In this document: piece after piece, positions 1 to 44,977 of the stretch
Numbering within the stretch: position 1 is the first letter of the stretch
How the letters are laid out: each line of letters opens with the position of its first letter
Virus record (IMG/VR): IMGVR_UViG_3300028666_000051
Coordinates: 1-44,977 of that record
Origin: a virus
Reading direction: 5' to 3' (one strand)
Length of the DNA stretch: 44,977 nucleotides
Made by a program: the position numbers and the translations under genes
Notes under the pieces: generated by a model
What the model was told of the DNA's origin: nothing
The model's input: the letters and a program-made list of their open reading frames with translations, nothing else
The model's database searches: none

Positions 1-13
1 GTACGCAACGTAT
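1..13. repeat. 13-bp terminal direct repeat, candidate cos overhang
   Basis: The first 13 bases (GTACGCAACGTAT) are identical to 44965-44977. The sequence is a near-perfect dyad (TACG-CAA-CGTA), as cosN sites often are, and it lies about 100 bases upstream of the small terminase gene, where lambda-type phages keep cos. A filled-in 5' overhang would appear at both ends of a linear virion sequence. The alternative is a short overlap of a circular contig. Confidence 0.6.
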
Positions 14-51
14 TGCACTCAAATGACTTATGCGTCACAGTACCTTTTATT

Positions 52-201
52 CTATGTGTTAAAGTGTTTATATTCAATACATTTTCTTTTATCTTTAATT
101 CTTTCGGCAATAGATGTAGATGTAGTTCTACGTCTATTAATCTGAGCAGCATTTTCTGCGCTCAATTTGTAATTAACAATTAAATTATTTGATACTGGCA
201 T
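52..201 (-). CDS. Small phage protein with INRRRT motif (49 aa)
   Basis: The reading frame starts with ATG at 201 and ends with TAG at 52-54. The protein is hydrophilic and contains AENAAQINRRRTTSTSIAER at about residues 15-34. From memory, a similar INRRRT-containing segment occurs at the start of small uncharacterised proteins in other Bacteroidota phages; those are longer, so this copy may be truncated. Function unknown. It is the last gene of the leftward transcript and follows the DnaA-like gene by 56 bases. Confidence 0.5.
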   Translation of the reverse strand: MPVSNNLIVNYKLSAENAAQINRRRTTSTSIAERIKDKRKCIEYKHFNT

Positions 202-221
202 AATATTAAAGGATTTTACAA

Positions 222-236
222 AGCCCGTCCAAGGCT
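222..236 (-). terminator. Weak hairpin between two minus-strand genes
   Basis: On the minus strand AGCCT and GGGCT can pair around a five-base loop and are followed by TTGT. It lies just after the stop of the DnaA-like gene. The stem is short and the U-run poor, so this is only a possible weak terminator. Confidence 0.25.
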
Positions 237-257
237 ATATTTTGAAATAATAGCATC

Positions 258-635
258 TTACTTTTTCAATCGTTTCTCAATCTCATCCATCTGTAATTTG
301 AATCTTTTATCAGTATCCATCAAGTCAGTTACAGTCTTACATGCTTGCAAAACGGTTGCATGATCTTTATTGCCTATTTCTTTACCGATTAATCTAAGTG
401 AAGCATTGGTCATATTTTTTGAAAAATACATAGCTACTTGCCTAGATTGAACAACTTCCCTCTTTCTGGTTTCAACTTGCATTTCACTTAGCGACACATC
501 AAAATACCAAGAGACTATCTTCTGGATCCGGGCAATTTCCTTTTGATTTGGATTGAAATAAGTCGGCTGAATGTCGTGTTTCTTTGCAAGGGACATTCGT
601 AATTGCTCCATGGATGATCTGTTTTTGTATGTCAT
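258..635 (-). CDS. Stand-alone DnaA domain IV-like protein
   Basis: This 125-residue protein resembles the C-terminal DNA-binding domain of the replication initiator DnaA without the AAA+ ATPase. Residues 65-99 contain SRQVAMYFSKNMTNASLRLI followed by NKDHATVLQAC; the latter corresponds to the DnaA-box recognition motif (GGRDHTTVLHAC in enteric DnaA). The known role of that domain is binding 9-bp DnaA boxes. It could direct host DnaA to, or away from, phage DNA, or act as a regulator; this is inference. It starts at ATG 635, one base after the upstream nuclease-like gene stops, so both belong to one operon. Confidence 0.8.
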   Translation of the reverse strand: MTYKNRSSMEQLRMSLAKKHDIQPTYFNPNQKEIARIQKIVSWYFDVSLSEMQVETRKREVVQSRQVAMYFSKNMTNASLRLIGKEIGNKDHATVLQACKTVTDLMDTDKRFKLQMDEIEKRLKK

Positions 636-636
636 A

Positions 637-942
637 TTATGCAGTTTTTAGTTTCATTAATTCTCTTATAGCTTCAATAGTTGCTGTTTTCATTAATTCA
701 TCAGGGGTAAATCTCAGAAGGCGCCAACCCATGCAAACAGCTGTATTATATTTTAACATGTCTTCAATAAACCCTTTGCCTCTTGTATGCCTTCCTTGTG
801 TCCATGCTCCGCCCTCAACTTCAATAGCAATCTTTAACTCTGGAATACAGTAATCAAACCTCCACTTTCTTTTTGGATGAAACTGAAATTCTTTAATTAC
901 TTTCAGTTTGAGTTCTGATTCTATGATTCTGATGAATATCAT
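637..942 (-). CDS. PD-(D/E)XK nuclease-like protein (DUF559/Vsr type)
   Basis: The 101-residue protein has the pattern RFDYCIPELKIAIEVEGG at about residues 28-45: an aspartate, then a strand with ExE, as in small DUF559/Vsr-type endonuclease-fold proteins. WRLLRFTPDEL at about 73-83 matches the following strand of that fold. Such proteins may cut or resolve DNA junctions in phage replication. Its ATG (942) overlaps the TGA of the recombinase gene, so the two are translationally coupled. The usual lysine of the ExK motif is not seen, so activity is uncertain. Confidence 0.65.
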   Translation of the reverse strand: MIFIRIIESELKLKVIKEFQFHPKRKWRFDYCIPELKIAIEVEGGAWTQGRHTRGKGFIEDMLKYNTAVCMGWRLLRFTPDELMKTATIEAIRELMKLKTA

Positions 943-1772
943 AAGCTAATGCTTTCAATAGGTGATTTTATCTTGCTTATAAGATTATCGCTTAAATGGC
1001 AATAGATCATAGTAGTTTTTACATTAGAATGACCTGCTAATTTTTGAATAAGGTTAATATCCGTTCCCTGTTCTACCATGTGGGTAAAGCAACAATGCCG
1101 AATAAGATGCGTGTAAACACGTTTTGATATTCGTGCTTTAATAGCTAATTGTTTTATAACTTGTCGTACACTGGTATCAGAATATTGAAGTTCAAATTGT
1201 CCATTCAAAACATATATCTCTGATTTGTATTCGTAATAATATTTTACCAATAATGGAATTATCAATTCAGGTAAGACAACCTGTCTGTCTTTATTTCCTT
1301 TGGCCGCAATGATATTAATAATCATCCGACTACGGTCAATGTGCGACCATTTAAGGTTTATTAATTCTGAAACCCGCAACCCACACGAATAAAGCAGGCT
1401 AAGTATTACCTTATGCTTAATGTTTGAACAGGCATTAAACATGCGTTGTATTTCGTCCTGACTAAGAACTATAGGAAGGTGTTTGGGTTGTTTTGGGTAT
1501 TCAATCTTGTCTAGTTTATTGGGTTGGCCGCCAACTTTATCGTAAAATAGCTTAATGGCACTCAAATAAGCTTTATGAGTATTAGCGCTATCTATTTTAG
1601 CAAGAAATCTCTTAATCTTTTCGGCAGATATTTCGCTTGGCTTAGTTGCTTCATTTTCGAAATACTGCAAAAACTTTCCTATGCACGAAACATAATTATC
1701 AATACTGTTTTTAGAGTACCGTTTGTATTTCATCCATTCGGAAAGCTTCTGTTGATATATTCCGATGTTCAT
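939..1772 (-). CDS. XerC/D-like tyrosine recombinase at the edge of the cassette array
   Basis: A 277-residue tyrosine recombinase. An N-terminal SAM-like core-binding domain (about 5-90) is followed by the catalytic domain with R133 (CGLRVSEL), K158 (AAKGNKDR), H222 and R225 (HLIRH), H248 (LAGHSN) and the nucleophile Y257 (TTMIYCH). The family breaks and rejoins DNA at short palindromic cores. It lacks the roughly 20-residue insertion between the lysine and HxxR patches that defines IntI integron integrases, so it is XerC-like rather than IntI. The stop overlaps the next gene (ATGA). Its start is 51 bases from the last cassette core (1824-1832) and it is transcribed in the same direction as the cassettes. 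It is distinct from the phage integrase at 15757, which sits beside attP. A role in moving cassettes is a hypothesis. Confidence 0.85.
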   Translation of the reverse strand: MNIGIYQQKLSEWMKYKRYSKNSIDNYVSCIGKFLQYFENEATKPSEISAEKIKRFLAKIDSANTHKAYLSAIKLFYDKVGGQPNKLDKIEYPKQPKHLPIVLSQDEIQRMFNACSNIKHKVILSLLYSCGLRVSELINLKWSHIDRSRMIINIIAAKGNKDRQVVLPELIIPLLVKYYYEYKSEIYVLNGQFELQYSDTSVRQVIKQLAIKARISKRVYTHLIRHCCFTHMVEQGTDINLIQKLAGHSNVKTTMIYCHLSDNLISKIKSPIESISL

Positions 1773-1836
1773 AGCATAATTGTTTTAATTATAATTAATT
1801 ATAGGCTTGTGGTACATATAATAGTTAGCGGGCAGT

Positions 1837-2316
1837 TTAAGACGCTGCCAACTCAATAGGTTTGAAAATATTCATAGGTACTGGATTTTCAAGAAACCTG
1901 TCTTTAATAATTACTTTGATTCCCTTTCCTAAATCACCGAGTAATCCGTAAACTTTCCAGTCACATTTGGGCTGCGAACATTCGTAAGGGTCTGTACTTT
2001 CTTTTCCGCACGATGGACAAACTGTTTTTCCAGAAGGAAACTTCTTTTTAAAATCGTCTAATGTTTCAAAAACAAAAACATCTTCCAACAATGGAAAATT
2101 AGCAGTTTGGTAAAAATTAACTGTATTAACATTGCGTTTTTTCTCAAAAGCGATTAATATTTCATCTTTAGAAATTCCAGTTTTTTGACTGTAGTTTTTG
2201 AGCCTTGTATCAAGTATGTTTTTTACAGATTCAGCTCTTTCATCTCCTGTTTTGCCTGCCCATGTTGAACGTGCTTGCTCGATTATTTCTTCGTAAGTTA
2301 AAATTTTAGATGCCAT
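1837..2316 (-). CDS. Cassette protein with four-cysteine zinc ribbon
   Basis: This 159-residue protein is not assigned to a named family. Residues 99-120 hold CPSCGKES and CSQPKC, a CxxC...C-x4-C arrangement suited to zinc binding, after a charged helical N-terminal half. It starts at ATG 2316, 36 bases inside its cassette core (2353-2361). Its stop lies 4 bases from the opposite core (1824-1832), and the two cores are exact 9-bp inverted copies. It is the last cassette before the recombinase gene. Function unknown; a nucleic-acid or protein-binding role is possible. Confidence 0.75.
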   Translation of the reverse strand: MASKILTYEEIIEQARSTWAGKTGDERAESVKNILDTRLKNYSQKTGISKDEILIAFEKKRNVNTVNFYQTANFPLLEDVFVFETLDDFKKKFPSGKTVCPSCGKESTDPYECSQPKCDWKVYGLLGDLGKGIKVIIKDRFLENPVPMNIFKPIELAAS

Positions 2317-2354
2317 AATTACTTATTATTAAATTGTTTATAATAAAACCGACC

Positions 2355-2483
2355 CGCTAACAATATGTATAAAAAATGGCGAGGCTACTGCGTTTAGGTT
2401 TTTGGTTACCTCCCTTTCGGCGCGCAACTCGCTCGACCATGCGAAGCTCCTTAATCGCCACTTTTCATACATTTAACGTTAGC
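2355..2483 (-). repeat. attC-like palindrome A
   Basis: CGCTAAC (2355-2361) and CGTTAGC (2477-2483) form the ends. Inside, TGTATAAAAAATGGCGA (2366-2382) pairs imperfectly with TCGCCACTTTTCATACA (2455-2471). The central part contains further partial complementarity. The length of 129 bp is within the known attC range. It separates the genes at 1837 and 2491. Confidence 0.75.
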
Positions 2484-2490
2484 AAACAGT

Positions 2491-2868
2491 TTAGAAAAAC
2501 CTATCTAAATAGTGTTGCTGGTAACATATATTTGTTTTCTTTATTTGCTTTGCTTTTAAATTGGCTTGTTCTTCTGTGCCAATAAATACCTCAGAGTAAA
2601 CTTGTTCATCTGTGTCTGATAAAATCACAATATTAAACCGTTTGCTAACAACAGGTATAGACAATGCGCCGTTCTCGTTGTTAGTGTCTGCCACCGCACG
2701 TATATGCAAACTTTCTGCCTGTAAATAAAGTTTTAGTCTATCTTCATCAATTTCAAACAATTTGAATCCTTCAAAAGATGGTAGTAATATGTAGCCTTTC
2801 CGTTCTAATTTGCTTTTATTTAAAGTGTTTAAAATTGTTTGAATGTCTTTTAATTTAATGTTTTCCAT
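2491..2868 (-). CDS. Cassette hypothetical protein, ORF crosses a cassette boundary
   Basis: A 125-residue protein with no family I recognise; it has a helical, lysine-rich start (residues 1-25) and a mixed alpha/beta remainder. The cassette core GTTTGCTAAC (2640-2649), the exact inverse of the core just after its stop (2478-2487), lies inside the coding region at about residue 74. The first 70 or so residues are therefore encoded within the palindrome of the neighbouring unit. The protein may be a chimera made by cassette insertion, or the true cassette gene may begin downstream. Start ATG at 2868. Confidence 0.6.
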   Translation of the reverse strand: MENIKLKDIQTILNTLNKSKLERKGYILLPSFEGFKLFEIDEDRLKLYLQAESLHIRAVADTNNENGALSIPVVSKRFNIVILSDTDEQVYSEVFIGTEEQANLKAKQIKKTNICYQQHYLDRFF

Positions 2869-2952
2869 CGCTCGGTTATTTAAAGTTTATCACTCGTATC
2901 AATATTGTGCGTAATTTGATGGGCGCACCTCCCATACCTGCGGCTCGTTAGC
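2643..2952 (-). repeat. attC-like palindrome B (very large loop)
   Basis: The ends are GCTAAC (2644-2649) and GTTAGC (2947-2952). Pairing arms include CAGGTAT (2652-2658) with ATACCTG (2934-2940), and TGCGCC (2665-2670) with GGCGCA (2922-2927). The loop of about 250 bases contains the start codon and N-terminal coding part of the gene at 2491-2868, which is unusual for an attC site. Confidence 0.6.
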
Positions 2953-3172
2953 AGTTATTATTCTTGCGTTTAATCGACTGCAATTCTTTTAATGAATTAA
3001 TTGTTGCTATAAATAATGGCGTTTTGATAAATTCCTTATTCATAAATTCCATATAATCTATTTGAGATTGTAAATCAGTTTCACCTGTTTTCGTGTAAAA
3101 AGCCTTAACAACTGCTAACAAGCGGTCAACAGCTATTTGCGTTTTATCGGTACTTTTAGTTTCGTTTTCCAT
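2948..3172 (-). CDS. Cassette hypothetical protein (74 aa), stop inside core
   Basis: A small helical, charged protein of unknown function, ending in a lysine/asparagine-rich tail. Its TAA stop (2948-2950) is part of the cassette core GTTAGCAGTT (2947-2956). The exact inverse of that core, AACTGCTAAC, is at 3110-3119 inside the coding sequence around residue 19. As in the gene at 2491, the first residues lie in the loop of the next palindrome. Confidence 0.6.
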   Translation of the reverse strand: MENETKSTDKTQIAVDRLLAVVKAFYTKTGETDLQSQIDYMEFMNKEFIKTPLFIATINSLKELQSIKRKNNNC

Positions 3173-3242
3173 ATTAAGTTTATTATAATTTGATATATTC
3201 GTTTTTCAAAATCGCAAACATCTGTTACCGCCCATCGTTATA
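3113..3242 (-). repeat. attC-like palindrome C
   Basis: GCTAAC (3114-3119) and GTTATA (3237-3242) mark the ends. The left arm GCGGTCAACAG (3122-3132) with ATTTGCG (3135-3141) pairs with CGCAAAC and CTGTTACCGC on the right (about 3214-3232). The loop holds the ATG of the gene at 2948-3172. Confidence 0.65.
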
Positions 3243-3249
3243 CAACATA

Positions 3250-3501
3250 CTAAAAACCGTAGTTTTTCAATTGAACTGTATTACTTAATTCTGGGTACAA
3301 CTTTACAATTTCATTAATTTCATCCATGTAGCAATTACATTTCATTCGGTTTATAATAGTATCTTGTTCGCACTCCATAGAATTGTAAAGTTGTTGTAGT
3401 TCTATTAAACGTTCCTGTGGAGTACGTTGTATAACACCAGATAAACTGAATTTTCCTGGTGCTTCTAATTTACCTTCCTGTATATTTTTACTTATACTCA
3501 T
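3250..3501 (-). CDS. Cassette hypothetical protein (83 aa)
   Basis: Unrecognised small protein with cysteines in the second half (CEQDT and MKCNC). The core GTTGTATAAC (3426-3435) lies within the coding sequence at about residues 23-26 and is the exact inverse of GTTATACAAC (3237-3246) just beyond the stop. Residues 1-22 are encoded in the loop of palindrome D, so the N-terminus may have been donated by the neighbouring unit. Confidence 0.6.
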   Translation of the reverse strand: MSISKNIQEGKLEAPGKFSLSGVIQRTPQERLIELQQLYNSMECEQDTIINRMKCNCYMDEINEIVKLYPELSNTVQLKNYGF

Positions 3502-3547
3502 TTTATTTAATTTTGTGTTAAAACTCAGTTTATCTGTAACCGTTTTG
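3432..3547 (-). repeat. attC-like palindrome D
   Basis: An 11-bp perfect stem, CAGATAAACTG (3438-3448) with CAGTTTATCTG (3526-3536), is flanked by TAAC on the left and AACCGTT on the right. The loop contains the start codon of the gene at 3250-3501. Confidence 0.65.
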
Positions 3548-3560
3548 TACGCAAGGCGGT

Positions 3561-3740
3561 TTAGTCCTTCGTATCATGTTCAGTGGGAGTAATTTTATTA
3601 TTTTTTTTGCCCACCCGCTTTAAAAATTCACGAATAAGTTGAGAAGTTTGTCCTCTCATACTTCGGTTCAATTCCTTACATGCTTTTAAATAATCCGCAT
3701 GTTCTTGGTCGGTAAGTTCTACTTTCTCAATTGTTTTCAT
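3561..3740 (-). CDS. Small cassette protein, possibly ribbon-helix-helix-like
   Basis: From ATG at 3740 the product is 59 residues. It begins MKTIEKVELTDQEHADYLK and ends RGQTSQLIREFLKRVGKKNN before an acidic tail. A short beta-like start followed by two helices and the SQLIREFLKR segment resemble ribbon-helix-helix DNA-binding proteins, but this is a weak assignment. I prefer this start to one 36 bases upstream because TAATG couples it to the gene before it. It is the third gene of a three-gene cassette. Confidence 0.6.
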   Translation of the reverse strand: MKTIEKVELTDQEHADYLKACKELNRSMRGQTSQLIREFLKRVGKKNNKITPTEHDTKD

Positions 3741-4000
3741 TAGAATGCAAAATTTATGATTAATTTTTTTACGCATTCTGAACCAACAGGGAAAAATCCT
3801 TGACTATTTGCAATGTCGCCACCTTCCCAGCTTACAATATTTCCATTTTCCAAAAGATGAACCATTTTAGAGTTAGCCCCTTCTTTTATTTTTTTACCAC
3901 ATATTACACAGTAATTACCTGTTGTAATATCCATGTTTTGCGCCTTTTCTGTTTGTAACTCAAAAAGTGGAATTTCAATTACTCTTTCAATAGTTTTCAT
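3740..4000 (-). CDS. Cassette protein with treble-clef-like CxxC (86 aa)
   Basis: The protein has YCVICGKKIKEGA at about residues 30-42 and a later cysteine (ECVKKL), resembling small zinc-binding proteins; the complete ligand set is not evident. It shares the first five residues MKTIE with the next gene, which may reflect a conserved initiation region. ATG 4000 overlaps the TGA of the upstream small gene, and its TAA overlaps the ATG of the downstream gene. Confidence 0.7.
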   Translation of the reverse strand: MKTIERVIEIPLFELQTEKAQNMDITTGNYCVICGKKIKEGANSKMVHLLENGNIVSWEGGDIANSQGFFPVGSECVKKLIINFAF

Positions 4001-4158
4001 TTCACTTTCCCTTCCATCATTTGTGTTTCAATCCATAATAAAAAAGAATCATTGCTATTGCCATTTCTAAAATTGGCTCTGTAATAATCTCTTATTACTT
4101 GTATCATAGAAGTTTCTTTTTCTTCCAGTGTTTTTACTTGTTTTTCTTCGTGTGTCAT
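3997..4158 (-). CDS. Small charged cassette protein (53 aa)
   Basis: The frame starts at ATG 4158 and ends with TGA 3997-3999, overlapping the next ATG by the ATGA arrangement. The product is rich in glutamate and lysine in its first 16 residues and has an aromatic second half. It follows a well-formed promoter (4184-4215), so it is probably the first gene of a three-gene cassette operon. No family recognised. Confidence 0.6.
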   Translation of the reverse strand: MTHEEKQVKTLEEKETSMIQVIRDYYRANFRNGNSNDSFLLWIETQMMEGKVK

Positions 4159-4183
4159 AATCTTTTTTTTAAATATTATACGT

Positions 4184-4215
4184 CAAAGTTACGTAATAGT
4201 TACGTATATAACAAA
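4184..4215 (-). promoter_or_regulatory. Bacteroidota-type promoter inside a cassette
   Basis: On the minus strand, TTG (4212-4214, within ATTTGTT) is followed after 20 bases by TAACTTTG (4184-4191), matching the Bacteroidota -33/-7 consensus TTG...TAnnTTTG. It lies about 25 bases before the ATG at 4158. The 281 bases 4159-4439 hold this promoter and palindrome E and no gene. Confidence 0.65.
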
Positions 4216-4304
4216 TATTATTTAAGAAAAAAAACACCCACCCTAAAAAAATAATAAAATTACCGTATTTCATTGCAAATTAAGTTCTTAATAATCGCCC
4301 AGAC

Positions 4305-4434
4305 GTACAACACAGCGTATAAAACAAAAGGGTATTCGTGGTATGCGTTGCGTAGTGCTTTCTATAAGCGTTTTTCTCGTGGGATAGGCTTTCTGTACCT
4401 AATCCCTTTCGATTTCATACGCTCAACGTTACCG
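4305..4434 (-). repeat. attC-like palindrome E
   Basis: The left end is GTACAAC (4305-4311) and the right end is GTTACCG (4428-4434). AGCGTAT (4314-4320) pairs with ATACGCT (4417-4423), and AAAGGG (4327-4332) pairs with CCCTTT (4404-4409). It separates the three-gene cassette from the gene at 4440. Confidence 0.75.
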
Positions 4435-4439
4435 CCCAT

Positions 4440-4613
4440 TTAAAGAAACGGTACTTTGTGGATAATCCAGTCGTTGTGAATAATCGGGAAAGGCTTCGAT
4501 TTTAACGAATGATACGGTAAAATATCAAAGCCTTTAGCCTCGCACAACTTCTTAAAATTGCCCCAAACTTCTAAAGTCGGGGCAATTACTACTATTACGT
4601 TTTGGCGGTTCAT
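4440..4613 (-). CDS. Short cassette protein (57 aa)
   Basis: ATG at 4613 follows the stop of the upstream gene by one base, which favours it over a start 33 bases further upstream inside that gene. The start MNRQNVIVVIAPTLEVWGNF suggests a beta-strand/helix pattern as in small Rossmann-like proteins, but 57 residues are too few to assign. Function unknown. Confidence 0.65.
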   Translation of the reverse strand: MNRQNVIVVIAPTLEVWGNFKKLCEAKGFDILPYHSLKSKPFPIIHNDWIIHKVPFL

Positions 4614-4614
4614 A

Positions 4615-4902
4615 TTATTTAACAATTGCGTTTGCTTTTTCTGCATATACTGTTAATCTGTCAAATAATTTACTGTTTACTTCAAATTCAGCATCTTCAT
4701 TTATTTTGCAAACGTCGCCAGCACCGTTTGCGCCGTTGCCTTTTTGGCTTAAAAATAAAGTACCGTTTTTAAAGCCTTTGCGCACATATAAGCTCTTTGT
4801 TGCAACGCCAATTAGTTTTTCACTATTAATTACTAAAGTTGCACCGTGTTGAATAGGTTCGCCAGCGTTGTTTGTCTTTTCGATGATTGTTAAAGTTGCC
4901 AT
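4615..4902 (-). CDS. Cassette protein (95 aa), beta-rich
   Basis: A mostly beta-stranded small protein with a glycine/asparagine turn (KGNGANGAGD, about residues 54-63). No family recognised. It has its own promoter (4947-4977) and a 5' leader with a possible 11-residue upstream ORF. Together with the gene at 4440 it fills one cassette whose 10-bp inverted cores lie at 4428 and 5036. Confidence 0.7.
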   Translation of the reverse strand: MATLTIIEKTNNAGEPIQHGATLVINSEKLIGVATKSLYVRKGFKNGTLFLSQKGNGANGAGDVCKINEDAEFEVNSKLFDRLTVYAEKANAIVK

Positions 4903-4906
4903 TTTC

Positions 4907-4942
4907 TTAGTTTTTAGTGAAACAGCTACGTTGTTGTTTCAT
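4907..4942 (-). other. Possible leader peptide and hairpin before the gene at 4615
   Basis: ATG at 4942 opens a frame of 11 codons (MKQQRSCFTKN) that ends 4 bases before the main ATG. Within it TGAAACA and TGTTTCA can form a 7-bp stem. This could be a translational leader; it could equally be chance. Confidence 0.3.
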
Positions 4943-4946
4943 GGTG

Positions 4947-4977
4947 TAAATATACAACGCATTTTTCTATTTTGCAA
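4947..4977 (-). promoter_or_regulatory. Cassette promoter upstream of the gene at 4615
   Basis: Minus-strand TTG (4975-4977), 20 bases, then TATATTTA (4947-4954) gives a Bacteroidota-type promoter with one mismatch in the -7 box. It lies within the cassette, so it would move with the gene. Confidence 0.5.
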
Positions 4978-5038
4978 GCTTTTTTGTAATTATTTTCAAA
5001 ATATTTCTAATTATTTTTAGGCAAATAACAAAAACGGG

Positions 5039-5133
5039 CGGTAACACGTGCTATACGTCAGTTTTGCAGTTAGTTTCGTGCTTAATTGATAGTTTCTGCA
5101 AGCAAAACCGCACGCATAGCACCACCGTTTATA
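5039..5133 (-). repeat. attC-like palindrome F
   Basis: GGTAAC (5040-5045) and GTTTATA (5127-5133) mark the ends. GTGCTAT (5048-5054) pairs with ATAGCAC (5116-5122), and GTTTTGC (5061-5067) with GCAAAAC (5102-5108). It separates the genes at 4615 and 5140. Confidence 0.75.
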
Positions 5134-5139
5134 AGCCAT

Positions 5140-5487
5140 TTAAAAAAGACTGTGATAATCTTCAATCCAAGCTCGTTTTCCACATTCTTTACATTCTATA
5201 ACTCTTATTTGCGAATCGCAATCCCATTTTTCATGCTTACACTTTTGTTGCTGTTTATATTTTTCATACATATTATCAACTCTAAGTTTTACTAATTGCT
5301 TTATTTCAGAGTCGTTAAAGTGTTTAAACTTCGGGTCAAATCTTGTTTCGCAAATAATATCAACTTCCTCTTTTAGTAAAAATGGATGCCCATACCATAA
5401 TTCGTAAAGTCGTGTTTTGATTTGCAAACAAAAACGGCTTATAACACGTGGTATAGTTAATTGGGGTTTTTCTGCGTTTTTTATCAT
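5140..5487 (-). CDS. Cassette protein with C-terminal zinc ribbon
   Basis: The 115-residue reading frame ends with KCKHEKWDC and IECKECGKRAW (about residues 82-106), a Cys/His set typical of a small zinc ribbon. ATG 5487 lies inside palindrome G, and the cassette core GGCTTATAAC (5436-5445) is within the first 20 codons. The authentic start may therefore be further downstream at a non-ATG codon, or the N-terminus is supplied by the neighbouring unit. Function unknown. Confidence 0.6.
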   Translation of the reverse strand: MIKNAEKPQLTIPRVISRFCLQIKTRLYELWYGHPFLLKEEVDIICETRFDPKFKHFNDSEIKQLVKLRVDNMYEKYKQQQKCKHEKWDCDSQIRVIECKECGKRAWIEDYHSLF

Positions 5488-5568
5488 TTGTTGTATTTAT
5501 TAAGTTTCTACTATTTTGATAGGTTGTCGGTATCTAATCCCCAACTAACCATACCACCAACGTATGTA
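5439..5568 (-). repeat. attC-like palindrome G
   Basis: The left end is TTATAAC (5439-5445) and the right end is AACGTATGTA (5559-5568). GTGGTAT (5448-5454) pairs with ATACCAC (5551-5557), and TTGGGG (5461-5466) with CCCCAA (5539-5544), with TTAA/TTAG in between. It lies between the genes at 5140 and 5605. Confidence 0.75.
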
Positions 5569-5604
5569 CAAGCACTAAATTTGCGCTTCGACCGGAACTT
5601 CTTT

Positions 5605-6108
5605 TTAAAATTGTTCAAGCAAAATAGGCCAAACATGTTTCCAAAAGTTTTTAAATTGTGGAGTAATGCTGTAACATATTTCGGGAGTACCATCTTCAAA
5701 GTCCCATATTTTTTCACAGTCACGAGCAATTGAACAAAATTCTTCTAAACATGAAGAGTTGTTTAATTGAATTAATTCATTTGCAAACTCTTTTCTTTCT
5801 TCTTCGTCATCAATGTTTTCTGCAATTCTTGTTTTTAAACAAGCAATGGTTTTGTCCAAATCAAACCATCTGTCAGCTCCAAATTTATCGGCAGCATATT
5901 CAATATTTAATCTGGAAAGAAAGTCTTTAAAATCAGTTCCACATGCACCCCAATATCTTTGGTAATCCCCATAATCAGAAGCTATCTGTATTCTTCCTGT
6001 TTTTCCTTGGCAATCTATGGTAATATCAGCCCAATACATTCCCGATGAATGCCTAATTTTATAGCATTCTACTGTGCTTTTTTCAATTGAATAAGCTCCT
6101 TGTTCCAT
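5605..6108 (-). CDS. Cassette hypothetical protein (167 aa)
   Basis: An acidic protein of unknown function, with many aromatic residues and a cluster DDEEERKEFANEL at about residues 110-122. No signal peptide or membrane segment is visible. It starts at ATG 6108. The 219-base minus-strand frame overlapping its end (5511-5729) is a shadow. Its cassette cores (5562 and 6166) match over only 7 bases (TATGTAC). Confidence 0.75.
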   Translation of the reverse strand: MEQGAYSIEKSTVECYKIRHSSGMYWADITIDCQGKTGRIQIASDYGDYQRYWGACGTDFKDFLSRLNIEYAADKFGADRWFDLDKTIACLKTRIAENIDDEEERKEFANELIQLNNSSCLEEFCSIARDCEKIWDFEDGTPEICYSITPQFKNFWKHVWPILLEQF

Positions 6109-6178
6109 TGTGTATATGTTTAATAATTAATAGTTTAAAAGGTGTGTACTAACTTTACCGTGCCAGTACATAACACGC

Positions 6179-6403
6179 CTAAATCAATCGTTGTTGCCTC
6201 ATCATCATTTCTAATTCTTCAAATGAAGTTGGTATAGGTTGCTGAACTTTTTTCTTTTGTATTGGAATCCGTTCATTATCTTCATAATAATTCCATTCCC
6301 TTGCATTTGGTCTTTTACCTGCTATTTGCGCAGCTCTTTCTTTCGACTTACATTTGAAGCTTTCTAAATGTCCGTCTTTCATTTTTATTATTACTCTTCC
6401 CAT
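6179..6403 (-). CDS. Small cassette-region protein (74 aa)
   Basis: A basic protein beginning MGRVIIKMKDGHLESFKCK, with a beta-hairpin-like start and a methionine-rich end. No family recognised. It lies in the degenerate part of the array: the space on either side is only 70 and 39 bases, and no complete attC-like palindrome is seen. A short hairpin (6140-6178) follows its stop. Confidence 0.65.
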   Translation of the reverse strand: MGRVIIKMKDGHLESFKCKSKERAAQIAGKRPNAREWNYYEDNERIPIQKKKVQQPIPTSFEELEMMMRQQRLI

Positions 6404-6442
6404 CGCTCAATAACGATTTGCTAACACACAAGCATAAAGAGC

Positions 6443-7039
6443 CTACCCACGATAGCACGGCATTAATAAAATAGTAAAGTCTCCAACTGTGAAAATAGTT
6501 CCCGAAGTTTCGTGAGTACCGTTTGAAATTTCAATCTCTTTAACGCCTGTATAAACTGCGGTTTTAATAATTAAATCCAAATAATTAAGTTTGTATTTTT
6601 TATTAAATAAAACGCAATCGTGTTCGCTCGTTAATTCAAGTTCTTTGCCTGCTACTTGTCCATTTCCACCACATTCTTTACAATCGCATTCAGAATTACA
6701 ATGGTCGCAAACATAAACTCCGTCACCATCGCAGTTATCGCAATCAATCATTTTCGGTTTAAAACAGCACTCAATTTTCATTAAGTCGTTAAAAAGAGTA
6801 TCAACGCTTACTGTTTTCTTTTCAACCGATTCATGTTTCTCAATTACTTTTTCTGCATTTGGGTATTTTTCAATAGCAGTATAGTTTTGAACACATAAAT
6901 CAGCTTTTATTTTCCCGACAATATGGGCATCTGTGGAATATAAATAACCATCCTGAAAGCTTACCTTTGTCATTGCTGGTCTTAGCATATCACTGCTTAC
7001 AAATTGTCTAATGCAATAGTCGTTTTTAATTGTTTTCAT
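6443..7039 (-). CDS. Sliding-clamp-like protein with inserted DnaJ-type zinc motifs
   Basis: The 198-residue protein begins like a piece of the beta clamp (DnaN): LRPAMTKVSFQDGYLYSTDA at about residues 19-38 matches the RPAL...ATDGH pattern, and the C-terminus (FTVGDFTILLMP) also resembles a clamp strand. In the middle (about 98-131) are CDNCDGDG, CDHC, CDCKECGGNG repeats like the DnaJ cysteine-rich domain, which bind zinc. It is too short to be a complete clamp. A decoy clamp or clamp-binding protein is possible; this is inference. Confidence 0.6.
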   Translation of the reverse strand: MKTIKNDYCIRQFVSSDMLRPAMTKVSFQDGYLYSTDAHIVGKIKADLCVQNYTAIEKYPNAEKVIEKHESVEKKTVSVDTLFNDLMKIECCFKPKMIDCDNCDGDGVYVCDHCNSECDCKECGGNGQVAGKELELTSEHDCVLFNKKYKLNYLDLIIKTAVYTGVKEIEISNGTHETSGTIFTVGDFTILLMPCYRG

Positions 7040-7071
7040 TTTGTATTTATTTGATTATTAATAAAATGCCT

Positions 7072-7150
7072 GTGTATAACACGGGCTAAAAAGCAATACT
7101 GGTTTTGTTCTTCGTTGCATGTTCAGTAAGTTGCGATGAATAAAATTAAT
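7072..7150 (-). repeat. Degenerate attC-like palindrome J
   Basis: GTGTATAAC (7072-7080) is a typical left end. GCAATACTG (7093-7101) pairs imperfectly with CAGTAAGTTGC (7124-7134). The expected right GTT core is missing; instead 16 bases AATAAAATTAATTTTT (about 7137-7153) recur inverted at 7736-7751. Confidence 0.45.
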
Positions 7151-7463
7151 TTTTCCCGCCCACTTCAGCTTTTTCAAAGCTGTTTGTAATTTGTTCTGCA
7201 AGTGAATAAACCATTCTCTTTGCTGTTAAATAAAGGCTGCCAAAATCATCAGGTTTCCTTTGTCTCATTTTTGCAAAGAATTTAACATCTTTGGTTTTAT
7301 CCAAAAATTCAGTTATCCACTTTACAGAAGTGTCGCCTTCTGGTGGTAAATTGCCATCGTGCATTACTCTGTAAAGTTCAACGCTCATCCAACTATCAAT
7401 TGATTCCCACTTATTATGGCTTTCATCAATCGAATATTTTTTAAAAAGTTGTTCTTTTGTCAT
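7146..7463 (-). CDS. Cassette hypothetical protein (105 aa)
   Basis: ATG at 7463 is preferred because it follows the upstream stop by one base; an upstream start at 7496 would lie inside the previous gene. The protein starts MTKEQLFKKYSIDESHNKWE and is largely helical, without recognisable domains. It forms a two-gene unit with the gene at 7465. Confidence 0.65.
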   Translation of the reverse strand: MTKEQLFKKYSIDESHNKWESIDSWMSVELYRVMHDGNLPPEGDTSVKWITEFLDKTKDVKFFAKMRQRKPDDFGSLYLTAKRMVYSLAEQITNSFEKAEVGGKN

Positions 7464-7464
7464 C

Positions 7465-7701
7465 TTAGTTAGTTTCAGGTGTTGTAAAATCTTCATTATT
7501 TTTCCAGCGTGCCAAAGTTTCTTCCAATGCCTTTATCATATCTTCACGTTTAGCATTTGAAATATAATTACTTATTGCTGGGCTGTTTTCGGTTGCATAA
7601 AATGGGAATACGATTAATGCAAATCCTAACCCTTTAATTTTAGAATCAATAATTTGGGCTAAATCTCTCATTTGTTGCCCACCAATTTGTTTGTCTGTCA
7701 T
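7465..7701 (-). CDS. Cassette hypothetical protein (78 aa)
   Basis: A small protein with a hydrophobic stretch GFALIVFPFYAT at about residues 26-37, flanked by helices. I recall similar short proteins with the FPF motif in Bacteroidota phages and genomes but cannot name a family. Its stop is one base before the ATG of the next gene. Confidence 0.65.
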   Translation of the reverse strand: MTDKQIGGQQMRDLAQIIDSKIKGLGFALIVFPFYATENSPAISNYISNAKREDMIKALEETLARWKNNEDFTTPETN

Positions 7702-7726
7702 ATTTTTATAGTTTTAAATTAAAAAA

Positions 7727-7811
7727 TCCCACGCTAAAAATTAATTTTATTTGTGCTTCGTATTTAGTTCAGTGCTGATTTGCCGTACTGCTCTTAGCCC
7801 CAACGTTAGTG
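7727..7811 (-). repeat. attC-like palindrome K
   Basis: The right end AACGTTAGTGG (7802-7812) with preceding TTAGCCCC pairs imperfectly with CCCACGCTAA on the left (7728-7737). An inner stem CAGTGC/GTACTG lies at 7770-7790. The left core deviates from the usual AAC. It separates the genes at 7465 and 7806. Confidence 0.5.
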
Positions 7812-8141
7812 GCAATTGCAATCACGGCCACATTTATCACAGTAATATTCATCATCATCGTCATCCTCCTCGTAAGCTGAATATTCCTTACAACTTTTAC
7901 AGGTCTTTTTTTCTTCCCATGTAAATTCACCATGTCCTTTACAAAATGGGCATCTGTGCATTGTTGGCTCATATTCCCATTCCATTTCATACTCATATTC
8001 ACCATCTCCACGGCATGAACCACATTCCTCAGACCATTTATAGGGCTTAAATTCTTTACCACATTTATCGCAAGCAACAGCCACTAACAACGGGTCAGCC
8101 GTCATAGCGGGTTCGGTGGTATTCGATATTTCTGTACTCAT
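7806..8141 (-). CDS. Cysteine-rich zinc-ribbon cassette protein
   Basis: The 111-residue protein has five CxxC-type pairs (CDKCGKEF, CGSCRGDGEY, CPFCKGHGEF, CKSC, CDKCGRDCNC) and a run of five aspartates. The CxxCxGxG-like units resemble DnaJ-type zinc motifs and probably bind two or more zinc ions. Its stop TAA lies inside the core GTTAGTGGC (7805-7813). The inverse core GCCACTAAC (8080-8088) lies in the coding sequence at about residues 18-21, so the first residues come from the loop of palindrome L. Confidence 0.7.
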   Translation of the reverse strand: MSTEISNTTEPAMTADPLLVAVACDKCGKEFKPYKWSEECGSCRGDGEYEYEMEWEYEPTMHRCPFCKGHGEFTWEEKKTCKSCKEYSAYEEDDDDDEYYCDKCGRDCNCH

Positions 8142-8215
8142 AGTTTATTTTGTTTATAATTTGATACTTACGTTCTTTGTAATCCGCTACGCACGGCTAC
8201 CCGAAGCCGTTATAA
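8082..8215 (-). repeat. attC-like palindrome L
   Basis: The ends are CACTAAC (8082-8088) and GTTATAA (8209-8215). AACGGGTCAGCCGTCATAGCGG on the left (8088 onward) matches the reverse complement of CCGCTACGCACGGCTACCCGAAGCCGTT on the right (8184-8211) with few mismatches. The loop carries the start codon of the gene at 7806. Confidence 0.7.
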
Positions 8216-8473
8216 AACATTAGGCCAACGCTCCGGTTCGTCTAATGGATGTTCGTTTAATTTGCATTTTTCAAGTTCTCTATAAAGTTTTACAACCGCT
8301 AATTTTACATCTATCGGAGCATTACCTCCACTCATTGCCACTCTTGTCCCTATGCAATGATTTAAGCCTTCATCATCTTTCCAAATTATTTGCGGATAAT
8401 AATCACCATTCCCGCCTGTAATAATTCTGAAAAATGCTGTATGTTCGTCCATGTCGTCTGTTAAAAGTGCCAT
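8210..8473 (-). CDS. Cassette hypothetical protein (87 aa)
   Basis: A small soluble protein with the segment AFFRIITGGNGDYYPQIIWK at about residues 13-32 and a helical second half. No family recognised. Stop TAA (8210-8212) is part of the core GTTATAAAAC (8209-8218), whose exact inverse GTTTTATAAC (8483-8492) lies 10 bases upstream of the ATG. It is the first cassette after the replication genes. Confidence 0.7.
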   Translation of the reverse strand: MALLTDDMDEHTAFFRIITGGNGDYYPQIIWKDDEGLNHCIGTRVAMSGGNAPIDVKLAVVKLYRELEKCKLNEHPLDEPERWPNVL

Positions 8474-8485
8474 AATACTAACGTT

Positions 8486-8616
8486 TTATAACATCGGCTC
8501 ATATTTCATAAGGGGTTCAGTGCGATGCGTAACTTTTGCCCTCGTAGGTAATTATTTGTAATTTGATACAGACGTGCTTCGATTACCCTTACGAAACATA
8601 TCCGCATCCGTTAGTG
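8486..8616 (-). repeat. attC-like palindrome M, promoter-proximal end of the array
   Basis: The left end TTATAAC (8486-8492) and right end CGTTAGTG (8609-8616) enclose the arms CATATTTCATAAGGG (8500-8514) and CCCTTACGAAACATAT (8586-8601), which pair with two or three mismatches. It is the first site downstream of the DnaC-like gene. It is the only site with no matched unit on its right, so it could be where new units enter. The 176 bases 8474-8649 hold nothing else that I can identify. Confidence 0.7.
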
Positions 8617-8649
8617 AGTAATATGCCTATGCAAGATCATCTGCAAACA

Positions 8650-9252
8650 TTAACGTTTTGATTCTCCCTCGAATTTTATAATAAAGCACATCTCACTTAA
8701 TTTATCTTCGAATGATTTATTGTACCTGATTGCTATTTCTTCCATTGACATATTGGTCGTTAAACAGGTCATTCGCTTTTTATCGTATCTTTCTCTGATA
8801 ACCTCAGCAATAGGATAGTGATCAAATACTTTCAAAGCTTCATATCCGATATCATCAATAAAAAGTATTCGAGATGTCATTATTTGCGTTAATCGCTTGT
8901 CACCATCTTCTGATCTATCACTGTAAAGCCTAGAAATATAGTCGGCTGTTACGTAATGGATGTAAATTTTATCGTATAGGATTTCGCATAATGTTTTACA
9001 AGCTTTAAGTATCGAAGATTTGCCCGTCCCAACGTCACCACGCAATAATAAACCTTTATTGAGGGTAATATCAACACTACCCACAATCCAATCAAAACAA
9101 AGGGCTATTTTTGACTTATTATTTTCATCTAATTGAAAAGTCTTTTGTGTTCTGAAAAATTCATCTTGAATCAATTTCAGAAAATGCTTTTTCCAAAGAA
9201 TAGTTTCCTCTTCCAAAATATGCCGATTGCGGAAATTGGTTTTAGTGTTCAT
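8650..9252 (-). CDS. DnaC-like helicase loader ATPase
   Basis: An AAA+ ATPase related to DnaC/IstB: Walker A GDVGTGKSS and Walker B ILFIDDIG, followed by a sensor-like TCLTTNMS. The family loads the replicative DnaB helicase onto single-stranded DNA at an origin. I chose ATG at 9252 (MNTKTNFRNRHILEEE, 200 residues), which overlaps the end of the initiator gene by 11 bases. A longer frame reaches 9342 but runs through that gene. No phage helicase gene is visible, so the host DnaB is the probable partner. Confidence 0.85.
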   Translation of the reverse strand: MNTKTNFRNRHILEEETILWKKHFLKLIQDEFFRTQKTFQLDENNKSKIALCFDWIVGSVDITLNKGLLLRGDVGTGKSSILKACKTLCEILYDKIYIHYVTADYISRLYSDRSEDGDKRLTQIMTSRILFIDDIGYEALKVFDHYPIAEVIRERYDKKRMTCLTTNMSMEEIAIRYNKSFEDKLSEMCFIIKFEGESKR

Positions 9253-9976
9253 AACGCATGGGTACTTTTGAATTTTTATCGACTTCAAATTTTCCTGTTT
9301 GTACACTTTTTTTATTGGCTCCATTTGAAAATGTTTTATCATTATTTGACCATGTTTTTAACCTTTTTGCCAGTTCCCATGTTTTTTCAAGCTCAAAGCG
9401 CATCTTTTTACCAGACTTATTAAGTTCAGACCAATAGTCATAAAATAACCTCAACATGTCTTTTGTATATTCATTTTTGTAGATAGCCACTGAGTTATAA
9501 AACTCTTTTTTTCTAATATCAATATTATTTTCCCCCTGTACCCCCTTATTACCATTACCATTACCATTACCATTACCAGTGGGGCTAAGAAGCCCCTTGC
9601 AAGCCCCTTCAATAAACTCATTAATATCCTTTATATCAAATTTATAAGAGTATAATTCAAACCGCTTTATTATACCCTGATGAGCCTTATTATTAGAATT
9701 GAGTGGTAAATTCTTTTGATGCTTCAAAAAGTTACGTATAAATAAACATTCTCCTGTTTTAGATAATATTAAGCCCCTTTCTAGCCCCTTCAAAGCCCCT
9801 TCAATTTTGGCTTTTTCTTCCTTGATTTCTACGGCGATTTTCCTTGGAATTACCTCAATGAAACCTGCGATATCGCAATTATCACATAAGTAATTAAATA
9901 ATAGCTTTTCTAAAGGTTTTAATTCAGAATACCAATTATCTTTCCATTTATCCGTATCAGTATATCGGTAAGCCAT
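9242..9976 (-). CDS. Replication initiator, DnaD/lambda O-like
   Basis: A 244-residue protein with an N-terminal winged-helix-like region (MAYRYTDTDKWKDNWYSELK onward to about 110). A linker follows with ten alternating Gly-Asn residues (about 134-143) encoded by a hexanucleotide repeat, and then a C-terminal domain of DnaD or DnaT type. It precedes the helicase loader, as lambda O precedes P. Inside the gene lie 11-bp iteron-like repeats (9591-9610 and 9772-9803), so the gene may contain its own origin. Confidence 0.75.
   Translation of the reverse strand: MAYRYTDTDKWKDNWYSELKPLEKLLFNYLCDNCDIAGFIEVIPRKIAVEIKEEKAKIEGALKGLERGLILSKTGECLFIRNFLKHQKNLPLNSNNKAHQGIIKRFELYSYKFDIKDINEFIEGACKGLLSPTGNGNGNGNGNKGVQGENNIDIRKKEFYNSVAIYKNEYTKDMLRLFYDYWSELNKSGKKMRFELEKTWELAKRLKTWSNNDKTFSNGANKKSVQTGKFEVDKNSKVPMRYEH
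9548..9577. repeat. Hexanucleotide repeat (ATTACC)5
   Basis: Five exact copies of ATTACC in the replication initiator gene encode the Gly-Asn linker. Because the unit is 6 bp, slippage would change linker length without shifting frame. Confidence 0.85.
9591..9803. repeat. Iteron-like direct repeats, candidate replication origin
   Basis: AGCCCCTT recurs at 9591, 9602, 9772, 9783 and 9794. Copies are 11 bases apart within each of two clusters, with the unit close to AGCCCCTTCAA. Helically phased repeats inside an initiator gene recall the lambda O iterons. They also encode a KGL-type protein repeat, so coding constraint is an alternative explanation. Confidence 0.55.
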
Positions 9977-10005
9977 AATTTTATTATTTAATCCAATATG
10001 AAATA

Positions 10006-10254
10006 CTATTTTACCAATCTTCTATTACTCAAATGCCTTTGAATCTTTTCCTTTTCGTTATCACCAGGCATGATAAGAATACTAGCCTTATATGAACCTG
10101 ATTTAACCTCAACGTAATGTCCTTTGGCTTCCTTTTTATGTAGTTCCTTTGAGGCTTTACTGCAAAAGTTTATTTCTTTATCACGAATTCCTTGAGCTTC
10201 TAAAAAAGCCGCTGTTTTAGGATCGCATGTTTTTTGTTTCTTTTCGGTTCTCAT
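10006..10254 (-). CDS. Hypothetical phage protein (82 aa)
   Basis: A very basic protein with three cysteines; no family recognised. It lies between NinG and the replication initiator in a tight leftward operon (2 bases after NinG's stop). A nucleic-acid-related role would fit its charge and context but is not shown. Confidence 0.7.
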   Translation of the reverse strand: MRTEKKQKTCDPKTAAFLEAQGIRDKEINFCSKASKELHKKEAKGHYVEVKSGSYKASILIMPGDNEKEKIQRHLSNRRLVK

Positions 10255-10256
10255 AA

Positions 10257-10871
10257 TTAAAATGGATTTTTAATTCCTTTTTCTTTCAGTAATTCTTTAA
10301 ACTTTAGCCGATATATTTCAGCCTGTTCCTTATAAAATAGCTCATTATCTTCACCGGGGAACAATGACATTTGACGTAAATTGTCAACCTCATCAATACC
10401 TATTTCTTTGGCTAGATTTATACCAAAAATTGCATGTTTGCCAGATTTAAACCTATTGCATTGGTGACATTGTGGGCGGGCATTATTTTCATTAAATCTT
10501 ACTAATTTATGATCCCGGTTTACATAATGTCCCGCATCAATACTTTTTATTCCATGCTTATCATTACAAGTTATGCAGGTGCAAACTATAATATCTCCAA
10601 TTACCTCAGAATGCTTTAATCTGATATAGCGACTAAACCAAGTATCGGCTGAATTCATAGCCTTTTGTCTTGGTGTTAGTTCTTTTTTGCCTGTTTTAGT
10701 CCACTTATAGTTAGTTTTAGAAGGAAGTGACATCTTACTAAGTAATTCTTTATTTGTTCTTATATTGGTGCATGAATAGCAATATTTCGGCCATATACTT
10801 GTATGGGTTGGTTTGGGTATTTGTTTGAAACACCCTTCAGTTTTGCATAGACGAAATTTATCAATATTCAT
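10257..10871 (-). CDS. ninG: NinG-type recombination protein (Rap)
   Basis: The 204-residue protein carries N-terminal cysteine pairs (CKTEGC, CYSC) and an HNH-like core DAGHYVNRDHKLVRFNENNA followed by RPQCHQCNRFKSGKH. These are hallmarks of the NinG/Rap family, a Holliday-junction or recombination-stimulating endonuclease of lambdoid phages. The CTCITC pair precedes the core. It overlaps the upstream gene by 4 bases and belongs to the replication and recombination operon. Confidence 0.9.
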   Translation of the reverse strand: MNIDKFRLCKTEGCFKQIPKPTHTSIWPKYCYSCTNIRTNKELLSKMSLPSKTNYKWTKTGKKELTPRQKAMNSADTWFSRYIRLKHSEVIGDIIVCTCITCNDKHGIKSIDAGHYVNRDHKLVRFNENNARPQCHQCNRFKSGKHAIFGINLAKEIGIDEVDNLRQMSLFPGEDNELFYKEQAEIYRLKFKELLKEKGIKNPF

Positions 10872-11119
10872 AATCTAGCCTTAAGAGTTTGCAAAACACC
10901 CATTAAAAAACTATCGCTACCTTTGTGTTCCTTTATAAATTCGTCTTTGTCGTTAATTAAGTCACCAAAATGTTCACGAAGCAATTGAATAGCATACTTT
11001 ATTGCTTTATAATCTTGCTCCATTTCGTACTTCATTTGACGACCTATTTGGATAGGTGCATCATCTTTTTTAAAGACTCCTGTATCTGTGTATGATTTTA
11101 TTCTAGTATCTGCGATCAT
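10868..11119 (-). CDS. Hypothetical phage protein (83 aa)
   Basis: A charged protein with the segment MKYEMEQDYKAIKYAIQLLR (about 29-48), probably two helices. No family recognised. Its stop overlaps the ninG start. It is the first gene after the terminator at 11140-11177. Confidence 0.7.
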   Translation of the reverse strand: MIADTRIKSYTDTGVFKKDDAPIQIGRQMKYEMEQDYKAIKYAIQLLREHFGDLINDKDEFIKEHKGSDSFLMGVLQTLKARL

Positions 11120-11139
11120 ATCCTTTGTTTTTAAAAATT

Positions 11140-11177
11140 GCCGGGGAGCCTGTTTAACCTGTAAAATACTCCCCGGC
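11140..11177 (-). terminator. Intrinsic terminator between early gene blocks
   Basis: GCCGGGGAG (11140-11148) and CTCCCCGGC (11169-11177) form a perfect 9-bp GC-rich stem with a 20-base loop. On the minus strand it is followed by AATTTTT. It would stop leftward transcription before the replication block unless antitermination occurs, which would make it a timing control. Confidence 0.7.
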
Positions 11178-11255
11178 TGTTTCCTATTGTCAATATGGTG
11201 GTTGAAATATCAATCATGATATATTTGGTTTTCTAAAATAATAATGTGATAAAAA

Positions 11256-11531
11256 TTAAGCCTTTAAATTCCCTATGATTGGCATGTTTTCACGAAGCCC
11301 AAAAGGCATTGAATTGTAAATTTCTTTGTCAAAAAATTGCTTAATCAAGTGGGTTTTATATGGAGTTGGATTTTTTAAGTCGTATGCAATAGCATTTAAG
11401 ATAATAGCATCACCTTTTTCAATCAGATAATTAGATTCTATAGGTAATAGAATACATTTAGTACCGTTTGGCTTGTGCACTATGGAATGATCTAGTTTTT
11501 TGAAATTTATGTCAATCAATATATTACCCAT
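11256..11531 (-). CDS. Hypothetical phage protein (91 aa)
   Basis: Unrecognised early protein with alternating strands and helices and no membrane segment. Its start overlaps the preceding gene by 8 bases. It is the last gene before the terminator at 11140. Confidence 0.65.
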   Translation of the reverse strand: MGNILIDINFKKLDHSIVHKPNGTKCILLPIESNYLIEKGDAIILNAIAYDLKNPTPYKTHLIKQFFDKEIYNSMPFGLRENMPIIGNLKA

Positions 11532-11739
11532 GTTTTGTTGTATTGAAAATTCGGTTTATTATTAAGAAATCGATAGGATAAAATTTTGCAATATTCCTAT
11601 TCTGAATTGTAATTACATCTCTTAGAAACTGCGAATAGGTATATCCCTTTTTAATCAAATGAATAAGTATTGTATCTAGATTATTGGTTAATATTCCAAT
11701 TATGATGTATTCCTCTGTTTCACCTATGAATTTTTGCAT
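11524..11739 (-). CDS. Hypothetical phage protein (71 aa)
   Basis: A small protein rich in isoleucine and threonine, unrecognised. ATG 11739 is 24 bases downstream of the stop of the membrane peptide gene at 11764. Confidence 0.6.
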   Translation of the reverse strand: MQKFIGETEEYIIIGILTNNLDTILIHLIKKGYTYSQFLRDVITIQNRNIAKFYPIDFLIINRIFNTTKHG

Positions 11740-11763
11740 GATTTAAAGGCAATTATTTGTGGT

Positions 11764-11922
11764 TTAGTGTTTCATTTGAAAAGGTCGATGCTTTGGCTTA
11801 TCCTTTCGAGTAATCAGATATAATCCGACAGCTATCATAATTATAAAAGAACAACCCACAGCAAATGCAATAACTTCAGGTAGCCATTGGCTAAAATCTA
11901 CAAACTCGTTTAGTAGCATCAT
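11764..11922 (-). CDS. Small membrane protein (52 aa)
   Basis: The frame runs from ATG 11922 to TAA 11764-11766. It has one membrane-spanning segment (WLPEVIAFAVGCSFIIMIAV, about 13-32, continuing GLYLI) followed by a basic tail (TRKDKPKHR), which suggests an N-out, C-in protein. Its start overlaps the end of the next small membrane gene. Function unknown. Confidence 0.6.
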   Translation of the reverse strand: MMLLNEFVDFSQWLPEVIAFAVGCSFIIMIAVGLYLITRKDKPKHRPFQMKH

Positions 11923-12086
11923 GACAATGGATTTAAAAGTTGAGATTGAATCATTGTAGTACCTTCGCTTTGAAAGGTGTCGTCATTTTTTAAGTTAGGA
12001 GTAGTTTTTACATTTTTAGGAGCACTCAATAAAAGAACAATAATGATAATTATGAGTATCATGATAATAGTCCACATAGTTTTCAT
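11919..12086 (-). CDS. Small membrane protein (55 aa)
   Basis: The frame runs from ATG 12086 to TGA 11919-11921, overlapping the ATG of the following gene. It begins with a single hydrophobic segment rich in isoleucine (about residues 5-21) and continues with a polar tail. It could be a signal-anchor peptide. It belongs to a run of three consecutive genes with one membrane segment each. Confidence 0.6.
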   Translation of the reverse strand: MKTMWTIIMILIIIIIVLLLSAPKNVKTTPNLKNDDTFQSEGTTMIQSQLLNPLS

Positions 12087-12097
12087 AATATGAAGTA

Positions 12098-12328
12098 TTA
12101 GTTAAGATTCGAAAGTTCATTTTCAACCCATGGAAGCATCGGCTTATTCATGTCATTTATAAATTCCCTGTTTTTTCGGCTTTGGTCATTCCATAAAGCC
12201 ATATCGTTAATGACAGTTACGTCACTATCCTGATAGTGAACGGATCTTTTGTAAAGTTTCCATGCTGCCCAAAAACACATGACTGCAAGTAATAGTAGTG
12301 CGATAGATAAAATGATTATTGTTTTCAT
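12098..12328 (-). CDS. Small membrane protein (76 aa)
   Basis: MKTIIILSIALLLLAVMCFW at the N-terminus is a membrane anchor followed by a basic KLYKRS stop-transfer and a soluble, asparagine-rich C-terminal part. No family recognised. It is the first of three small membrane genes; superinfection or envelope functions are possible but not shown. Confidence 0.65.
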   Translation of the reverse strand: MKTIIILSIALLLLAVMCFWAAWKLYKRSVHYQDSDVTVINDMALWNDQSRKNREFINDMNKPMLPWVENELSNLN

Positions 12329-12330
12329 GA

Positions 12331-12603
12331 TTAAGCCTCCGTATATTGGTTAATTTTGTAATCACATTCGGCCATAAATAGTCGCGTGTCAATTATTTCA
12401 CCGTTTTCCCATCCGGGACGGTCTACAGCTATAAAAGTTTCACATTTGGCCCCTTTGAGCATTAATTTTGCACTATTTCTGAATTTGTCAAAGAATACTG
12501 ATTTACGATATTCTTTACCCGTATGAGTATCTTTGATAAACTTGCCTTTGAATTTTAAATGAAATTGTGCGTATTCTGAGTACTCGAAATCTGATGTGTT
12601 CAT
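12331..12603 (-). CDS. Hypothetical phage protein (90 aa)
   Basis: Soluble, aromatic-rich protein of unknown function (SEYAQFHLKFKGKFIKDTHT, about residues 9-28). Its start overlaps the upstream gene by 4 bases (ATGA type). Confidence 0.65.
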   Translation of the reverse strand: MNTSDFEYSEYAQFHLKFKGKFIKDTHTGKEYRKSVFFDKFRNSAKLMLKGAKCETFIAVDRPGWENGEIIDTRLFMAECDYKINQYTEA

Positions 12604-12911
12604 GGTTTGATATTAAATTTTTTACTATAATGCTGAGTTATTTTCTGTATTTGCTCTTCTCTTTTGCTTATTCGCTTTAGAATAGGCTTTTTTTGCTCGT
12701 ATAGTTCAACTATATGTTGAAGTCCTTCAATTGCGAATCGGTGATTTGCTATCATTGCCTTTAAATCACGGACCATCTTTTGAGCTTTGATGTTGGAAAG
12801 CGGGGGAACTATGCCCCCCGCGTCCTCTCCATCTACCTGTTGACGTTCCTCAAGGCCAACATGTTTGTTGTTTATTTCTGATTGCATAAGTGCTCTTTTT
12901 AGAAGTGTCAT
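12600..12911 (-). CDS. Hypothetical phage protein (103 aa), coiled
   Basis: A largely helical, charged protein whose second half (MVRDLKAMIANHRFAIEGLQ onward) could form a coiled coil. The start is coupled to the antirepressor stop by TAATG. Function unknown; it may work with the antirepressor. Confidence 0.65.
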   Translation of the reverse strand: MTLLKRALMQSEINNKHVGLEERQQVDGEDAGGIVPPLSNIKAQKMVRDLKAMIANHRFAIEGLQHIVELYEQKKPILKRISKREEQIQKITQHYSKKFNIKP

Positions 12912-13627
12912 TATTGAGCAGGAATAAAACTTGATTTCATTTTATGGTGAATGAATTCTCTACCCATCTCAGTCCAAACAGTAATTATGTTTGTCATGGT
13001 TTTGCCTTCTGAATTTTCGTAAGTGGTAGTTTTTGTTTTGGTGTAACCTAAGCCCTGATATTTGGAATATAGAACCCAGTGACCATCATGAAAATAAATA
13101 ACACTTTTTCGTTTTAATTCGCGATTCAATGCTTGGGCACTCATTCCTAATTCTTTTGCAATGGTCGTGCTCGTATGGGTGTTTATTGCTTGTAAAACCT
13201 CATCATGATATTGAACTTTTGGAGCAGCTATTGTGAGTTGTTTTTGTTGCAGTTCATTTTGAATTGATAAACGTTGCTTTTCGCTTCTTTCCCTTTTAAG
13301 TTCATTAGCAAGGCTAATCACGAGGTCAGGATTAGCTATCATTTCCTCTAACTTGTCGGGTGTTGCGGTAAAGCCATATTCGGCAATATCCTCAATTCTA
13401 TCATAAACCCAAAGTTCAAATTCAGGTGATAACCAGGCGGCAAACTTTAAAGCTAATTTTTGGTGCATCCATGTTCCCGGAGTGCTACCTCCATGATTTA
13501 CAGTCAAGACGCCTTTTCCGGTCTTGCTTTCAAGTAGCTTTACAAAAGCCTCGGTTTCGTCGGTTCTTGTAAAATTGTTCATCCTTTTTTCAGGAAATGC
13601 CTTTATCATTTCGGTAGCATTGACCAT
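12911..13627 (-). CDS. KilA-N domain antirepressor (N-terminus frameshifted)
   Basis: From ATG 13627 (MVNATEMIKAF) the product shows the KilA-N DNA-binding domain: GTWMHQKLALKFAAWLSPEF, then ELWVYDRIED at about residues 60-89. A coiled linker and a C-terminal KilAC/ANT domain (about 135-238) follow. Such proteins are phage antirepressors or regulators. The usual first strand-turn-strand of KilA-N is not in this frame but is encoded immediately upstream in another frame (13626-13682), so the gene appears to carry a frameshift. The open frame can be extended to a TTG at 13636, but that gives no KilA-N sequence. Confidence 0.75.
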   Translation of the reverse strand: MVNATEMIKAFPEKRMNNFTRTDETEAFVKLLESKTGKGVLTVNHGGSTPGTWMHQKLALKFAAWLSPEFELWVYDRIEDIAEYGFTATPDKLEEMIANPDLVISLANELKRERSEKQRLSIQNELQQKQLTIAAPKVQYHDEVLQAINTHTSTTIAKELGMSAQALNRELKRKSVIYFHDGHWVLYSKYQGLGYTKTKTTTYENSEGKTMTNIITVWTEMGREFIHHKMKSSFIPAQ

Positions 13628-13682
13628 TCTTTTCAAAGGTTATCTCTGAACCTTTATAATTGAAAATCTTTAGTGATTCCAT
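13590..13682 (-). pseudogene. Detached N-terminus of the KilA-N antirepressor
   Basis: ATG 13682 opens MESLKIFNYKGSEITFEKNG, the typical beginning of Bacteroidota KilA-N proteins, and then runs out of frame to TGA at 13590-13592. A shift of one base near 13627 would join it to MVNATEM of the downstream frame. It starts 5 bases after the stop of the upstream small gene, a normal operon position. It could be a mutation, a sequence error or programmed frameshifting. Confidence 0.65.
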
Positions 13683-13687
13683 AGTAG

Positions 13688-13867
13688 TTACAATATTTGG
13701 TAAACATTATGTCTAATGCGATTTATAATTAGTCCATCAATCTCAGCCTGTTTGAGAATTTCCTTTTCAGTTAACTTGAGCATAAGTTCTTTTGCAAGTG
13801 CTCTTTTATTTTCTGGTAATGGCTGTTGATTGAGAGTGAAGTCGACAAGATTAGCTAGTGTAAACAT
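13688..13867 (-). CDS. Small early protein with strong ribosome-binding site (59 aa)
   Basis: The frame begins at ATG 13867 and ends with TAA 13688-13690. The product is helical and charged (MFTLANLVDFTLNQQPLPEN at the start); no family recognised. On the minus strand AAGGAGGG lies 4-5 bases before ATG, a full Shine-Dalgarno site. This is rare in Bacteroidota and suggests strong expression. It precedes the antirepressor and follows the Cro-like gene. Confidence 0.6.
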   Translation of the reverse strand: MFTLANLVDFTLNQQPLPENKRALAKELMLKLTEKEILKQAEIDGLIINRIRHNVYQIL

Positions 13868-13901
13868 AAACCCTCCTTATTCTTGATTGACGTTAGGAAT
13901 A

Positions 13902-14132
13902 TTATGATGCAATTTTTTGATTTAACTTTTCAAGCTTAGCCCTTTTTTTATCACGAAGTTTGATAGCTTCGTTAATGACTTTAGCTATTAAATCAATATC
14001 CTTACATTTATTATTAAAGACATTTTCCACCGACTTTGATGTACAATCACATTTTTCCGCTAATGTTATAGCCCAGCATTTTGGTAGTTCTTTGCGTAAT
14101 TTTAAAAGCTGTTCCTCGTTTAATGTGCTCAT
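13902..14132 (-). CDS. Cro-like early regulator
   Basis: This 76-residue protein contains a helix-turn-helix-like segment WAITLAEKCDCTSKSVENVF (about residues 20-39) and is the first gene of the leftward early transcript, divergent from the repressor. Small proteins with this WxxxLAEK...VxNVF pattern are typical of Bacteroidota phage switches. By position it would be the Cro-type counterpart of the CI-like repressor, acting on the palindromes at 14202-14242. Confidence 0.7.
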   Translation of the reverse strand: MSTLNEEQLLKLRKELPKCWAITLAEKCDCTSKSVENVFNNKCKDIDLIAKVINEAIKLRDKKRAKLEKLNQKIAS

Positions 14133-14196
14133 ATATTTGCTTTTTAATATAATTCGTTCTATTTTCGTTCTTGTTTTATTCTAAATAAGGCATAGA

Positions 14197-14228
14197 CAAA
14201 AATATCTCAAATTGAGATATAAAACAAA
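14197..14228 (-). promoter_or_regulatory. Leftward early promoter
   Basis: Minus-strand TTTG (14225-14228) is separated by 20 bases from TATTTTTG (14197-14204), a perfect Bacteroidota -33/-7 pair. The palindromic operator 14202-14220 fills most of the spacer and the edge of the -7 box, so repressor binding would block RNA polymerase. Confidence 0.75.
14202..14220. promoter_or_regulatory. Repressor operator O1 (19-bp palindrome)
   Basis: ATATCTCAA-A-TTGAGATAT is perfectly palindromic about a central base and lies between the divergent Cro-like and CI-like genes. A half-site TTTGAGATATT follows at 14232-14242. Confidence 0.8.
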
Positions 14229-14231
14229 TAA

Positions 14232-14242
14232 TTTGAGATATT
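14232..14242. promoter_or_regulatory. Operator half-site O2
   Basis: TTTGAGATATT repeats the right half of O1, ending 13 bases before the repressor ATG. The left half is not conserved, so it would be a weaker site, possibly for autoregulation. Confidence 0.55.
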
Positions 14243-14254
14243 TTTTATATCAAA

Positions 14255-14968
14255 ATGAATAATTTCAAGCAAAATATTGAATCTATTGCTTTTACAAAAG
14301 CATATAACGAATTGAAGTTATTGGGAAAGTTTAAGACGGATTCGGAGCTCTGCAATAAAATTGATTATAAATATAATAATATGCATCAGGTAATTACTGG
14401 AAAACGTAATATACCTAGAGAGAAATTAAACAATTTATGTGAAATATATAATCTCAATTTGAGATATTTTACACATGGTAATGTTGATATGTTTTTAAAT
14501 GAACAAAAGAAACATACTACTTCAAAAACAAAAGATATACTTCAGGCTATGCCAAGTAATATAAATGATAAAAATTCAATACCATTATTAGATACTTCGA
14601 TTGAAGCAGGAGTTATTAAAGGTTTTGTTGATGCTCAAGTAAAATCTCATTTACCTCATTATATTGTTCCAGGATTTAAAGGAGCTGATTTTTTGGCAAC
14701 TATATCGGGAGAAAGTATGATTGATAGATATTGGCCAGGAGATGTAGTTGGGTGTAAAATAATAACTAACAGTGGTTTTATTCAATGGGGTAAAACGCAT
14801 ATATTAGATACCTCACAAGGTGGTTTGATAAAAAAGATAATGCCATCAGAAAAAGAAGATTTTATAAAAGCAGTTTCATTTAATGATGCAAATTATCCAT
14901 CATTTGATGTTCCTAAAAACGAAATTAATGGAATGGCTATTGTCTTAGGAGTTGTAAGATTGGTTTGA
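14255..14968 (+). CDS. CI/LexA-type phage repressor (S24 peptidase)
   Basis: The 237-residue protein has an N-terminal helix-turn-helix region (about 20-75) and a C-terminal S24 domain with the catalytic serine in ISGESMIDRYWPGD (S154) and a lysine at K193 or K194 (GGLIKKI). An Ala-Gly pair at 118-119 is a plausible self-cleavage site. Such repressors keep the prophage silent and are inactivated by RecA after DNA damage. Operators O1 and O2 precede the gene, and a third copy lies within its coding sequence (14451-14465). Confidence 0.9.
   Translation: MNNFKQNIESIAFTKAYNELKLLGKFKTDSELCNKIDYKYNNMHQVITGKRNIPREKLNNLCEIYNLNLRYFTHGNVDMFLNEQKKHTTSKTKDILQAMPSNINDKNSIPLLDTSIEAGVIKGFVDAQVKSHLPHYIVPGFKGADFLATISGESMIDRYWPGDVVGCKIITNSGFIQWGKTHILDTSQGGLIKKIMPSEKEDFIKAVSFNDANYPSFDVPKNEINGMAIVLGVVRLV
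14451..14465. promoter_or_regulatory. Operator-like palindrome O3 inside the repressor gene
   Basis: ATCTCAA-T-TTGAGAT is a perfect 15-bp palindrome with the same half-site as O1, followed by ATATT. It encodes residues around 66-71 of the repressor. An auxiliary operator for looping or roadblock autoregulation is possible. Confidence 0.6.
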
Positions 14969-14991
14969 TTTTTTAACTTAAATATATGATT

Positions 14992-15495
14992 ATGAAAAAA
15001 ATAATGTTTTATGGGCTTATCTTATTTATCTTATCAAATTGTGATTCAACGGCACCTAAACCACCAAAACCGTTAGTAAAAGTTGGCGAAGTTTTGAAAA
15101 CACAATACTTTGATGTTACCATTAATAAAACCGCATTAAAACCAATAATTCATTTTAATGAATATTCTAATTACAAAGCAGGCGAAGGAAATATTTATCT
15201 AATAATGAATATTACTATTAAAAATACTGATACAGAAAGTAGGACAATGTTTTCTGATGGTACAATATTTATTAAGACAGTTGATAAGGAGTATAAATTC
15301 GAAACATCTGAAACAATAATAGAGGATGGTTGGGGATTTATCTTAGAAGATATAAATCCACTTGTTACCAAGACAACAAATATCGTGTTTAAGATTCCTA
15401 ATAATCTCGAAGGTGATGTATCGTTTCAACCTGGAAGATCTGAAGATGATGAAAAAATATATATTGGTAAAATTGAATTTAAGCCAAAGCAATAG
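14992..15495 (+). CDS. DUF4352-like lipoprotein, probable lysogenic conversion gene
   Basis: From ATG 14992 (MKKIMFYGLILF) the protein has a short signal peptide ending ILSNC, a lipobox-like site, then a proline/lysine linker (PKPPKPLVKVGE). The immunoglobulin-like beta domain resembles DUF4352 (NIYLIMNITIKNTDTESRTM). A start two codons upstream is possible. It lies directly after the repressor on the same strand, so it is likely expressed in the prophage state. A surface or superinfection-exclusion role is inferred from this position. Confidence 0.7.
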   Translation: MKKIMFYGLILFILSNCDSTAPKPPKPLVKVGEVLKTQYFDVTINKTALKPIIHFNEYSNYKAGEGNIYLIMNITIKNTDTESRTMFSDGTIFIKTVDKEYKFETSETIIEDGWGFILEDINPLVTKTTNIVFKIPNNLEGDVSFQPGRSEDDEKIYIGKIEFKPKQ

Positions 15496-15545
15496 TAATT
15501 AACTAAAGTCTGTATAAACATTGACTTTAATCCACTTTTTAAGTA

Positions 15546-15750
15546 GTAGCAAAAAAGCGTAGCAAAACACAAAAAATAGAATATTTTCACACATTGACTT
15601 AAATGTAATATTTTGAATAGTAGATATTTAATAAATATAAAATCTAGGATATTCGAGTCCTGTTCCGGGTACTTTAGTTGTTTAAATATCTATCTTTCAA
15701 AACGTTCCTCAACGTCAATGTGAAAACGTAACAAAAAAACGTAACACATT
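15546..15750. other. attP region with arm sites and tRNA 3'-end-like core
   Basis: The core TTCGAGTCCTGTTCCGGGTA (15652-15671, then CT) looks like the T-loop, acceptor strand and discriminator of a tRNA gene, a usual target of phage integration. It is flanked by two related repeat pairs: GTAGCAAAAAAGCGTAGCA at 15546-15564 and CGTAACAAAAAAACGTAACA at 15727-15746. These resemble integrase arm-binding sites. The integrase starts 7 bases further on. No other gene is seen in 15496-15756. Confidence 0.65.
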
Positions 15751-15756
15751 GAAAAG

Positions 15757-16890
15757 ATGGTAGAGCATACAAAACCAATTATTATTAATACTGGCCGGGT
15801 ATGGTCGGTGTTTTTCCGTGCCGTTAATCCAACAACAGGCGAAAAGAAAGCTTTTAAGTATGAAACTGGGCTTAATAATAAAAAGCTTTCAAAAGCTGAG
15901 CGAACGGCAAATGCCAAAGCTTTAAAAGATTACTTCACCAATCAACTCAAATCTAATTGGGATCCATTTACTAAAACTTACCAAAAAGAATCACTTACAC
16001 TTATTGAAAACTTATATGAAATTTTAAAGCTCAAAAAATCATTAAAGCCTAAAACGTATAGTAATTATACCGATACAGTTTCGATGTTTAAGGTTTGGCT
16101 TAAAAAAGCTGGGTACCTCAACATTTTAGCTGAACGATTCACTAATAAAATGGCCCGGGAATATTTAGATTATACTTTAGTAGAACTCAACAATTCAGGT
16201 AAAACACATAATAATCGGTTGGGCTATTTAAAGACTCTTTTTAACGACATCTATGCTCGAGATGAAGAAATATTCACCATGGTGAATCCCTTCAAAAGGA
16301 TATCAAAACAACCGGAAAGAAAAGGGCGTATTTTTGCATTTACTAAGTCTGAATTGACAATCCTCAAAAACTATCTATCAGTTCATAATAAAGACTTTTA
16401 CCACGCTTGTTGCTTTATGTATTATGCTGCTTTACGCAGACCTGACCTGAAGGCGTTACAGATAAAACATATCAATATGGACAATAAAATGATAATTGTT
16501 CATTCAGGCTCAACCAAGAATCTAAAGCAGGAAAGCATTACGATATGTAAAGAACTTGAAAGAATAATTGAAGGGATGGACCTGGAAAAATATAATCCGG
16601 AATGGTATGTTTTTGGTGATCGATTTCAAATAAGTAAAAACCCAATTAAGCGAATCAATGATTTCACTGAATATTTTAGAGAAGTGGCAAGCCTATTGAA
16701 TATTGATAAAACAAAGACCTTTTATAGTTACAAACATACTGGTTTATCAGATCTCTATATCGCCACTAAAGATATTTACCTCATCATGAAACATGCCAGG
16801 CATTCAGATGTGAAGATCACAATGAAATACCTTGAAAGTTTGGGACTATTAACTAACGACCTCATCCGAGAAGCTAATTTTAAAATGTAA
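15757..16890 (+). CDS. Phage tyrosine integrase
   Basis: A 377-residue integrase with an N-terminal arm-binding region (about 1-80), a SAM-like core-binding domain (about 80-180) and a catalytic domain. Visible catalytic positions are R227 or R228 (YAALRRPDLK), K254 (GSTKN), the YSYKHTG segment (K326, H327) in place of the usual HxxR, H349 (ARHSD) and Y358 (TMKYL). This KH variant is common in Bacteroidota integrases. It integrates the phage at attP, which is directly upstream. The gene is opposite to the lytic genes and probably expressed with the repressor side. Confidence 0.9.
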   Translation: MVEHTKPIIINTGRVWSVFFRAVNPTTGEKKAFKYETGLNNKKLSKAERTANAKALKDYFTNQLKSNWDPFTKTYQKESLTLIENLYEILKLKKSLKPKTYSNYTDTVSMFKVWLKKAGYLNILAERFTNKMAREYLDYTLVELNNSGKTHNNRLGYLKTLFNDIYARDEEIFTMVNPFKRISKQPERKGRIFAFTKSELTILKNYLSVHNKDFYHACCFMYYAALRRPDLKALQIKHINMDNKMIIVHSGSTKNLKQESITICKELERIIEGMDLEKYNPEWYVFGDRFQISKNPIKRINDFTEYFREVASLLNIDKTKTFYSYKHTGLSDLYIATKDIYLIMKHARHSDVKITMKYLESLGLLTNDLIREANFKM

Positions 16891-16891
16891 A

Positions 16892-16921
16892 GATCCGTAG
16901 AACATCACTGCTATACGGATC
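16892..16921. terminator. Hairpin between convergent integrase and lysis genes
   Basis: GATCCGTA (16892-16899) and TACGGATC (16914-16921) form a perfect 8-bp stem directly after the integrase stop. The U-runs on either side are poor, but the position between convergent genes fits a bidirectional terminator. Confidence 0.5.
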
Positions 16922-16966
16922 ACATTTACCAAATTATCATGAAATACTACTAACTACTTTCAAATT

Positions 16967-17326
16967 TCATATGACTTTCAATGTTTTGTCTGTACAATTA
17001 TTAATTTGTTCCCTTACGCTTCTTGGTAAAATAATGCAGCCATTTGAAGCAGTACCAGGTTCGGAAATACTATCACCGTGAATTTTAAAATCACCTCTAT
17101 TGAACATATTATTATCTTCATGAGGTTCTAATGGTAAAGTAAAGGGACCTGTATGGGGTGAATCGTATGGCTTACCAATAGTATATTTCCCTTTCGGAAG
17201 CGGTCCAGTATTTTTAATATCTTCCATTATGGGATTGTTTTTGCCCTCGCCATTACCTGAATAGCCATATCCAAAGATGCTGCATATATCTGAGGTAAAT
17301 TGTCCCGTTTCCTGATCGTATATCAT
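16967..17326 (-). CDS. DUF2778/L,D-transpeptidase-like lysis protein
   Basis: This 119-residue protein has the pattern GPLPKGKYTIG (41-51), HTGPFTLPLEP (58-68), FKIHGD (80-85, H83) and SNGCIILP (94-101, C97). The His and Cys are the catalytic pair of the YkuD/Tlde1-like DUF2778 family, which exchanges or cuts peptidoglycan peptides. Next to holin-like genes at the end of the late operon it is a candidate endolysin, although no muramidase or amidase domain is visible. Start ATG 17326 is coupled by TAATG to the gene before it. Confidence 0.75.
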   Translation of the reverse strand: MIYDQETGQFTSDICSIFGYGYSGNGEGKNNPIMEDIKNTGPLPKGKYTIGKPYDSPHTGPFTLPLEPHEDNNMFNRGDFKIHGDSISEPGTASNGCIILPRSVREQINNCTDKTLKVI

Positions 17327-17610
17327 TAGTGTTTAAATAGAGTAATTAAAAATGTAATTATAAAAACTATCACAGCAGTACCACCAGCAATTGACCATTT
17401 CTGTTTCTTGTCAATATTTATATACTGTTCATGCTTTTCAACTTTTTTTACTATCCCCTCAATTCCTAATTGGTCTGAGCCTATCACAGCCATTTTTATC
17501 TCTTTTAAATCCTGTGAGATTATATTAATCACATTCACAAGTTCGCAGTGCTCTGCACTTGATCTTTTTACGGCATCTCTCAGCTCGTCTATCTCTCTGT
17601 TTGTCTCCAT
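17326..17610 (-). CDS. Holin-like protein with one C-terminal membrane segment
   Basis: A charged helical N-terminal part (about 1-65, coiled-coil character) is followed by a membrane span WSIAGGTAVIVFIITFLITL (about 72-91) and a short basic end. This topology resembles XhlA-type holin-associated proteins. It is located between the surface protein at 17679 and the lysin at 16967. Confidence 0.65.
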   Translation of the reverse strand: METNREIDELRDAVKRSSAEHCELVNVINIISQDLKEIKMAVIGSDQLGIEGIVKKVEKHEQYINIDKKQKWSIAGGTAVIVFIITFLITLFKH

Positions 17611-17678
17611 TATATTTTAAAATTAAAATGTAATGAGCTCAGCTCTTTTTCCATAATTAGCTACATAGTTTAAAATTG

Positions 17679-18155
17679 TTACTTATTAAGATTTAAAGAG
17701 GCGTTGAGTAGTATGAACGGGTATTTTTGACCAAAATCAAAACCGATACCGCCTGATATTAGGTTGTTGAAAACACCAACAGTTGCAGCTATACCCAAAT
17801 TAATTGGCTTAGTACCTGAAAAGTCCATATTATAAAGCACAAGTCCATTAACCGCTAAATTGGTGTAAACTACTGCATCAGTGGTAGTAATTTGTTGATA
17901 AGAAATGCCTGTGCCTAATGTCTGTAATGATGAGTTTTCAAAGGATTTATCCCCACCTACGTATTGCATCTTTATTGCAGACAATGAAATGGTTGGGCGA
18001 AATAGCCATATTGAAAATGTTGACGTTTGACCAAAAATAGCCTTTAGTTTACTATTCTCAACTTTTACCGGTTTAAAAAAACCAGACCAGGGTGATTGTG
18101 CATTGACTGTAACTGTTACAATCAAGAATAAGGTGATAATTTTTAATGTTTTCAT
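17679..18155 (-). CDS. Exported beta-barrel-like protein (158 aa)
   Basis: Residues 1-19 (MKTLKIITLFLIVTVTVNA) form a signal peptide. The rest has alternating hydrophobic strands ending in LNASLNLNK, as in small outer-membrane beta-barrels. Similar short exported proteins are known in Bacteroidota phage lysis regions from memory, without assigned function. It may help outer-membrane disruption; this is inference. Confidence 0.6.
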   Translation of the reverse strand: MKTLKIITLFLIVTVTVNAQSPWSGFFKPVKVENSKLKAIFGQTSTFSIWLFRPTISLSAIKMQYVGGDKSFENSSLQTLGTGISYQQITTTDAVVYTNLAVNGLVLYNMDFSGTKPINLGIAATVGVFNNLISGGIGFDFGQKYPFILLNASLNLNK

Positions 18156-18166
18156 ATTATAAGTAT

Positions 18167-18916
18167 TTAATTTTCAATTACTCTAAGTGACCAAAAATCT
18201 GATGCAAGATTGGCATTTGTCATGTAATCATAAGGCAAGTAGAAAAACCCTTTATCCCCCCAAGAAGTGCCCCAACTATTCATAACAATAAAAGCTTTCT
18301 TTGAGTCATCATATCCGACTGCTAATACTGCATGTCCCCCCATACACTTTTCATCTTTCGAAGGCATAGGTACAATTCCGGTCTTTGCAACCTCATCGCT
18401 TTCGAAACTTTCATACACAGAAAACCCGAATGGAAACGGATAGCCTTGTGCTAATGATGATTTTAAGCTAGTTAAATCCTGAGAGATACTTAAATATTGT
18501 AAAAGTTGATTTTGTAAAGCATCAATGAAGCATTTTGCTGAAGGTTTTGTTTTGAATTTAGAAGTAGTATAAGGCCATTCTATTTCCGAACAAACACCTT
18601 GCTTATTGATAGTTTTAATACCATCTCTTATTTGCGCACCTGAATCTAATCTTATTGTTCCTTCGATAGCCCTTTCATTGTAATAAATAAAAAGTCGTGA
18701 AGGTTGAAATAAGATAGCATCTTTTTGCTTCATTTTCTCGAAAAGAAATGCGTTTGAAATAGCATTTGCGGTACAACTACCTAAATTACCTTGGTCTAAA
18801 ATACTTGGACAGTTTGGACGCAAGTCAACCAAAGGAGGCAATTGAATAGGTGAAACTAAACTATATTTTAAATCCCGAAAATCAGGTAATTGTTTCTTCC
18901 ATCCGTATTTTCTCAT
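18167..18916 (-). CDS. Papain-like (C1) cysteine protease
   Basis: A 249-residue C1-family peptidase without signal peptide or long pro-region. The oxyanion glutamine and catalytic cysteine are in DQGNLGSCTANA (Q42, C48), the histidine in GGHAVLAVGYDD (H195), and the asparagine in NSWGTSWGDKGFF (N213). Thus the full papain catalytic set is present. It lies in the lysis block between two holin-like genes. Possible roles are degradation of cell-wall cross-link peptides or of host surface proteins. A 12-bp hairpin precedes its ATG. Confidence 0.85.
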   Translation of the reverse strand: MRKYGWKKQLPDFRDLKYSLVSPIQLPPLVDLRPNCPSILDQGNLGSCTANAISNAFLFEKMKQKDAILFQPSRLFIYYNERAIEGTIRLDSGAQIRDGIKTINKQGVCSEIEWPYTTSKFKTKPSAKCFIDALQNQLLQYLSISQDLTSLKSSLAQGYPFPFGFSVYESFESDEVAKTGIVPMPSKDEKCMGGHAVLAVGYDDSKKAFIVMNSWGTSWGDKGFFYLPYDYMTNANLASDFWSLRVIEN

Positions 18917-18930
18917 CTTTAAAAGTTTTT

Positions 18931-18967
18931 GAAAGAGTACTACATGACCCTTATTTAGTACTCTTTC
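18931..18967 (-). promoter_or_regulatory. Perfect 12-bp hairpin upstream of the papain-like gene
   Basis: GAAAGAGTACTA (18931-18942) and TAGTACTCTTTC (18956-18967) pair perfectly around a 13-base loop, ending 15 bases before the ATG at 18916. No U-run follows, so an mRNA-processing or translational element is more likely than a terminator. Confidence 0.5.
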
Positions 18968-18974
18968 AGGTTAA

Positions 18975-19196
18975 TTATTTAGGCGCGTTTTGTTGCGTAA
19001 CTTGTTCGGGTGTTTTAGTTGACCCGTCCGGTGTTTTTCCAGTAAAATATGAAATCACGATACCGGCAATGAACAGAGACAATTGAGCCCAATTTATAGG
19101 TTGTCCTGCGTGAAGTTGTAAATAAGTTTGAAGTCCCCCAACTACAGCTAGAATTATAGCTAAGTAATTCGTGATCTTGTCTTTAATGTTTCCCAT
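18975..19196 (-). CDS. Putative holin with two membrane segments
   Basis: The 73-residue protein has two hydrophobic segments (YLAIILAVVGGLQTYL, about 12-27, and WAQLSLFIAGIVISYF, about 36-51) and a polar C-terminal tail rich in Thr, Gln and Lys. Size and topology fit class II phage holins. It lies between the tail-fibre genes and the protease. Confidence 0.75.
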   Translation of the reverse strand: MGNIKDKITNYLAIILAVVGGLQTYLQLHAGQPINWAQLSLFIAGIVISYFTGKTPDGSTKTPEQVTQQNAPK

Positions 19197-19238
19197 ACTT
19201 TTAATTTTAAGTGAATAATAAAATATATTAAGTCGTTA

Positions 19239-21305
19239 CTATGGCAATATTCCTGTCCCATAATAATCCATTAATGCTTCAAAGCCCGTTGTTAAATTTG
19301 TTATGTCTGTTGACGATAATGCAGCACCAGTGAACGCCATTGATATTCTACCTCCTCCACCATTTGAGGATGGTGTTCCGTTATTATTTGTTCCTCCGAT
19401 AGCTAATCCTATATCTATAAGTGATACCGAAGTTGAGCTTGTCGAATATTCGGTGCCATTTATTGAAAAAATAATAGATGTTGAGCTTCTTCTAGTTAAA
19501 ACATGTACTCCTGCTATATTTTGTCCCAGCGCCGTTACGGTTCCGCCAGTTCCAGCATTAATTGCATACGAAGTTTGAGTTGCTCCAGAATTATAAGAAA
19601 TTTTACAAGCCATTCCAGTTTTGTTTGCACCATTGTCCCAAAAACCTGCTACCACGGTTCTTCTATAATATCCGTAAGAAGCGGAATTTAAAGTAAAATG
19701 AACCCCTTGTGTTGAAGGTATGTAGTTCATATTAATATAGGAACTAATTCCTTGATATGCAGTAAAGTTTATGCTAGTCCCAGATGCGCTAATAGTTGAA
19801 GGATGTATCCAATCAAGTAATGCTTCTCCATTTGCATTGGTATGAGCCGCATAAACGTAAAGCCTATCTAATTTAACCCATAATCCATTGTCTTTTAAGT
19901 ATTTTATAAATATATTGATATGCGTTTGATCTGTACTTGTTGGCTTTGAAACCATCGAATTAATAAGCTGATTAGTTTCATATTGAAATCCATTATCTAC
20001 ATTATTCGTAACTGCTGTACTTCCTAGATTTGAACTTATATTACCCCCTGTATCTTGTATTTTATTTGTTCCGCTTGTATAGGTAAAATGAACATTATCA
20101 GTATATACAGCACTATCACTTAATTGTAATCTAACTGTTGAATCTACTAATGAAACAGATGTTATAGTCGGAGACGTGGCAATACCTGTAACTGTATAAT
20201 CAGTAGTCGCAGGAACTTTTGTTAAGTCTAAATTTTCATTATAAGTGATAAATACAACTCGTTTTGAAAATGAACCTATTTCGGCTCTTCTGAATAAAGG
20301 TGCTGTATTATTCTTTAAATTATTAGTAACTGAAACACTACTGAGGGATGGAAAATTATTAAGATAAATATCTTTTAATGGTAGAGAACTAGGTGTATAT
20401 GATATAGTAATGCTACTTTCTGTATATAAAGGTTCTTGATTTAGTGTAAAAAACAAATGCCCAACAGTATCAATATAAAAAGAAGTTAATGAAGCCCGTG
20501 AGTTACTTATTGAAAAATCTGACATTGTAGGTATATGCTTATAAATAAATCTCGAAGCTGTGGCCTTTATTATTTTATTATTATAAGTTCCTACTTCATA
20601 GCCCGAAATAGTAGAGATGACATTATTACCTCTTATCTTATTGATTTCATTCGCAAAAGCACCTGCCCATAGTTTTGTACCCACTATCGACGGATGTACA
20701 ACATCTCCATAGTAACTTTTAAGTGTTCCATCCAAAATGACTTCACCGGTAATTAAATGAATATCATTATGTAATGAGGCTAATTTTCTGATTTCAATAT
20801 TGAAAAGACTATCTTGATAATCAGCAGGGTCTGGACTTCTGTATTTAGGAATTGTAGAATAATACAATTCGACAAAATGAGTTTTAGATTTTAACGTAGT
20901 ATATAGTAGGTTTAAATAATAATCTGCATAATGCTTAACGCTATCATCAGATACTCCCGCATAATATAATACTGAACAATCATTGTGCCCACATATAACA
21001 CCACATAATTTATAATCAGTAGTTCCAGTCATCCTATTAATTCGAGTTAATACCATCGGAATAGTATTTCCCCAAACTGCACTGTCTTTGAAAGATGTTA
21101 TAGTTAAGTTTGTAATACCTTGTAAAGCTCCTGAATTATCACCAGCATAAAGATATCCATTCATCCCTGAGGCGAAAGAGTCTCCTTCCCATAGTATATT
21201 TGTAGGATTAATATATTTTGATTGATTATTACTTACAACAAACCAACTTTGCTGAGCTGACAGTGATAAGCATGATAATAATAGAAGGTAAAGTATTTTT
21301 TTCAT
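19239..21305 (-). CDS. Exported SGNH-hydrolase tail protein with LamG-like C-terminus
   Basis: ATG 21305 is preferred: it gives a signal peptide (MKKILYLLLLSCLSLSAQQ) and overlaps the upstream stop as TAATG; the frame could extend to 21398. The 688-residue product has an SGNH/GDSL esterase domain: WEGDSFASG (S43), CGHNDCS and DVVHPSIVG. Ig-like repeats with the SbsA-type pattern and a C-terminal beta-sandwich follow. Such enzymes deacylate glycans and may modify a host surface polysaccharide during adsorption. A Sec signal on a tail protein is unusual; it may instead be displayed by the lysogen. Confidence 0.75.
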   Translation of the reverse strand: MKKILYLLLLSCLSLSAQQSWFVVSNNQSKYINPTNILWEGDSFASGMNGYLYAGDNSGALQGITNLTITSFKDSAVWGNTIPMVLTRINRMTGTTDYKLCGVICGHNDCSVLYYAGVSDDSVKHYADYYLNLLYTTLKSKTHFVELYYSTIPKYRSPDPADYQDSLFNIEIRKLASLHNDIHLITGEVILDGTLKSYYGDVVHPSIVGTKLWAGAFANEINKIRGNNVISTISGYEVGTYNNKIIKATASRFIYKHIPTMSDFSISNSRASLTSFYIDTVGHLFFTLNQEPLYTESSITISYTPSSLPLKDIYLNNFPSLSSVSVTNNLKNNTAPLFRRAEIGSFSKRVVFITYNENLDLTKVPATTDYTVTGIATSPTITSVSLVDSTVRLQLSDSAVYTDNVHFTYTSGTNKIQDTGGNISSNLGSTAVTNNVDNGFQYETNQLINSMVSKPTSTDQTHINIFIKYLKDNGLWVKLDRLYVYAAHTNANGEALLDWIHPSTISASGTSINFTAYQGISSYINMNYIPSTQGVHFTLNSASYGYYRRTVVAGFWDNGANKTGMACKISYNSGATQTSYAINAGTGGTVTALGQNIAGVHVLTRRSSTSIIFSINGTEYSTSSTSVSLIDIGLAIGGTNNNGTPSSNGGGGRISMAFTGAALSSTDITNLTTGFEALMDYYGTGILP

Positions 21306-22399
21306 TAGTTGATAGTCATTAATGTAATAGAAAAGTATGTATGTCCCCAAAGTTGCCAAAAAGCGATTAAATTTCGCGCACCAGTTCCGATTGTCCATTT
21401 TGTTGCATCGCCATACATCCCACTAAATGTTGGAGTATGAGTGCCGTCACCTAAGATTACAACTCCTGATGTAGTACCATCTACAGGACTAGATGATACA
21501 GTAATAGCTAAATTTGATGAAATAGTTAAATCATTATAATTTGATGAAATATGGTTTGTTAAATCAACGACCCCAGAAAATGTTAAACCTTTTGATGGTG
21601 TGTTATAGCTTCCTATAATTTGCTTCTTAACTCCTCCAATAGTTTGCAATGTACTATCATTTTGTGTTGAATCTTTTGTAAACTTAACTCCTTGAGCTAA
21701 TCCATTGCTTCTAACTCTAAAATTTGGATTTATTATATATTTTGAAGTATCTGAAATATGACCACCTGTGCTAATTGGAATACCATTGACCATGTATTGA
21801 CCTGTAATATCTACACCCATACTAGACATCACTATATAACTTGATCCATGTTGAAACGTCCAACTGTAAGGTGTTAATTTGCTAATGTAACTATCGTGAG
21901 ATTTAAACCTAAATACCGGTGAATAATATCCGCTTTCAGAATCAAAATCATAATATAATTGAGCTTTTTCATCAAATGACAGACTGTTGTTATACCTTAT
22001 ATTTACGATGGTGTCATGATTGGTTTTATTTTTAAGGTATTTAGAGGTGTCAGAATTACCGCCAACGGTATGTGTTAATAAACTATCATGTATAGCTTTT
22101 TGCACACCATATTTTGCCAACCATTTACCAGTTAGTAAACTATCAAGGGAAGTAAGAAGTAGATAATTAGCATGCGAATGCGAAAGATTATAAGCAGAAT
22201 TCCAATTACTAAATAATGTTGATGTTACAGCACTATTTTGTTGTAAATTATCGCTAAAGACTAAAGGATCACTGATATAAATTTTATGATTTGCCTTTGC
22301 CTTAATATACTTAGTTTTTAGCGTATCAGTTGAATATTGCGTTTGACTATTGATATTCAAACTAATGAGAGAGATTAAAATAATTAATAAATTTTTCAT
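21305..22399 (-). CDS. Signal-peptide-bearing tail-fibre-like protein (364 aa)
   Basis: Residues 1-18 (MKNLLIILISLISLNINS) look like a signal peptide, followed by serine/threonine/asparagine-rich repeats. The segment HANYLLLTSLDSLLTGKWLA (about 76-95) and repeated SDTSKY motifs are typical of Bacteroidota phage fibre proteins. The C-terminus (ILGDGTHTPTFSGM onward) is beta-rich. Its end overlaps the SGNH gene by TAATG, so the two probably form one adhesion unit. Confidence 0.6.
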   Translation of the reverse strand: MKNLLIILISLISLNINSQTQYSTDTLKTKYIKAKANHKIYISDPLVFSDNLQQNSAVTSTLFSNWNSAYNLSHSHANYLLLTSLDSLLTGKWLAKYGVQKAIHDSLLTHTVGGNSDTSKYLKNKTNHDTIVNIRYNNSLSFDEKAQLYYDFDSESGYYSPVFRFKSHDSYISKLTPYSWTFQHGSSYIVMSSMGVDITGQYMVNGIPISTGGHISDTSKYIINPNFRVRSNGLAQGVKFTKDSTQNDSTLQTIGGVKKQIIGSYNTPSKGLTFSGVVDLTNHISSNYNDLTISSNLAITVSSSPVDGTTSGVVILGDGTHTPTFSGMYGDATKWTIGTGARNLIAFWQLWGHTYFSITLMTIN

Positions 22400-22704
22400 A
22401 TGATTTCACATTTATAATCGAAAGTTGCAGTTTCAGCGGAAGTAATTGTAAATCCGGTTACAGTTTTATTTGAAATGGTATAGTTCACATCACCAAAAGA
22501 AGCATAACAATGAGGTAAAATGATATAATTAGTTCCATCAGGATAAGGTGTATCAAAAATTATAGGTGTTCCATCCTCATCAACCTCAACCGATCCCTTT
22601 TTATCGGCAGAAACTAATGAGTATAATTCAGAAAACATTGAATCAATCCATCCTCTGATAACTACCCAATCTGTTTTAGTGCCTGGTATATCTACTCGTG
22701 CCAT
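22396..22704 (-). CDS. Small tail-associated protein (102 aa)
   Basis: Unrecognised by name. The second half (DGTNYIILPHCYASFGDVNY, then SNKTVTGFTITS) resembles the beta-stranded tips of phage fibres. Its stop overlaps the next gene by 4 bases. It probably joins the baseplate spike and the fibres, judging by position only. Confidence 0.55.
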   Translation of the reverse strand: MARVDIPGTKTDWVVIRGWIDSMFSELYSLVSADKKGSVEVDEDGTPIIFDTPYPDGTNYIILPHCYASFGDVNYTISNKTVTGFTITSAETATFDYKCEII

Positions 22705-22705
22705 T

Positions 22706-23230
22706 TTAAAGCGTTTTTATTTTATCGTTTTTTGCTTGAGAATAATCACCTAATGACTTTGAAGCTATTTGAGAACTGAAAAATGTTTTCAAAGCTGCAC
22801 CTCCATCACTAGGAATGGGCGACCAATTTTGTAAACTATTTGTAATAGCTGTTATTACTTCATTAGTCTTATCTAATTGTTGTTTTAATTCATTATATTT
22901 TACCGCAAAATTTGCATTTCCTCCAATTTCACAGGTTCCATCTGATTTAAGATAAATAGCAAAAGATTCCGATCCGTTTGATTTTTCACTATGAAATCTC
23001 AATTCACCAACCTCAGCGAGAGCGTTTTTATTTATTACCCCTATTATGATTTTATCACCTCGGTTTCCTGTATCAGCAAAAATGGCTCTATATCCTGATG
23101 GTATATTACCATCAATTCCAAATGGCTGTACATTATATCCTGTTTGTACATCACTATTTCCTAACCTCAACACTTTTATGACATTGATTCCATTCTGAAT
23201 AATAGTTGATATGACTTTTGATATAATCAT
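22706..23230 (-). CDS. Baseplate spike-like protein (Mu gp45-like)
   Basis: The 174-residue protein has YNVQPFGIDGNIPSGYRAIF (about 32-51) followed by strands DKIIIGVINK and a GTCEIGGNANFAVKYNELKQ segment (about 103-122). This pattern is found in Mu gp45/gpV-type spike proteins, which form the central membrane-piercing needle. It directly follows the gp44-like hub gene. Confidence 0.65.
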   Translation of the reverse strand: MIISKVISTIIQNGINVIKVLRLGNSDVQTGYNVQPFGIDGNIPSGYRAIFADTGNRGDKIIIGVINKNALAEVGELRFHSEKSNGSESFAIYLKSDGTCEIGGNANFAVKYNELKQQLDKTNEVITAITNSLQNWSPIPSDGGAALKTFFSSQIASKSLGDYSQAKNDKIKTL

Positions 23231-24342
23231 GAAAATATATATTTAGGTTCTTCGCCTGTGTATACTTCAGGCAATACACATTTAATTACAGCTGTCGACT
23301 TTGTTTCATCACCAGTTAAATCAACAGATTCTACAAACCAACTCGATTTTTTTGCTAGGTAATTTGAAGGGCTCACAACATCAATAATCTGATTAGGTAA
23401 AATCATATGGTTTCGCTTTCCATCGAACCAATACCATTCGTTTGTCTCAATCGTTAATTGAATTGCCCTTAATTCTGCTCCTCTTGCCATTTTAGCAGTT
23501 AAAGAAATATTGTTATTATTCCCGCTTGATTGTTGCTTAACTGTCGGTCTATAAGTAATTATTAATAGATTATCAACAGTTTCTTCCGTAGGCACATCAG
23601 TTTCAAGTTGAGCCTGTCCTTGCAATGTTATTTTTGAGTGTAATTCCTGACCATTTACGCTCAATGAAATTTTATTCGTTGGTTTATTTTCGGTGAAAGT
23701 TGCAATTGATTTTTTATTAGTTGCAAGTCTTGTAAATACCAAATCGCCTAAACTATTATGAGTAACAATAATATGCCGTTGCTTGGCTATGTTACAGATA
23801 TACTCTTTAATCTTTTCATTTTCTTTAGCATTTTGCTGGGGCATTACGGTTTCCTCATCACCACTTAAAAGAGTTTCGCCACCTTCTATTGATCCATCAG
23901 GATAAAGGGTATTAACCTCATCAGCAATTTCAGAATCAATAATCAATTTTAATCCAAAAGGCGCAATAAGCTTTTCGGTTATTTCCTTTAAATTCATATT
24001 ATCCGATTGTAGTGGATAAGTATCTAAAGGTATTTCGCAATCTTCCAGAATTCCCGGTTTAGAATAACCGGCAATACCAGTTAAAGAACTTTCGCCCGCT
24101 ATTGCAAAAGCATTTGAAAGGATAGTCCCTGTTAATATAACCTTTCCATCAAATAATACTTGACATGCTGGATACGTAAGCGGTTTAAACAATCGCTTAT
24201 GATCTGGATTATTTATATCAAAAAATCCATCGAATGAAAAAACAGAGGCAACACTATTATAAGTAAGTCCAAGTGCAAACTTGTTGAACTTATTAAAGTT
24301 ATAACCACCTATTTTTAAAGTCAACTCAGACATATCAGACAT
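23227..24342 (-). CDS. Baseplate hub protein (Mu gp44/P2 gpD-like)
   Basis: A 371-residue protein with the features of the gp44-type hub: VLFDGKVILTGTI (about 61-73), GIAGYSKPGILEDCEIPL (about 88-105) and LKEITEKLIAPFGLKL (about 116-131). The hub connects tail tube and spike in contractile phages. It overlaps the gp43-like gene by 8 bases. Confidence 0.8.
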   Translation of the reverse strand: MSDMSELTLKIGGYNFNKFNKFALGLTYNSVASVFSFDGFFDINNPDHKRLFKPLTYPACQVLFDGKVILTGTILSNAFAIAGESSLTGIAGYSKPGILEDCEIPLDTYPLQSDNMNLKEITEKLIAPFGLKLIIDSEIADEVNTLYPDGSIEGGETLLSGDEETVMPQQNAKENEKIKEYICNIAKQRHIIVTHNSLGDLVFTRLATNKKSIATFTENKPTNKISLSVNGQELHSKITLQGQAQLETDVPTEETVDNLLIITYRPTVKQQSSGNNNNISLTAKMARGAELRAIQLTIETNEWYWFDGKRNHMILPNQIIDVVSPSNYLAKKSSWFVESVDLTGDETKSTAVIKCVLPEVYTGEEPKYIFS

Positions 24343-25546
24343 AATAAATTATTTTTCGGCCTTTGCGAATATTTAAAAGTTCGTTAAGACCTATATTATT
24401 TTGATTAATAAAATCATTCAGGTTACTATCAGCATTATCCAACCCATAAAAACGATGTGTCAAAACGATTGGATTTGAGTCTTTATCAACAACAAATGAA
24501 CGTTCTTGCTTTGCGCTAAAAGCAATATTATATAAGTTTGATAAGGCTATGTTAACAAGCGAATCTAAAGTATTAATACTATTAAAATTAGGTTGATAAG
24601 ATTGTGATGAATCTGCCCTATCTGTTTGCATACTATCCAAAAATGCCATATACCTATTGTAAGCATCTAAAAGTAAACTTTGAATACTCAATACATCCGA
24701 TTTTATTTTATAATCATTAGTGATATTTGTTGATGAGGCAATAATTAGAGAAGCTAAAGTGGTACCTGCAAAATTTTCAACATGTTTTTTGCTCGTTTTT
24801 GAACCATCGAACGAAGCAAAAATACTTTCCATAGCTTCTCTAATTACATTAATTCTTGCTAATACTGTCTGAGTAATAGTTGCAGGGTAATTAATTAAAG
24901 CTTGCACATCTCTTAAAACCTCAACAGGTGTAAATATTGCCTCATCTAATACAATAATGGCATTTGAAACAAGCTTTTTAAATTTTGCTAGTTCGCTATC
25001 TTTTTTAATGAGTTTACTATATGTAGAATCACTTTGATTGACAGTTGCACGCATGGCTATTTTATTAACACCTGCAGTTTGTAAGTCAATTATTTGATTA
25101 TTGTTTAAGACTGTTTGGATAGATACTAATTCGTCAGTAACAACAATATCGTTTTTTGGCCAACCTTGTAAAAGTGTTTCGAGAACAGGAACTTTAAAAG
25201 CTGAACAATTTAAAGCCGCATTATCCTGGCTTAATGATATTGGTTGACATTTAATGTCTCCATAAAATGGATGTTGCACGGTCCACCTTCGGGAATCGCG
25301 AGCAGATATTTCGAAATTATTGCCAATAGTAACAGCGTTTTCACCATCAAAGTAAAATTCAAGATCAAATTTACGGGCCTTGGATTTTCTTCGATCAACA
25401 AAAGAGCCAGAAACATTCACAAATTCAAACACAGAAACATTATAATCAACTGATTTGACAGCATTTTTCCATTTAGGAGTATATTGCCGTCCATCGCCAG
25501 TTATAATCGTAAATACTTTATTTTCTATGTCATCTTGCCAACTCAT
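24335..25546 (-). CDS. Mu gp43 (N)-like baseplate/DNA-circularisation-family protein
   Basis: A 403-residue protein starting MSWQDDIENKVFTIITGDGR with a long helical C-terminal part. Size and order (before the gp44-like and gp45-like genes) match the Mu N/gp43 family, called DNA circularisation protein although it is a tail component. Its start overlaps the upstream gene by 4 bases. Confidence 0.65.
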   Translation of the reverse strand: MSWQDDIENKVFTIITGDGRQYTPKWKNAVKSVDYNVSVFEFVNVSGSFVDRRKSKARKFDLEFYFDGENAVTIGNNFEISARDSRRWTVQHPFYGDIKCQPISLSQDNAALNCSAFKVPVLETLLQGWPKNDIVVTDELVSIQTVLNNNQIIDLQTAGVNKIAMRATVNQSDSTYSKLIKKDSELAKFKKLVSNAIIVLDEAIFTPVEVLRDVQALINYPATITQTVLARINVIREAMESIFASFDGSKTSKKHVENFAGTTLASLIIASSTNITNDYKIKSDVLSIQSLLLDAYNRYMAFLDSMQTDRADSSQSYQPNFNSINTLDSLVNIALSNLYNIAFSAKQERSFVVDKDSNPIVLTHRFYGLDNADSNLNDFINQNNIGLNELLNIRKGRKIIYYV

Positions 25547-26271
25547 CCTAAAGCCTTTTCAATTCGTTTTTTTGCATTTTCAATAAAAAAATGATCTTGT
25601 TTTCTGATACTAATCAAAGAAGCCTGCTCTAAAAAATGATGAGCATGTAAGTTAATATTCCTGCCTTTTTGATATGATGCAATAGGCGTTTCATTAATAG
25701 TAATTCGTTTACTCTTTGTATGCTGACTTATTGAATTAATTTGCATCAAAACAATACCGCTTTTGGAATTTTTAAGTACTAAGGCACCTAATTTAATAGC
25801 CATATAAGCATCAGCAATAAACTGTGATTTTATGGAACGTTTTCTATTAGGTGCGCCATGAATTAATTTTCTACCTTGGAAATAATTCTGTTTCCTTACT
25901 AATTTCATATTTGAATTACTCACACGGGCTTGGTTCATATAGATAAAAGGCTTTTTCTCTGAACCTCCAAATTCCTGTTTTGTCAATCCTTCAGCAGCTT
26001 CAGAACCTTTAGGTGTAATTCCTACTTTACTTTGCATTCCGTTTATTTCCCAACCATCAGCTTTTTGCACACCAGAATGCGAGCGTAAAAAAGACTTATT
26101 TCTAATCATAAAATCAGTTTTAAACTTTTCGGGCAACGTAATCTTCAAAACATCAAAAGCAGTATCATTCAATGTTTGACGCACAGCAATAGGCATATTG
26201 GAACGGTGCAATTCCCGGAGTTTATCCGTAAACCGTTTTACTTGTGTAGTATCAACATAAAATGAATTCAT
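25543..26271 (-). CDS. Minor tail/tail completion-like protein (242 aa)
   Basis: A basic protein beginning with a helical part (RFTDKLRELHRSNMPIAVRQ) and LNDTAFDVLK. This resembles minor tail protein Z or gpG-type tail-completion proteins, which also start by binding around the tail tube. The assignment is by pattern and position, between gp48-like and gp43-like genes. ATG at 26271 overlaps the gp48-like stop. Confidence 0.5.
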   Translation of the reverse strand: MNSFYVDTTQVKRFTDKLRELHRSNMPIAVRQTLNDTAFDVLKITLPEKFKTDFMIRNKSFLRSHSGVQKADGWEINGMQSKVGITPKGSEAAEGLTKQEFGGSEKKPFIYMNQARVSNSNMKLVRKQNYFQGRKLIHGAPNRKRSIKSQFIADAYMAIKLGALVLKNSKSGIVLMQINSISQHTKSKRITINETPIASYQKGRNINLHAHHFLEQASLISIRKQDHFFIENAKKRIEKALG

Positions 26272-27488
26272 GACAGTTTTTCTAGTTTTACATTTTGAAT
26301 CTCACACCATATCTCACCATCTCCTAAATGCCAATTTGAAAAATCTTTAAAAAGCGAAAATACCATCCTGCCACCTGATATATGACCTGTTGAAGTAGTT
26401 GTAAAATCATAACTATAGGATCCGCTTGAATTTAAAGTGTGTGTTATAAAAGAAGAGTTACCAGTAAACGCGTCAAATACCATATCTCCTTTATTTGAAG
26501 ATGTAATGAGATCAAAAGAAACTCTATAATTTGTTAAATCTTCTAAAGTTCCAAAAGGAAGACTTGTATAAGTATCAATTTGTACACTTCCATCTGGATA
26601 TATATCCGGATTTAAAATCATTTTACAACCTGTGCCCGTTTTAATTAAATTGACTGAAGAATCTCTTCCTATTGTAACATTATCAAATCTACCACTACTA
26701 TTAGGCCATTTTACCGGTACTGTTGTAAAAGCTCCATCATCTGTCCAACTAGAAAAATTATCTGAATAAATTGGTGTCGATGTACTATCCATTAAGAATA
26801 TCCCGTCCATTAAAAACATACCATCTTCGAGATAGCTGTAAATAATTTCGGCATAGGTTAGGAATAATAAAGCAACCGTATCAACAGGCTTTAACTTTAA
26901 AACAAGCTTTCTGAAATTTGTAATTAATAAGGGCGATATGGTACCAGTAATAAGAAATACTCCCAATGGTGAACTAACATCATATAATTCACCCTTAAAA
27001 GCTGAATTAGCTATTAAATCAACCTCAACCGAACCCATTTCAGTATCTAATCCATGTTCATTGTCAATATCATGTTGAAATGAAATGCCAATTATTAAAT
27101 TAGAATCGGTATTTTCTTCAATAGTAATATCAAAACCAGCTAATTGTAATTGAGCTTCAATATATCTGTAGTTTTGCCGGTTTAAAAAGTTGCCTGGAAA
27201 TTGATATTTTCTGAGAATAATATTTTTACGATCTTCTAAAGGAACAAATTGAGGTGCTATGGGTAAATTCAATCTTCGTTCCCATTGAGTTGCATCATCA
27301 ACCGTGAAATTATCATTATCAGGTAAAATCCTGGAAAGTGTCGATAAAGCAAAATTGATAGCCCGAACTTCCGATTCATTTAATCCTTTTAAAAGCTTTT
27401 CAAAATTACTTCCATGCGGAACTTTCCAAGCCCTGCCAGTTGGTAAAAATTGCTTCGTTAACTTTAATATGTCTGGTACACCTATCAT
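26268..27488 (-). CDS. Mu gp48/YmfQ-like baseplate protein with added jelly-roll domain
   Basis: The first 200 residues match the DUF2313/YmfQ pattern: LTKQFLPTGRAWKVPHGSNF (about 10-29) and DDATQWERRLNLPI. The C-terminal 170 residues (from about 235) look like a carbohydrate-binding jelly roll (FSSWTDDGAF, YRVSFDLITSS, IWCEIQNVKLEKL). The usual family member is about 180-200 residues, so this is a fusion that could give the baseplate glycan-binding capacity. Confidence 0.7.
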   Translation of the reverse strand: MIGVPDILKLTKQFLPTGRAWKVPHGSNFEKLLKGLNESEVRAINFALSTLSRILPDNDNFTVDDATQWERRLNLPIAPQFVPLEDRKNIILRKYQFPGNFLNRQNYRYIEAQLQLAGFDITIEENTDSNLIIGISFQHDIDNEHGLDTEMGSVEVDLIANSAFKGELYDVSSPLGVFLITGTISPLLITNFRKLVLKLKPVDTVALLFLTYAEIIYSYLEDGMFLMDGIFLMDSTSTPIYSDNFSSWTDDGAFTTVPVKWPNSSGRFDNVTIGRDSSVNLIKTGTGCKMILNPDIYPDGSVQIDTYTSLPFGTLEDLTNYRVSFDLITSSNKGDMVFDAFTGNSSFITHTLNSSGSYSYDFTTTSTGHISGGRMVFSLFKDFSNWHLGDGEIWCEIQNVKLEKLS

Positions 27489-28681
27489 GGAGTTACTAAA
27501 GTTTCTAAGTAAGGATAATGACCATAAGTGCCTGGAACACTACCGAACTGATATGATGAATAAGAAATGCCCCCTATTTTAATTTCGATACTCGAAAAGT
27601 TTATTCCGGATCCAATAGCTGAAAAAACTGTGGCAATAACTTGGGATAGGAAAACAGTATCATTTTTATTTTCACCATCAGCACCAGCGATATATGGCCG
27701 GATGTCATAAAATAATGCAGTTAATGCACTCTGTATAGCTGTAGTAATAGGAGTAGATTTATCAGATAAATCCGATATTGTAATAGTAACACCAACCGGT
27801 ATCACTGAAATAACTTCAAGTTGAACCTGAGTTGGACGGCGCCCACGTTCATTTAGTGATTTTGTTATATCAGGATCAAAATCAATAACATTAACAACAT
27901 CAGTTAAAAGTGAATTAGGTGCAACACCTATGGGTTGACCAGGTTCGCTATCAGGTGGAAGAGCCTCAACATAAACCTGAACAATATAAATTGCACCATT
28001 CTTTGCATAAGGGAAAACGGTTCGTACACCTTCAGCATCGGCAGCCCAAATACGATAATCAGTTGCAGCACCTCCTTGTGGCTCTAATTGAAACGATTGA
28101 AGTATTTTATTTCGATATGTTTCCAAAGTTTCTGCATCTACAGGTGTTGTGTTAACCGAAGCAACTACAGCTTTACTATTTACATTAATAATTGGAGCTG
28201 TTGCCTCAACTTCATCGCTTGCCTGTAATACCGAAATTGCACCGGGTGTAAGAGCTCTTATCTGAACTTGTCCGGTTGTGCCAGTTAAAGTAACTGCTGA
28301 AACAACTTCATATAAATAATTGGGACTTGTTGAGCTTAATGAACTTTTAAAAGTAATATCCTTTGCTATAATTCCACCTGTTATACCAGTTACATTAATG
28401 ATATATATTCCCGCTTGAGCAGGATAAGGATCACGATTTAATTTAACGCGGCCAAAACGTTCTAATGTACCCCCTTGCGATTCACTGTCGGCAGTATCAA
28501 CAAAGATATTTTTCTGCACGGATGCTATAAGTAAATAAATCAATTTGATTTTTGCAGCTTGAACTAAAGCCAAAACACGTAACATGACTTTACCATACCA
28601 TGTAACTGATATATCAAGCTTAATCCTGATATCATTTTCAATCTGACTTTTTAAATCGCTTATAGAAGGTATATCAGCCAT
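27485..28681 (-). CDS. Baseplate J-like protein (Mu gp47)
   Basis: A 398-residue protein with the signature of the J family: an N-terminal helical wedge domain, GGTLERFGRVKLNRDPYPAQ (about 70-89), and repeated beta domains (GQVQIRALTPGAISVLQ). The segment RNKILQSFQLEPQGGAATDY (about 189-208) is the conserved core. It forms the baseplate wedge of contractile tails and overlaps both neighbours by 1-4 bases. Confidence 0.85.
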   Translation of the reverse strand: MADIPSISDLKSQIENDIRIKLDISVTWYGKVMLRVLALVQAAKIKLIYLLIASVQKNIFVDTADSESQGGTLERFGRVKLNRDPYPAQAGIYIINVTGITGGIIAKDITFKSSLSSTSPNYLYEVVSAVTLTGTTGQVQIRALTPGAISVLQASDEVEATAPIINVNSKAVVASVNTTPVDAETLETYRNKILQSFQLEPQGGAATDYRIWAADAEGVRTVFPYAKNGAIYIVQVYVEALPPDSEPGQPIGVAPNSLLTDVVNVIDFDPDITKSLNERGRRPTQVQLEVISVIPVGVTITISDLSDKSTPITTAIQSALTALFYDIRPYIAGADGENKNDTVFLSQVIATVFSAIGSGINFSSIEIKIGGISYSSYQFGSVPGTYGHYPYLETLVTP

Positions 28682-29133
28682 TATATTGTAATTTCTTCAA
28701 TTAGTTCCTGTTTTATTGCATTCCAAATAAAATCAGCATTTGCCTGGTTAATTTTATCGGATATAATCAATTTGTCTGTTCCGTTTATTGAAACTTCGCT
28801 GCTTACATCAGCTATATCTGATAAATATTCGATGTCTTTTTTCGAAACCTGAGCTAATGCAATGCGTCCGGCACTTGTTAATGGAGTATTATTTAAAGTC
28901 CGCTCAAGTCCGCTATTCATTTGTGCATTAGGATCATTAAGAAAAAATGAATTGCCCCACCAATCAGCGCGCTCAATGCCTGCAATTTCTTCACCAGTTG
29001 TAGAAGCCTCAACATTTCCCCCAAAATGAGCCAGATAAGCTTGATTTGATAAGCCGTCAATGATTTCAATATCACCGTTTTTAAGTGAAATATCACCGCC
29101 ATTACCACTCTCATATATCATTATATCTGTCAT
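28681..29133 (-). CDS. GP46-family baseplate protein
   Basis: The 150-residue protein shows the Mu gp46 pattern: GDISLKNGDIEIIDGLSNQA (about 13-32), a middle part ADWWGNSFF, and a helical end ADFIWNAIKQELIEEI. GP46 (gp25-like) proteins are part of the baseplate wedge next to J. Both ends overlap neighbours by 1-4 bases. Confidence 0.8.
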   Translation of the reverse strand: MTDIMIYESGNGGDISLKNGDIEIIDGLSNQAYLAHFGGNVEASTTGEEIAGIERADWWGNSFFLNDPNAQMNSGLERTLNNTPLTSAGRIALAQVSKKDIEYLSDIADVSSEVSINGTDKLIISDKINQANADFIWNAIKQELIEEITI

Positions 29134-30863
29134 TTTACTGATGAAGTTGTAATTGGTATCATTGCAAGATTGCGTTTTAAAATCGCATCCTTATCAGTTT
29201 TATTAGTCAATTGAATATCTATCTGATTTTTTTTAATCTCTTCATACCGGTTATTTTGCGTTTGTGTTGTGGCTGCAAGTGTATTGACAGGTTTTTTTTC
29301 TTCAACTAAACCTTTATCTAAATCCTGCCTGAAGTTTGCAATTGCCATAGATCCTTTGGCGGCAAAGCCCATTCCAGGTATTTTACCAACTGCAGCCAGT
29401 ATAACTTCAAGAGGTTTCAGAATAAATGATAATAAGGCTCTTCCAACAACTTTTAGTCCATTCAATATACCTCCATCAGAAAAAGCCTTTTTAATAGCTT
29501 TCCATCGATCTTGCATAAATGAAATTAATTCAACCACTTTCATAATGGGAAATACAAAACTCAATATTTGCCATATGGCTGAATTGCTGAATTCGTCAAC
29601 TTTTTTCTTTACTTTATCCCAATAAACTATCATCAATACAATTGCGGCAACGGCAGCAATAATTCCCATCACTATCCAAGTAATAGGACACGCCCAAAGA
29701 GCTGCATTAAATAACCATTGTCCAATAGTTACAGCTTTAGTAGCAATATTATAACCAGTTAAAGCAGCTGAATTTGCACCTAATGCAACGGGTAAAGCTT
29801 TTTGAGTTACCATAAAAATACCAGTAGCAAAATTGGCAGCCATAATTGCTAACTGAATACCTTTAAAGGCAATCGAAACCCCTTTTAAAAGTAAATTAGT
29901 AGCAACTAAAAGGAGAATCGCTTTTATGATTGTATCAATATGATTGACAATAAATTTAAGAATAGGCAATAAGGCTTTACCTGTATTTTTTATTTTTTCA
30001 ATGAAATCATGAACTTTGGTTTTAATAAGTTCCCTATGACTTTCGATCCATTCCGAGACAGTTTCCATATAAGCCTGAATAACTGGAATAGCTTCTTTCA
30101 TAAGCATAGTTTTAATGCCTGAAATAGCATAATTCATTCGTTTATACGATTCAATAAACTTTTCCTGTTTTTCAACTGCTTCGTTTGTTATTGCACTACC
30201 ATATTTAGAAGCTTCTTTTCGTAATTTTTCAAGTCCCTCAACACCATCATTCATCATATTAATCATAGGCATACCCCCTTTGCCGAAAGCTGCCGTAGCT
30301 AAAACAGCTCGTTTTGTAGGATCCTTTATCCTATCCATTGCCTGAGCAACTATTTCAAAAGCTTGTCCGGTATCTTTTGCAGTTCGTAATTGATTTCGCA
30401 ATCCAGGATCAGTTTTTTTCAAAAGCATATTTAAAGGACCTATACCCAATTTTAACCCTCCAACATTTTTATTTAGCTTATCCAAACCGGAGGTTAACGA
30501 ATCAACATCAATCCCTTTTAAATCGGCTGCATATTTTAATTCCTTAAATGTTTGGGCTGAAATACCAAGGCGTTTACTCGTAAGTGCTATTTTTTCGCCA
30601 CTTTCCGCGACAGCCATAGCACCTTCAACTATTTTTTTGCCAAATTCATAAACTCCAAGCCCCACTAACATTCCTTTCAGATTGAAAATACCATCTTGGA
30701 TACCGGACATTTTCTTTTGAAATGAACCAAAACCCGTTTGAACTTTTGCAAATCGTGAAGTAATACCACTTTCAAAAGCAACCATAGAAGCTCCCATACG
30801 CTGAACTGGTGCTGAAAACTTATCAACTGCTCCAAAAATTGTATTTATCGAAAATGCTGCCAT
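29130..30863 (-). CDS. Tail tape measure protein
   Basis: A 577-residue protein with long helices in the first half and several hydrophobic, membrane-like segments between about 300 and 420 (for example WIVMGIIAAVAAIVLMIVYW). Its position after the tail chaperones also fits. The tape measure sets tail length and forms a channel during DNA injection. The length predicts a tail of roughly 80-90 nm by the usual 0.15 nm per residue rule (approximate). Confidence 0.85.
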   Translation of the reverse strand: MAAFSINTIFGAVDKFSAPVQRMGASMVAFESGITSRFAKVQTGFGSFQKKMSGIQDGIFNLKGMLVGLGVYEFGKKIVEGAMAVAESGEKIALTSKRLGISAQTFKELKYAADLKGIDVDSLTSGLDKLNKNVGGLKLGIGPLNMLLKKTDPGLRNQLRTAKDTGQAFEIVAQAMDRIKDPTKRAVLATAAFGKGGMPMINMMNDGVEGLEKLRKEASKYGSAITNEAVEKQEKFIESYKRMNYAISGIKTMLMKEAIPVIQAYMETVSEWIESHRELIKTKVHDFIEKIKNTGKALLPILKFIVNHIDTIIKAILLLVATNLLLKGVSIAFKGIQLAIMAANFATGIFMVTQKALPVALGANSAALTGYNIATKAVTIGQWLFNAALWACPITWIVMGIIAAVAAIVLMIVYWDKVKKKVDEFSNSAIWQILSFVFPIMKVVELISFMQDRWKAIKKAFSDGGILNGLKVVGRALLSFILKPLEVILAAVGKIPGMGFAAKGSMAIANFRQDLDKGLVEEKKPVNTLAATTQTQNNRYEEIKKNQIDIQLTNKTDKDAILKRNLAMIPITTSSVK

Positions 30864-31060
30864 TACTTATCTTTTATTTCCTTCTCTTGCTCAAGAGCAT
30901 CGTTATACCAGTAAATAAGCCCGTACCAGTCTGATTCATCTAAATAAAGTTTTTCAATCTGCGAGGGTGTCCAGTGAAAGGTACGGGCAACTGATTTTAT
31001 TAAAACATCCAAACTCTTTATATCACCCTCGCTTAATAAAAAGCCGAAATAACTGTGCAA
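30863..31060 (-). CDS. Tail assembly chaperone extension (probable frameshift product)
   Basis: This frame contains HWTPSQIEKLYLDESDWYGL (about 29-48), a pattern of the second half of phage tail assembly chaperones. It has no convincing start: the first usable codon is TTG at 31060, inside the upstream gene. It lies in the -1 frame relative to that gene with a TTTTT run just before the upstream stop, so it is probably made by -1 frameshifting. It overlaps the tape measure start. Confidence 0.65.
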   Translation of the reverse strand: MHSYFGFLLSEGDIKSLDVLIKSVARTFHWTPSQIEKLYLDESDWYGLIYWYNDALEQEKEIKDK

Positions 31061-31431
31061 ATAGAATAATCAATTGATCCCAAAGCGCGAATATTACCTC
31101 CTACCTCGTCAGTTAAAGCAGCTATTACTGCAATTTGACGACCATTAGAATCATCAGCTTTTAATTGTCCCATTTTTGCCTGTAGTTCACCTGCAGTTAT
31201 TCTATTTTTGAATGTCAATTTTGAAAGTGATATTGCATTTTTAAGAGGTTCACGCAAGATCAGATCAACCCCTAAATCTTCATTAATCACAATATAACCT
31301 TCGCTAATAGCGCAAACCATTTCTTTTACTATCGACTCAGCATCACCTTTTCTGCGGGTTCCGGGAAGTTTGCGAGCTTCAAACCAATCATCAAACTCTT
31401 TTTGTGCAATTTCTTCACTTACTTTTTCCAT
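31033..31431 (-). CDS. Tail assembly chaperone (Mu gp41-like)
   Basis: A 132-residue protein with the segment VCAISEGYIVINEDLGVDLI (about 39-58), as in Mu gp41-type tail proteins. In other phages the gene in this position, between tail tube and tape measure, encodes chaperones that coat the tape measure protein. Its last codons GCT TTT TAT TAA overlap the next frame by 28 bases. Confidence 0.7.
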   Translation of the reverse strand: MEKVSEEIAQKEFDDWFEARKLPGTRRKGDAESIVKEMVCAISEGYIVINEDLGVDLILREPLKNAISLSKLTFKNRITAGELQAKMGQLKADDSNGRQIAVIAALTDEVGGNIRALGSIDYSICTVISAFY

Positions 31432-31433
31432 TA

Positions 31434-31841
31434 TTAAGAGATTTTAGATAATAAGCCTCCACCAGCTATTTTAATTTTCATAGTTGCATCTTTCGATGAA
31501 CTTTTTATTTCACCTACCGGCTTGCCTTTACCACCCCAAATAGTGCCGTTATAATGAGTAAATGTCCAATCTGCTAATATGGGGCTACCGCTTAATTTGG
31601 AAGCCTGAAGATTTTCATCCTGCGAGGCAGTATCCCAGGCAACAGTTCCTTCCATCGACCAGCGTTTTCGACTTATTGAATCAATCATTTGACCGTCTCC
31701 GGTTGCACCGTCCTCTTTATCTTCCGAACGATACCCCCCTTGGTCAACGGTTAAATCTTCACCTGATTTTGGAAACCAGTTACCCGATCCTAATGTCGGG
31801 TGTTTATAAGAAATTTCGAGTATATCACCACCTACAAACAT
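31434..31841 (-). CDS. Tail tube protein (Mu gp40/M-like)
   Basis: The 135-residue protein follows the sheath and has the tube features: GGYRSEDKEDGATGDGQMID (about 35-54), a beta-sheet core (KRWSMEGTVAWDT) and FTHYNGTIWGGKGK. Tube proteins polymerise inside the sheath to form the DNA channel. Confidence 0.75.
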   Translation of the reverse strand: MFVGGDILEISYKHPTLGSGNWFPKSGEDLTVDQGGYRSEDKEDGATGDGQMIDSISRKRWSMEGTVAWDTASQDENLQASKLSGSPILADWTFTHYNGTIWGGKGKPVGEIKSSSKDATMKIKIAGGGLLSKIS

Positions 31842-31859
31842 GGTTTTAAGTTTTTAAGA

Positions 31860-33407
31860 TTAATTACTACCAAAATTAAACCCTGCTTCAGCATCGGTTG
31901 AAGCGATACGCACTGTTCCAGTGCGTTTGTAACGAAAAAATGTTTCGAAACGATCAGGATTAGTCGAAGAAATACCAACGGTAATGCTATTCTTCATAAA
32001 ATCAGCATCAGCACTTAATGCACGTGAGGCTAAATCATCCGAATAGCTGCGAAGTTGTTGTTTCCAATCCTTAGGTTTAATAACATTGGCTACATTTACA
32101 CTCTGATTGTCGTTTGTGATTGTTTTACCAATTACAAACGCTTGCTCGAGTAAAAAATATCCATAACGGACATTGAAATCAAGCATCAGATTATGAGGGT
32201 ACCTAAAAGCAGGAGGTAATTCACCGTCTGGGTGATAAGTGGTTACAAAATCCATAACCTGATAAACACCGGCAACCAAATCAACGGTTGAACATCCGGC
32301 TTTAACCAAATAATCGCGTTGATTGTAATCAGACATATCACCTATTGCGCCATTTACTGGCACTGGCATATCAGGATAAGATTTACCGCTTATATCCAGA
32401 TGAGGAAAATCCTGTGACATCTTTGCAAATAAGAAAGCCATATTTGAAGCTGCTTCCCATGAGAAACCTTCAGAGTTTGGAGCTGGCGCCAAAGCATTTG
32501 TTACCTGAGTTTTTCTTCCACTTGCATCGGTAATAGCCGCCAAAGTAGCTGCCGTATCTTCAGTACTTCCCCAAATAGCTATAAATGGTTTGAATATGGT
32601 TGCTCCATATCGGCCAGTTGGCAAATCAGGATCAGGAACACCGTTAGCAGTTTCAAGCGTTGCGTGTGTTGCAGATCCATAAGGATTAATAACAATTGTA
32701 TTCCAACTACCACCAAAAGCGGTTAAAGCGGCTGAAATATCAGCGGCGCCGATTCCGGCAACTTGAGTGTGTGAATAGGTGATACCACAATCATTATTAT
32801 TATCATCGAATCGTAATACTAATTCGGCTGATGTAGCACCCTTCCACTTACTTGTTAGAATAAGTGAAGTTTCAGAACCTAACGAACCTCCATTTGTTGC
32901 AACTACTGGTGATCCTGGCACTGCATTAATTGCCGCCTTATATTTGGCATACAATAATGCAGGCGTATCACCTTTTACTACCGAAATAGCGTAAGGTATA
33001 CCATCAACATTATCACGACCATTTATCACAGCGTAATGCGTTGCATTATCGGTTGCGGTGGTCGAAAGTGTGATAGTTGCCGTAATTACCGTATTGGTTG
33101 CACCACCTGCAGCAGTTTGAGGGTAAATAACGGTTGGTATTCCACCAACGCCATCATTACCTTGTGGGCGCAAAATGCGCATGATGTTATGAATCTGTGA
33201 GCCATAACCGTATTTTTTACCTACGGCATCAAGACTTACAGCATCATAAGGCGTAGTATCTAAGTTCGTCTCATTGGCCGTATTTGGCATTCCTAAAATA
33301 GCAATGCGCTGCGGTAGATTGGGCGAACTTGTATTGAAAAAGCCCTTTTTGAGTTTATATCCGACTACTCGGCTTACTCGGTCAGAGCCTACTGCTGAGC
33401 TTATCAT
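31860..33407 (-). CDS. Contractile tail sheath protein (Mu gpL-like)
   Basis: A 515-residue protein beginning with VVGYKLKKGFF and RIAILGMPNTANE (about 34-46). It has variable inserted beta domains in the middle and the conserved C-terminal part RYPHNLMLDFNVRYGYFLLE to FETFFRYKRTGTVRIASTDA. This is the sheath family, so the virion has a contractile tail. The tube gene follows after 18 bases. Confidence 0.9.
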   Translation of the reverse strand: MISSAVGSDRVSRVVGYKLKKGFFNTSSPNLPQRIAILGMPNTANETNLDTTPYDAVSLDAVGKKYGYGSQIHNIMRILRPQGNDGVGGIPTVIYPQTAAGGATNTVITATITLSTTATDNATHYAVINGRDNVDGIPYAISVVKGDTPALLYAKYKAAINAVPGSPVVATNGGSLGSETSLILTSKWKGATSAELVLRFDDNNNDCGITYSHTQVAGIGAADISAALTAFGGSWNTIVINPYGSATHATLETANGVPDPDLPTGRYGATIFKPFIAIWGSTEDTAATLAAITDASGRKTQVTNALAPAPNSEGFSWEAASNMAFLFAKMSQDFPHLDISGKSYPDMPVPVNGAIGDMSDYNQRDYLVKAGCSTVDLVAGVYQVMDFVTTYHPDGELPPAFRYPHNLMLDFNVRYGYFLLEQAFVIGKTITNDNQSVNVANVIKPKDWKQQLRSYSDDLASRALSADADFMKNSITVGISSTNPDRFETFFRYKRTGTVRIASTDAEAGFNFGSN

Positions 33408-33411
33408 TTTT

Positions 33412-34086
33412 TTAAGGATTAGTGTAAATAAATTTGTAACCTTTATCTGTAGCCTCTAATTTGACTACTGTACTATAACTACCTGCTTGAATTGGATTAA
33501 TACCTGATGATTCCTCATGCATATCAACTTGTAAAATAATGCGAGCCATACGCGAGTTAATAGTGTCGTGCTGGTCATCTTTTTGGGCAAACATGATCGA
33601 TTTAATTGACCGCCTTTCGATAAAACCAGGTGCAAAACCAAGTTTATCATAAACAGGATTTTGAAGAATAGCACGAATAAGACCAATTAATCGGTGAAGT
33701 TTGGCGCCGGACAAATAACAACCATCATCGTCACCTTTTTCCAGAGCATTTACCCAAACATCTATGGCATAATTAACACTATTGCGTTGTGAAATTGGAG
33801 TCTGATTATCCAAATCCATCTTTAAAATGCCAACTTCAATCGTATTTTCTTCAACTCTGTCAATAGGTGTAAAACGTTCAATCCAAACTCCTGCAGTTAA
33901 ATCAAGATCAGGAATTAAAGGAGTTGTTTGTGTGGCTGGTATTCCCCAAAGATTAGCCTGATTGTCTAGTTCAATCTTCAATATCGCACCGATTTGATCG
34001 CGCACAAACTCGAAATTTGACGGTACGATAACAACATCAATTTTCGAATGAATCGAACTAATATCTATCAAACTAACTTGCGGCAT
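33412..34086 (-). CDS. Tail terminator/neck-like protein (224 aa)
   Basis: Unrecognised by name. It lies between the head-tail connector-like gene and the sheath, where Mu gp37-gp38-type neck proteins are found. It is beta-rich with a hydrophilic middle. It overlaps the upstream gene by 14 bases. A role in capping the tail or joining it to the neck is inferred from order only. Confidence 0.5.
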   Translation of the reverse strand: MPQVSLIDISSIHSKIDVVIVPSNFEFVRDQIGAILKIELDNQANLWGIPATQTTPLIPDLDLTAGVWIERFTPIDRVEENTIEVGILKMDLDNQTPISQRNSVNYAIDVWVNALEKGDDDGCYLSGAKLHRLIGLIRAILQNPVYDKLGFAPGFIERRSIKSIMFAQKDDQHDTINSRMARIILQVDMHEESSGINPIQAGSYSTVVKLEATDKGYKFIYTNP

Positions 34087-34471
34087 AGTCTCCTAAAAAA
34101 CAGGTTATAGATCCAATAGTCTCATCAGGCATTTGCTCTTTAACACGCATGTATTTTAAAATGCCCGTACTATCTTTATAATCAACAAAATGATTAACTA
34201 AATTAACTTCACCTTTTGCGTTACGCACAGGATAGTTAAAAGCAACCAAATCAGCTTCAATTATAGTAATACGGGCATTCTTAGAATTGATCGGAAGTCC
34301 ATCGGTACTTAACGAAACAAAATGTTTTGCAGCCATGCCCTGAACGGTAATAGAAGTAATGGAATCGCCATTGTAAACAAAAGCTACCGGAGAGGTCAAA
34401 GTAATAGCCACTTTCGACCACCCGGAGTTTGTGAACCTTCTAAAATCATTCATGACTGATTGCATATCCAT
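34073..34471 (-). CDS. Head-tail connector-like protein (132 aa)
   Basis: A small beta-rich protein (SGWSKVAITLTSPVAFVYNG, about 16-35) located between capsid-associated genes and tail genes. Position and size fit a connector or stopper protein. No firm family recognised. Confidence 0.5.
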   Translation of the reverse strand: MDMQSVMNDFRRFTNSGWSKVAITLTSPVAFVYNGDSITSITVQGMAAKHFVSLSTDGLPINSKNARITIIEADLVAFNYPVRNAKGEVNLVNHFVDYKDSTGILKYMRVKEQMPDETIGSITCFLGDYAAS

Positions 34472-34472
34472 T

Positions 34473-34733
34473 TTAAACAGGATTTACAGTTTCGTCAACT
34501 TTCCCGGCATCATCCTTTGAAGCATCGGCAGGCTGATCGATTGATTTGCCTTTTCCGGGTTTGCCTTTTGGGGCATCTTCTTTTGGGGCATCAACGTCAA
34601 CCAAATAACCACCTTTTACCAACTCAGCTGCGACACCCTGTGGAAAATTATTATCCTCCACAATGTCACCAGCTTTATAGGTAATCTTGTTGATACCTTG
34701 TACCCGCAAGACAACTACTTTGTATTGTGCCAT
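34473..34733 (-). CDS. Small head-associated protein (86 aa)
   Basis: ATG 34733 (MAQYKVVVLRVQGI) is coupled by TAATG to the upstream gene and is preferred to a start 9 bases upstream. The first 50 residues (YKAGDIVEDNNFPQGVAAEL, about 19-38) recall the small FluMu gp35-like domain. The rest is a flexible charged tail with Lys, Asp, Gly and Pro. Function unknown. Confidence 0.6.
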   Translation of the reverse strand: MAQYKVVVLRVQGINKITYKAGDIVEDNNFPQGVAAELVKGGYLVDVDAPKEDAPKGKPGKGKSIDQPADASKDDAGKVDETVNPV

Positions 34734-35188
34734 TATTCCCAAAATTTGAAATAAAGTTTATCCACTTTAAAAATGAACCCTTTGTTATCTGATTTTACCA
34801 ATACTTGCCAATACCTATATTGCTTGGCAGTAGAAGTTTCAGAAAGATTAACCGTTGTATCATGCTTTAAGGTCCATGCTTTGGTAGTAATTGAAGTCCA
34901 TGCAACTTGATCAGTCCAAACTTTGCCCTGTAATGTCACAACAGTACGTTTTCCGGTTCCACCGATTGAATCTAAATGGATCATTATATCATATTTTAAA
35001 GGACCTTTCGATTCCTTTAAAATAGTATAATACCAAGTTGAATCAGTTGCAGTAGTTGCATTGGCCGTGGTTGTGAATTGGTAAAACGTTTGATCATATC
35101 CAAGTGGACTGTCAGCCGTGGAAGATTTCTGAGCATTTGCCATTAAAAAGCAAACGCAAAAACTGAATAAAAAGAATAGTTTTTTCAT
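34733..35188 (-). CDS. Exported protein within the structural module (151 aa)
   Basis: MKKLFFLFSFCVCFLMANAQ is a clear signal peptide, unexpected between the major capsid gene and connector genes. The mature part is beta-rich (TDSTWYYTILKESKGPLKYD) and ends FKVDKLYFKFWE. The gene is tightly packed (TAATG coupling, 4 bases from the capsid stop). Either the signal is used and this is a surface protein made late, or it has been kept for another reason. No family recognised. Confidence 0.65.
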   Translation of the reverse strand: MKKLFFLFSFCVCFLMANAQKSSTADSPLGYDQTFYQFTTTANATTATDSTWYYTILKESKGPLKYDIMIHLDSIGGTGKRTVVTLQGKVWTDQVAWTSITTKAWTLKHDTTVNLSETSTAKQYRYWQVLVKSDNKGFIFKVDKLYFKFWE

Positions 35189-35192
35189 TTTC

Positions 35193-36293
35193 TTATCCTC
35201 CTATAATTGAATTGCTTGATACTTTAGCAGAATAGATACGATCCACACTTACCGGAATTGCTAACCCTGCGGAAAGAATTTCAAATACATGCTTTTTATG
35301 GAATGGATCAATATAATTGTTGATCACATAATCAGCAGCAGTTTGTGAAATCAATTGAGGAAACTCATCACTACGAGAATCCCGAATGATTGCAGGTACA
35401 CCGGCAAAACTCATTACAAACTTTCCTGAATTGGCTGGTAAGAAAATAGCTGTATCAGGATCGATATATGGTTGCATTGTACCTGTTGCATCTTCGTAAT
35501 ATTCCGGATAGCTCCAAATATTGAACAAATACGAACCTGCAGCATATTGACCATGTAGAACTGCGCCCAAAGCATCAGCTTGTGGCATATGCAAATCAAT
35601 CAGCTTAATGTAAATATTGTAATTGGTTTGCTTAATCTTTGGATTGCTTTTAAATGCTTGCAAAGCGCGATCACCCATAATTACATTAAATACACCGTCT
35701 GATGCTTTACCGATAGTACGTAGATTAAACCCAGCTGCGATAAATCCAACTTCAGGATCAACGGCTGGATTATTCCAGTAAGTTCCAACACCACCGTCTA
35801 CCATCATGCCAGCTTTACGCTTATAATCGATATTATCGCCTGATTTTAACTGAACAATTCCGCTTTCAAAAACTTGCGCGGCTTGCAATTCGTAAGCACG
35901 TTCGATTTTGTAACGTAAAATCATCAGTTTTTCAACAGCGCTTTCGATAACTGAGGTAACTGTATTTACATTTGCAGCCAAAGCATTCTGGCCAAATAGT
36001 AAATCGTACTTATCGAGCTCAGTTGCATCGAAATATTCATTATAGAAAGGAGGTACGAACAACTTTTCAGTATGTCTCGAAACCTGATTTCTATTACCGT
36101 TAGTACCACGAAGAACATCAACGGCTACCTTTTCAGTACCTCTGCGAACTTCGATAGAAACTTCTTTAGTGTCACTTACTTTTTTTGTGAAAAAAGAAGT
36201 CAAAAAGTTTTTTGGAGTTAAATCCAAAAGCTCGTTCCAGCTTGCTACAAGCTCACGAGTAAATACGCCCCTGGCGTCTTGAATAGGTATCAT
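35193..36293 (-). CDS. Major capsid protein (lambda gpE-type)
   Basis: The 366-residue protein matches the gpE family: VFTRELVASWNELLDLTPKN at the start, EVSIEVRRGTEKVAVDVLRG (about 44-63), FYNEYFDATELDKYDLLFGQ (about 83-102), and the C-terminal PAIIRDSRSDEFPQLISQTA. It forms the icosahedral shell together with the decoration protein encoded just upstream. The gene order decoration protein, capsid protein is that of lambda D and E. Confidence 0.85.
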   Translation of the reverse strand: MIPIQDARGVFTRELVASWNELLDLTPKNFLTSFFTKKVSDTKEVSIEVRRGTEKVAVDVLRGTNGNRNQVSRHTEKLFVPPFYNEYFDATELDKYDLLFGQNALAANVNTVTSVIESAVEKLMILRYKIERAYELQAAQVFESGIVQLKSGDNIDYKRKAGMMVDGGVGTYWNNPAVDPEVGFIAAGFNLRTIGKASDGVFNVIMGDRALQAFKSNPKIKQTNYNIYIKLIDLHMPQADALGAVLHGQYAAGSYLFNIWSYPEYYEDATGTMQPYIDPDTAIFLPANSGKFVMSFAGVPAIIRDSRSDEFPQLISQTAADYVINNYIDPFHKKHVFEILSAGLAIPVSVDRIYSAKVSSNSIIGG

Positions 36294-36299
36294 GATAGT

Positions 36300-36728
36300 T
36301 TAATTATCAGTTTTGGTTAATTCATCACTTGCGGCAACTTCAATGCCTAAAGATTCGCCTGCAATGCGATCGCGAATAGTACGATTGCTTACAATAGTAT
36401 CCAAGGTATCAGTACCATCTAATGTTAATAAGGCTCCATTTACACGACCTCCAATACAAATGTCAACATCTGCATTTGTTCCATTAACAATAGTGACACT
36501 TTCAGCAAGTACACCAACAACACTAATGTTGCTTGTGCCTGATTTGTAAACCTGATAAGTTGCACCAACTGCACCTATAAGCATACCGGCAGTTAAAACT
36601 AAATCCGATCCTGAGGCATTCGCAATATTTACCTTGCGATATTGGTTGTTCCACAGGAAGATTTTCGAATAATCATAATCAAAAGTAACCTGGTTACGTG
36701 TTTGATTTCTGGAAGTAACTGAGCTCAT
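36300..36728 (-). CDS. Head decoration protein-like (lambda gpD position)
   Basis: A 142-residue beta-rich protein with no cysteine-rich or catalytic motifs except one Cys (DVDICIGGRVNGALL). It lies between protease/scaffold and capsid genes, where lambda has D. Sequence pattern (VLTAGMLIGAVGATYQVYKS) fits head-decoration proteins. Inferred from order and composition. Confidence 0.65.
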   Translation of the reverse strand: MSSVTSRNQTRNQVTFDYDYSKIFLWNNQYRKVNIANASGSDLVLTAGMLIGAVGATYQVYKSGTSNISVVGVLAESVTIVNGTNADVDICIGGRVNGALLTLDGTDTLDTIVSNRTIRDRIAGESLGIEVAASDELTKTDN

Positions 36729-36730
36729 GA

Positions 36731-37813
36731 TTAAAATACTTTAGATTTTAAATCTTTGTTCTTTGCTTTTACCTGAGCCAAAAAATCTTCAACTGCGGTT
36801 TCTTCCTCAGTCTTGTCTTTAGTTTCCTCAGTTGTTACTGATGGTATTTTACCATCTTTGTTGATAGCGGCCACTTTAACAGCAGCTGTGATTTTTACAG
36901 TCATTTCAGCCAATACAGCTCCATTAACTGCTTTTGCAGGGTCTTTAATCGAAGCAATCACATTGTCTTTATCGTAATCGATAAAGGCAAGCCATGCCTG
37001 TACCCTTTCCCGTTCTGCGGTTTGCCCTTGAGCTATGGCAGCGCTATAAATTTCGGGATGAAGCGCTTTAAATTCTTCAATTGTCATCTTTTTTGGTTTT
37101 GGTGAATTATTATTTGGTTCGCCTGTCGCTGGTTTTCCACTGCCTTGTGGTGTCTCTTCACTTCCTCGTTTAGGGACAAAAGCAACAAACTTTTCATTAA
37201 ATGCTTTCATTTCATCAGGATTAAGCCTGATTACATCATTTATTAAGCCTATCTTTTTGGCATCTTTGGCCGAAATCCATACGTCTTTAACCTTCTCTCC
37301 GTTAAAAACATCATTCATTGTGCAACCGGTAATTGATTCAAACTTGGCTATATCCAAACGCTTTTCCATTTGGCCGCGAAGGTCTTTATTGATGGAATCT
37401 AAAAGTTTTTGGTCATCTTCAGATTCAACATAACCATCAGCCCGGTGAATAAGAAACTTTGTTACTTCCAAAGCCTGAACATTATCCATGTATAATAAAA
37501 GATAAGCAGCCATAGATGCGGCATGTCCATAGACTTTTGCATTATTTTTACCCGAACGTTCTTTTAAAACACCTATGGCCGTCCATCCTGCAAAAACAGA
37601 ACCGCCTGGACAATTCATAAGAACTGTTAAATCTTCATCTTTAGGAACACAGGCAACAGCTCTGCAAAAATCTTCGCAGGTAAAATCAAACATAGGTAAC
37701 ATAAGATAAACCTGATTATCCTGTGTTGCCATTGGATTAGGTATATTATCCTCAGTTTTCTGTTGAGCAAAAGCAGTAAACTTTTTTAACCGCATGTCGA
37801 TTTTATTATTCAT
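36731..37813 (-). CDS. ClpP-like head maturation protease with scaffold domain
   Basis: The N-terminal domain (about 30-210) has the ClpP/S49 signatures: NCPGGSVFAG (67-76), the nucleophile in GHAASMAAY (S100) and the histidine in FLIHRADG (H123). The C-terminal 150 residues are charged and helical, suitable as an internal scaffold. This matches the lambda C/Nu3 arrangement in which protease and scaffold share a gene. It overlaps the portal gene by 8 bases. Confidence 0.85.
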   Translation of the reverse strand: MNNKIDMRLKKFTAFAQQKTEDNIPNPMATQDNQVYLMLPMFDFTCEDFCRAVACVPKDEDLTVLMNCPGGSVFAGWTAIGVLKERSGKNNAKVYGHAASMAAYLLLYMDNVQALEVTKFLIHRADGYVESEDDQKLLDSINKDLRGQMEKRLDIAKFESITGCTMNDVFNGEKVKDVWISAKDAKKIGLINDVIRLNPDEMKAFNEKFVAFVPKRGSEETPQGSGKPATGEPNNNSPKPKKMTIEEFKALHPEIYSAAIAQGQTAERERVQAWLAFIDYDKDNVIASIKDPAKAVNGAVLAEMTVKITAAVKVAAINKDGKIPSVTTEETKDKTEEETAVEDFLAQVKAKNKDLKSKVF

Positions 37814-39476
37814 TGTCAGCTGTTATTAGGGTTTCTTTGACCACCTGAAAAAGTGCATCTTTATTTTTTTGTTTATTATCAATTGGCAGTTGTTGTGGTT
37901 GATTATTTTTCAAACCTTCAGTTAATTTCTGTTCGGTCTTAACCTTGGTCATAATGGTTGAAAAATCACCACTTCCTAAAGTTTCCGTTTCTTGGTCATA
38001 AGAAGAGAGCGGAGTTATATCATCGCCCAATCTCATGCGTGCGGCAGCAACTTCTTTAATAGGATCGATTTGGGGAGCATTAGTACCTAACCAACGTGAC
38101 TGTCTATAAGCTTCTAAAGCCATGATATTATTATCATTCATAGCCTTTATATAACCAGGAGCTTGAAATTTTGCAGTTAAAACCTGAATTTCAAACCACA
38201 TATTATAAATAGGTTGGTAGAACTGATCTGAAAATTTAGTCCTATCCGTTTTCATGGTATATTCCCAATCCTTTATGGCAGCACGTGAGGCAGAATAATT
38301 GCTATTATACATAGCCATCGCAACCTCATAAGGTATCCCCACGGCTGCACAAAAGGATTTTGCGTTTGTTTCGTAGAAATCTTTAAAATATAATTGGGTT
38401 TCATTTTTAAGAGCTTCAAGACTTGAATCTATTGGCATATTAAAAACTTGCTTATTGGTGGTAGTTGCTATTTTAGTTGCAGCGGCCTCATAAGCATCTA
38501 TACTTTTAGTTTCTGGTGCTTGACCCATACCCATTTGCTGAGATTGTGCCAATTTTGATAATAAAGGACTTTCTCCGGTAGAATTAGTACCATGTTTTAC
38601 CCAATATGCTACTTTTGCAACCTCTTCAGCACTTCCAACGGTAGCTTCTTTGTATCTATCGAGCTTTTTTATAGTCTCTAAAACTGACGAAAGCATTGGA
38701 AGCCCGCGTGTATTATCGATGCGATAACGCGATCCATACACTAAAAAGGCCATTAAATTGCCTGATTCTTTGCCTATTCTTGGTATTCTGGTTGATTTTC
38801 CTAACTGATTTTGAACAAAATAAGCAATATGTTCCATGTTTTGGTTCATCTCAACACCATGTCGAATGAAATTACCACCATCGGAAGCTATTTTAAACCA
38901 TTCTGAATTGAAATAAGGGCTTATAACATGCGAACCATCTACTAATTGAACTGTAACAAAGTTATTATCTACCCTAAGTATTACTAAAACATCACCTCCA
39001 ACCTTTGCATTCTTATGAGCCTCATAAGCCATATGATCTAAAGGCATCATCTTTGAAAAATCAGAATGACGGCTATCTGAATAAACTGTAAATCTTGCTT
39101 CGATCTGTTTTATCAGTTCTGAAGGGTCTATGTTGATACCTTCCTGTTGTAAGACTATTTGATTAGGCTCTGGTTGTACTTTTAACCCCGTTCCAATAGT
39201 CCAAAGTGAACTTTTGTTAATAATTATCTGTGCAAGTTCACTTTCGAGAAAGGCTTGCCATGATCTTGTGCGCAGATAATTGTATTGAAGATTGTAATTT
39301 TTAGCGGCTCCCATTTCGCCCGGTGTCTTTTCGCCGGTATATGGAGCAAAATAAATAGGAGGGTAATAGTAATATTGTTGCTGATAGTTCGCCTGTACCT
39401 GTTTCAATTCGTTTTGAATCGACTCAAGCTTTTTGGTATTCGTTAATTTCTCTTTAAAATCTGCGAACAATCCCAT
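37806..39476 (-). CDS. Portal protein (lambda gpB-type)
   Basis: ATG 39476 (MGLFADFKEKLTN) is chosen; the frame can be extended to a TTG at 39503 inside the preceding gene. The 556-residue product has the portal fold: WQAFLESELAQIIINKSSLW with IGTGLKVQPEP, GGDVLVILRVDNNFVTVQLV, and RAAIKDWEYTM towards the C-terminus. Portal proteins form the dodecameric DNA gate. The N-terminal part carries a run of glutamines and tyrosines (about 30-40). Confidence 0.85.
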   Translation of the reverse strand: MGLFADFKEKLTNTKKLESIQNELKQVQANYQQQYYYYPPIYFAPYTGEKTPGEMGAAKNYNLQYNYLRTRSWQAFLESELAQIIINKSSLWTIGTGLKVQPEPNQIVLQQEGINIDPSELIKQIEARFTVYSDSRHSDFSKMMPLDHMAYEAHKNAKVGGDVLVILRVDNNFVTVQLVDGSHVISPYFNSEWFKIASDGGNFIRHGVEMNQNMEHIAYFVQNQLGKSTRIPRIGKESGNLMAFLVYGSRYRIDNTRGLPMLSSVLETIKKLDRYKEATVGSAEEVAKVAYWVKHGTNSTGESPLLSKLAQSQQMGMGQAPETKSIDAYEAAATKIATTTNKQVFNMPIDSSLEALKNETQLYFKDFYETNAKSFCAAVGIPYEVAMAMYNSNYSASRAAIKDWEYTMKTDRTKFSDQFYQPIYNMWFEIQVLTAKFQAPGYIKAMNDNNIMALEAYRQSRWLGTNAPQIDPIKEVAAARMRLGDDITPLSSYDQETETLGSGDFSTIMTKVKTEQKLTEGLKNNQPQQLPIDNKQKNKDALFQVVKETLITADNE

Positions 39477-39765
39477 TGCTTTGTACGGCTTCAGCGTCCG
39501 CAAGTCTTACAACCCGCGTACCGGTTAATTGTGATTCAATTCTATTTGCAATTGCTTCGTAAGCTGTAATAGCCTTTTGTATTTGTTCTGGTGAACGATA
39601 ACGAGTTGATATTTGAATTTGACCATCATTTAAGGAATACGAATCAACATCTGAGTTTGCAGCTGCTAATAATTGTTGATTTTCAAGCGCAGTTATAATC
39701 TGCCAAATACGGTCATAACGTGCTTTTAAGCCCTTAGAATCAATAATATATTCGTATTCTGTCAT
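39454..39765 (-). CDS. gpW-like head-tail joining protein
   Basis: A 103-residue protein with the segment LNDGQIQISTRYRSPEQIQK (about 46-65) and a helical C-terminal part. It resembles the lambda gpW family (short helix, beta-hairpin, helix) and sits directly before the portal gene, as W does before B. gpW closes the portal and joins head and tail. It overlaps the portal start by 23 bases. Confidence 0.65.
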   Translation of the reverse strand: MTEYEYIIDSKGLKARYDRIWQIITALENQQLLAAANSDVDSYSLNDGQIQISTRYRSPEQIQKAITAYEAIANRIESQLTGTRVVRLADAEAVQSNGIVRRF

Positions 39766-39846
39766 TAAGGCTAATTATTTTTTACAAACTTACTTACTTT
39801 TAACGGTCATAAATCATTGATTACAAAATGGATACAAGCGACTACA

Positions 39847-39857
39847 TTGTATTACAA
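39847..39857. promoter_or_regulatory. TTGTATTACAA palindrome upstream of the plus-strand metallopeptidase gene
   Basis: TTGTA-T-TACAA is a perfect 11-bp palindrome and has near-identical copies at 41669-41679 and, shorter, 44909-44918. A TATCTTTA -7-like box follows at 39876-39883. It is a candidate operator of the ribbon-helix-helix protein at 41714. Confidence 0.6.
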
Positions 39858-39914
39858 AAAGAGAAACTTTTTTACTATCTTTACGTATAACGAAGTGTAT
39901 ATAAACACTGGTAT

Positions 39915-40838
39915 ATGAAACGTTTTTTTGCAATATTAATCATCATAATTAGTTTGAATTGTCAAGCTCAAAATGACCATTTGAAGTATGCAGCTTTCAA
40001 TGTGGTTACTAATGGCATTATAGCTGGTATTGGTTCGGGTATTCATAAAAAAGAACATGAAACATTTTTTCATGCTTTCGGTCAAGGTGCTTGGAAAGGC
40101 GCAACCGGAGGAATGCTAAACTATTACGGCATGCGATTAGTTGAAGTGTCAGCAAATAATGATAATCTTAACTGGATTTGGCCGGGGAGAATCATTAACG
40201 CTTTAGGCTCTTCAATTACTTATAATGCAGTTAAGAATGACAAAATATGGTCATCATTTGCTATGAATGTATTCTTTATGAATGTTCAATATGATGGCAA
40301 GGTTCATTTAAGGGTTGATCCTTTGAGTTTGGGATATGCTACTGTTTTGACTTTTAGGAAGGATATGAGATTTGATTTTAAAAATAGCTTATTGACAGGT
40401 AGTACTTTATTTGAGCAAAAGGCAGATACTTCAACATTATATACTATAGAATCCGGGCATTTTGGAACTGCTTTTGGAAATACCACCTATTATAAACCAG
40501 CAAAAGAATATTTTTATAACTATTCTGATAAAGGAGAAACATTTATAAATGATGGAAATTCTTATTTTGTATTAACTTCAACAAGAACAATAAAAAACAT
40601 TACAATAAATACAATATGCCATGAATTAATACATAATTTTCAATATGAAGATTATTATTATCTAAACGGGTTAGGTGTTAGTAGTCTTAAAATTAACAAA
40701 TACCTATATATTAATTTAAATTTTGGTGGTTTATACTTCCTGAATAATTTAGGCGGTTATGATAATAATTATTTTGAAAAAGAAGCCGATTTATTTGGGA
40801 AGGCAAATTATTATAAAAACAATAAATCTTTTAATTAA
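39915..40838 (+). CDS. Exported HExxH metallopeptidase-like protein (moron)
   Basis: A 307-residue protein with a signal peptide (MKRFFAILIIIISLNCQAQ; the Cys could also be a lipidation site). Near the C-terminus TICHELIHNFQYED has the zinc-protease motif HELIH (236-240), and FEKEADLFG (287-295) offers a third ligand (E290). A central hydrophobic/aromatic part may be membrane-associated. The gene is on the strand opposite to the surrounding head genes and has its own promoter region, so it looks like an inserted moron active in the lysogen. Its end overlaps the collar gene by 4 bases. Confidence 0.7.
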   Translation: MKRFFAILIIIISLNCQAQNDHLKYAAFNVVTNGIIAGIGSGIHKKEHETFFHAFGQGAWKGATGGMLNYYGMRLVEVSANNDNLNWIWPGRIINALGSSITYNAVKNDKIWSSFAMNVFFMNVQYDGKVHLRVDPLSLGYATVLTFRKDMRFDFKNSLLTGSTLFEQKADTSTLYTIESGHFGTAFGNTTYYKPAKEYFYNYSDKGETFINDGNSYFVLTSTRTIKNITINTICHELIHNFQYEDYYYLNGLGVSSLKINKYLYINLNFGGLYFLNNLGGYDNNYFEKEADLFGKANYYKNNKSFN

Positions 40839-41602
40839 AGTTTTATAATAAATGCTGCTGCAAAAAATGGAGGCCTATTTTCATGAGCATCTCCACTTCC
40901 AGAATCATCTATGCTTATTCCTGTTTCGCTTGAATCGATTGATATTCCAGTTGTATTTGAATCTGCTGATTGGCTTCCAGGATCATATATACCCCCTCCG
41001 GACGGCCCACCAGTATTAGTTAGTGAAATATTTAATTGAATTGCATTATTTACAGTATGCCCATGTCCAGGATCGGTAATAGCATGTCCATGTCCAGAAT
41101 CGGTAATAGCATGTCCATGAGTTGGCATTTCTGCTTCAGTTAATGTATGTGTTTTACTACCTCCTGTTTTTCCTAATGCATTATAATCAGGATCAGCATC
41201 ATCATAATTAACAAAGAACTTTCCAGCTGCACTTGGTGTCCCATTTTGTCCATTCATTAGAGCCCAGCCTAACCATTTATTCTTACCCAACCCGGTACTA
41301 TCAAAATTATCAGTTAAATTACCATACCAATTTAATATTGTACCACTTGGATATATTACTTTTTTTAAAGCATCTACCAATTGATATCCATTAGCCACAT
41401 TATCAGGATTACCATTAGCAGTTATTCCAGCATCAATAAGCAATTTCTGAAAAAACTGAATTATATCGCCGTAAATTTCCTCAACAATAGGAGAGCCTAC
41501 AACAGCAGGATTGGCATTATTATCTTTGTTTCTTATTTTGCCGTTTGGGTAATTGGTAGTTGTACCATCAACATTTGGGACATTTTTTAATACTCGTGCC
41601 AT
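40835..41602 (-). CDS. Tail collar-domain fibre protein
   Basis: Start ATG 41602 (MARVLKNVPNVDG) is preferred; the frame runs on to 41641. The 255-residue product has a collar-type pattern: GTILNWYGNL, WALMNGQNGTPSAAGKFFVN, GGSKTHTLTEAEMPTHGH and the ending ENRPPFFAAAFIIKL. Three HGH repeats (GHGHAITD type) form a histidine-rich stretch that in T4-type fibres binds metal ions along the trimer axis. It is located within the head module far from the other tail genes, between plus-strand genes. Confidence 0.8.
   Translation of the reverse strand: MARVLKNVPNVDGTTTNYPNGKIRNKDNNANPAVVGSPIVEEIYGDIIQFFQKLLIDAGITANGNPDNVANGYQLVDALKKVIYPSGTILNWYGNLTDNFDSTGLGKNKWLGWALMNGQNGTPSAAGKFFVNYDDADPDYNALGKTGGSKTHTLTEAEMPTHGHAITDSGHGHAITDPGHGHTVNNAIQLNISLTNTGGPSGGGIYDPGSQSADSNTTGISIDSSETGISIDDSGSGDAHENRPPFFAAAFIIKL
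41058..41118. repeat. 27-bp tandem repeat in the collar fibre gene
   Basis: A 27-bp unit (containing CATGTCCAGAATCGGTAATA) occurs a little over two times and encodes the repeated HGHAITDxG peptide. Recombination between copies would alter the length of the histidine stretch in frame. Confidence 0.65.
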
Positions 41603-41668
41603 AATAAAAGTTTTTGTAAAATTAATCCTAATAATTATCAATTACTTAATTGAGTTAAAACGGATACA

Positions 41669-41701
41669 TTGTAATACAAATTATAATAATCAATAATTTT
41701 G
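41669..41701 (+). promoter_or_regulatory. Promoter with TTGTAATACAA operator for the RHH gene
   Basis: TTG (41669-41671) and TAATTTTG (41694-41701) are a Bacteroidota -33/-7 pair with a 22-base spacer. The palindrome TTGTAATACAA (41669-41679) covers the -33 box, an ideal place for autorepression. GGATACA precedes it here and also upstream of the palindrome at 39847. Confidence 0.7.
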
Positions 41702-41713
41702 CAAGAAACTGCT

Positions 41714-41878
41714 ATGAAAAAGATAATTAGGGAAACAAAAGGTTCTCCAATTCCAGTTAGATTTAAACCGTCAATTGAAGAAAAGCTTCGTAGAAAATCA
41801 ATACAAGAAGATCGTAGTTTAAATTACCTCATTGAAAAAGCAGTTGAAAAGGATTTAGCACTAACAACTAATAAGTAA
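41714..41878 (+). CDS. Ribbon-helix-helix regulator (54 aa)
   Basis: ATG 41714 to TAA 41876-41878. After a basic start the sequence PIPVRFKPSIEEKLRRKSIQ followed by EDRSLNYLIEKAVEKDL is the classical ribbon-helix-helix fold (beta strand, helix, turn, helix) of Arc/CopG-type repressors, which bind short palindromes as dimers. The gene has a promoter overlapped by TTGTAATACAA, which is therefore its likely operator. Related palindromes upstream of 39915 and of the terminase gene suggest more targets. It precedes the next gene by 4 bases. Confidence 0.75.
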   Translation: MKKIIRETKGSPIPVRFKPSIEEKLRRKSIQEDRSLNYLIEKAVEKDLALTTNK

Positions 41879-41882
41879 GATT

Positions 41883-42278
41883 ATGAAATGGTTACTAACT
41901 CAGATTTCATTAGCACTTTATTCAATCTACACAGCTTACAAAAAACACCAAGCACGGCAAGCTCATAAGTTAACCGGTAGGCAATATCACGTGGTGCCTT
42001 CTACCAAAAGCCGATTGAAAGTAGTTAATAATGATTTTGTTAATTATTACAATCAGGTTGCAAAAAAGACAGGGCACAAGAAAATTACTATTTATGATTT
42101 GCTGAAGATGAGTGTTTATACGGTAGGAGGGAATATGCCAACTTCGTATTATAAAATTAAAGGAAAATATAATTATTTCTTTTTCATCATTTCAACATAT
42201 TTACCCCAGTCTGGATATTTAATACCAGCTTCTTTGCATATCAACTCTACAAATATATCCCGTAAAGCAATTGAATAA
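41883..42278 (+). CDS. Hypothetical protein with N-terminal hydrophobic helix, antisense overlap with terL
   Basis: A 131-residue protein starting MKWLLTQISLALYSIYTAYK (membrane-associated or signal-anchor-like) followed by basic residues. No family recognised. The last 35 codons overlap the 3' end of the large terminase gene on the opposite strand (42173-42278). It is likely co-transcribed with the ribbon-helix-helix gene. Confidence 0.6.
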   Translation: MKWLLTQISLALYSIYTAYKKHQARQAHKLTGRQYHVVPSTKSRLKVVNNDFVNYYNQVAKKTGHKKITIYDLLKMSVYTVGGNMPTSYYKIKGKYNYFFFIISTYLPQSGYLIPASLHINSTNISRKAIE

Positions 42279-44218
42279 ACCCGGCAATCCCAAAAGTGGT
42301 TTGCAACAGTACTATGTCGCTTTTGCCATTTATGTCCAATCTCAGATCCATCACTATTTAATTGCTGTACCTTATGTTCACTTTCGAATTGAGTAAAGAA
42401 GTTTTTAACCGTATACTTACCATCTGAAGGTTCTGGAAAGTTCATAAAACAATCAGGTTGTGTTAATCCGCTTCCTTCGTGCCAGCGCAATTCCATCTTA
42501 TCTGCAAGTATATCCTTTAACATATTTACCTCTAACATATAAAGATTAGTCTTTTCACTGCTTTTTTTAAAGCTATGTTTATCGATTCCTATACGTCTTA
42601 TCTTGTCTGGCTCTCCTTTAATACCAATTGTTAGCAATGGAGTAGTTAATTGTTGGCAAATATCAATAAATGAGTAAGCATAATGTGTAAAATTACCAGT
42701 ATCTACTGCAACTGCGTATATCGGAAGAAAGCCTCCTTTATCTGTTACATACTGTTTTTGCAAAACATCTCGCAAAAATATATCCCAAACATTAAGGGGC
42801 TCGTTATTTCGATATGTATATTGCTGTCTTTCTTCTTTTGTACCCATTCGCTGAAAGGTTCCGATGCTTCCTGCATCAATTGAATAAGTTGAGCCATTTT
42901 CAGCGTGAGCCAATACTTCATAATCTAACCTGGCATCATCAACAAATCCGTTTAAGTCACAAGTGCAGGTAAGCATTACAATCATGCCATTACCGTCTTG
43001 CTCGGATAGCATTACTGGAACTTCACCTATTTTATAGCTCCTGGTATTCTGGGTAAGTTGTAAAATCTTTGGGGCTTTGCCACGTTCTTCATATGTTTGA
43101 GCTAAACATGTATTCAAAAACGTTTTAAGTTGTCCTAAATTAGGCTTTGCGAGTAATCCATTTGGATAACATTCTAACCATTTACGCACATAATGTAACC
43201 AGGAGTACATGCCAGGGGGAGAATAGAGCGAAGAAATGTTATAGGAAAAATATCCGGGTTCACTTGCTTCACATGTAGGTATCCAAATGCCATGCTGTAA
43301 CATTTCCTGTTTATGCTTTTCATAAAACAATTGCCCGCATTTCTGGCAAACGTACCCCACACTTTTATCAATTAGTTTACCATGGTCGTTTAGTTCAAAG
43401 TGAATACCTCCATATTCATTATCTTCACCTAATATTTTTTCCCTCCATTTCAGTGGAATAAACTCACCGCATTTTGGACATGGTACATTGAAGTATCTTT
43501 GATCACCAAGTAAAAAAACATTTTCAATGTTGGACCGTCCTTTTACTGTTGGTGTCGAGATGTAGAAAAGTTTCATTTTAAAGGCGTATGAAGCAAAACG
43601 CATTTCTACAAGGCTTCTAAAACTTCCTTCGTTCTTATCTTCTATTTTGGCCGCGTCAAAATCATCTATAAAACCATACATTAAGGACCGGTTACGTAGC
43701 TTATTTGTATTGTTTACACCATCGGCCAGAAGAAAACCGCCCGCAAACTCCTTACTTGTAGATGTATCACCGGTGCGTTGGTTAGTTTTTCTAATGGTAT
43801 TTGGCCGTATTAAGTGACGCAAACCGCAAGAATCTATCGCTTGCTCAAGTCTTTTCTCAACAACTTCCTTCGTTAACTCCTTATCACCGCACATAAAAAT
43901 GATAGGTCCGGGGCATTCTGATATAATCCAAACGATACCACCCTCAATTACGCCAGCCGTAAAACCAATCTGAGCACCTTTCATTACTGCTATAACTCTG
44001 GCCGGGTCATCAGGCGAAAGACGGTTAATGATTTCTTTAAGGTATGGGTTTTTATTGAATGAGAATTTACCTTGCCAAGCTGAAACATCTGAAGTCATTG
44101 TACGATTAGCCTCAACATAATCACTCGGCTTTATGTCAGAAAGCTTAAATTCGTTTGAATCAATTAAGCGAAATCCTTTTTGAAGTAAATCATTTGTAAG
44201 TATTTGAGAAGCGATCAT
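42173..44218 (-). CDS. terL: Large terminase subunit (lambda GpA type)
   Basis: A 681-residue terminase of the GpA family. The ATPase part has VMKGAQIGFT (78-87, Walker A variant as in lambda) and GFIDDFDAAK (182-191, Walker B). Then come STPTVKGRSNIENVFLLGDQ and the cysteine pairs CPKCGEF and CQKCGQ (zinc-binding) before the C-terminal nuclease domain (DLNGFVDDARLDYEVLAHAE; AVAVDTGNFTHYAYSFID). GpA enzymes cut DNA at cos sites, so cos packaging is expected. The start overlaps terS by ATGA. Confidence 0.9.
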   Translation of the reverse strand: MIASQILTNDLLQKGFRLIDSNEFKLSDIKPSDYVEANRTMTSDVSAWQGKFSFNKNPYLKEIINRLSPDDPARVIAVMKGAQIGFTAGVIEGGIVWIISECPGPIIFMCGDKELTKEVVEKRLEQAIDSCGLRHLIRPNTIRKTNQRTGDTSTSKEFAGGFLLADGVNNTNKLRNRSLMYGFIDDFDAAKIEDKNEGSFRSLVEMRFASYAFKMKLFYISTPTVKGRSNIENVFLLGDQRYFNVPCPKCGEFIPLKWREKILGEDNEYGGIHFELNDHGKLIDKSVGYVCQKCGQLFYEKHKQEMLQHGIWIPTCEASEPGYFSYNISSLYSPPGMYSWLHYVRKWLECYPNGLLAKPNLGQLKTFLNTCLAQTYEERGKAPKILQLTQNTRSYKIGEVPVMLSEQDGNGMIVMLTCTCDLNGFVDDARLDYEVLAHAENGSTYSIDAGSIGTFQRMGTKEERQQYTYRNNEPLNVWDIFLRDVLQKQYVTDKGGFLPIYAVAVDTGNFTHYAYSFIDICQQLTTPLLTIGIKGEPDKIRRIGIDKHSFKKSSEKTNLYMLEVNMLKDILADKMELRWHEGSGLTQPDCFMNFPEPSDGKYTVKNFFTQFESEHKVQQLNSDGSEIGHKWQKRHSTVANHFWDCRVYSIALRDIFVELICKEAGIKYPDWGKYVEMMKKK

Positions 44219-44868
44219 GCTTTATCTTCAGGTTTATAATTTTGCGCAGCTGTAATCAAATCTTTCTTAGCTGCTTCTTTTGCTTGAGCAGTAGATTCAT
44301 TAATAGTTTTTTTAAGAAGCCCCCGGAGTTCTGCCATAGTTACGCGATCTGCTGCAAGCCTATTGCATATTTCAACTGTATAATTATCGGAAGTATTATA
44401 AAATGAGCTCACGATCGAGCGTAAATAGATACCAAAAACATTAATTGCATAATCAATTGGGATAAGTTCACCAGCCTGAATCTTGTTTTTAAGCCGTAAA
44501 CCTTCAACCTCTTCATGTAATTTTTGTTCCCTGAGCTTATCAATATTGATTGCAACATTAAAAGCTAAAACAGTTTGGGGGTCTTTTGTCTGTTTTATAG
44601 ATTTAATCTTCTCAGTTGTGTCCTTAAAATCTTGTGTTGCTTCTGGTTTTAAAGACTTTGGTGTGATTATTTCTTGCTCTATTGGTTGTGAAACCTGTTT
44701 AATAGCTTCTTTTGCTTGCCTGGAAGCAATGAAAAGTTTATTGATTGGATTTGATTCGTCAATAAGACCATCTGTAATTAAAATCTTACCTCGCTTTTGA
44801 TAGGTGTATACATTATTACGAGTTATGTTATATTTATCAGCAAATTCGGAGGCTTTAATGAATCCCAT
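44215..44868 (-). CDS. terS: Small terminase subunit (Nu1-like)
   Basis: The first 45 residues contain FIKASEFADKYNITRNNVYT followed by YQKRGKILIT, a winged helix-turn-helix like lambda Nu1, which recognises cos. A central charged linker and a C-terminal helical part (from about 110) that would bind the large subunit follow. It is the first gene of the late operon. A TAAATTTG box with the palindrome GTTGTATACAAC lies directly upstream, and the candidate cos end follows. Confidence 0.8.
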   Translation of the reverse strand: MGFIKASEFADKYNITRNNVYTYQKRGKILITDGLIDESNPINKLFIASRQAKEAIKQVSQPIEQEIITPKSLKPEATQDFKDTTEKIKSIKQTKDPQTVLAFNVAINIDKLREQKLHEEVEGLRLKNKIQAGELIPIDYAINVFGIYLRSIVSSFYNTSDNYTVEICNRLAADRVTMAELRGLLKKTINESTAQAKEAAKKDLITAAQNYKPEDKA

Positions 44869-44895
44869 ACTGAAATTTTATATTGTAAAAGTACA

Positions 44896-44930
44896 CAAAT
44901 TTAAGGTGTTGTATACAACCTAGTATACAG
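44896..44930 (-). promoter_or_regulatory. Late promoter region with GTTGTATACAAC palindrome
   Basis: On the minus strand TAAATTTG (44896-44903) is a perfect -7 box 28 bases before the terS ATG. No good -33 TTG is at the right distance. The 12-bp palindrome GTTGTATACAAC (44908-44919) lies immediately upstream of the -7 box, and GTATAC recurs at 44923-44928. This suggests a regulated late promoter. The palindrome resembles TTGTAnTACAA at 39847 and 41669. Confidence 0.55.
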
Positions 44931-44964
44931 TTTTAAAAAATGGGTCAAGTGTGTGAAAAACGAA

Positions 44965-44977
44965 GTACGCAACGTAT
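44965..44977. repeat. Terminal direct repeat, right copy
   Basis: Identical to positions 1-13. With the left copy it defines a candidate 13-base cos overhang or contig overlap just upstream of terS. Confidence 0.6.

Follow-up and report, generated by a model that had tools for sequence, protein, structure and literature searches.

Integrons are best known as platforms in bacteria. The classical forms, class 1 and sedentary chromosomal, combine a divergent tyrosine recombinase, an adjoining attI site and tandem cassettes whose attC hairpins carry complementary half-cores, with AACG...TGTTA polarity on the intI strand and exchange borders between AA and C (G and TT on the other strand), and all of these features have counterparts in the phage locus described here. 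Literature searches on phage integrons, with preprints and most subscription journals outside their scope, turned up a single earlier study bearing directly on the subject, Qi et al. 2023 (PMC9892861). The phage CALINs and integron pieces of that study resemble the present array in being attC arrays in phages with DNA methyltransferase cargo, and sites of the type described here occur in one phage of the set, Polaribacter phage P12002L; the arrays of that study were mostly integrase-less and were interpreted as pieces of bacterial integrons. The locus analysed here is very probably a phage-borne integron.

The stretch of DNA analysed (the window) is 44,977 nt long (IMG/VR record IMGVR_UViG_3300028666_000051, positions 1 to 44,977). 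On its minus strand, from 8619 to 1824, hairpins alternate with small genes. The sequence-only reading had placed a cassette array at 1824–8618, which was right, and the recombinase gene at 939–1772, which it did not mention, belongs to the locus too. In ten units, as that reading had claimed, the sequence preceding the gene recurs inverted behind it; the match is exact over 9–10 nt in seven and has a 1–3-nt defect in three (6174–6166/5569–5561, 5445–5436/5137–5127 and 4311–4302/3553–3542). Counting of core/inverse-core pairs 150–1300 bp apart gave 8 pairs of at least 9 nt in the array, whereas 300 first-order Markov sequences had 1.6 +/- 1.3 and five further pieces of the window, of the same size, had 0–2. 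For pairs of at least 10 nt the count was 5, compared to 0.4. One of the eight (8296/7489) spans two different units and is probably due to chance, and the other seven lie, as expected, at hairpin borders. A hairpin-first finder (AAC, 3–7 nt, 18-bp stem, 0–4 nt, GTT; reach at most 215 nt) returned seven sites with a score of at least 12, every one of them inside the array, with no further site on the remainder of the window's minus strand, and ten shuffles of a 9-kb piece gave 0–1 sites even at a score of at least 11. Both pairs and hairpins thus exceed chance, in support of the earlier suggestion of integron-like cassettes within a phage. Single-strand folding energies were only mildly better than those of dinucleotide shuffles (minus-strand z from -2.8 to +0.4), because the hairpin loops are long; where both strands were folded, at 8 sites, the minus strand was the more stable at 7. 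Rfam gave no match at gathering thresholds, and a MAFFT alignment of 55 hairpin sites left the stems unaligned. A chain finder that allowed units of up to 2.5 kb was dropped, as it over-predicted and its scores often equalled those of shuffles.

Reading from the recombinase outwards, with all features on the minus strand, unit 13 (1824–2361; core GTTAGCGGG 2361–2353, inverse core CCCGCTAAC 1832–1824) holds a 159-aa gene (1837–2316) and is preceded by an attC-like hairpin running from AAC at 2480 to GTT at 2361 (score 16, z -2.8). Unit 12 (2478–2649; core GTTAGCAAAC, inverse core GTTTGCTAAC) holds the rest of a 125-aa gene (2491–2868) whose ATG lies in a hairpin loop; the attC-like long-loop hairpin at 2649–2949 (arms GCAGGTATGGGAGGTGCGCC / GGCGCATTGTCTATACCTGTT) was read directly and exceeds the 215-nt reach of the finder. 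Unit 11 (2947–3119; core GTTAGCAGTT, inverse core AACTGCTAAC) has a 74-aa gene (2948–3172), with its ATG (3172) in the loop of the attC-like hairpin at 3119–3239 (score 13, z -2.6), and unit 10 (3237–3435; core GTTATACAAC, inverse core GTTGTATAAC) an 83-aa gene (3250–3501), with an attC-like hairpin at 3435–3544 (score 15, z -2.8). Unit 9 (3542–4311; core GTTGTACGTC, imperfect inverse core) carries genes of 53, 86 and 71 aa (3561–4158) and borders an attC-like hairpin at 4311–4430 (score 14). In unit 8 (4428–5045), with genes of 95 and 68 aa, the core GTTACCGCCC (4428–4437) matches the inverse core GGGCGGTAAC (5036–5045) exactly, as does GTTATAAAAC (8209–8218) with GTTTTATAAC (8483–8492) in unit 1; these are the two pairs that the sequence-only reading had quoted. 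The attC-like hairpin next to unit 8 (5045–5129; score 14, z -1.9) is 84% identical over 100 nt to one in relative L003. Unit 7 (5127–5445; core GTTATAAGCC, inverse core with one additional A) holds a 115-aa gene (5140–5487; ATG in the hairpin loop), and its attC-like hairpin (5445–5562) has a 19-bp stem, the AAC of the preceding inverse core being short of one A. Unit 6 (5561–6174; core GTTATGTAC, imperfect inverse core) holds a 167-aa gene (5605–6108; phrog_13202). Units 4–5 (6175–7080; core GTTATACACAGG at 7080) contain 198-aa and 74-aa genes between degenerate borders, and at 7081–7804 lies an interrupted attC, in which, from direct reading of the arms, the 5′ arm (7804–7775) pairs with a 3′ arm at about 7100–7081 across 78-aa and 116-aa genes; unit borders are degenerate around 7805–7081 and 6442–6175, so that those of the window are partly decayed. 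Unit 2 (7805–8088; core GTTAGTGGC, inverse core GCCACTAAC) encodes a 111-aa protein with DnaJ-type zinc ribbons (7806–8141; ATG in the hairpin loop) and has an attC-like hairpin at 8088–8211 (score 12, z -2.2). Unit 1 (8209–8492) has an 87-aa gene (8210–8473), and the distal attC-like hairpin (8492–8619; score 12) adjoins a DnaC-like gene (8650–9342), the product of which, used as a search query, gave no useful relative.

The gene at 939–1772 (minus strand) encodes a XerA-like tyrosine recombinase of 277 aa, presumed from profiles, catalytic residues and tree to be the array integrase. It matched Pfam PF00589 (123 bits) and scored below the cut-offs of the XerA/Xer-type NCBIfam equivalogs NF040815 (192.6 against 220 bits), XerD (163 against 330 bits) and XerC (154 against 335 bits) and of the IntI model TIGR02249 (174 against 265 bits); its closest solved sequence was XerA 5hxy (138 bits). 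The catalytic residues R133, K158, H222, R225, H248 and Y257 were invariant in 13 relatives, and in a tree where IntI was represented only by IntI1 and IntI2 the phage recombinases formed one clade (SH-aLRT 100). The IntI additional domain is absent: TIGR02249 aligned in two pieces, skipping positions 177–238, and the insert was missing in alignment with IntI1 and IntI2. Plasmid matches to IntI1 were partial and remote. A second integrase gene lies at 15757–16890 of the window. Between the last inverse core and the start of the recombinase gene, a gap of 51 nt that is similar in relatives, lies an attI-like site (1773–1826, minus strand; AAC-TATTATATGTACC...) recognised from a motif in those relatives. 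The motif was found in 72 of 78 phage relatives with enough upstream DNA, compared to 4 of 39 array-less relatives.

An alignment-based search of IMG/VR found 238 stretches encoding relatives of the recombinase, of which the best 80 were analysed. Among these, most motif-carrying phage relatives also have arrays of the same kind, with 259 hairpin sites upstream of the recombinases compared to 14 after shuffling and 22 over 870 kb on the downstream side. The system is a family present in many phages and not peculiar to that of the window. The recognisable cargo in relatives includes DNA methyltransferases and a few anti-restriction genes. Relatives L050 and L054 differ by a single inserted cassette of 817 bp, the remaining flank being identical (878/878 nt); both borders of the insertion fall within TAACG, which is all that they share, as the adjacent hairpins are dissimilar. 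In L057 and L058, cassettes that are 98–100% identical occur in permuted order with borders in TAAC and junctions at the attI-like motif; one cassette that adjoins attI in one of the two phages lies further inside the array of the other. Each of the two orders was found again in contigs from other metagenomes, which speaks against an assembly artefact. A clean insertion and a permuted order in near-identical phages indicate that cassettes move; this was seen in related phages, and among close relatives none shows the window's own cassettes moving. Comparison of breakpoints at the cores had been proposed beforehand as a check on cassette exchange, which these results support. The sequence-only reading had the phage capturing its cassettes; with an adjacent recombinase of a phage-specific clade and an attI-like site, the locus appears to be a complete system and not just captured material.

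Many of the segments shared between phages consist of a hairpin alone and two of a gene alone with other hairpins, and these are unexplained by a simple model. None runs from GTT to GTT, and whole-unit exchanges place the hairpin upstream of the gene, so that assignment of the hairpin to the upstream gene's unit was rejected. Judged from these comparisons, the exchanged unit is hairpin, core, gene and inverse core, bounded within TAAC(G). As a correction to the sequence-only reading, each hairpin goes with the gene that follows it, and the cassette genes are consequently reversed relative to attC. The longest ORF was on the integrase strand in 158 of 164 distinct units, and the AACG...TGTTA polarity matches that of class 1 integron attC. 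Across 171 sites from relatives, wobble pairs favoured the integrase-sense strand at 133 sites compared to 4 (p = 1.7e-34), and the bias was the same in chromosomal arrays, though the genes there are on the other strand. The earlier proposal to compare folding with shuffled sequence gave a mixed answer in the window, but stem pairing in relatives is strongly strand-biased, which points to a folded single strand as the attC substrate.

In this reading, each cassette comprises an attC-like hairpin, then a single small gene or a few of them, then a 9–10-nt inverse copy of the core bordering the hairpin. The dedicated recombinase at the array end, the likely catalyst of movement, would cut the folded strand between AA and C (G and TT on the other strand), single-stranded DNA presumably being the substrate. 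Excision of a cassette would yield a circle that brings its two unit-specific half-cores together, so that they can pair, and insertion would take place at the attI-like site beside the recombinase gene or at other attC sites. Viewed from the recombinase, the proposed order of divergent integrase, attI and attC cassettes of canonical polarity is that of a classical integron, with the cassette genes flipped to read toward the recombinase; the hairpin is therefore 5′ of the gene, often giving its start codon, and transcription is presumably from the upstream phage operon. Sequence comparison supports cassette insertion, reordering, unit borders, gene orientation and attI conservation, and some benefit of the array to the phage seems likely.

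Could the array be an integrase-less cluster of classical cassettes, in which every gene precedes the attC that belongs to it, taken up from a bacterial integron and lying beside a recombinase with another job? Phage CALINs are already known (PMC9892861), IntI1 recombined 5 of 6 tested phage attC sites, one of them from P12002L, and the P12002L array holds sites of the present type with no recombinase. However, the upstream position of the hairpin in exchanged units does not fit, the recombinase clade, attI motif and arrays co-occur in dozens of phages, and lysogeny could be served by the second integrase, so that we regard this origin as unlikely. Movement by homologous recombination between similar hairpins, or by a host recombinase with the phage enzyme incidental, is slightly less probable again: some hairpins are indeed 90–98% identical between units of different phages, but the 817-bp insertion lies between dissimilar ones, and junctions occur at an attI-like motif conserved with the phage recombinase.

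That the hairpins are simply transcription terminators or other RNA structures separating the genes of an operon, and take no part in recombination, is very improbable. They do divide co-oriented small genes and could fold as RNA, but this gives no reason to expect inverted cores specific to each unit, identical cassettes in permuted order or TAAC borders; on direct reading a T-run was not seen as a rule, and where the genes of chromosomal arrays are transcribed from the opposite strand, the wobble bias still keeps to the integrase-sense one.

The family suggests that many phages run their own integron, missed because the recombinase scores below the IntI profile cut-off. Such arrays may be a means by which viruses exchange accessory genes, DNA-modification enzymes among them, and the findings suggest that phages quickly swap genes for DNA modification and anti-restriction with one another. 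The joining of hairpin modules to different genes bears on the open question of cassette origin. The additional domain is reported to be necessary in IntI (PMC9668308), and its absence here counts against the integron reading; should the enzyme nevertheless recombine folded attC sites, that domain would be inessential for integron recombination, and the family offers a natural test of the need for it. The relatives include a cultured isolate, Polaribacter phage Leef_1 (PMC8776804), so that the idea of a phage integron is testable.

The system appears to work like an integron yet fails the strict IntI definition. An attI site with a conserved motif and cassette junctions lies beside the integrase gene, cassettes are in tandem with complementary half-cores in attC, and mobility is seen in related phages, not for the window's own cassettes; however, the integrase is not of the IntI family with the additional domain and scores below its model cut-off, and the order is not gene then attC reading away from attI. 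Classical integrons also differ from it in that its carriers are phages and its cores are GTTA(T/G)NNGNN instead of GTTRRRY. Nor is it a CALIN, an attC cluster with no neighbouring integrase, since a recombinase adjoins. The recombinase resembles XerA and archaeal and bacterial Xer recombinases in size and domains, but what the phage clade is linked with is arrays and attI instead of a chromosomal dif site. Treponema integrons also have an unusual orientation of intI and cassette genes (general knowledge and PMC9668308), but there it is the intI gene that is turned and here, relative to attC, the genes within the cassettes. The analysis also found arrays in chromosomes of Flavobacteriia (Zobellia, Flagellimonas), with the same hairpin type and the same polarity relative to a related recombinase lacking the IntI domain, but their cassette genes point away from the integrase, like those of classical integrons, and those of the phage array toward it. 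Unlike the arrays of Qi et al. 2023, the present one is complete as a system: it has a recombinase clade of its own and an attI, and there is evidence that cassettes are shuffled. On balance we favour, with some reserve, a separate integron class, widespread in Bacteroidota phages, in which a recombinase lineage lacking the IntI domain and inverted cassettes serve to trade counter-defence and other accessory genes.

The array, on the minus strand at 8619-1824, comprises about 13 small units and lies between a DnaC-like gene (9342-8650) and a tyrosine recombinase gene (1772-939), from which the last cassette is separated by CCCGCTAAC|TATTATATGTA. The ten units in which the sequence-only reading had noted an inverted core at the far end were all recovered: the core 3' of the hairpin (GTT plus 6-7 nt) was repeated, inverted, behind the gene, seven pairs being exact over 9-10 nt and three having a 1-3-nt defect. 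Eight pairs of at least 9 nt were present in the array, seven of them at unit borders; a first-order Markov null gave 1.6 +/- 1.3, and other window pieces of equal size gave 0-2. An independent search of the window's minus strand for hairpin sites returned seven scoring at least 12, every one inside the array. The array is decayed in parts. At 7805-7081 two genes (78 and 116 aa) apparently interrupt an attC hairpin, with an inverted repeat around AATAAAATTAATTTTT on either side.

The six catalytic residues of the recombinase were invariant across 13 relatives. The IntI model TIGR02249 matched in two pieces, skipping positions 177-238, and alignment with IntI1 and IntI2 showed that the IntI additional domain, reported to be unique to IntI and necessary (PMC9668308), is missing. 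The closest solved sequences were XerA and a further archaeal Xer, followed by IntI4; for the AlphaFold model (pLDDT 81, pTM 0.59) agreement was broad only. A second tyrosine integrase gene (15757-16890) lies near a repressor-like gene (14255-14968), both on the plus strand, which suggests that the phage is temperate and that the array-linked recombinase is probably not its lysogeny integrase. Directly past the array-linked recombinase gene (at 258-942) are a DUF559-like small protein and one resembling the C-terminal part of DnaA. A 244-aa protein (9242-9976) contains a Gly-Asn run, for which a short repeat of ACCATT at 9550-9580 codes.

Searching with the recombinase alone gave six phage loci; their alignment, used as query, gave 238 IMG/VR stretches encoding relatives, of which the best 80 were retained, and also chromosomal relatives. 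In the recombinase tree every one of the 56 phage rows fell, together with three MAG contigs, into one clade (SH-aLRT 100, quick method), separate from IntI1, IntI2, XerC, XerD and array-less Bacteroidota enzymes. The attI-like motif was found upstream in 72 of the 78 phage relatives with enough sequence (from the best 80 of 238), usually 49-56 nt ahead of the recombinase start; of the 39 chromosomal relatives that lack an array, 4 had it. Hairpin sites upstream of the recombinase numbered 259 when all loci were counted, whereas shuffles gave 14 and 870 kb of downstream sequence gave 22. The host, judged from relatives only, is taken to be a member of the Bacteroidota. The chromosome of Zobellia uliginosa DSM 2061 (locus L112, 4100-9900) carries an integron-like array with the same hairpins, whose genes point away from an adjoining recombinase without the IntI domain; one gene resembles that of a reverse transcriptase, judged by reading its translation, and a near-identical GC-rich hairpin module (GGCCCGGGACTAGGCCCTGCGGATGCGC...) occurs four times between cassettes (at 242, 3866, 5657 and 7063). 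Similar arrays are present in L108 (Flagellimonas), L117 and L143.

Breakpoints at the cores, which an integron-like array should show in related phages, were indeed found. Loci L050 and L054 differ by a single 817-bp cassette with both ends in TAACG, and without it are identical (878/878 nt) as far as the recombinase. L057 and L058 have in common cassettes that are 98-100% identical, permuted in order and bordered within TAAC, one order recurring in L053 and L059 and the other in L055 and L060. In both cases the hairpin travels with its downstream gene. Among segments common to non-duplicate phage loci, four ran AAC-to-AAC, 20 AAC-to-GTT (hairpin alone), two GTT-to-AAC (gene alone) and none GTT-to-GTT, the remainder being collinear or having other limits. 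This shows that hairpin and gene can separate, hairpin-only sharing being frequent and gene-only sharing rare. The same gene and core (92% identity) stand behind different hairpins in L039 (-2250 to -1392 from the integrase start) and L040 (-1380 to -522), so the two are separable.

Relative to the recombinase the attC sites are canonical and the genes flipped, and three further signs agree. Wobble pairs in phage sites favoured the integrase-sense strand (262 vs 56; by site 133 vs 4), the strand that holds the cassette genes, and in Flavobacteriia chromosomes they favoured it too (25 vs 7), although the genes there are on the opposite strand. A bias that persists whichever strand holds the genes points to folded DNA, not folded mRNA. 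On the integrase-sense strand the sites read AACG...TGTTA, as a class 1 integron attC does on the intI strand. Of the distinct phage units that were self-consistent, 164 in all, 158 had the longest ORF on the integrase strand; in 70 of the 158 the start codon was within the hairpin.

The 139 cassette proteins of relatives matched just 28 Pfam families (E <= 0.001; one protein may count under several), including N6/N4 methylases (7), C5 methylases (6), PAPS-reductase-like proteins (6), Dam (4), and MT-A70, Mom, a TET-associated glycosyltransferase and Lar restriction-alleviation (one each). PADLOC likewise returned methyltransferases for the most part. Nearly all of the window's own cassette proteins were without a match; one has DnaJ-type zinc ribbons, and three of the genes have relatives upstream of recombinases in other phages. 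Cassettes of L044 and L067 (-365 to -63 from the integrase start) code for a stretch that resembles the GTP-binding domain of EF-Tu (GHVDHGKTTLTA).

A similar layout, with a remote recombinase, is seen in the cultured Polaribacter phage Leef_1, whose published description cites the integrase as pointing to temperate potential and does not mention an integron (PMC8776804). Qi et al. reported 21 phages with integrons or components, including 17 CALINs (attC clusters without integrase), and IntI1 recombined five of the six phage attC sites that they tested (PMC9892861). Their phage P12002L has sites of the type seen here, without the recombinase, but the P12002L site tested with IntI1 is not necessarily of this type. 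The literature searched contained no report of a self-contained family of phage integrons that has a recombinase clade and attI of its own, inverted cassettes and natural shuffling. Judged from its sequences, the phage system would function like an integron, and it is outside the integrons under the strict definition, which requires an IntI with the additional domain.
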